A stretch of DNA of 23,871 nt from a virus. The stretch covers positions 1 to 23,871 of IMG/VR virus record IMGVR_UViG_3300025450_000123; one strand, written 5' to 3'. The notes beneath the pieces are model-generated. The model did no database searches, was not told the DNA's origin, and was given only the letters and a program-made list of their open reading frames with translations. Position numbers and translations under genes: made by a program. Positions 1 through 23,871 of the stretch are shown here, piece after piece. Position 1 is the stretch's first letter, and each line of letters starts with the position of its first letter.

Positions 1-511
1 CGTCAGCGTTAATGAATGTGTTAGAGCTTCGAGTCAAACCAGCGTAAGAGCTAGAGTTTGTACCGTTGTCTACGATTAGACCAAGTCCATCGAAGTCTTT
101 TCCAGAACCTACACCGTAAGCAATCTGACCTACGCTTTGATTAGCTGAAATTTTAGCCTCGTCAAGACGAGTCTTAAGAAGCATAAGTACTTGCTTCTCG
201 TTGTTAGCATTAACAGCACGTTCTATTCCAGGTACAACTACTGACTGCTCGTAAGCTGCCAAGTACCAAGTCATAAGACGAGTGTTGTTAGTTGCTGAAG
301 TTGGGAACGTATCCATACCTGAGAAAGAACCACCAGTTGTACTGTTAGCTGTTTCAATAGGCTGAGCTTCGTAGACACCTTTCCAGTTACCTGGCTTAGA
401 TAATACACGAGCTAATAATACGTTTGAGTTGTTGATTTGGTCAACAATCGTTGGAAGTATGTCTTGATAGGTTATATCTGCAACTCTATCGGTAAATACC
501 ATTCCTGCCAT
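1..511 (-). CDS. Major capsid protein, N-terminal 170 residues (3' end beyond window)
   Basis: The minus-strand reading frame is open from an ATG at 511 to the left edge. SD GGAG lies 7 nt before the ATG. The product begins MAGMVFTDRVADI and contains a segment reading SKPGNWKGVYEAQPIE, a Ser/Thr/Gly-rich stretch, and later GLGLIVDNGTN followed by GLTRSSNTF. The latter resembles the 'GLxxIVDDGT...GLSR' region of HK97-fold coat proteins; that match is from memory. It follows the scaffold-like gene and a 96-aa gene, the usual place for a coat gene. Its leader holds a promoter, a conserved box and an intrinsic terminator. The C-terminus is missing only because the window ends. Confidence 0.75.
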   Translation of the reverse strand, partial: MAGMVFTDRVADITYQDILPTIVDQINNSNVLLARVLSKPGNWKGVYEAQPIETANSTTGGSFSGMDTFPTSATNNTRLMTWYLAAYEQSVVVPGIERAVNANNEKQVLMLLKTRLDEAKISANQSVGQIAYGVGSGKDFDGLGLIVDNGTNSSSYAGLTRSSNTFINAD

Positions 512-545
512 ATTATCTCCTTTATTTATTATTATCTTAGCAATT

Positions 546-572
546 AAAAAAAGCCCAAGTTGATGGGCTTTT
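546..572 (-). terminator. Intrinsic terminator in capsid leader
   Basis: The stem AAAAGCCCA/TGGGCTTTT closes a 6-nt loop and a T-run follows on the minus strand. It lies between the putative start site and the capsid SD, so unmodified transcription from the local promoter should often stop here. It could also limit read-through from upstream genes. Confidence 0.75.
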
Positions 573-621
573 GGTAACTGCCTGATAGTGTAATAATACT
601 ACGCTTTATTTTTTTTAGCAA
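546..621 (-). promoter_or_regulatory. Late leader A: promoter followed at once by a terminator, upstream of capsid gene
   Basis: On the minus strand: -35 TTGCTA (616-621), a 17-nt spacer, -10 TATTAT (593-598), 9 nt, the box AGGCAGTTA (575-583), then stem AAGCCCA/TGGGCTT (551-570) and seven Ts (546-552). The capsid SD and ATG follow. The promoter overlaps the stop of the upstream gene. The same order occurs upstream of the portal (4177-4230) and lysis (18418-18491) operons. Antitermination or attenuation is inferred. Confidence 0.6.
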
Positions 622-889
622 TAGTTTCTATAGGACTTACAACTTTAGTAGTCTTAGCAGATTCTATCTCACTTACTTTTAATCTAAGTGTAGCTAAATC
701 ATTCTCTAATTTGTGTAATGTTGGAAGTGTATCCATTTTACCTTTTTGAAGAATTGCTGAAAGCTCTTCAAATGCTTCCTTGTAATTTTCTTTGTGAATT
801 GCTAGACGAATTTCCTTAGAAACGTGTTCAGCTTGTTCTCTTGTCCATACTCCTGCGTTTTCAAACGCTGCTATCCACCAATTGTGCAT
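599..889 (-). CDS. Hypothetical protein between scaffold and capsid genes (96 aa)
   Basis: Begins MHNWWIAAFENAGVW with SD AAAGGAG 6 nt before the ATG. It is mostly helical in appearance, rich in Glu/Lys, and ends in a Lys-rich tail (KKNKA). No family is recognised. Its position between scaffold-like and coat genes suggests a head-assembly accessory or decoration role, which is an inference from order only. Its stop codon overlaps the promoter of the capsid leader. Confidence 0.7.
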   Translation of the reverse strand: MHNWWIAAFENAGVWTREQAEHVSKEIRLAIHKENYKEAFEELSAILQKGKMDTLPTLHKLENDLATLRLKVSEIESAKTTKVVSPIETIAKKNKA

Positions 890-902
890 ATATACTCCTT
901 TA

Positions 903-1898
903 TTAAATATCTAATGATTCCAAATATAAATCTAAGTCACGAGAACTCATGCCACGAGTAACCTTAGGTTTGTCTGGCATACTTCTGCTCTTAGTGTTTG
1001 CTGTTCTACGAGCTATACCCTTACGCTCATTATCCTCTGCTTGTACTTTAGGGTCAACTTTCGGATTCTGTCTTCGGTACATTGCGTAAGCTTCCATGAA
1101 TCCAATGTGTCTGTAAGGTCGACCAGCATTGTATTCTTCCATGTAACGATTGTTCATGGCTTCTTTAAAATCAAGTATTGCTTGTATCTCTACAGTAGCT
1201 GGGTCAGACTCAAACTTAGGGTCATTTGGAGCTGTCTTAAATTTAGGCAACTCACCTTCTTTTTGTAGTTCATTGATGTCTGCTCGGTCTGAGTTATCTT
1301 CAAGTTCTTTAAATGCTTGCACAGACTTATTAGTTTCCTGTGCTCTATATTCATTTTGTAATTCGTTAGCTCTTTGGTCTAATGAGTTAAAAGCTAGGTT
1401 AGCAATGGTAGATTCTTTTTCATCTATATATCTAAATCCATCAGGTAATTGCACTGGGGATAATAGTTCAAAAGTTTGTAGTTCTTTGCTATCACCAACG
1501 TATCCTCTTACTGTAATTGGTTTAAGATTGTCTAGTATGTATTGTTGTTCAGGTGTGTAATCAGAACGATTGACTGTTTGTACTTCGTTTTTGGATTCTG
1601 CTACAACGACTTCATCATCTTCGGAGTCATCTCCGTCGTCGATTGTGTATCCTTCATCATCTTTCGCATCGCTGCTTTCCTCATTATCAGCGTCTGCTTC
1701 TTCAAGTTCAGTGTCTTCCTGTTCTTCTTTGCTTTCATCAACTGCTTCATTCTCTTCAGTTGTTTCCTCTTTAACATCTTCAGCGACTTCATCTTCTACT
1801 AATTCCTCCTTAATTGGTTGTAAGTTATCATCTAAGCCTGCAAGTTTCATCTCTAGTTCTGGACTAGCTGTAAAACCTGGAACTGCTGCGTCTGCCAT
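903..1898 (-). CDS. Putative scaffolding protein, highly acidic (331 aa)
   Basis: Residues about 30-100 are almost continuous Asp/Glu. The middle is helical and charged, and the C-terminus is basic (KSRSMPDKPKVTRGM) before SSRDLDLYLESLDI. Phage scaffolds are typically acidic and helical with a basic C-terminal coat-binding segment, and they sit between portal and capsid genes as here. SD GGAG is 6 nt before the ATG. The gene follows the portal and has its own promoter-like sequence at 1925-1952. No sequence homology is claimed; the call rests on composition and position. Confidence 0.65.
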   Translation of the reverse strand: MADAAVPGFTASPELEMKLAGLDDNLQPIKEELVEDEVAEDVKEETTEENEAVDESKEEQEDTELEEADADNEESSDAKDDEGYTIDDGDDSEDDEVVVAESKNEVQTVNRSDYTPEQQYILDNLKPITVRGYVGDSKELQTFELLSPVQLPDGFRYIDEKESTIANLAFNSLDQRANELQNEYRAQETNKSVQAFKELEDNSDRADINELQKEGELPKFKTAPNDPKFESDPATVEIQAILDFKEAMNNRYMEEYNAGRPYRHIGFMEAYAMYRRQNPKVDPKVQAEDNERKGIARRTANTKSRSMPDKPKVTRGMSSRDLDLYLESLDI

Positions 1899-1924
1899 TG
1901 CATACTCCTTATTTTCTTAATTGC

Positions 1925-1952
1925 ATTATACCAAATTCTAGAGATTTGGCAA
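1925..1952 (-). promoter_or_regulatory. Promoter for scaffold gene with inverted repeat in its spacer
   Basis: Minus strand: -35 TTGCCA (1947-1952), 16-nt spacer, extended -10 TGG-TATAAT (1925-1930). The spacer and its edge hold CCAAAT-N7-ATTTGG (1931-1949), which also spans the portal stop codon (1938-1940). The repeat could be an operator or an mRNA hairpin. Unlike the neighbouring late leaders, no terminator follows. Confidence 0.5.
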
Positions 1953-4163
1953 TTGAGTGGGGTTCTGTGGTTGGATTGGTGTAGGGTTAGCTGGGTTGTT
2001 TAAATTAGGTGCTGGTGAGCCACTTAATGTCTGAGCTAGCATATTCAAATTCATTCCTGAAGGTGGTAGTGGTGGTCCGCCTTGTGGTCCTTGTGGCATT
2101 GGTCCTTGTGGTCCTTGTGCTCCTGGCATTCCTGCTGGTGGCATACCTGGAATTGGCATACCTGGCATCGTTGGAGGTGTTACTGGTGGAAGCGGTGCAA
2201 TAGGAACGTTAGGTTCTAAATTCTGTAATCCTTGTTGTGCCATCATGTCTAAGCTTGTTCGCTTTTCAAGTGAATCAACAGCTTTCATAACAAACTTAAT
2301 AAACTTGTTTTGTAGTGAACGTTCAGCGTTAAGGAAGTCATCACTAAGCATTAGTTTTCGTAGTGTTAGGATGTATTCTTTCTTGCAGTCTTTTGGCTCG
2401 TCAGGTTCTTCACCATTCATGATTAATGTGTAAGCCATGTAAGCTTTGGTTTCGTCAACATCGTCCATTGCATCTCGTGCAAGTGCCATTGGGTCAGCTT
2501 TAAACTTAGCCCAGTTGTCATATAGTTTCTGTGGTGTTTGAAGGTGAAGCATCTTGTAGATATCAAGTGGAGCAAGTAATCCATCCTTAGACAGGTTAAG
2601 TGCGATAGCTTCTTCTCTCTGCTTGTCTAGTGGTGGAGTAGAACCAGCTTTGACAGAAACAGCGATGCCATCCTCAAATAGATATCGGTTAGCAGTTAGG
2701 TAATCAAATTGTCCATCACCACCGTTGTAAACAAAGAAGTGGTCTTCGTTGTACCATACGCACATCATTTGAGTAAGGAAGTTGTAGTAGTCAGAAGCAA
2801 ATCGGTCTATAGCTCGAACGTATAGGTCTTGTCGGCCTGCAGCTTGGTTCTTCTTTAATATTGTTTCACCAAGTGTGTTTTTTTCATTCTCAGAAGAATC
2901 AACACCAGAAAAGTCTACTGGAGCACCCATTAGGTTTGCTAACTGAGTTCTTAGGTCTACCTTATCTTGGTATAGGAATGCAGGAACAACTGGAGGTGGA
3001 ACTTGGAATACCATGTCTTGTGTTGCCTTACCAGCAGTCTTAATAAGCAGTCGTTGGTTAGGGTCACCAGTTAGGTTTTGTAAGTCATCTTTGGATAGTC
3101 CAGAATCACTTGAAACAACTAAGATACCGTTAGCTTTGTCAGCTACTTCCATAAGTTGTCGACCACGCTTGTTCAATACGCTCTGTAAAGGTTGTGCCTG
3201 TTCAATAGCTGATGTGTTGTCAATCCAGTGTGTACCATCATTGTCAAAGTTAAGAGCAATGTAAGGTTTCATCGGAGCATCAAAGAAGTTTCTGTTTCTG
3301 TCGCTGTAGACGTAATGTGGGTTCTTGGTCTTTTCTAGTACAACGTCAGCAAAGTAGTAAACCAAAGCTTCTTGTGGTTCGTATTTCTTGTCGTAGTAAG
3401 TTAGGTATGTTTCGTGTACAGCTACTATTTCCTCTAGCTGCTTGTATGTTCCACGCTTAATCCCTGCTGCGTTGTAGATAGCTTCTTTCTTTTCTGGCCA
3501 CCTGTGACACATTTCATTAACAGACATCTTAAGTGTCATGTCAATAAATGCAGGGTTCTCACCTTGCCTTACGTTCTTGTCTATAACAACATGCTCTGGG
3601 TTTACTGCGTGTGCAAGTATCTCACCATTCTTTCCGTAGTCAGGGTCAAATTCAAACTTAATTAGTCCAATTCTTTTGTTCATTGCATTTCGAACTACTG
3701 TTTCCATGATTCGACCGAACTTTATCTTTTGTGAGTGTGCCATGTGAATCTTTTCAAGGTCTAGTGCAAACTGTCTTGATTGTGGTGTGTCATTAGCTGG
3801 ACTCACTTCAGATTGTGGTTCACGAGCTGTCAAGTAAGCTATGATAGATTGCTCTGCAATGTATACTTGGTTTTCGATATAAGGCATTTGGAATCGGTAA
3901 AGAGAACGAACATCAGTCTGCTTTCCTAAGTAAACTCGTTCGTTATCTCCACGCACCTTAGCTAGGTTAAATCCGTCTGGAGTATCCCAGTAATCCTTAG
4001 AGTCTTGGATTCTTTGGTTAAGGTTTTTAATTAGTTGTAAATCATCAAGTTTTAATGAAAGCGTTGGTAGTGTATCAATAACATCAGATTGACCTTGATA
4101 GTTGTCAACCCTGATGTCATTCAATGGTTTTGCTACTTGTTCTCTATCCCAAACTGTACTCAT
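1938..4163 (-). CDS. Portal protein (741 aa)
   Basis: Portal proteins form the dodecameric DNA-entry ring of the head and bind the terminase. Length matches P22-type portals (about 725 aa). The N-terminal half has portal-like text: YRFQMPYIENQVYIAEQS near residue 90, then GLIKFEFDPDYG and VNPEHVVIDKNVRQGENP. Residues from about 651 onward are Pro/Gly/Gln-rich with collagen-like GPQGPMPQG repeats, probably a flexible tail. SD AAGGA is 4 nt before the ATG. It follows the terminase genes and precedes the scaffold, the standard packaging-to-head order. Its leader carries the promoter-terminator element found at two other late operons. Confidence 0.88.
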   Translation of the reverse strand: MSTVWDREQVAKPLNDIRVDNYQGQSDVIDTLPTLSLKLDDLQLIKNLNQRIQDSKDYWDTPDGFNLAKVRGDNERVYLGKQTDVRSLYRFQMPYIENQVYIAEQSIIAYLTAREPQSEVSPANDTPQSRQFALDLEKIHMAHSQKIKFGRIMETVVRNAMNKRIGLIKFEFDPDYGKNGEILAHAVNPEHVVIDKNVRQGENPAFIDMTLKMSVNEMCHRWPEKKEAIYNAAGIKRGTYKQLEEIVAVHETYLTYYDKKYEPQEALVYYFADVVLEKTKNPHYVYSDRNRNFFDAPMKPYIALNFDNDGTHWIDNTSAIEQAQPLQSVLNKRGRQLMEVADKANGILVVSSDSGLSKDDLQNLTGDPNQRLLIKTAGKATQDMVFQVPPPVVPAFLYQDKVDLRTQLANLMGAPVDFSGVDSSENEKNTLGETILKKNQAAGRQDLYVRAIDRFASDYYNFLTQMMCVWYNEDHFFVYNGGDGQFDYLTANRYLFEDGIAVSVKAGSTPPLDKQREEAIALNLSKDGLLAPLDIYKMLHLQTPQKLYDNWAKFKADPMALARDAMDDVDETKAYMAYTLIMNGEEPDEPKDCKKEYILTLRKLMLSDDFLNAERSLQNKFIKFVMKAVDSLEKRTSLDMMAQQGLQNLEPNVPIAPLPPVTPPTMPGMPIPGMPPAGMPGAQGPQGPMPQGPQGGPPLPPSGMNLNMLAQTLSGSPAPNLNNPANPTPIQPQNPTQLPNL

Positions 4164-4176
4164 GTTGTCCTTAAAT

Positions 4177-4230
4177 TAAAAAAGCCCAGAATAACGGGCT
4201 GTATAGTTAATTGCCTATGCCGTTATTATA
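4177..4230 (-). promoter_or_regulatory. Late leader B: promoter followed at once by a terminator, upstream of portal gene
   Basis: Minus strand: -10 TATAAT (4225-4230), 8 nt, box AGGCAATTAA (4207-4216), stem AGCCC/GGGCT with an 8-nt loop (4183-4200), and a T-run (4178-4183). The portal SD follows. The -35 is poor (ACACAA at 17 nt). Box, spacing and terminator match the capsid and lysis leaders. Confidence 0.6.
4178..4200 (-). terminator. Intrinsic terminator in portal leader
   Basis: A short GC-rich stem (AGCCC/GGGCT) is followed by six Ts on the minus strand. It could stop transcripts from the terminase genes as well as from the leader promoter. Confidence 0.7.
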
Positions 4231-4277
4231 CATCATAATGAAATATTTTGTGTGAAATTAAATCTACCTCAAGAGAA

Positions 4278-4499
4278 TTACATAAATTGTATGTTGTATT
4301 TGGTGTGACATGAGTGACAAATAATCTCAATAAACTTGCTTCCTGGCTCATAAACGTCATAGTTTGATGGTCCATGATTAGATATTACTAAGTTCTTTGA
4401 CGAGTATTTAAACAAAGCTCTGTTGCATTTGTCGCACCTCTTTAAATATATTTCGTGGTTCTCTACTACATTGTGATATAGATACATTGTTACTATCAT
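4278..4499 (-). CDS. Com-like zinc-ribbon protein (73 aa)
   Basis: Two CxxC pairs are visible, RCDKCNRALF and IICHSCHTKY, about 40 residues apart. This resembles Com, the phage Mu translational activator of mom, which has the pattern RCxxCxKLL...IKCPRC; the likeness is in the zinc-ribbon layout. The ATG at 4499 overlaps the TerL stop (TAATG) with SD GGAG 8 nt upstream; a GTG at 4508 is in frame but less well placed. RNA or DNA binding is inferred. No mom-like target gene is visible here, so the function may differ. Confidence 0.65.
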   Translation of the reverse strand: MIVTMYLYHNVVENHEIYLKRCDKCNRALFKYSSKNLVISNHGPSNYDVYEPGSKFIEIICHSCHTKYNIQFM

Positions 4500-5776
4500 T
4501 ACATCCACTCCTCTTCTTGGTTTCTTTTTATTACGTCTGATAAATTAATATGAAACATTTCCGCATCCCCATCTTCATTGACATAGAACGATTCAGGTTT
4601 CTGTACCAATGGGTTTGAATTAACTATTCCTATCTCATTGTTGTATGAACGTGCATATCCTTCTAGTCCATATCTCAAAGCATCAAGTAAGTGGTCATTG
4701 CCTGCTTCTGGAACATTCACATAAACCTCAGGGTTAATCTTGTCTGTCTGCCATAGGTAGTTACGATACTCTTTGATTAAATTCACAGAGCGTTTGGTCA
4801 TGCTGATTCGCTGGTCCTGAACAAACTGTATTCCCTGTGTAATGCTACCAGCACCTTTCTGTGCAGGAAGCACGTTAAGTCCGTATAACCGAAGCTCATC
4901 TATACTCTTGGGTTCTGCACTGTCAGCTACAATAAGTGCATCTTTGTTGTCATGTAAGTTGATGTAGTCAGCTATAGCTTTGTTGGTCAGTCCTTTACGA
5001 TATAGTTTCTCATCAAGTATGAATCCACCATTATATTTGTATATGTCAATAATAGCTGTTGGGTCGTTAGTGTATCCAAAGTCTAACCCTCTTCGTTCAA
5101 GTCTAGCTTCGTGTGGTATCTCATCTATGATAACCCAATTAGTATATATCCTGCCTTCAACTTCACCAAGTTGTCCCTGTCCATACACTCTCCACCAATT
5201 CTTGTTGTGTTTGTGTGATTCTATATCTTTTACGATATCTTCACTAAGTGCTTCATTGTCTTGGTAAGTTAAAGTAATGAACTCTACATCATCACGTTTG
5301 TTTAGCACTTCAGAATAAAACCAGAACTCATTGGTTGGATTCCAGTCTAGGAATGCAAACTCTTTTGTACGAACCATGAGTTGGTCAAATGCTTCGTAAG
5401 TGATGTTGTTAGCCTCATTTAAGAATAATCTATCTCGTCTAGGACCACGAACCTTTCCAGGCTGGTCAGCTGAAAAGAACTCTATTCTGCTACCTGTTTC
5501 AAATGTATATGTGTAAGTTGTTCTGTTCCAGGCATCATCTTTGTAGTAGTTGTGTTGCTGCATGATGTTTAGGAAGTCACGAATAGCACCACGTTTTAGG
5601 TGTGGGAATGATTCAGATATAACGCTAGTTAGAGTGGCTACTTCGTCATGCTGTGCTCTAGCTATGAGATACATCAGAATAGAAATAGTCTTAGATGCAG
5701 ATGTTCCCCCAGCTACTGCTCGTATACGTTTGTTAAGACTCTTTATCTTTTTCGTTGCTGTTGTTTGATAGTACAT
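4499..5776 (-). CDS. terL: Terminase large subunit (425 aa)
   Basis: TerL is the ATP-driven DNA packaging motor and nuclease. Seen here: Walker A-type GGTSASKT (residues 23-30), Walker B RLFLNEA (116-122), and a nuclease domain with GLDFGYTNDP (230-239, Asp232), VADSAEPKSIDE (283-294, Asp285) and NDHLLDALRYG (360-370, Asp361/Asp365). The layout fits the PBSX/SPP1-like (Terminase_3) branch, and 425 aa is a normal length. The start lies inside the 3' end of the small subunit gene; the SD is weak, so translational coupling is likely. The gene ends in a TAATG overlap with the zinc-ribbon gene. Confidence 0.92.
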   Translation of the reverse strand: MYYQTTATKKIKSLNKRIRAVAGGTSASKTISILMYLIARAQHDEVATLTSVISESFPHLKRGAIRDFLNIMQQHNYYKDDAWNRTTYTYTFETGSRIEFFSADQPGKVRGPRRDRLFLNEANNITYEAFDQLMVRTKEFAFLDWNPTNEFWFYSEVLNKRDDVEFITLTYQDNEALSEDIVKDIESHKHNKNWWRVYGQGQLGEVEGRIYTNWVIIDEIPHEARLERRGLDFGYTNDPTAIIDIYKYNGGFILDEKLYRKGLTNKAIADYINLHDNKDALIVADSAEPKSIDELRLYGLNVLPAQKGAGSITQGIQFVQDQRISMTKRSVNLIKEYRNYLWQTDKINPEVYVNVPEAGNDHLLDALRYGLEGYARSYNNEIGIVNSNPLVQKPESFYVNEDGDAEMFHINLSDVIKRNQEEEWM

Positions 5777-6119
5777 CAGTTAAATCCATGATAGGTTTGG
5801 GGATTAACTTTTCCCCATCCTTACCTGTTAATTCACTCCTTAAACTATATTCATCTTTCTTCTTTCTCTCTAGTAATTTGAGAGCTAAATCAGGGTTTCT
5901 CTTGATACCATTTGCTACAGATTTCCTAGCTAATAAGATAGGTGTTTCTTTAAGTGCTTCTTTTCGGTGTACAAACTCAGGAAATTTCTCTTGATATTTA
6001 TACAGTGTTTTCTCTGCTATGTTTGCCCATAAACATGCTTCTCTATCACTACATCCCCATGCAAATGCTTCTTCTAATTTAGCAATAACCTCTGGTGTCA
6101 TTATTGTAGGTCTAGCCAT
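5733..6119 (-). CDS. terS: Terminase small subunit (128 aa)
   Basis: The N-terminal region, MARPTIMTPEVIAKLEEAFAW then CSDREACLWANIAEKTLYKY (to about residue 43), reads as the helix-turn-helix of TerS proteins, which recognise packaging sites and load TerL. The rest is helical and charged. It lies immediately upstream of TerL and overlaps it by 44 nt. SD GGAG is 4 nt before the ATG, which overlaps the stop of the preceding 60-aa gene. The family call rests on the HTH pattern and gene order. Confidence 0.85.
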   Translation of the reverse strand: MARPTIMTPEVIAKLEEAFAWGCSDREACLWANIAEKTLYKYQEKFPEFVHRKEALKETPILLARKSVANGIKRNPDLALKLLERKKKDEYSLRSELTGKDGEKLIPKPIMDLTDVLSNNSNEKDKES

Positions 6120-6294
6120 CTATCTCCACCTTTACTTTTACTAATGTACTACCATCTAATGTTCCTAGACTAAGTACGCTTAAATCTTCTGTTTGTAATA
6201 CTACCCTGTATGTTACATCCAATGATGCGAGCTTCTTGCTTTTCACTTCCATCACTTCTGCATTAAAAGTAATAGGCTCGTTACTTGGCTTCAT
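6112..6294 (-). CDS. Hypothetical protein at head of terminase operon (60 aa)
   Basis: Reads as a small all-beta protein (FNAEVMEVKSKK, VTYRVVLQTED, TLVKVKVEIDG). No family is recognised. It has no SD; instead TGG-TATAAT ends exactly 6 nt before the ATG, so its mRNA would start at the A of the start codon. It overlaps terS by 8 nt and probably leads the packaging operon. Confidence 0.65.
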   Translation of the reverse strand: MKPSNEPITFNAEVMEVKSKKLASLDVTYRVVLQTEDLSVLSLGTLDGSTLVKVKVEIDG

Positions 6295-6300
6295 AGCCGC

Positions 6301-6309
6301 ATTATACCA
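6301..6309 (-). promoter_or_regulatory. Extended -10 promoter giving a leaderless mRNA (terminase operon)
   Basis: Minus strand TGG-TATAAT (6301-6309) is followed by 6 nt (6295-6300) and the ATG at 6294. No convincing -35 is seen. The same arrangement precedes the HNH gene and groES. Confidence 0.55.
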
Positions 6310-6312
6310 TAT

Positions 6313-6444
6313 TTACTCTAAGTAAGCTTCTATTATGGTTTCTAGTAGTTTAGTTACACTTAGTCCTATTCTTGCTGATTCTTTCTTTAGTTCTTCTAAT
6401 TGATATTTATCTATGTTTACTTTGGTTAATCTTGTACTTGGCAT
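6313..6444 (-). CDS. Ribbon-helix-helix protein (43 aa), possible repressor
   Basis: Reads MPSTRLTKVNIDKYQLEEL, then ESARIGLSVTKLLETIIE. This is one beta strand (RLTKVNID), a helix, a Gly/Ser turn and a second helix, the Arc/CopG/MetJ-type fold at its usual minimal size. Such proteins bind short palindromes as dimers. The ATG directly follows the stop of the upstream gene. A perfect 12-bp palindrome sits in the promoter (6959-6987) that should drive this operon, so autoregulation is an attractive inference. Confidence 0.65.
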   Translation of the reverse strand: MPSTRLTKVNIDKYQLEELKKESARIGLSVTKLLETIIEAYLE

Positions 6445-6588
6445 TTAGTTTCCCAACTTCTTTAATATTTCTATACAACTGTTTAAATCATCTGTGTAAT
6501 TCATAAGGTAGGTTTCCCTAGCCTGATACTCTCTAAGTATTTCGGCTAAGAAGTCTATCTCTGTGTATGTAAGCTTTATGTTTCTCAC
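6445..6588 (-). CDS. Hypothetical small protein with GTG start (47 aa)
   Basis: The GTG start overlaps the TGA stop of the preceding gene and the frame runs to a TAA that abuts the next ATG. It reads RNIKLTYTEIDFLAEILREY at the start and IEILKKLGN at the end, a helical protein. No family is recognised. Tight coupling on both sides is the main support. Confidence 0.6.
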   Translation of the reverse strand: MRNIKLTYTEIDFLAEILREYQARETYLMNYTDDLNSCIEILKKLGN

Positions 6589-6923
6589 TTAACTCTCCAT
6601 GTAACGTATTCAGTTTCTTTAGCTTCTACGTTCTTAGGTAGGTTACCTGTAAGCTTAACAAAGTGTCCTACTTTAGTTGTGTCTAGTACTTCTTTCTTAA
6701 ACTCGCTAGGTATGAATGCTAGGTCACCTGAGTAGCTAGTTCTTTTAGCTAGTGAGATAGTGTAGTAATCGTTCTTAATACTAACTATGTTGTATTGTTT
6801 CATAGCTTGTAATAGTTCAGCTTTAGCTTCTGCTTCATATCGCTCAAGCTCTTTTCTTAATTCTATTGCTGTGTGTAGTTTTTGTTCTACTTCAGCTGGT
6901 ACTTTAAATTCTGTTAATGTCAT
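6585..6923 (-). CDS. Hypothetical early protein (112 aa)
   Basis: The N-terminal half is a helix rich in Glu/Lys/Ala (residues about 5-45). The C-terminal half looks beta-rich, with IVSIKNDYYTISLAKRTSYSG and a strand-like end VTWRVK. Proteins of this shape are common in phage early regions, but no function is recognised. It is the first gene after a strong promoter (6959-6987). Its SD lies in the 5' arm of a small GAAACG-loop hairpin abutting the ATG, which may modulate translation. Confidence 0.75.
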   Translation of the reverse strand: MTLTEFKVPAEVEQKLHTAIELRKELERYEAEAKAELLQAMKQYNIVSIKNDYYTISLAKRTSYSGDLAFIPSEFKKEVLDTTKVGHFVKLTGNLPKNVEAKETEYVTWRVK

Positions 6924-6937
6924 AAGGCGTTTCCCTT
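6924..6937 (-). promoter_or_regulatory. Leader hairpin with GAAACG loop, overlapping the SD
   Basis: The minus strand reads AAGG-GAAACG-CCTT immediately before the ATG at 6923. The loop GAAACG is identical in hairpins at 12778-12793 and 13806-13817, while the stems differ but keep pairing. The SD (AAGGG) is in the stem. Confidence 0.5.
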
Positions 6938-6958
6938 GTTTAATTTGTTAATACTTAA

Positions 6959-6987
6959 AGTATATCAATAGTAGTACTACTTGTCAA
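6959..6987 (-). promoter_or_regulatory. Early promoter with palindromic operator in spacer
   Basis: Minus strand -35 TTGACA (6982-6987), a 17-nt spacer and -10 TATACT (6959-6964) match a sigma70-type promoter. The spacer contains the perfect palindrome AGTAGTACTACT (6970-6981), well placed for a repressor to block RNA polymerase. Confidence 0.75.
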
Positions 6988-7014
6988 CACTTTTTTGTTA
7001 CTACCTGTGAATAA

Positions 7015-7422
7015 CTATTCTATATCCTTAAACATTAAACGCATAACATACTCTGCAACCATTTTAAGAGGGTATTTACTATGTATAATCATAACTTCAT
7101 CACCAAGAGTGGTTAATAAGTGTTCAAATACCTCATTCCCAAGTTGTTGTCTGTTCAACCACCAATCACCACCATCATCTCTATGGTCTAATACCACTAA
7201 GGTATCAAAGTCATCGTCTGTATCGTTTAAATAGAATGCACAGTTTTCTTGGTGTAACTGCTCACAAAACTCACCAAGTTCATCAAATGTTTCGCCCCAT
7301 ACTGAAAGTGATTCTTCGTCTTTGTGTCTAGATTGCCATGCTTCATGCCAGTCTACTCCACCATAGGTTGGAAGAAAATCTCGTATATCGTGATGGTTTT
7401 TTCCAAATTGCATTTGACCCAT
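7015..7422 (-). CDS. Hypothetical acidic protein (135 aa)
   Basis: Begins MGQMQFGKNHHDIRDFLPTY and contains the acidic stretch YLNDTDDDFDTLVVLDHRDD near the middle. Trp is frequent. No family is recognised. The SD is weak (TACGG close to the ATG), so the start is less certain. A TATAAT lies about 24 nt upstream of the ATG and may be its own -10. It is followed by the promoter of the next gene block, so it may end a small operon. Confidence 0.65.
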   Translation of the reverse strand: MGQMQFGKNHHDIRDFLPTYGGVDWHEAWQSRHKDEESLSVWGETFDELGEFCEQLHQENCAFYLNDTDDDFDTLVVLDHRDDGGDWWLNRQQLGNEVFEHLLTTLGDEVMIIHSKYPLKMVAEYVMRLMFKDIE

Positions 7423-7455
7423 AACCGTACATGTTAAATGTACTTATATTATACT

Positions 7456-7557
7456 CTAATGTTGCATTAAATGACCTGCAATTAGGAATGCAAGTAAAAT
7501 TCCGTTAATAACCCATATTAATATGTTAGATATTTTTTCTTCTTGTTGTGGTGTCAT
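7456..7557 (-). CDS. Small single-pass membrane protein (33 aa)
   Basis: Reads MTPQQEEKISNILIWVINGI and ends LAFLIAGHLMQH: a short polar N-terminus and one hydrophobic segment (about residues 11-28). An AAGGA-type SD lies near the ATG. A TTGACA-17-TATATT promoter is just upstream (7589-7617). Function unknown. Confidence 0.55.
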   Translation of the reverse strand: MTPQQEEKISNILIWVINGILLAFLIAGHLMQH

Positions 7558-7588
7558 TTTTGTTTTTCCTTTTTTAGTTTACTTACAT

Positions 7589-7617
7589 AATATACATAAG
7601 CATAAATATAATGTCAA
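7589..7617 (-). promoter_or_regulatory. Early-type promoter
   Basis: Minus strand TTGACA (7612-7617), 17-nt spacer, TATATT (7589-7594). It overlaps the stop region of the 143-aa gene and drives the 33-aa membrane protein and probably the 135-aa gene. Its leader lacks the GAAACG hairpin. Confidence 0.65.
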
Positions 7618-7618
7618 G

Positions 7619-8050
7619 CTAATATATATCGTTTCCCATAGATTTTATTTCCATGTCGGACATAGTAGTAAAAGGATGTGGACCATTAGATACATTTAGT
7701 TCAGAATGGGATATGGCTACTATATAATGTGCTATTCGATTAGCTATAGATAGTTTCTTTTCTTCTTCCATTTCAGCCATTTGTGTTCGGTATATATTGT
7801 GTATTTCGTCCATGCTCAAATCCATAATAGAATCACTTATTTGCTCTTCACCTGTGTATTTATTAAACACCATTAGTCCAGCTCTCCACATCCAGCTTGT
7901 CTTGCGTGCTTCTAATTGTTCAGGAGTTGGTTCGTGCTCTATTACGAGCCTATTCTTATTTCTTTTTCTAATACGTTCTAACTCATCTGCCATAGCTTCT
8001 AATCTCTCTCTGTTAATAGCTGCGTCACCACCTTCGCCTTTGTATCTCAT
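7619..8050 (-). CDS. Hypothetical protein (143 aa)
   Basis: Helical and charged, with AMADELERIRKRNKNRLVIE near the N-terminus and a Glu-rich segment MAEMEEEKK in the second half. No family is recognised. SD AAGGA lies before the ATG, and a TATAAT occurs about 25 nt upstream. It neighbours two other unknown small genes in the same direction. Confidence 0.7.
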   Translation of the reverse strand: MRYKGEGGDAAINRERLEAMADELERIRKRNKNRLVIEHEPTPEQLEARKTSWMWRAGLMVFNKYTGEEQISDSIMDLSMDEIHNIYRTQMAEMEEEKKLSIANRIAHYIVAISHSELNVSNGPHPFTTMSDMEIKSMGNDIY

Positions 8051-8093
8051 TTTATTCCTTATTTAAAAACATATTATATCTTGTTTGTAAAAT

Positions 8094-8318
8094 CTAATAT
8101 AGTCTATCTTCATCGACTACCTTAGTTCTTAATATGTCTTCCATAGCTTTAAATACTTTATCTATAACTTCTTGTTTAGTATCCCCTACAAAATCTGTAT
8201 GCTCATCTGCTATTCCAATTACCTTACCTTTTGCATTCAAAACCACTTCACCAAGAGCATAATATGGTTGATTGCGTTCTACATGCTTGATAATCCGATA
8301 ATTGGGTTTAGGTGTCAT
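8094..8318 (-). CDS. Hypothetical protein (74 aa)
   Basis: Reads MTPKPNYRIIKHVERNQPYY, then a beta-rich middle (ALGEVVLNAKGKVIGIADE) and a C-terminal helix (QEVIDKVFKAMEDIL). No family is recognised. Its ATG overlaps the TGA stop of the upstream gene, so the two are translated as a pair. Confidence 0.7.
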   Translation of the reverse strand: MTPKPNYRIIKHVERNQPYYALGEVVLNAKGKVIGIADEHTDFVGDTKQEVIDKVFKAMEDILRTKVVDEDRLY

Positions 8319-8677
8319 TTTACATAGCCCTCTCGTATGATTGGTATCTGTAAATCTAATGCTTCCAGAACAACCTCTCCGAGCATCTTAGCGACCTTAG
8401 AGCTCCTGGCATCGTGCCATAAAGCATCGTGAATAGCATCTTGTAGGAAGTATATGTTGTGCAGTGGATTGCGAGTAGGTTCGTATTCCTTGACAACCTT
8501 ATCTAATGTAAAGGTATCTAGTAAAGGTACTTGTTCTAATTTTCTATGTATTTGTTTATGTGCTCCGCTATATAACAGTACAATTAGCCCTGAATTACTT
8601 CTTAATCGTTTACCGCTTTCGTATTGATTCCATATTCTTTCTGGAAATAAAATGTGATGTTTTTCAATTTTTGCCAT
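8315..8677 (-). CDS. Conserved-looking protein with His-rich motif (120 aa)
   Basis: Contains KHHILFP near the N-terminus, then a segment ending KRLRSNSGLIVLLYSGAHKQ and IHRKLEQVPLLD. I recall proteins from actinobacteria and their phages with the same order (HH..., RLR...L, H..LH, VPLL); their function is not known to me. The spaced His residues could bind a metal, but no HNH or zinc signature is complete. The RBS and first eight codons are nearly identical to those of the 44-aa gene at 10381-10515. Confidence 0.6.
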   Translation of the reverse strand: MAKIEKHHILFPERIWNQYESGKRLRSNSGLIVLLYSGAHKQIHRKLEQVPLLDTFTLDKVVKEYEPTRNPLHNIYFLQDAIHDALWHDARSSKVAKMLGEVVLEALDLQIPIIREGYVK

Positions 8678-8687
8678 TACTTTTCCT
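8655..8687 (-). repeat. 33-nt repeat, copy 1 (RBS plus first codons)
   Basis: 30 of 33 bases are identical to 10493-10525. It spans the SD, ATG and the first seven to eight codons (MAKIEKHH versus MAKIKKHH) of two otherwise different genes. Confidence 0.8.
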
Positions 8688-8724
8688 TTCTTTCGTTACC
8701 TTTTTTAAATTGACCCGCATTCAT
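8677..8724 (-). CDS. Possible 15-aa ORF, perhaps remnant of an HNH-type gene start
   Basis: Reads MNAGQFKKGNERKEK, with a TAATG overlap at both ends and GGGAG 8 nt upstream of the ATG. The GQFKKG opening recalls the N-terminus of many phage HNH homing endonucleases, so it may be a decayed stub. It could equally be a leader peptide or not be translated. Confidence 0.3.
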   Translation of the reverse strand: MNAGQFKKGNERKEK

Positions 8725-8813
8725 TAACAATGCTCCCAACAATTCGTACAAAACTTTGCGGCTTCTGTTATAGGGTATTCACAACACTCGCTTAGTATTT
8801 CTAATAGTTCCAT
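8724..8813 (-). CDS. Cys-containing micro-protein (29 aa)
   Basis: Reads MELLEILSECCEYPITEAAK and ends FCTNCWEHC. It has a CC pair and a CxxC followed by a terminal Cys, so metal or disulfide binding is possible. SD AAAGGA is well placed. It starts just before the end of the 71-aa gene and ends in a TAATG overlap. Function unknown. Confidence 0.5.
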   Translation of the reverse strand: MELLEILSECCEYPITEAAKFCTNCWEHC

Positions 8814-8814
8814 A

Positions 8815-9030
8815 TTATTCCTTTACCAAGCTTTCTATTCCGCTATCAATGTAACCTTTCTTATAGCTTTCTGTTTGCACTTCTTCTATAAGTTGTTTAA
8901 TAGCTTCCTTAGCTTCCGTTCCAGCTTTCGTAAAAACACTTCCATTATTATTATTTTTACTATGCACATCTATTTCAGCTTTATTAAAAAAATTTACAAG
9001 TATCTCATCTATCTTTTCATCTAAGTTCAT
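8815..9030 (-). CDS. Hypothetical helical protein (71 aa)
   Basis: Begins MNLDEKIDEILVNFF and ends SYKKGYIDSGIESLVKE; mostly helical. The frame is open much further upstream, but only because the adjoining hexamer repeat has no stops in this frame. The ATG at 9030 has AAAGGA 10 nt upstream and is the credible start. Its first codons are duplicated at 9720-9746, on the far side of the DUF6948/Gly-X pair. No family is recognised. Confidence 0.7.
   Translation of the reverse strand: MNLDEKIDEILVNFFNKAEIDVHSKNNNNGSVFTKAGTEAKEAIKQLIEEVQTESYKKGYIDSGIESLVKE
9008..9030 (-). repeat. Direct repeat, copy 1 (start of 71-aa gene)
   Basis: The first 18 nt are identical to the copy ending at 9746, then two mismatches in the next several bases. 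Together the copies bracket the DUF6948/Gly-X gene pair. Confidence 0.75.
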
Positions 9031-9037
9031 AGTAATG

Positions 9038-9337
9038 CTATCCTTTTCTTGTGCCAAAGCCAGAGCCAAAGCCATCGCCATCGCCATCGCCAGAGCCATC
9101 GCCAAAGCCATAGCCATCGCCAGAGCCAGAGCCATGGCCAAAGCCAAAGCCATGGCCAGAGCCATCGCCATCGCCATAGCCAGAGCCAAAGCCATAGCCA
9201 TCGCCATCGCCAGAGCCAGAGCCATGGCCAAAGCCAAAGCCATAGCCATCGCCAGAGCCAAAGCCATCGCCATCGCCATCGCCATAGCCAGAGCCAGATG
9301 ATTTACCTTTTATAGCTTCTTTAGTTAAACTAACCAT
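9038..9337 (-). CDS. Gly-X dipeptide repeat protein (99 aa)
   Basis: A unique N-terminus, MVSLTKEAIKGKSS, is followed by 40 consecutive Gly-X pairs, where X is only Ser, Asp, Tyr, Phe or His, and a short tail TRKG. The ATG has AAGGTG about 9 nt upstream and overlaps the end of the DUF6948-like gene, so the pair is co-translated. Every Gly in the array is GGC and every X codon ends in T. All other frames over the array are also open, on both strands, but none has its own start signal and unique N-terminus. Low-complexity Gly-aromatic-acidic repeats could form fibres or condensates; the function is unknown. I recall similar repeat genes beside DUF6948-type genes in other phages. Confidence 0.75.
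   Translation of the reverse strand: MVSLTKEAIKGKSSGSGYGDGDGDGFGSGDGYGFGFGHGSGSGDGDGYGFGSGYGDGDGSGHGFGFGHGSGSGDGYGFGDGSGDGDGDGFGSGFGTRKG
9053..9297 (-). repeat. Hexanucleotide tandem array, 40 units of GGC-NNT
   Basis: Units differ only at the first two bases of the second codon (TC, GA, TA, TT, CA). Higher-order repeats are visible: the X order F-F-H-S-S-D occurs at units 10-15 and 25-30, and D-D-D-F-S at 3-7 and 35-39. This points to segmental duplication. Expected to be length-variable between isolates. Confidence 0.9.
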
Positions 9338-9696
9338 GACTTTACACCTTGAATTGACTCTTTTGCTTTATTAGTTGTTTCTATAATTTCTACTGCTTCG
9401 GTCAATGCTACATTTACTGGTACAGCAAATTTGCAGTTAATTGGTTTACTAACTCCATCAACTGCCAGTTGGCTTAATGATGCTGCCCCGTCCCAATACC
9501 ATAATCTGATAGCGTCTACTAATTGCACTTCTTTACCATCTCGGTTTTTAAGATAACCTGCAAATACTCCAGCACTATAAGTTCGGACTACTACAAAATC
9601 CATTCCATCTAATTGTTTGGCTTTCTTATTTTCTGTACCCTTTAGTATATAGGTTTGTCCGTTTATTTCTAATTCGTTAATAGTTGTTTTACTCAT
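9325..9696 (-). CDS. DUF6948-like phage protein (123 aa)
   Basis: The core FVVVRTYSAGVFAGYLKNRD, then the segment RLWYWDGAASLSQLAVDG, closely matches my memory of the DUF6948 family, a small phage/prophage protein of unknown role. Family members share the RTYSAGVFAG and LWYWDGAASL signatures, which are intact here. SD AAAGGAG is 6 nt before the ATG. The 3' end overlaps the Gly-X repeat gene by 13 nt, suggesting the two work together. The pair is bracketed by a direct repeat (9008-9030 and 9720-9746). Confidence 0.8.
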   Translation of the reverse strand: MSKTTINELEINGQTYILKGTENKKAKQLDGMDFVVVRTYSAGVFAGYLKNRDGKEVQLVDAIRLWYWDGAASLSQLAVDGVSKPINCKFAVPVNVALTEAVEIIETTNKAKESIQGVKSWLV

Positions 9697-9707
9697 ATCA
9701 TTCTCCT

Positions 9708-9746
9708 TTAATTTAATATCTTATCTAGCTTTTCATCTAAGTTCAT
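9708..9746 (-). pseudogene. Truncated 12-codon copy of the 71-aa gene start
   Basis: Reads MNLDEKLDKILN then stop. Its first 18 nt equal those of the 71-aa gene at 9030, with further identity to about nt 30. It overlaps the end of the methyltransferase fragment and ends at the SD of the DUF6948-like gene. Best explained as the left-over 5' end from an insertion or duplication event. Confidence 0.55.
9720..9746 (-). repeat. Direct repeat, copy 2 (truncated gene start)
   Basis: Partner of 9008-9030, located inside the end of the methyltransferase remnant. Confidence 0.75.
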
Positions 9747-9831
9747 GGTTTGCCAATCTTTCCATAACTGCTTGAATTACATTGGTTGTTACTGCGTTAC
9801 CACACATTTTGTATCGTTGCTTGTCGCTCAT
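9733..9831 (-). pseudogene. Orphan C-terminal fragment of a DNA cytosine-5 methyltransferase (32 aa)
   Basis: Reads MSDKQRYKMCGNAVTTNVIQ and ends AVMERLANHELR. The run RYKMCGNAVTTNVIQ is the conserved motif X/C-terminal helix of C5 cytosine methyltransferases (compare GYKQFGNSVVINVL in M.HhaI). The catalytic PC motif IV and motifs I-VIII are absent from the window. It has GGAG 9 nt before the ATG, so the stub may still be translated. Interpreted as a remnant of a lost phage methyltransferase; a split enzyme whose larger part lies elsewhere in the genome is possible. Confidence 0.65.
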
Positions 9832-9852
9832 TATTTAGTTCTCCAAATCTTT

Positions 9853-10050
9853 TTATTCTAATACCTTAATTGTAACTTTTATACCTTTGGGAACTTGAAC
9901 AATTACTTCATTTTCTAATGTGTCAGTTTTTACTAAAGTAGTTATTTTAATTAGTCCGTTTAGATAATCATTTTCTTTAATATAATCACGATATTTAGTA
10001 AATGCTTTACCAGCTACAAAAGGCATTGATTTACTTTTATTTAAGTTCAT
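9853..10050 (-). CDS. Hypothetical protein (65 aa)
   Basis: Begins MNLNKSKSMPFVAGKAFTKY and ends with strand-like text (EVIVQVPKGIKVTIKVLE). An in-frame ATG at 10065 exists, but the ATG at 10050 has GGGAG 8 nt upstream and is preferred. The nucleotide start resembles the repeated ATGAACTTA start of two other genes nearby. No family is recognised. Confidence 0.6.
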   Translation of the reverse strand: MNLNKSKSMPFVAGKAFTKYRDYIKENDYLNGLIKITTLVKTDTLENEVIVQVPKGIKVTIKVLE

Positions 10051-10051
10051 T

Positions 10052-10384
10052 TTATTTACTCCCATCTAATGTTTTTAATCTTTTCTGTAATTCGTGTGTA
10101 ATTTGACCAACTCGTACAACTCGAGCATTATTTCCGTCTTCATCGTAATATCTTTCAGAATGATTAAAATATCTTTGTGCCATTAATTTATTTTCTTCTT
10201 TAATCAAATTATCAAATATGTATTTTCTAACATTTTGAAATGATTCACTTACGCAAGAATTTTCTGTATGTATATCTTTTGTATATTTATCAATGTCTAT
10301 TACAGGTGATAAATCGTGAATTAAATCATTTAACATTGTATCTATCTTAAATAAAATTGATTGATTTCGTATTACTTCTTTCAT
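10052..10384 (-). CDS. Hypothetical protein (110 aa)
   Basis: Begins MKEVIRNQSILFKIDTMLND and is helical and charged throughout. An ATG at 10399 is in frame, but GGAG 9 nt before the ATG at 10384 and an ATGA overlap with the upstream gene favour the shorter form. No family is recognised. Confidence 0.65.
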   Translation of the reverse strand: MKEVIRNQSILFKIDTMLNDLIHDLSPVIDIDKYTKDIHTENSCVSESFQNVRKYIFDNLIKEENKLMAQRYFNHSERYYDEDGNNARVVRVGQITHELQKRLKTLDGSK

Positions 10385-10515
10385 AACAATTTTCTCCATA
10401 TTTCAGTTAGTGTTTTACTCATTTTGTTTTCTAATTCAATTCCTACCATAACTATTAATTTAGCAATTTCATCTTCATTTAAAGTAATACTATGATGTTT
10501 TTTAATTTTTGCCAT
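10381..10515 (-). CDS. Hypothetical small protein (44 aa)
   Basis: Begins MAKIKKHHSITLNEDEIAKL, with a C-terminal helix ending TEIWRKLL. SD AGGA lies 8 nt upstream. A 33-nt stretch covering its RBS and first codons is 30/33 identical to the start of the 120-aa gene at 8677, although the rest of the two proteins is unrelated. Function unknown. Confidence 0.55.
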   Translation of the reverse strand: MAKIKKHHSITLNEDEIAKLIVMVGIELENKMSKTLTEIWRKLL

Positions 10516-10525
10516 GTCTTTTCCT
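10493..10525 (-). repeat. 33-nt repeat, copy 2 (RBS plus first codons)
   Basis: Partner of 8655-8687; covers the RBS and start of the 44-aa gene. Confidence 0.8.
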
Positions 10526-10636
10526 ATATCTTATAATTTGTATTATCGCAAATGTTATAAGATATATTAAACCCAAAGCTCCTATTAACATTGCTACCAA
10601 TGATGCTACTACACAACCAGCTATTAACCAGTACAT
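10502..10636 (-). CDS. Small membrane protein (44 aa)
   Basis: Reads MYWLIAGCVVASLVAMLIGA, followed by further hydrophobic residues and a basic tail (IIRYRKRHGKN). One long or two short membrane segments are likely, with the basic end cytoplasmic. The SD GGGGG is close to the ATG. It overlaps the next gene by 14 nt. Function unknown. Confidence 0.55.
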   Translation of the reverse strand: MYWLIAGCVVASLVAMLIGALGLIYLITFAIIQIIRYRKRHGKN

Positions 10637-10644
10637 ATAACCCC

Positions 10645-10911
10645 CTATATTATTTTAAACTTTACTAATTCTCCTGTGGTGTTGTTTTGGTAATAACCAT
10701 ACTTGCCTTCTATTTGAAGTAACTTATAACCTTTTTTACTTACTTTACCACCTAAGTATCCTGCTTTTTTAGCTCTGTCTTTGTCTGCAGCAAATCCACC
10801 TGTTGTTCCTAATTTTCCACCAATCTTACCAATGTTTTGGTAAAAGTCTTTTCCGTATTTCTCTTTATTCCTTTTAGCAGCTTTGATGCCACCCTCTTTA
10901 GTTCCTGCCAT
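10645..10911 (-). CDS. KGG-repeat (stress-induced-type) protein (88 aa)
   Basis: The N-terminal part has the repeated pattern TKEGGIKAAKRNKEKYG, IGKIGGKLGTTGGFAADKDR and AKKAGYLGGKVSKKG. This matches the KGG family (general stress proteins such as E. coli YmdF/YciG), also known in phages. The biochemical role is not established. The C-terminus (LLQIEGKYGYYQNNTTGEL) is extra. SD GGAGG is 6-7 nt upstream and the ATG overlaps the stop of the preceding gene. Confidence 0.8.
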   Translation of the reverse strand: MAGTKEGGIKAAKRNKEKYGKDFYQNIGKIGGKLGTTGGFAADKDRAKKAGYLGGKVSKKGYKLLQIEGKYGYYQNNTTGELVKFKII

Positions 10912-11129
10912 TATTTTCCTCCATTAATTTTATCTGCCCAACCTGAAGTTTTTTTAATTTTCGGTTTAACAGTTTTCTTTTCTTTAACTATCCAGTAATA
11001 AATTACTGCACCTAATCCAAATAAACCACCACCTAAAATACCTAAATAAGGGTTACGGTTTCTATTTTTTGCCATGTTATAACAAACAATAGCCCAAATC
11101 CAACCATAGTATACATATTGTTGTTGCAT
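10911..11129 (-). CDS. Small membrane protein (72 aa)
   Basis: Two hydrophobic segments: residues about 5-17 (YVYYGWIWAIVCY) and 28-46 (YLGILGGGLFGLGAVIYYW), separated by KNRNRNP and followed by a Lys-rich tail. A short conserved-type 'NRNP-GILG-FG' membrane motif occurs in many small bacterial proteins. AGGA lies 5 nt before this ATG; a longer in-frame start at 11186 has poorer support. It overlaps the KGG gene by one base. Confidence 0.6.
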   Translation of the reverse strand: MQQQYVYYGWIWAIVCYNMAKNRNRNPYLGILGGGLFGLGAVIYYWIVKEKKTVKPKIKKTSGWADKINGGK

Positions 11130-11131
11130 AT

Positions 11132-11239
11132 TTATCCTATTAATAATCCTAAAGATACTACGATAGATAATATTCCTAGTAACCAAAAGACCTTAAAACA
11201 AATTAATATTATTAGTAACCAAGCTATTATCCAAAGCAT
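11132..11239 (-). CDS. Hydrophobic micro-protein (35 aa)
   Basis: Reads MLWIIAWLLIILICFKVFWL and ends LGILSIVVSLGLLIG, almost entirely hydrophobic with one Lys. SD GGAGG is 7 nt before the ATG, which overlaps the upstream stop (TAATG). It may be a membrane-perturbing or regulatory peptide; no family is recognised. Confidence 0.5.
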   Translation of the reverse strand: MLWIIAWLLIILICFKVFWLLGILSIVVSLGLLIG

Positions 11240-11421
11240 TACATTTCCTCCAATTCGCCTTTAAATTCTTTTTCGTATTGTGAAACAAAAGCTAATGCTA
11301 TATCAGCTAATATTGCTAGTTTTTCGTCAATCCAATCTTCGTCTGGGTAATCTACTACAAACTTGTACTGATTAACTATGTTATTTAAATCATCTTGATA
11401 TGTTAATGTTATTTTGCCCAC
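11239..11421 (-). CDS. Hypothetical protein with GTG start (60 aa)
   Basis: Begins (V/M)GKITLTYQDDLNNIVNQYKF and ends EKEFKGELEEM. The GTG at 11421 has AAAGGA 7 nt upstream. It looks like a small alpha/beta protein with an acidic C-terminal helix. No family is recognised. Confidence 0.6.
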   Translation of the reverse strand: MGKITLTYQDDLNNIVNQYKFVVDYPDEDWIDEKLAILADIALAFVSQYEKEFKGELEEM

Positions 11422-11423
11422 TG

Positions 11424-11693
11424 TTAAATCCTTTCTAAGATTTCTAAATCACTTATTGGTACAAGATGTAAAACTACACCACTACCAAGTGTTTGTTTAT
11501 CATATTTTTTAATATCTTCTCCTGACATGTAGTAATCATTTGGATAATATAATTTACCTGTTTTATCTTTAGCGATTATATTAATCTGGTTATGAGTTCC
11601 CACACGATAACTTGCTATTCCCACTACTCGCTGCTTCCAGCGTGGTTTTTTAATCTCTATATATTGGACTGGTTGTAATCTTGGTAATTGCAT
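11424..11693 (-). CDS. Hypothetical beta-rich protein (89 aa)
   Basis: Begins MQLPRLQPVQYIEIKKPRWK, then alternating strand-like segments (QINIIAKDKTGKLYYPNDYY, VVLHLVPISDLEIL). No family is recognised. The ATG overlaps the stop of the putative annealing protein gene (TAATG) with no strong SD, so coupled translation is likely. Confidence 0.65.
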   Translation of the reverse strand: MQLPRLQPVQYIEIKKPRWKQRVVGIASYRVGTHNQINIIAKDKTGKLYYPNDYYMSGEDIKKYDKQTLGSGVVLHLVPISDLEILERI

Positions 11694-12322
11694 TAGTAGG
11701 GTACATCTTCCATATTTACTGTTCGACCATCTAATAAGTTAAAGTATACTGGCTTTTGCTTAGCAGATTCACCAATTGCCTTAATCTTATCTACAGCATC
11801 TTTAACTTTAAATACTGGTATCTTCTCTGGTCTAAGAGTCAAATGCTCTTCTACCCAGTTATCTATATCATCAGCTGAATCAAATCCTGATACATCACTA
11901 GCTTCACGTCTAATCCACTCTACTTGTTTCTCGGTAGCAAATCTCATGCCACCATTTTTTGGTGCTGGATTAAATGCAGCTTTAGTCATTTCGTCTGCGG
12001 AAGCTATAGATTCTATAACTCCAATACCCATAAACCCTAATGCTCTACCTACTGCCGATGTTTCTGCATTCTCTAGTGCTGCAGTTTTATTTACCATTCC
12101 GTCACCAATAACTGCCTGAGAATATCCTGTAAAGCTTCTAACACCATCAGGACTTACTTTAGCTTTTACTATGATGTAATCGCTGGTTGGGTCAGATACT
12201 AGCTCGGTAGTTATTGAACCCTCTGGGTAAACCTCGTTAAAGTAGGTGACTCTATCAGATACTAAAACGTAATCTTTACCTTTAATCTTAATTGCTTTGT
12301 TTACTAAACTCTTTTCACTCAT
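11693..12322 (-). CDS. Putative Rad52/Sak-like single-strand annealing protein (209 aa)
   Basis: Residues about 10-110 read like the phage family with 'YVxVxxRVxYFxExYPxGSIxTEL ... NKTxALENAETSAVGRALGFMGIGV'. Both halves are seen here: DYVLVSDRVTYFNEVYPEGS and KTAALENAETSAVGRALGFM. I associate that family with Rad52/Sak-type annealing proteins, which anneal single strands during phage recombination, but this is from memory and not proved. The C-terminal half has a helical extension. SD AAGGAG is 11 nt upstream, with a TAATG overlap. No exonuclease or SSB gene is evident beside it. Confidence 0.55.
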   Translation of the reverse strand: MSEKSLVNKAIKIKGKDYVLVSDRVTYFNEVYPEGSITTELVSDPTSDYIIVKAKVSPDGVRSFTGYSQAVIGDGMVNKTAALENAETSAVGRALGFMGIGVIESIASADEMTKAAFNPAPKNGGMRFATEKQVEWIRREASDVSGFDSADDIDNWVEEHLTLRPEKIPVFKVKDAVDKIKAIGESAKQKPVYFNLLDGRTVNMEDVPY

Positions 12323-12504
12323 TAAAATGGTGCTCCTTTATCTTCTTTTATTCTTCTATCAAACTCTTCTAAGTTCTTCTCTGATTCGTGTATGTATTGG
12401 TTAAATATGTCTTGTAGTTCTTGTATAGTTTTACGTTGTTCTTCTAATAACTCGGTAAATCTATCTGCTTTGGCACTAATCTGACCAATAATTCTATAAT
12501 CCAT
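12322..12504 (-). CDS. Coiled-coil protein (60 aa)
   Basis: Begins MDYRIIGQISAKADRFTELL and continues as a charged amphipathic helix to EFDRRIKEDKGAPF. The ATG at 12504 has GGAGGG 7 nt upstream; an upstream in-frame start at 12543 is less likely because it lies deep in the previous gene. It is probably an oligomer or partner protein; no family is recognised. Confidence 0.6.
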   Translation of the reverse strand: MDYRIIGQISAKADRFTELLEEQRKTIQELQDIFNQYIHESEKNLEEFDRRIKEDKGAPF

Positions 12505-12748
12505 TGAAATCCCTCCAGCTGTCGTATTGAAAGTCGCTGTCATCTAAATCGTCAACATACTGTTCAAAGAACTTGTTTTGTTCGTGTTCTGCAATGCCTG
12601 CACATTGTTCTTCGTCGCAAGTAAACCAACCTTCGTCATTGTCTTTCCATTCGTGGTCACATTTAAATTTTATTGTAATGTCATCATCTTCGTAGTAGTC
12701 ATTTAATGACCATGAAGAAGTTTCTATTACTCTTACATTAATTTTCAT
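12494..12748 (-). CDS. Very acidic first-in-operon early protein (84 aa)
   Basis: About a third of the residues are Asp or Glu, including YYEDDD, DNDEG, CDEEQC and YVDDLDDSDF. There are three Cys in CDHEWKDNDEGWFTCDEEQC. It follows the strong promoter 12802-12830 and has SD AGGAGG 8 nt upstream. A small, acidic, first-expressed phage protein often targets host functions or mimics DNA; that is an inference from position and charge, not homology. It overlaps the next gene by 11 nt. Confidence 0.7.
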   Translation of the reverse strand: MKINVRVIETSSWSLNDYYEDDDITIKFKCDHEWKDNDEGWFTCDEEQCAGIAEHEQNKFFEQYVDDLDDSDFQYDSWRDFNGL

Positions 12749-12777
12749 AGGTGTTTCCTCCTTACCTATTAGTTATA

Positions 12778-12793
12778 CTTAGCGTTTCCTAAG
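12778..12793 (-). promoter_or_regulatory. Leader hairpin with GAAACG loop
   Basis: Minus strand CTTAG-GAAACG-CTAAG, about 9 nt after the -10 of the promoter at 12802 and 29 nt before the ATG. Same loop as at 6924-6937 and 13806-13817; here the stem is longest (5 bp) and separate from the SD. Confidence 0.55.
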
Positions 12794-12801
12794 CTACCTT
12801 A

Positions 12802-12830
12802 ATAATACATAGTCATAACAACTATGTCAA
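12802..12830 (-). promoter_or_regulatory. Strong early promoter with inverted repeat
   Basis: Minus strand TTGACA (12825-12830), 17-nt spacer, TATTAT (12802-12807). The repeat ACATAGT-N7-ACTATGT (12807-12827) covers the whole spacer and the edges of both boxes, a good operator position. It differs in sequence from the palindrome in the 6959 promoter. Confidence 0.75.
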
Positions 12831-12857
12831 GTACTTTTTATGGCTATTAATAAAATG

Positions 12858-12885
12858 TTTGCGTTTATTAAAAAAGGTATATAAT
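12858..12885 (+). promoter_or_regulatory. Weak plus-strand promoter candidate
   Basis: TTTGCG, 16-nt spacer, TATAAT (12880-12885). A transcript from here would contain the hairpin GCTAG-N8-CTAGC and run into the terminator at 12927-12948, giving an RNA of roughly 60 nt. Confidence 0.3.
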
Positions 12886-12924
12886 GAGAAACAAGCTAGC
12901 GATACTTCTAGCCCACGATATAAG

Positions 12925-12950
12925 AAAAACCCCTCGTAAAAGGGGTTTAA
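12925..12950 (-). terminator. Intrinsic terminator, stronger on minus strand
   Basis: Stem AAACCCC/GGGGTTT (12927-12933, 12942-12948) with an 8-nt loop. The minus strand continues with more Ts (GGGGTTTTTC), while the plus strand has only three. Confidence 0.7.
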
Positions 12951-12967
12951 GCAATACTTCCATTATT

Positions 12968-12996
12968 ATGGTAAAACATTGCACTTATGCTGTCAA
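12968..12996 (-). promoter_or_regulatory. Minus-strand promoter directed at the nearby terminator
   Basis: TTGACA (12991-12996), 17-nt spacer, TACCAT (12968-12973, fits TANNNT). The terminator lies only about 20-35 nt past the predicted start, so the product would be a short RNA of about 40 nt. Read-through would enter the early operon promoter region. Confidence 0.5.
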
Positions 12997-13024
12997 GCAC
13001 TTTAACTTTTCATTATTCAATCTG

Positions 13025-13087
13025 AATTACTTCTGGTATCCCTAGCCATAACTAAAGTGTTACAAATAGGGCTTCTTACAAGTAATT
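13025..13087. ncRNA. Candidate structured RNA or DNA cruciform
   Basis: Three nested pairings: AATTACTT/AAGTAATT (13025-13032 with 13080-13087), CCCTA/TAGGG (13040-13044 with 13067-13071) and an inner TAAC/GTTA. The element lies in gene-free DNA. Its strand is undetermined and no known RNA family is recognised. Confidence 0.35.
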
Positions 13088-13218
13088 TAGTAGGGGTTTT
13101 GGGAACAGAACGGAACTGTCAACGAGGAATTAGTCCATCAATGGAACCCTAATAATAATTGTTAAAGTCATCAATGTTGTTTATGCCCACATGCAAGTAG
13201 TAGGGAATGAACCGATAA

Positions 13219-13227
13219 TGGTAAAAT
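13219..13227 (+). promoter_or_regulatory. Extended -10 promoter giving a leaderless mRNA (HNH gene)
   Basis: TGG-TAAAAT (13219-13227) followed by 6 nt (13228-13233) and the ATG at 13234. No SD and no clear -35. Matches the layout at 6301-6309 and 18514-18522. Confidence 0.55.
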
Positions 13228-13233
13228 ATATTT

Positions 13234-13482
13234 ATGATAAAAAAACAAGGAAAAGTAGCACGCAAGACTAATGCTGCAGTAGCTAAATGGAGAAAGTTAA
13301 ATCCACCAAATCATCAGGGTTATTACATTTGTTACTTATGTCATAGATGGATACCTGCTAATGAAATGCAAGTAGAACATGTTAAATCCAAAGCTAGACA
13401 CCCAGACCTTAGAACCGACTTAGATAATTTACAACCTGCCTGTAGCTCATGTAATGCTAAAAAGGGCAGTCATGACGCATAA
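13234..13482 (+). CDS. HNH endonuclease (82 aa)
   Basis: A basic N-terminus is followed by YYICYLCHRWIPANEMQVEH, then LDNLQPACSSCNAKKG. This is a compact HNH/beta-beta-alpha-metal fold with two CxxC zinc pairs (CYLC, CSSC), the EH dyad and the N in DNLQPAC, and the terminal NAKKG helix. Such proteins nick or cut DNA; in phages they serve packaging or homing. Here it is far from terS/terL. The start fits the leaderless promoter. The ATG of the next gene lies inside its last codons. Confidence 0.85.
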   Translation: MIKKQGKVARKTNAAVAKWRKLNPPNHQGYYICYLCHRWIPANEMQVEHVKSKARHPDLRTDLDNLQPACSSCNAKKGSHDA

Positions 13483-13597
13483 ACGTAAAAAGACCTGCGT
13501 AAAGTGTTTAAAATTAATTGTAATCTATTGGGAAGATGACAAGGCTTTTGTGGAGAAAATTCTATGTGATGATTGTGCTATAATGCTTATGAAGTAA
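13472..13597 (+). CDS. Small zinc-ribbon protein (41 aa)
   Basis: Begins MTHKRKKTCVKCLKL and later has ILCDDCAIML: two CxxC pairs about 20 residues apart. SD AAGGG is 5 nt before the ATG, which overlaps the HNH stop region, so the two are co-expressed. Nucleic acid binding is likely but unproved. Confidence 0.6.
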   Translation: MTHKRKKTCVKCLKLIVIYWEDDKAFVEKILCDDCAIMLMK

Positions 13598-13729
13598 CCT
13601 AACTTACTTAGCACAACCCTCTACGATAATTACATCTTACACAACTACAGCTGGTTAGGCAGCCTTGATAAACTTCAAAGGAAATGCTAGAATAACAAAT
13701 GAGTTATTTGGCGTTTCCAACAACTCTTC
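13598..13729 (+). other. Non-coding, apparently structured stretch
   Basis: Contains CCTAAC near 13600 pairing with GTTAGG near 13660, the hairpin AATAAC-AAATGA-GTTATT (13691-13708) and the competing hairpin of about 10 bp at 13701-13726 (GAGTTATTTGG with CCAACAACTC). It does not fold as a recognisable tRNA. It may be the 3' UTR of the HNH transcript or a processed RNA. Confidence 0.35.
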
Positions 13730-13756
13730 AGACCCTCCAAAACCGAGGGTCTTTTA
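13730..13756 (+). terminator. Strong intrinsic terminator after HNH/zinc-ribbon genes
   Basis: Perfect 8-bp stem AGACCCTC/GAGGGTCT with a 7-nt loop and a short T-run. Confidence 0.88.
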
Positions 13757-13758
13757 TG

Positions 13759-13787
13759 TTGACAAAGCTTTTTTTATGATTTATATT
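13759..13787 (+). promoter_or_regulatory. Early-type promoter, plus strand
   Basis: TTGACA (13759-13764), 17-nt spacer, TATATT (13782-13787). It sits right after the terminator and drives the 63-aa membrane protein. Confidence 0.75.
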
Positions 13788-13805
13788 ACTTATGTCAATA
13801 AAAGA

Positions 13806-13817
13806 AAGGAAACGCTT
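13806..13817 (+). promoter_or_regulatory. Leader hairpin with GAAACG loop, overlapping the SD
   Basis: AAG-GAAACG-CTT just before the ATG at 13820; only 3 bp of stem. Third copy of the GAAACG element in an early leader. Confidence 0.4.
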
Positions 13818-13819
13818 AA

Positions 13820-14011
13820 ATGACAAAAAAAGAACCTAAGGTATACGAAACAAGTAAATTAAACATACCTAAGATACTTGCATATATTGCATTGGTAATA
13901 TGTGCCATTATTGGTATTAAAACGCTTCTAAACAGTCGTAATGAGGCCGTAGCATATGTATTTTCAGTAATCATAACGCTCTTAATAGTTCACACTATCC
14001 TAAATGAGTGA
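13820..14011 (+). CDS. Two-pass membrane protein (63 aa)
   Basis: Polar N-terminus MTKKEPKVYETSKLNIPK, hydrophobic segments at about residues 19-36 and 45-61, and a short loop between (LLNSRNEAVA). SD AAAGGA is embedded in the GAAACG hairpin. An early membrane protein could act in superinfection exclusion, but there is no homology evidence. Confidence 0.7.
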   Translation: MTKKEPKVYETSKLNIPKILAYIALVICAIIGIKTLLNSRNEAVAYVFSVIITLLIVHTILNE

Positions 14012-14069
14012 TATAGCCTTTTTTCTAGTAGCTTTGATTTGGCTAGTATCAAAGTTCACAAAACGATAA
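14004..14069 (+). CDS. Possible 21-aa hydrophobic peptide
   Basis: Reads MSDIAFFLVALIWLVSKFTK, then R and stop. The start overlaps the end of the 63-aa gene; there is no SD, so expression would need coupling. Confidence 0.35.
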   Translation: MSDIAFFLVALIWLVSKFTKR

Positions 14070-14070
14070 A

Positions 14071-14079
14071 TGTTATAAT
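14071..14079 (+). promoter_or_regulatory. Extended -10 promoter upstream of the 43-aa gene
   Basis: TGT-TATAAT (14071-14079), no good -35. The predicted start near 14086 gives a leader of about 35 nt carrying the SD and hairpin. Confidence 0.45.
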
Positions 14080-14093
14080 AGTAATGTTCAAAA

Positions 14094-14120
14094 GGAGAAC
14101 AGTGCTTTTAAAGCACACCC
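14094..14120 (+). promoter_or_regulatory. Split ribosome binding site bridged by a hairpin
   Basis: SD GGAG (14094-14097) is 23 nt from the ATG at 14121, too far to work directly. The near-perfect palindrome GTGCTTTTAAAGCAC (14102-14116) lies between; folding it leaves AACA plus ACCC, an effective spacing of 8 nt. Phage T4 gene 25 is a known case of this design. Confidence 0.55.
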
Positions 14121-14252
14121 ATGAAAACAATATATAACGTAGTCGGAGCAGTATTGGGCATCCAATTTGCTATAACTACTAAACAATATGATTCGATTGA
14201 TTTCAAACTATACTACGAAGCTTTACCATCAGAGAAACAATTTAGACGTTAG
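14121..14252 (+). CDS. Hypothetical protein with hairpin-bridged RBS (43 aa)
   Basis: Begins MKTIYNVVGAVLGIQFAITT and ends ALPSEKQFRR. The N-terminus is mildly hydrophobic. It overlaps the end of the convergent metallophosphoesterase gene by 11 nt. No family is recognised. A competing reading is an 11-aa GTG-started peptide at 14102 using the same SD. Confidence 0.5.
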   Translation: MKTIYNVVGAVLGIQFAITTKQYDSIDFKLYYEALPSEKQFRR

Positions 14253-15534
14253 GAATATACAATTTACCATTAAATCGGGTTTCATATCCGTTATGGGTCT
14301 GTATAGTTATTTGCTGTGTGTCAAATGGAGCATCGCCTTCTTGGTAATACACAGCTCCTAGCCCTTGTTGCCAGTTTTCCCAGGCTTGGACAGGCATATC
14401 GGTCATTTCATCAACTCCAGAGCCATAAGAAGGTACAGCACCGTCTATGCGTGCTAGACAGCCAAATGATTGAGCTATGATAAACCTAGCACCTGAATAG
14501 TTGTGTGCAGTCCTTGCTGCGTACTCGTGTCTGTGAACGTGTCCAAATAAGGTAGAAGTTTCTTCATCTTTTACTATAGCGGCTGCTGTCTTACCAGCTG
14601 GTCGGACAACGTGTCCATGTATAGCTTTTAATCTTTGGTTAATCCAATATTCATTCGCTGGATACCCAGAACGATATTCACAATCTACATCTGCTAAGTT
14701 AAGTAAGAAAGGAATGGTAAGAACTCTCTCAGTAGTGCCTGCTTGTCGCACTCCGTAAAGCTTCTCAGCGTATTGCATGATGTACTTGCTGAGTCGTAAT
14801 TCATGATTGCCTGCCAAATATACAATTTTAGTGTCTGGAGCATTAGCTCTAATTTGAGCAAGAAATTGATGCACATAATCTAGAGTTGCATTCAAAGTTT
14901 GTCCAAAGCTACTTTCTTGTGCATACCTACCAAATTGAGGAAGGTCTAGGTTATCTCCATTTAATATTACTTGGTCTGGTTTAGTATCTTTAATAATTTG
15001 AAGAGCAATGTCTAATGCTTTTGTATCGTGAAGTGGGTCAAGAGTACCGTCCTCGTAGCGTCTAAAACCTGCTTGTATATCTGGTAAAACTATAGCTAAT
15101 TTCTCGTTAGAAACCTTCTTGTTTGATTTAGTTGGTCGAATAATAACTGGTTTGGCTTGGGATATGAACATATCCTCAGTCAGGTCAGTAGGCTTTGGTA
15201 CATATTGAACGCTTACAAGGTCAGCTGTTTCAAACTCACCTTCTTCATTTTTCATGTATCCTTGATAAAGGTTTACTCTGTTTATTTTTAAAATATCGTT
15301 AGGGTCTATCCCACTACGCTCGAATAATTCAGCCAACTTATCTGTTTGAGGATTTCTTTTTTCTGGATTTCTTTCCATCTCTAATACCTTTCTAGCTTTA
15401 GCCTTGTATTTATTTCGAGTACGTCTTAATCCATCCCAATCAAGCCAATAGTAATATCGCTTTAATTCCTCATTACCCATTGTAAGAAGGCGTTTTAAAT
15501 CTTTGCCCTCCCATTTCACCTTATAAGGCTGCAT
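14242..15534 (-). CDS. Calcineurin-like metallophosphoesterase (430 aa)
   Basis: Metal-ligand motifs appear in order: PDIQ (residues 151-154; the usual DxH is DxQ here), GDNLD (193-197), GNHE (242-245), HGH (306-308) and GHVHR (331-335). Such enzymes hydrolyse phosphodiesters with a two-metal centre; phage members may be DNA nucleases or cyclic-nucleotide or RNA-end phosphatases, and the substrate cannot be told. About 140 N-terminal residues, basic and helical, precede the catalytic domain and may bind nucleic acid. AAAGGG is only 3-4 nt before the ATG. It is the last gene of the lysis operon. Confidence 0.85.
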   Translation of the reverse strand: MQPYKVKWEGKDLKRLLTMGNEELKRYYYWLDWDGLRRTRNKYKAKARKVLEMERNPEKRNPQTDKLAELFERSGIDPNDILKINRVNLYQGYMKNEEGEFETADLVSVQYVPKPTDLTEDMFISQAKPVIIRPTKSNKKVSNEKLAIVLPDIQAGFRRYEDGTLDPLHDTKALDIALQIIKDTKPDQVILNGDNLDLPQFGRYAQESSFGQTLNATLDYVHQFLAQIRANAPDTKIVYLAGNHELRLSKYIMQYAEKLYGVRQAGTTERVLTIPFLLNLADVDCEYRSGYPANEYWINQRLKAIHGHVVRPAGKTAAAIVKDEETSTLFGHVHRHEYAARTAHNYSGARFIIAQSFGCLARIDGAVPSYGSGVDEMTDMPVQAWENWQQGLGAVYYQEGDAPFDTQQITIQTHNGYETRFNGKLYIPNV

Positions 15535-15554
15535 AGACCCTTTCGATTGTTAAT

Positions 15555-15773
15555 TTATAGTGTTGTACAAATACTCTTTACAACTGTCACTGCCGCTGCG
15601 ATACCAGCTCCTGCTGCAGCTACTAATGCTGCCTTGCTTAGCTTATTTGGTTGTATTTGCCATGCAGCAAAGAACGAACCAGCAAAAGCTGAAACTACTA
15701 CCCAAGCATCATGTTGAAGTTGTTTTTTGGTTGGAGCTGAGAAGCTCACTACGGATTTTAGTTTGTTAAACAT
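15555..15773 (-). CDS. Two-TM holin-like protein (72 aa)
   Basis: After a basic N-terminus there are two hydrophobic segments: AWVVVSAFAGSFFAAW (about 23-38) and AALVAAAGAGIAAAVTVV (about 48-65). Size and topology suit a holin, which forms the membrane lesion at lysis, but two other membrane candidates are in the same operon. SD AGGAG is 2-5 nt from the ATG. Confidence 0.6.
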   Translation of the reverse strand: MFNKLKSVVSFSAPTKKQLQHDAWVVVSAFAGSFFAAWQIQPNKLSKAALVAAAGAGIAAAVTVVKSICTTL

Positions 15774-15782
15774 AACTCCTCC

Positions 15783-16376
15783 TTATTTAGTTTGTTGCTT
15801 TCCTACAAGATGTTCTACATCTAGTTCTGTTGAGAACCTTAGTAAATTAGTCTTGTTTGAGGAAACGAATAAAGTGTTATTTTGGGCTTTAAAACCCTTA
15901 GGATTGGAAACATCTGATTTTAAGCTTATACCTGTACCTTCGCCACTGCTGGACCAATTAGTGCTACCTTCAAAATATAGTCCTTGAGAAGCTAATACTC
16001 CGCCTTTAGTGTGAGATATTTGATGTGTCTTGGACTCACACACTACAAAAGAGTTTGCAAAGTCAGCAGGGTCTTGTTGTTGGTCTGCTTCAATAATTTG
16101 TTTTTCGTGTACACCACCAGCTTGAGATTTATCTAACGTGACCTGAACATGTACACTGGGGTCTTTAAAAAGGTTTAGAATATCTTGATTAAGTTCTTCA
16201 TCGTCAAAACCAAACATATTCAATTTTAGACTCAATTTTTCATTAGTTAAAAGATAATGAAGTATTCCATGTACATCATCTCTACCTACATAAAATAAAT
16301 ATCCATCGCCATATCCAGGTGTCAGTTTACCTTCTGGTGTAAACTGTGCTAATTCCTGTAATTTAATGTCTTCCAT
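15783..16376 (-). CDS. Phospholipase D-like domain protein (197 aa)
   Basis: The C-terminal half has an HKD-type half-site: His122-x-Lys124 (SHTKGG), then GSTNWS (137-142), matching HxK...GSxN of Nuc-like PLD proteins. The usual Asp five residues after the Lys is Ala/Ser here. The N-terminal half (ILNLFKDPSVHVQVTLDK) fits the strand region that precedes the motif. One half-site implies a dimer if active. PLD-fold proteins cleave phosphodiesters in DNA or lipids. Between holin candidates and the endolysin, a role in envelope breakdown or as a nuclease is equally possible. Start by TAATG coupling; SD weak. Confidence 0.6.
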   Translation of the reverse strand: MEDIKLQELAQFTPEGKLTPGYGDGYLFYVGRDDVHGILHYLLTNEKLSLKLNMFGFDDEELNQDILNLFKDPSVHVQVTLDKSQAGGVHEKQIIEADQQQDPADFANSFVVCESKTHQISHTKGGVLASQGLYFEGSTNWSSSGEGTGISLKSDVSNPKGFKAQNNTLFVSSNKTNLLRFSTELDVEHLVGKQQTK

Positions 16377-16639
16377 TATTTGTCCAGTTTTTTATGCAAC
16401 TCGTCAATCTTATCGTGTAAATCACCATGAGATTTTTTCTGCAAAATTTCTTCTCTCAAGATTAGCAAAGCTACTACTGCGGAAGTCACATTAGTGTAAT
16501 TTCCACCAACTAATTCAATAATTGGCTTCTGGTAGGTCATTAAGACGACACCAAGAATAAGAAGAGCAACAATGTGCCATCTATTAACAGCATAAGTAAT
16601 AACCGCTGGAAATAATTTTTTATCAATGAATTTCCTCAT
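16376..16639 (-). CDS. Membrane protein with C-terminal coiled coil, holin candidate (87 aa)
   Basis: Hydrophobic segments at about residues 21-36 (WHIVALLILGVVLMTY) and 50-62 (VTSAVVALLILRE), then a charged helix ending DLHDKIDELHKKLDK. Its start overlaps the endolysin stop by ATGA, so endolysin and this gene are coupled. That adjacency makes it the best holin candidate of the three, though topology alone cannot settle it. Confidence 0.6.
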   Translation of the reverse strand: MRKFIDKKLFPAVITYAVNRWHIVALLILGVVLMTYQKPIIELVGGNYTNVTSAVVALLILREEILQKKSHGDLHDKIDELHKKLDK

Positions 16640-17493
16640 TGTTTCTTCACTTTAATATCAAAGAAATATAGAATTGCATTCCATATTCTCTTAATGATGT
16701 TTCCGTTTAACGGTTTAGTGACAGTAAGACTAATTGCTCCAGTTGATGGTGTTGGTAGTACAGGTGGTTTAGGTAGAACAGGAGGAACTACTGGAGGAAC
16801 TACAGGTGGTGTAACAACAGGAGGTTCAGGCACAACTGGTGGTTGAACAATTGGTGGTTCAACAGGTTTAGGTGGTTCAGGAGCAACTACAGGAGCGTGG
16901 TAACCATACTTGTTCCAAGTAGCTATGTCATAGTACCACGCATCTAGGTCAACGTTACCAGCTATGCCAGGAACGCTTCCACCAGATGTGTACTGGTGCA
17001 TGATATAAGGATATTTAACAGGTAAATCAGCGTTAGGGTCTTGTCCATACCAAGCTACCCATACTCCACAATTGTTAGTTACTGGTGACCAGTCTTGTGA
17101 GTTTAGTGTAGAACCATTCATATAAATCATTGGCCATACACCAGCTAGTTCGTGAACTTTGTTTACAAAAGCAGAACACCATCCAACTGGGTCTGGGTGT
17201 TGAATTTCCCAATCAAGAACAAATACATCGTTTTCTTCAAATGGTTGCATTCCTCTTACAAAGTATTCAGCTTCTGCGTTAGGGTCTTGTCCTCCTGCAA
17301 AGTGATAACCACCTACTGAGAATCCATTTGCTTTTGCACCATTGTAGTTTTGATTTGCTTTTGAGTCGTAATAGAACCCATCATCTCCACCACTTATTTT
17401 AATAACTGCAATTTCATAACCAGCACCCTTTACAGCTGACCAATTAATTTCACCTTGCCATCTACTGACATCTAGTGCGTTGATATAAGACAT
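16636..17493 (-). CDS. Endolysin, GH25 muramidase with Pro-rich linker and C-terminal hydrophobic helix (285 aa)
   Basis: Residues 1-190 are a GH25 (Chalaropsis-type) lysozyme, which cuts the MurNAc-GlcNAc bond of peptidoglycan. Motifs: ALDVSRWQG (Asp8), VLDWEIQ (Asp94, Glu96 as general acid), and GNVDLDAWYY near 179-188. Residues about 200-250 are Pro/Val repeats (EPPKP, PPVVPEPP). The tail is GNIIKRIWNAILYFFDIKVK, a hydrophobic amphipathic helix with basic ends instead of a known wall-binding domain. No signal peptide is seen, so export depends on a holin. SD AAAGGAG is well placed. Confidence 0.92.
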   Translation of the reverse strand: MSYINALDVSRWQGEINWSAVKGAGYEIAVIKISGGDDGFYYDSKANQNYNGAKANGFSVGGYHFAGGQDPNAEAEYFVRGMQPFEENDVFVLDWEIQHPDPVGWCSAFVNKVHELAGVWPMIYMNGSTLNSQDWSPVTNNCGVWVAWYGQDPNADLPVKYPYIMHQYTSGGSVPGIAGNVDLDAWYYDIATWNKYGYHAPVVAPEPPKPVEPPIVQPPVVPEPPVVTPPVVPPVVPPVLPKPPVLPTPSTGAISLTVTKPLNGNIIKRIWNAILYFFDIKVKKQ

Positions 17494-17503
17494 AATATCT
17501 CCT

Positions 17504-17689
17504 TTACTTTTTAATTAGTAGGAATGTCGCTATCATTGTTCCTGCAGCAACAATTCCACCTATAACCATTTTAACGGCGTTATATTCTCTGCGAGTAACA
17601 AACTTTTCATCAAGGTTGTCTATTCGCTCCATTATTTTGTCAAGTTTGTCTTCCAGTTTAGCTAACCATTCCTTTTCTCGAACTGTCAT
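17504..17689 (-). CDS. Coiled-coil plus C-terminal TM protein, XhlA-like (61 aa)
   Basis: The N-terminal two thirds is a charged helix (LAKLEDKLDKIMERIDNLDE) and the end is a TM segment (MVIGGIVAAGTMIATFLLIK). This layout is that of the haemolysin XhlA family, lysis accessory proteins encoded beside endolysin genes. SD GGG is suitably spaced, and the ATG overlaps the DUF6496-like gene stop. Confidence 0.7.
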   Translation of the reverse strand: MTVREKEWLAKLEDKLDKIMERIDNLDEKFVTRREYNAVKMVIGGIVAAGTMIATFLLIKK

Positions 17690-17892
17690 TTCTTGCCCTT
17701 TCGAGCTTGATTCAATGCAATTGCGATAGCTTGCTTTTGATTCTTAACTAAAGGTCCTTTCTTTGAGCCACTATGTAATTGACCTTTACCAAATTCACTC
17801 ATCACTTTAGAAACTTTAGATTTACCATACATAGGTTTCTTGGATTTAAATTTAGGGTGTGACCGACCCATTAAGCTTTTAACGGTACTCAT
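17686..17892 (-). CDS. DUF6496-like small basic protein (68 aa)
   Basis: The C-terminal half, EFGKGQLHSGSKKGPLVKNQ then KQAIAIALNQARKGKK, matches my memory of DUF6496 ('EFKxGxLxSGSGKKVxxxKQAIAIALSEA'), a small basic phage protein of unknown role. The N-terminus is basic as well. Its ATG overlaps the stop of the 33-aa gene. DNA binding or virion packaging is plausible from charge only. Confidence 0.75.
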   Translation of the reverse strand: MSTVKSLMGRSHPKFKSKKPMYGKSKVSKVMSEFGKGQLHSGSKKGPLVKNQKQAIAIALNQARKGKK

Positions 17893-17990
17893 GCTGAGAT
17901 ACCTCCGTTATAACCGCCCATACCATTAGATACAGAACCGCCTTTTTGCTTTTTCTTACCCTTCTTAATTAAATCCTTAACAAGACTCAT
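17889..17990 (-). CDS. Basic Gly-rich micro-protein (33 aa)
   Basis: Begins MSLVKDLIKKGKKKQKGGSV and ends GGYNGGISA. SD GGAGG is 6 nt upstream; the start overlaps the previous stop (TAATG) and its stop overlaps the next start (ATGA). The 'VKDLIKKG' opening resembles 'VKDLMKMK' of the neighbouring Cys-rich peptide, suggesting a shared origin of the N-termini. Confidence 0.6.
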   Translation of the reverse strand: MSLVKDLIKKGKKKQKGGSVSNGMGGYNGGISA

Positions 17991-18109
17991 TATTTGCCTC
18001 CACACTTTTTACAATCACAATTGCAATTCTTGCCCATCATTTTAGCCTTTTTGCATTTGTCACAATTGCATTTGCATTTCATTTTCATTAAATCTTTAAC
18101 TTTTTTCAT
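17990..18109 (-). CDS. Cys/Lys-rich metal-binding-type micro-protein (39 aa)
   Basis: Two related modules, CKCNCDKCKK and CNCDCKKCGG, hold eight Cys among 39 residues, the rest being mainly Lys and Asn/Asp. This resembles metallothionein-like or zinc-knot spacing but matches no family I recognise. SD AGGAG lies 6-7 nt upstream, and both ends overlap neighbours by TAATG. Metal or nucleic acid binding is inferred from composition. Confidence 0.6.
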   Translation of the reverse strand: MKKVKDLMKMKCKCNCDKCKKAKMMGKNCNCDCKKCGGK

Positions 18110-18402
18110 TACTTGCTCCTCATGCTTTGTAAGGTATTCCAGACATTGGCAATAGTCTTTTTAGATTGTACTCGTTCTGCAACATCTTTTTTGTGATTTT
18201 TGATGTGAGATTCGTTATAGCTCATAGATTTTTTATTACCCATTTTTTTTGCTTTAGCTTTTTGCTTAATGTGTTCTTTAATTTTGGTTTGTTCCAATTT
18301 TAAAGTTCGGTCTAAATGGCTTTTAGCAAGCACAGCGTCTTCTTTAGTAGGTGGGATTACGCCATGATATCCATTGTTTTTGACTAATGCTTTGACTTTC
18401 AT
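18109..18402 (-). CDS. Basic helical protein, first gene of lysis operon (97 aa)
   Basis: Begins MKVKALVKNNGYHGVIPPTK and is then Lys-rich and helical (IKEHIKQKAKAKKMGNKK). No family is recognised. The frame extends upstream to 18510 through the terminator, but the ATG at 18402 with AAAGGA is the only sensible start. It lies directly after late leader C, so its expression needs read-through of that terminator. Confidence 0.65.
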   Translation of the reverse strand: MKVKALVKNNGYHGVIPPTKEDAVLAKSHLDRTLKLEQTKIKEHIKQKAKAKKMGNKKSMSYNESHIKNHKKDVAERVQSKKTIANVWNTLQSMRSK

Positions 18403-18417
18403 ATATTCCTTTAAATT

Positions 18418-18440
18418 AAAAAAAGCCCTGCTGAGGGGCT
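18418..18440 (-). terminator. Intrinsic terminator in lysis-operon leader
   Basis: Stem AGCCC/GGGCT with a 7-nt loop and a seven-T run on the minus strand, just before the SD of the first gene. Confidence 0.75.
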
Positions 18441-18491
18441 TAGCTTGATTGCCTATAACCGAATTATATCTCAATCTTGCAAAATAAACAA
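18418..18491 (-). promoter_or_regulatory. Late leader C: promoter followed at once by a terminator, upstream of lysis operon
   Basis: Minus strand -35 TTGTTT (18486-18491), 17 nt, -10 TATAAT (18463-18468), 8 nt, box AGGCAATCAA (18445-18454), stem AGCCC/GGGCT (18424-18440) and seven Ts (18418-18424). The adjacent upstream gene here is divergent, so the terminator does not serve a neighbouring minus-strand gene; it belongs to the leader. Confidence 0.7.
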
Positions 18492-18494
18492 TCA

Positions 18495-18522
18495 TTGAAA
18501 CAAAAGGCAATTGTGATAAAAT
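18495..18522 (+). promoter_or_regulatory. groESL promoter, leaderless, divergent from lysis promoter
   Basis: TTGAAA (18495-18500), 16-nt spacer, extended -10 TGA-TAAAAT (18514-18522), 6 nt, ATG at 18529. Its -35 lies 3 bp from the -35 of leader C on the other strand. Confidence 0.6.
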
Positions 18523-18528
18523 GTGGAT

Positions 18529-18783
18529 ATGAACAATCTGATACCAATCAATGATTGTGTTCTCGTTGAATTAACCGATGTATATGCGTATGCTGCAACA
18601 CCAGACAAACAATATGCAACAAAAACAAGCGGCAATGTTTTAGCTGTTTGTAAAGAAGAACACGAATATCTTTTGAATAAAAAAATCTTTTTTGATGAAT
18701 ACAAAGATGGAACACAAGTTTCTGTAGACAATAGAACATTCTCGTTTATTAAATTTGAAGAAATAAAAGGATATTATGAGTAA
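18529..18783 (+). CDS. groES: GroES-like co-chaperonin (84 aa)
   Basis: The N-terminus NLIPINDCVLVEL matches the first strand of GroES (IRPLHDRVIVKR). Later parts fit the barrel: TSGNVLAV (compare TRGEVLAVG), KKIFFDEYKDGTQVSVDN and the end FIKFEEIKGYYE. The mobile-loop region reads VYAYAATPDKQYATK and lacks the usual GGIVL tripeptide that docks on GroEL, so docking may be specialised for its own partner. The ATG at 18529 fits the leaderless promoter; a GTG at 18523 is also in frame. groEL starts inside its last codons. Confidence 0.78.
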   Translation: MNNLIPINDCVLVELTDVYAYAATPDKQYATKTSGNVLAVCKEEHEYLLNKKIFFDEYKDGTQVSVDNRTFSFIKFEEIKGYYE

Positions 18784-20329
18784 ACTCAGCAGAGATATAT
18801 GGATTGGTAAAGAATTTGAAGAGAAATTAGATTTAGGAGTAGAAAAGGTTTATCAAGTAGCTAATGCTGCTTACGGTCCAAGTGCAGGTATTGCAATTGT
18901 GGAAAAGAACTTTGGTGCTCCAAACGCTTCCAGAGATGGTGTAACTAATGTAAAGAAAGTATTTCTTGAAGACCCTGTGCAAAACATGGCAGCTAGGATT
19001 ATTGTTGAAGCTAGTGAAAAATCTAATAAGGTCGTGGGAGATGGTACTACAGCTGTAGTTATTCTTTCCTATCATTTATACAAAGAAGCTAAGAAGCTTA
19101 TCAGTGGTGGACACAACAGAATGGTTGTCGCACGAATGCTTAAAGATGCTGCAGATGAAATTCTAACTCAAATTGATGGTGCTAAAGTAAAAGCTACTGA
19201 AGATTTAGTTCGTTCAGTCGCTAAAGTATCTGCTAGTGATGAAGCTCTTGGAGAACTTATAGCTGATGTTATAGAACGAGTTGGTGTTGAATCAAATATC
19301 CTAGTGGAAAAGTTTGATGGAATTGGTTGTTATGATGAAGAAGTTAAAGGTCTTTACTTTAAAAAAGGATTTACTAACGAGTATTTAATCAATAACTTTA
19401 CAGCTCTTGAATCTGAAGTAAGAAACGCTGATATATTTATCACAAAGAAAACACTTAGAACTGCTGCAGATGTTACCCCAATTATAGACAAAATTTGTAT
19501 TGCAGGTGGTAGAGGTAAAGAAATTGTAATTATTGGTGAGATAGTTGAAGAAGCTCTAGCAACTCTTGCTCTTAACAAAGCTAAGGATATTATTTACACA
19601 ACTCTTGTAGACGTTCCTGTATACGGTCCTATGCGTTCCTTATTCTTAGAAGACATCGCTGCTTACACTGGCGGTAAAGCTTTAGAAGAAGGTGCTCCAT
19701 CTAATACTTTTGATGTATCAATGTTAGGTGGTGCTGAATCTGTTAAAGTGACCTCAAACTCAACTTCTATAATAGGTGGTGAAGGTGCTGATGAAGATGT
19801 ACAAGCAAGAATAGATGACCTTAGGAAACAATTTAAAGAAGCTGAAAGCTTAGTAGATAAGGAAGAAATCAAAAAAAGACTATCTGCTCTAACAGGTAAG
19901 ATAGCTATTATACGAGTCGGTGCTGCTACTGAATCAGAGCGAGATGAAATAAAAGACAGAGTTGATGATGCTATCTCTGCTACTCAAGCTGCTATACGAG
20001 ATGGTGTTGTTCCTGGTGGTGGTGTATGTTTAGCTAGAACACATTCTAAGGACTTCTCAGGGGCATTTGAAGCTCCATTTAAGACATTAGTCAACAATGC
20101 TGGTTATAATGCTGATGAAGCGTTATTTAAAGTCAAAGAAAGTAAAGAATGGTATGGGTTTGATTTACGCCACTATTCAAACGAAACTGTTAATTTGCTA
20201 TCTGCTGGGATTGTTGACCCAGCTGAAGTTACCAAACAAACTGTAATAAATGCAATCAGTGTAGTTACAACTCTTATCACCTCTACAGTAGGGCTAACAT
20301 TTAAAGACAGGACAATGAAGAGTGATTAG
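18776..20329 (+). CDS. groEL: GroEL-like chaperonin (517 aa)
   Basis: Full-length HSP60 with key ATPase residues: YGPSAG (33-38), FGAPNASRDGV (46-56, Asp54 = GroEL Asp52), GDGTT (88-92, Asp89 = GroEL Asp87), DRVDDAISATQAA (394-406, Asp398) and DGVVPGGGV (409-417). The apical domain is diverged (DVPVYGPMRSLFLEDIAAYT where GroEL has KAPGFGDRR). The Gly-Gly-Met tail is absent, explaining 517 rather than about 548 aa. It folds proteins in the host cytoplasm, and phage copies (for example Pseudomonas phage EL) are thought to serve virion proteins. SD AAAGGA lies 4 nt before the ATG. Confidence 0.95.
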   Translation: MSKLSRDIWIGKEFEEKLDLGVEKVYQVANAAYGPSAGIAIVEKNFGAPNASRDGVTNVKKVFLEDPVQNMAARIIVEASEKSNKVVGDGTTAVVILSYHLYKEAKKLISGGHNRMVVARMLKDAADEILTQIDGAKVKATEDLVRSVAKVSASDEALGELIADVIERVGVESNILVEKFDGIGCYDEEVKGLYFKKGFTNEYLINNFTALESEVRNADIFITKKTLRTAADVTPIIDKICIAGGRGKEIVIIGEIVEEALATLALNKAKDIIYTTLVDVPVYGPMRSLFLEDIAAYTGGKALEEGAPSNTFDVSMLGGAESVKVTSNSTSIIGGEGADEDVQARIDDLRKQFKEAESLVDKEEIKKRLSALTGKIAIIRVGAATESERDEIKDRVDDAISATQAAIRDGVVPGGGVCLARTHSKDFSGAFEAPFKTLVNNAGYNADEALFKVKESKEWYGFDLRHYSNETVNLLSAGIVDPAEVTKQTVINAISVVTTLITSTVGLTFKDRTMKSD

Positions 20330-20573
20330 TTTAATTCTAGCAATCATAGCATTTGGATTAGGATATTTCTACAGAGATATCCGAGATAAGCTTGATTATG
20401 TAATGAATAAATTAGAAGTAACTGAACCTGAAGTTGGTGCTACAAATGCTAGTTATGGTCGTGTTGACTCTTATAAGGTAAACCAAGCTGGTGATGTCGG
20501 ACTTGTCGAACCTAAAACTGCACAAAGATTAGAGTGGGAAGAAGCGGAAAGACTTAGAAAGATGCAACTCTAA
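20322..20573 (+). CDS. N-terminally anchored membrane protein with GTG start (83 aa)
   Basis: Begins (V/M)ISLILAIIAFGLGYFYRDIR, a single N-terminal TM segment, then a polar segment ending LEWEEAERLRKMQL. The GTG overlaps the 3' end of groEL, with AGGA about 9 nt upstream. No family is recognised. It is co-transcribed with the chaperonin genes. Confidence 0.65.
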   Translation: MISLILAIIAFGLGYFYRDIRDKLDYVMNKLEVTEPEVGATNASYGRVDSYKVNQAGDVGLVEPKTAQRLEWEEAERLRKMQL

Positions 20574-20815
20574 TGGGATATATATTGAACGGTAAGTACT
20601 ACAAAAACAAACCAGATATGAGTAAGTTAGGTGCTAAACAAAGTTCAATGTACAAACAATTTGAGCATGATAGACAAAGAAAGGATTTCGCTCGTGAAAT
20701 TATTCAACCTTATGATAGAAATGGTAAGCCGAATCAGGATTTTATAGATGTTTACCCAGATGAAAGTAAAGAATATGGTTTTTTGCCAAAAGACGATGAT
20801 TTAATAGGATTATAA
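20573..20815 (+). CDS. Conserved-type phage protein of unknown function (80 aa)
   Basis: Begins MGYILNGKYYKNKPDMSKLG and contains QFEHDRQRKDFAREIIQPYD, then GKPNQDFIDVYPDESKEYGF. I recall small phage proteins with the same 'GKYYKxxPD... HxRQR... IIQPYDxxGxPNxxFIxxYP' order; their role is unknown to me. The start is coupled to the previous gene by TAATG. Confidence 0.65.
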   Translation: MGYILNGKYYKNKPDMSKLGAKQSSMYKQFEHDRQRKDFAREIIQPYDRNGKPNQDFIDVYPDESKEYGFLPKDDDLIGL

Positions 20816-20825
20816 AGGAGAAAAT

Positions 20826-21101
20826 ATGGGAAGTATTAAAAAAACTAAAGACGATGTAAAAACTTTTGAATTGACAGTTAGAGAGTTTGATTATTTAAAC
20901 ATCTTAAATTTATCACTAAGTTACAGCATATTTAAAGACAAGGTAATCTCAGGATTCCTATATTATGTTTGTACAACTAAGCATGGTTATTCAGAAGATG
21001 TAAATCTACAATTCGAAGTAGACTTAGAAGACAAGAAACGCATACTTAAAGTTAAGACTATACCTCAAGAAGCTGTAGATAAAGCTATTGCTGAGAAATA
21101 G
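20826..21101 (+). CDS. Hypothetical protein (91 aa)
   Basis: Begins MGSIKKTKDDVKTFELTVRE and is rich in strand-like segments (LQFEVDLEDKKRILKVKTI). SD AAAGGAG is well placed. No family is recognised. It converges with, and overlaps by 17 nt, the end of the 727-aa minus-strand gene; no terminator was seen between them. Confidence 0.65.
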   Translation: MGSIKKTKDDVKTFELTVREFDYLNILNLSLSYSIFKDKVISGFLYYVCTTKHGYSEDVNLQFEVDLEDKKRILKVKTIPQEAVDKAIAEK

Positions 21102-23268
21102 TCTGTAATACGTTTTGTGGTATTTGACCACCACTTGCAAGAGGTTGAAGAATTGACTGTAAAAGATTGTATTGAGCTTGTGCTGCTTGTGGAGATTGTG
21201 TAATTTGTGGAAGTTGAAGATTGACGTTAGATAGACCAGCTTGGTTAAGAGCTTGGTTAATTTGATTTTGTAACTGTTGAGCCTGTTGTCCGTATGCTGA
21301 AGTTTCACCACCACCGAATAATCGAGATACAAGACCTGCACCAGCTCCACCAAGTTTACCTTGTGCTCCACCTGCTTGTGCAAATGGACTGTTTTGTCCA
21401 CCAATTTGACCTTGTGCATTAGCTCCAAGTAAAGTCTGTAAAGCATTTTCAGATGTCTGTGCTGCTGTGACTGGTTTCAATAGACTTTGTAATGTGCTTG
21501 CTCCACCCATTTGTTGGAAAATAAGTGGGTCAGTCATAGCTGCTAATTCCATTAAAAGTATAGGTGTTGATACGTTTTGTGCAGCTTGTTGTCCTAATGT
21601 TGACATATCAGCTCCTGTACCTGCAGCTCCAGCTGCACCTGGCATTCCAGCACCTGCTGGTGTTCCTGCTCCTTGCATGTTTGTTCCTCCTGTTAATCCA
21701 ACTGCCGCTGGTTGTAAATTTTGTACGTTAGATAATACACCACCAATCGCTCCTAAAGCTTTGGGGTAATTAGCTGGTAATTTAGATAATGTTCTACTTA
21801 ATGGATTATTAAAAAAAGGTGTTCCTGTTGTCGCTTTAGCTCCAAGCTTACTAGCAACTCGAGATAATGCTGTATCTGCACCACTTGGTAAAGTGTTAGC
21901 TATTAATCCTGCTGCTCCTACTGGACCTCCAGTTATAGCACTTCCAATATTTCTTACTGCCTTACCAGCAGTACCCATAGCTGTTGCACCAAAATTAGTT
22001 GCTGCAGTTTTAGTGGCTGCGTTATTAGCTTTACTAATTTCAACCCATTTAGCTTCTATGTTTCTTATATCTGATAAACTAGGGTTATTTAGACCTTTAA
22101 TTTCATCTGATACATTTTGTGCGACTTTAGAATTTAATGGTGAAATAGCATTAAATAAATTGTCTGCGTGTTGATTGAGAGCATCAGCACCAACTTTAAT
22201 ATCATCCATTCCTAATCTGCTAACAATTTCATCTGAAATAGTGTTATAAGTATTAGATAAATCTGTTTTACCTGCTTTTGCAGCATCTGAGGCTAGAGAA
22301 GATACATCTCTTTGTATTTTAAGTGCATCTGTAGGTGCTAGTTTGTTCAAATTCTTGTATGGTGTCAAAATAGCATTTATATTAGTTTGAACAGCTTTTT
22401 CTTCTGGTAAACCACTTAGACTATTTTTTTCAATTAAATTCTGTACAAAGTTTGTAGATGCATTTTGATTAATTTGAGCTTGTGCTTTAGCACCTAATTT
22501 AGAAATATCGACAGGAGTAGCTTTACCAGCTCCTGCTGCGGCTGTACTAGGTTGAAAATCTCGTAAACTTATTTTCTTATTACCTAGATTGCTTTCAACA
22601 AATTTAGTATTAAGAGCTTCATTTTCACCAGCTTTGGCTGTATTACCTGTAAAGACTTTACTTATATTAGCTGCATTATTAAGATTGTTTTCTCCAGCTT
22701 GTGTAACATATCTAGCGACATCTGGACTTACAGCTCCTACAGGTGCTTGTCCAGCAAATAATCTAGCGGCAGAGTTTAAAAGTGGACCACCTAATTTACT
22801 TCCTATTCTACCAATTACTTGTCCAGCTCCTTCAGCTAATCCTTGACTTAAAGCACCTTCACCAACGTTTTTAGCTACATCTTTAAATGCTGGCTGTTTA
22901 GATGCAACGTTTTCTACGACTTTACCAGCACCTTGACCAGCACCACCACCTAAGATTCCACCTATAAAAGCTATTGCGGATGGAAGGTAAGATAGACCCA
23001 ATGTTTCAGGGGCTAATGCGGTTTCTTCTGGTAAAAGAGCGGTTGCTAGTGCTGTACCGCCTAATCCTCCAGCGATACCACCACCAATTTGACCGGCAAC
23101 AGGTGCTAATCTTGGTAGTAGACCAGTGTTTGGTTGAGATGGTGTACCCATTGGTTTAGATTTTAAGAAAGATAGAGTAGGACTTTGTCCAAAAGCATTA
23201 GTAGGCACGCCAGCTTGTGCGTTAGCATTATGTAAAAGATTAGAAGTGATTGGATTATTGTTTTGCAT
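21085..23268 (-). CDS. Putative internal virion / DNA-ejection protein (727 aa)
   Basis: Ala/Gly-rich with glycine-zipper hydrophobic segments (AGQIGGGIAGGLGGTALATA near residues 58-77; FIGGILGGGAGQGAG near 95-110). A helical middle (LAPTDALKIQRDVSSLASDA) and a Gln/Ala-rich C-terminus (QQAQQLQNQINQALNQAG) follow. Such long, low-complexity, membrane-active proteins are typical of podovirus ejection proteins that leave the capsid to form a channel; a tape-measure-like role is an alternative. No direct homology is claimed. It follows another Gln/Asn/Ala-rich gene. Confidence 0.55.
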   Translation of the reverse strand: MQNNNPITSNLLHNANAQAGVPTNAFGQSPTLSFLKSKPMGTPSQPNTGLLPRLAPVAGQIGGGIAGGLGGTALATALLPEETALAPETLGLSYLPSAIAFIGGILGGGAGQGAGKVVENVASKQPAFKDVAKNVGEGALSQGLAEGAGQVIGRIGSKLGGPLLNSAARLFAGQAPVGAVSPDVARYVTQAGENNLNNAANISKVFTGNTAKAGENEALNTKFVESNLGNKKISLRDFQPSTAAAGAGKATPVDISKLGAKAQAQINQNASTNFVQNLIEKNSLSGLPEEKAVQTNINAILTPYKNLNKLAPTDALKIQRDVSSLASDAAKAGKTDLSNTYNTISDEIVSRLGMDDIKVGADALNQHADNLFNAISPLNSKVAQNVSDEIKGLNNPSLSDIRNIEAKWVEISKANNAATKTAATNFGATAMGTAGKAVRNIGSAITGGPVGAAGLIANTLPSGADTALSRVASKLGAKATTGTPFFNNPLSRTLSKLPANYPKALGAIGGVLSNVQNLQPAAVGLTGGTNMQGAGTPAGAGMPGAAGAAGTGADMSTLGQQAAQNVSTPILLMELAAMTDPLIFQQMGGASTLQSLLKPVTAAQTSENALQTLLGANAQGQIGGQNSPFAQAGGAQGKLGGAGAGLVSRLFGGGETSAYGQQAQQLQNQINQALNQAGLSNVNLQLPQITQSPQAAQAQYNLLQSILQPLASGGQIPQNVLQTISQQ

Positions 23269-23273
23269 TATTT

Positions 23274-23870
23274 TTATGGATTTCCACTAGTTACTTTATT
23301 ATTTACACCAAGCAACGCTGACATTGTATTATTATATTCTTTAAGATTACTTCCTGAAAGACCACCAGTTTTACCTTTATTTGGGTCAAATCCATAAGCT
23401 GCTTGAACAGCTTGCGTGTAATCTGTAATAAGTTTTTGATTAAATGCCTGATTGTTGAGAGCAGCTTGACCTGACATATATGTTCCTTGTCCAGAAAGAT
23501 ATTGACCTTGAGCTTGTACGTAGTTTGAGTAAGCATTCTGATAATCGGAAATTTGTTTAGAAGTAAGAGAACCCTGTTGTTGTTGTAGGTTTTCAATGTC
23601 ATTCATTGTCTTTTCAGCGTTTTGCATTATCTGAGCAGCATTAACAGCAGCGTCATTTAACTGTGTAATGTTTTGACCCTGTGTAGTGGTTTCAGCACCT
23701 GTCTGTGCACCAGCCTGAGCTTGTGTAGCTTGTAATAGATTATTGTACTGATTAACTGCAGCATTTTGGTTAGATAAAGTGTTTCCAATATTACCAGCCA
23801 TATTCTGATAAGCGGCTTCTGTTTGTCCTGCCGTAGCACCGTAATAGTTTCCACCTTGTGCGGCAGCTTG
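23274..23870 (-). CDS. Putative virion protein, Gln/Ala/Asn-rich, N-terminus beyond window
   Basis: The frame continues upstream of the first ATG (23801) to the right edge without a stop; the upstream residues (AAAQGGNYYGATAGQTEAAY) share the same composition, so the gene is probably cut by the edge. About 198 residues are visible, mainly helical and rich in Gln, Ala and Asn (VQAQGQYLSGQGTYMSGQAA), ending LLGVNNKVTSGNP. It is followed within 6 nt by the 727-aa gene and probably works with it as an internal virion or ejection component. No family is recognised. Confidence 0.6.
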   Translation of the reverse strand, partial: QAAAQGGNYYGATAGQTEAAYQNMAGNIGNTLSNQNAAVNQYNNLLQATQAQAGAQTGAETTTQGQNITQLNDAAVNAAQIMQNAEKTMNDIENLQQQQGSLTSKQISDYQNAYSNYVQAQGQYLSGQGTYMSGQAALNNQAFNQKLITDYTQAVQAAYGFDPNKGKTGGLSGSNLKEYNNTMSALLGVNNKVTSGNP

Positions 23871-23871
23871 T

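Follow-up and report, generated by a model that had tools for sequence, protein, structure and literature searches.

In bacteriophage T4, the Shine-Dalgarno (SD) sequences of genes 25 and 38 lie too far from the start codon, and an intervening structure shortens the SD-AUG distance from 27 to 11 nt in gene 25 and from 22 to 5 nt in gene 38 (PMC3014915). The same source describes mutation, reporter and probing experiments in which the structure raises translation, and it reports conservation among close T-even phages; for the T4 split sites it cites Nivinskas 1999 and Malys and Nivinskas 2009 (PMC3014915). The Escherichia coli thrS leader is reported to be a further split site, in which a hairpin, still folded, is accommodated by the ribosome with a single-stranded binding segment on either side (PMC3936740). 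As described there, ribosome binding to thrS requires a 24-nt single-stranded domain beyond the hairpin, whereas in the locus reported here it is the SD that occupies this position. The original prediction for this locus was a split site in front of a 43-aa gene, and the gene 25 precedent that it invoked is on record as given above.

The DNA analyzed here (the window) is a 23.9-kb virus record with genes for a terminase, a portal-sized protein, an endolysin, a metallophosphoesterase (MPE) and a phage GroEL. No DNA similarity to deposited phages was found. The MPE gene adjoining the hairpin locus is present in 12 IMG/VR contigs (72-85% protein identity), and a terminase scan of bacterial genomes gave one match, the unclassified MAG contig L199. 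The nearest deposited phage sequence shares about 34% identity with the GroEL gene (18776-20329; PHROG 5725), and L094 shares 78%; the 86-aa frame that precedes this gene (18523-18783) is likely its translational neighbor. A long low-complexity stretch (8815-9337) encodes (MA)n/(LA)n or GDGDGSG repeats depending on the frame. A second recurrent leader, AAAGG(G/GT)AAACGC(C/CTT) followed by the start codon, stands before unrelated small genes of this phage group (window 13794-13822 and 6923-6945, L200 8818, and L201 1273).

Features of the hairpin locus are listed in Table 1. From 14094 to 14120 the leader consists of GGAG, AACA, the palindrome GTGCTTTTAAAGCAC (14102-14116) and ACCC, and the ATG follows directly. 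GGAG is 23 nt from the ATG, and with the hairpin folded out 4 + 4 = 8 nt are left. The distance, palindrome and folded spacing are thus just as originally predicted, and the predicted 43-aa ORF is present.

Table 1. Features of the window at the 43-aa gene.
Feature	Position	Strand	Basis
Extended -10 promoter element TGTTATAAT (TGNTATAAT)	14071..14079	+	Sequence; recurs in relatives
SD core GGAG (inside AAAAGGAGA)	14094..14097	+	Sequence; anti-SD duplex energy
Candidate bridging hairpin GTGCTT-TTA-AAGCAC, 6 bp, -4.8 kcal/mol	14102..14116	+	Folding; compensatory changes among relatives
11-codon GTG frame overlapping the 43-aa gene start, judged incidental	14102..14137	+	Not conserved as a frame in relatives
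43-aa gene: hydrophobic N-terminus and common C-terminal motif SIDFKLYYEALPSEKQFRR	14121..14252	+	ORF list; homologs

No nearer SD precedes the ATG in the window leader, and the anti-SD duplex energy is -8.7 kcal/mol for the distal segment vs. -0.1 kcal/mol in the 16 nt adjoining the ATG. Among the 33 window genes examined, a strong SD core (AGGAG) at 23 nt is unique to the 43-aa gene, and most other SD-bearing genes have the SD 4-10 nt from the start. Transcription is predicted to begin about 7 nt downstream of the extended -10. The window stem has 6 bp and a 3-nt loop, and a stem this long in the spacer has a probability of about 0.004 in mononucleotide shuffles and about 0.03 in dinucleotide shuffles. 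The 77-nt leader folds no better than its own shuffles (z-score -0.88). Because the hairpin by itself is only mildly unusual, comparison with relatives was needed. Rfam covariance models gave no match in 13900-14300. A second hairpin, TGTTC...GAACA, closes over the window SD. At -1.0 to -2.6 kcal/mol this hairpin is weak, as is its counterpart in L002.

Relatives were collected from IMG/VR by protein homology (neighboring gene, tblastn and motif searches), independently of the hairpin. The short genes have in common the C-terminal motif xFxLYYExxxS...RR/KK, which occurs as IDFKLYYEALPSEKQFRR in the window, VSYKLYYEPLESESKY in L002, IKFTLYYEDVKLDPYRRKHYKKP in L003/L004, EGFVLRYEKLESEPKIHR in L006, IDFELYFEDVKLSGWRKKAYKKP in L007, ESFVLYFEKLESEPKVRRK in L010, IDFKLYFEDIEFSGWRKKVYKKK in L013 and IEFKLYYEEMNLSASRKKLYKKP in L201. 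L002 also has the neighboring 63-aa and HNH genes of the window. A profile of the nine members then known found nine records at E < 1e-6, with weak members at two further places, and wider searches (135-aa gene, MPE alignment, glycosyltransferase-like gene) added one leader, L201. The 43-aa gene had no match in PHROGs or Pfam. Judged by sequence comparison, it is a real gene with relatives. In L007 and L013 only the start after the hairpin fits the conserved protein, and the upstream ATG directly meets TAG. On contig G005 (L198, L007) the LYYE-motif gene occurs twice, once behind a hairpin leader and once inside a longer membrane-anchored frame.

The leaders follow a common plan: the extended -10 (TGNTATAAT), 12-15 nt, the SD (AGGAG, AAGGA or AAGGG), 4-6 nt, the hairpin, 2-5 nt (6 nt in L006 and L010), and the start codon. 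Seven of the first eight leaders (window, L002, L003, L004, L007, L013 and L006) carry TGNTATAAT at an equal distance to the SD; L010 has TATAAT without the TG, and L201 has a degenerate TGGGACAAT. In seven leaders the SD is 22-25 nt from the start unfolded and 8-11 nt folded (8, 9, 8, 8, 8 and 11 nt in six of them, plus 11 nt in L201). Across the relatives, L006 and L010 included, the SD-to-start distance is 21-25 nt. Anti-SD pairing is stronger distally than beside the start in nine of nine leaders; in the window and its relatives the SD lies beyond functional range and no proximal SD is present. In seven leaders a stable hairpin stands wholly between SD and start, and the folded spacing falls in the range of about 5-11 nt expected for split sites of the T4 type; L006 and L010 show this arrangement weakly. 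In the predicted folds of L002 and L201, part of the SD is engaged in other pairing. A search of viral contigs with the exact leader pattern gave no match, and the pattern TATAAT-N-AAGGAATCNATG gave 91 stretches, in which the only members were those already known and one L007 copy.

Compensatory changes show that the predicted hairpin is conserved among relatives of the 43-aa gene. The seven leaders have six different stem sequences: GTGCT/AGCAC (window), GAGTC/GACTC (L002), GAAGC/GCTTC (L003 and L012), GGTGT/ACACC (L004), GTAGC/GCTAC (L007 and L013) and GGTAG/CTACC (L201). All 30 of 30 pairs are Watson-Crick, while column shuffles gave a mean of 14.3 and a maximum of 26 paired, and 0 of 20,000 reached 30. 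A formal pair count was made on the subset of five 14-nt hairpins (A6): 100% of pairs were kept, four of the five pairs had changed on both sides, no one-sided changes occurred, and sliding the pairing by 1-3 columns always collapsed it. Stem energies lie between -4.4 and -5.3 kcal/mol in the strong-stem leaders, and the loops, rich in U, resemble one another in part (UUCG, UUUG, UUUA, AUUAA and UUUAA). Pairing is thus conserved among same-gene relatives, the check that the original prediction had proposed: the six stems are unrelated to one another and the pairs are intact.

L003 and L004 provide a natural stem swap. These two contigs are 98.6% identical over 6.2 kb, and within the 560 nt from 6371 to 6930 (L003 numbering) they differ only at seven hairpin bases: three pairs, each compensated in full, and a single base of the loop. 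At L003 6549-6560 and its L004 counterpart, 7 of 12 bases are replaced within the hairpin. The peptide readable through the hairpin differs (MKLWLR in L003 vs. MVFRHR in L004), and pairing is retained. As a comparison of sequences, this swap is the strongest single piece of evidence for a selected RNA structure, as opposed to a selected sequence or encoded peptide.

The architecture appears to be specific to this gene family. Twelve contigs of the phage group were scanned at 4,369 start codons, each followed by an open frame of 24 codons or more, with a stem of at least 5 bp. The SD-hairpin-start arrangement occurred at eight loci, seven of which belong to the 43-aa gene family, and the eighth is an internal codon in a long repetitive frame; the decoy-triplet rate was 0.115%. 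A covariance model run over 0.86 Mb found no further convincing instance. Relatives that keep the distance and lack the stem had been named in advance as evidence against the original prediction; two weak-stem cases aside, none of the relatives lacking the stem keeps the strong arrangement. Homologs read from another gene's message (L008, L072, L197 and L198) have neither the stem nor the distant SD, in agreement with it. In L006 (to which L005 and L011 are identical) and in L010, a distance of 21-23 nt is combined with only a 3-bp GGC/GCC stem (-2.1 and -3.1 kcal/mol), and their start codon is uncertain (TTG or the preceding ATT). They are a partial exception to stem conservation.

Like T4 genes 25 and 38, the window locus has an SD that is too distant, a hairpin between SD and start, a short folded spacing, and conservation among close relatives; on sequence grounds it has every feature expected of a split site of that type. 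Unlike the T4 sites, where mutation and probing were used, the case here is made by comparison. The phage lineage and gene are unrelated to those of T4, the gene has its own extended -10 promoter, the leader is about 35-40 nt long, and relatives differ by wholesale replacement of the stem sequence. Within the open literature that was searched, the lineage of the phage, the family of the gene and the hypervariability of the stem are new.

The 43-aa gene probably has a split ribosome binding site bridged by the hairpin. Comparison among same-gene relatives shows the distant SD, the missing proximal SD, the predicted hairpin and its compensatory conservation, and by analogy with T4 genes 25 and 38 it is quite likely that the hairpin acts by bridging. 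In the proposed mechanism, the extended -10 promoter would yield a short leader, the 30S subunit would bind the SD at 14094-14097, and the intervening 15 nt would fold into the hairpin and stay folded. This would leave about 8 nt between the SD and the ATG at 14121, where the 43-aa gene would initiate. We infer that the hairpin is accommodated by the ribosome in its folded state and that breaking the stem would lower translation. The stem may also have been diversified rather than merely kept, through selection for new stem sequences on top of the bridging role, although we regard this as rather unlikely. Between L003 and L004, which are otherwise identical around it, the stem is exchanged nearly as a unit while its stability stays at about -5 kcal/mol. 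On this reading a new stem sequence would be favored, for example to evade a pairing RNA or RNA-binding factor or to be specific for one.

An unlikely alternative to bridging is that the hairpin is a regulatory target, bound by a protein of the phage or the host, or by an antisense RNA, so as to repress or time the gene, the SD distance being secondary. The U-rich, partly alike loops and the nearly constant stem length are consistent with this, and the L003/L004 stem was replaced nearly as a block, as specificity determinants sometimes are. However, conservation of the stem sequence is nil, and a regulatory target leaves unexplained why a proximal SD is missing in nine of nine leaders and why the spacing after folding invariably comes to 8-11 nt. 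A regulator recognizing the U-rich loop is possible.

Initiation at a foot start codon, meaning an ATG or GTG at the base of the stem (in the window, GTG 14102), giving either a leader or mini-ORF coupled to the downstream gene or the true N-terminus, is more doubtful still. Such a codon lies 4 nt past the SD in six of nine leaders (window, L003, L004, L007, L013 and L201) and shares the frame of the gene in three of them (L003, L004 and L201), but it is missing from L002, L006 and L010, and its spacing to the SD is short. The AUG-UAG of L007 and L013, between SD and hairpin, is similar to two-codon minigenes with an effect on the gene downstream, such as the AUG-stop just upstream of the gene in the axe-txe leader (PMC8708949). 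The abstract of that report describes no stem bridging, and the AUG-stop is absent from the window and most relatives. Frame and product of the foot start vary everywhere while pairing is perfectly kept: the product has 11 codons and is out of frame in the window, has two codons in L007/L013, and differs between L003 and L004 as given above. A start at GTG 14102 was the other outcome named as counting against the original prediction, and the sequence offers it little: its only frame is the 11-codon one overlapping the ATG, with an ATG-stop as its counterpart in L007 and L013. The foot start codon is best seen as a by-product of a stem beginning with G, and it may have a minor mini-ORF role.

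It is highly improbable that the palindrome serves as a DNA operator or as an intrinsic terminator for the minus-strand gene that converges on the locus (14242-15534). The scan listed a minus-strand terminator-like site, for which the SD complement supplies the T-rich tail, but of the GC-rich stem, U-run and gene end in relatives that mark an intrinsic terminator only this minus-strand T-rich stretch is present. In L003, L004, L007 and L013 the stem is kept although the downstream neighbor is co-directional with the cassette and leaves no convergent transcript to end. An operator should be conserved in sequence, whereas the stem sequence varies, and the asymmetric 4-nt loops look RNA-like. A chance palindrome within a non-gene, for which the window palindrome taken alone would leave room, is barely conceivable given the compensatory changes and the protein motif common to independent contigs. 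The terminator, operator and chance readings are contradicted by the relatives and were rejected.

Hairpin-bridged split sites have been described for few genes (T4 25 and 38, with thrS related). The bridged site proposed for the 43-aa gene would add an independent example found in nature, from uncultivated phages, for which the compensatory evidence is clean. Its natural stem variants, with L003/L004 close to a natural stem swap, could be used to measure what the ribosome tolerates between SD and start. Start-site callers with a fixed SD spacing can misplace tiny genes of this kind.
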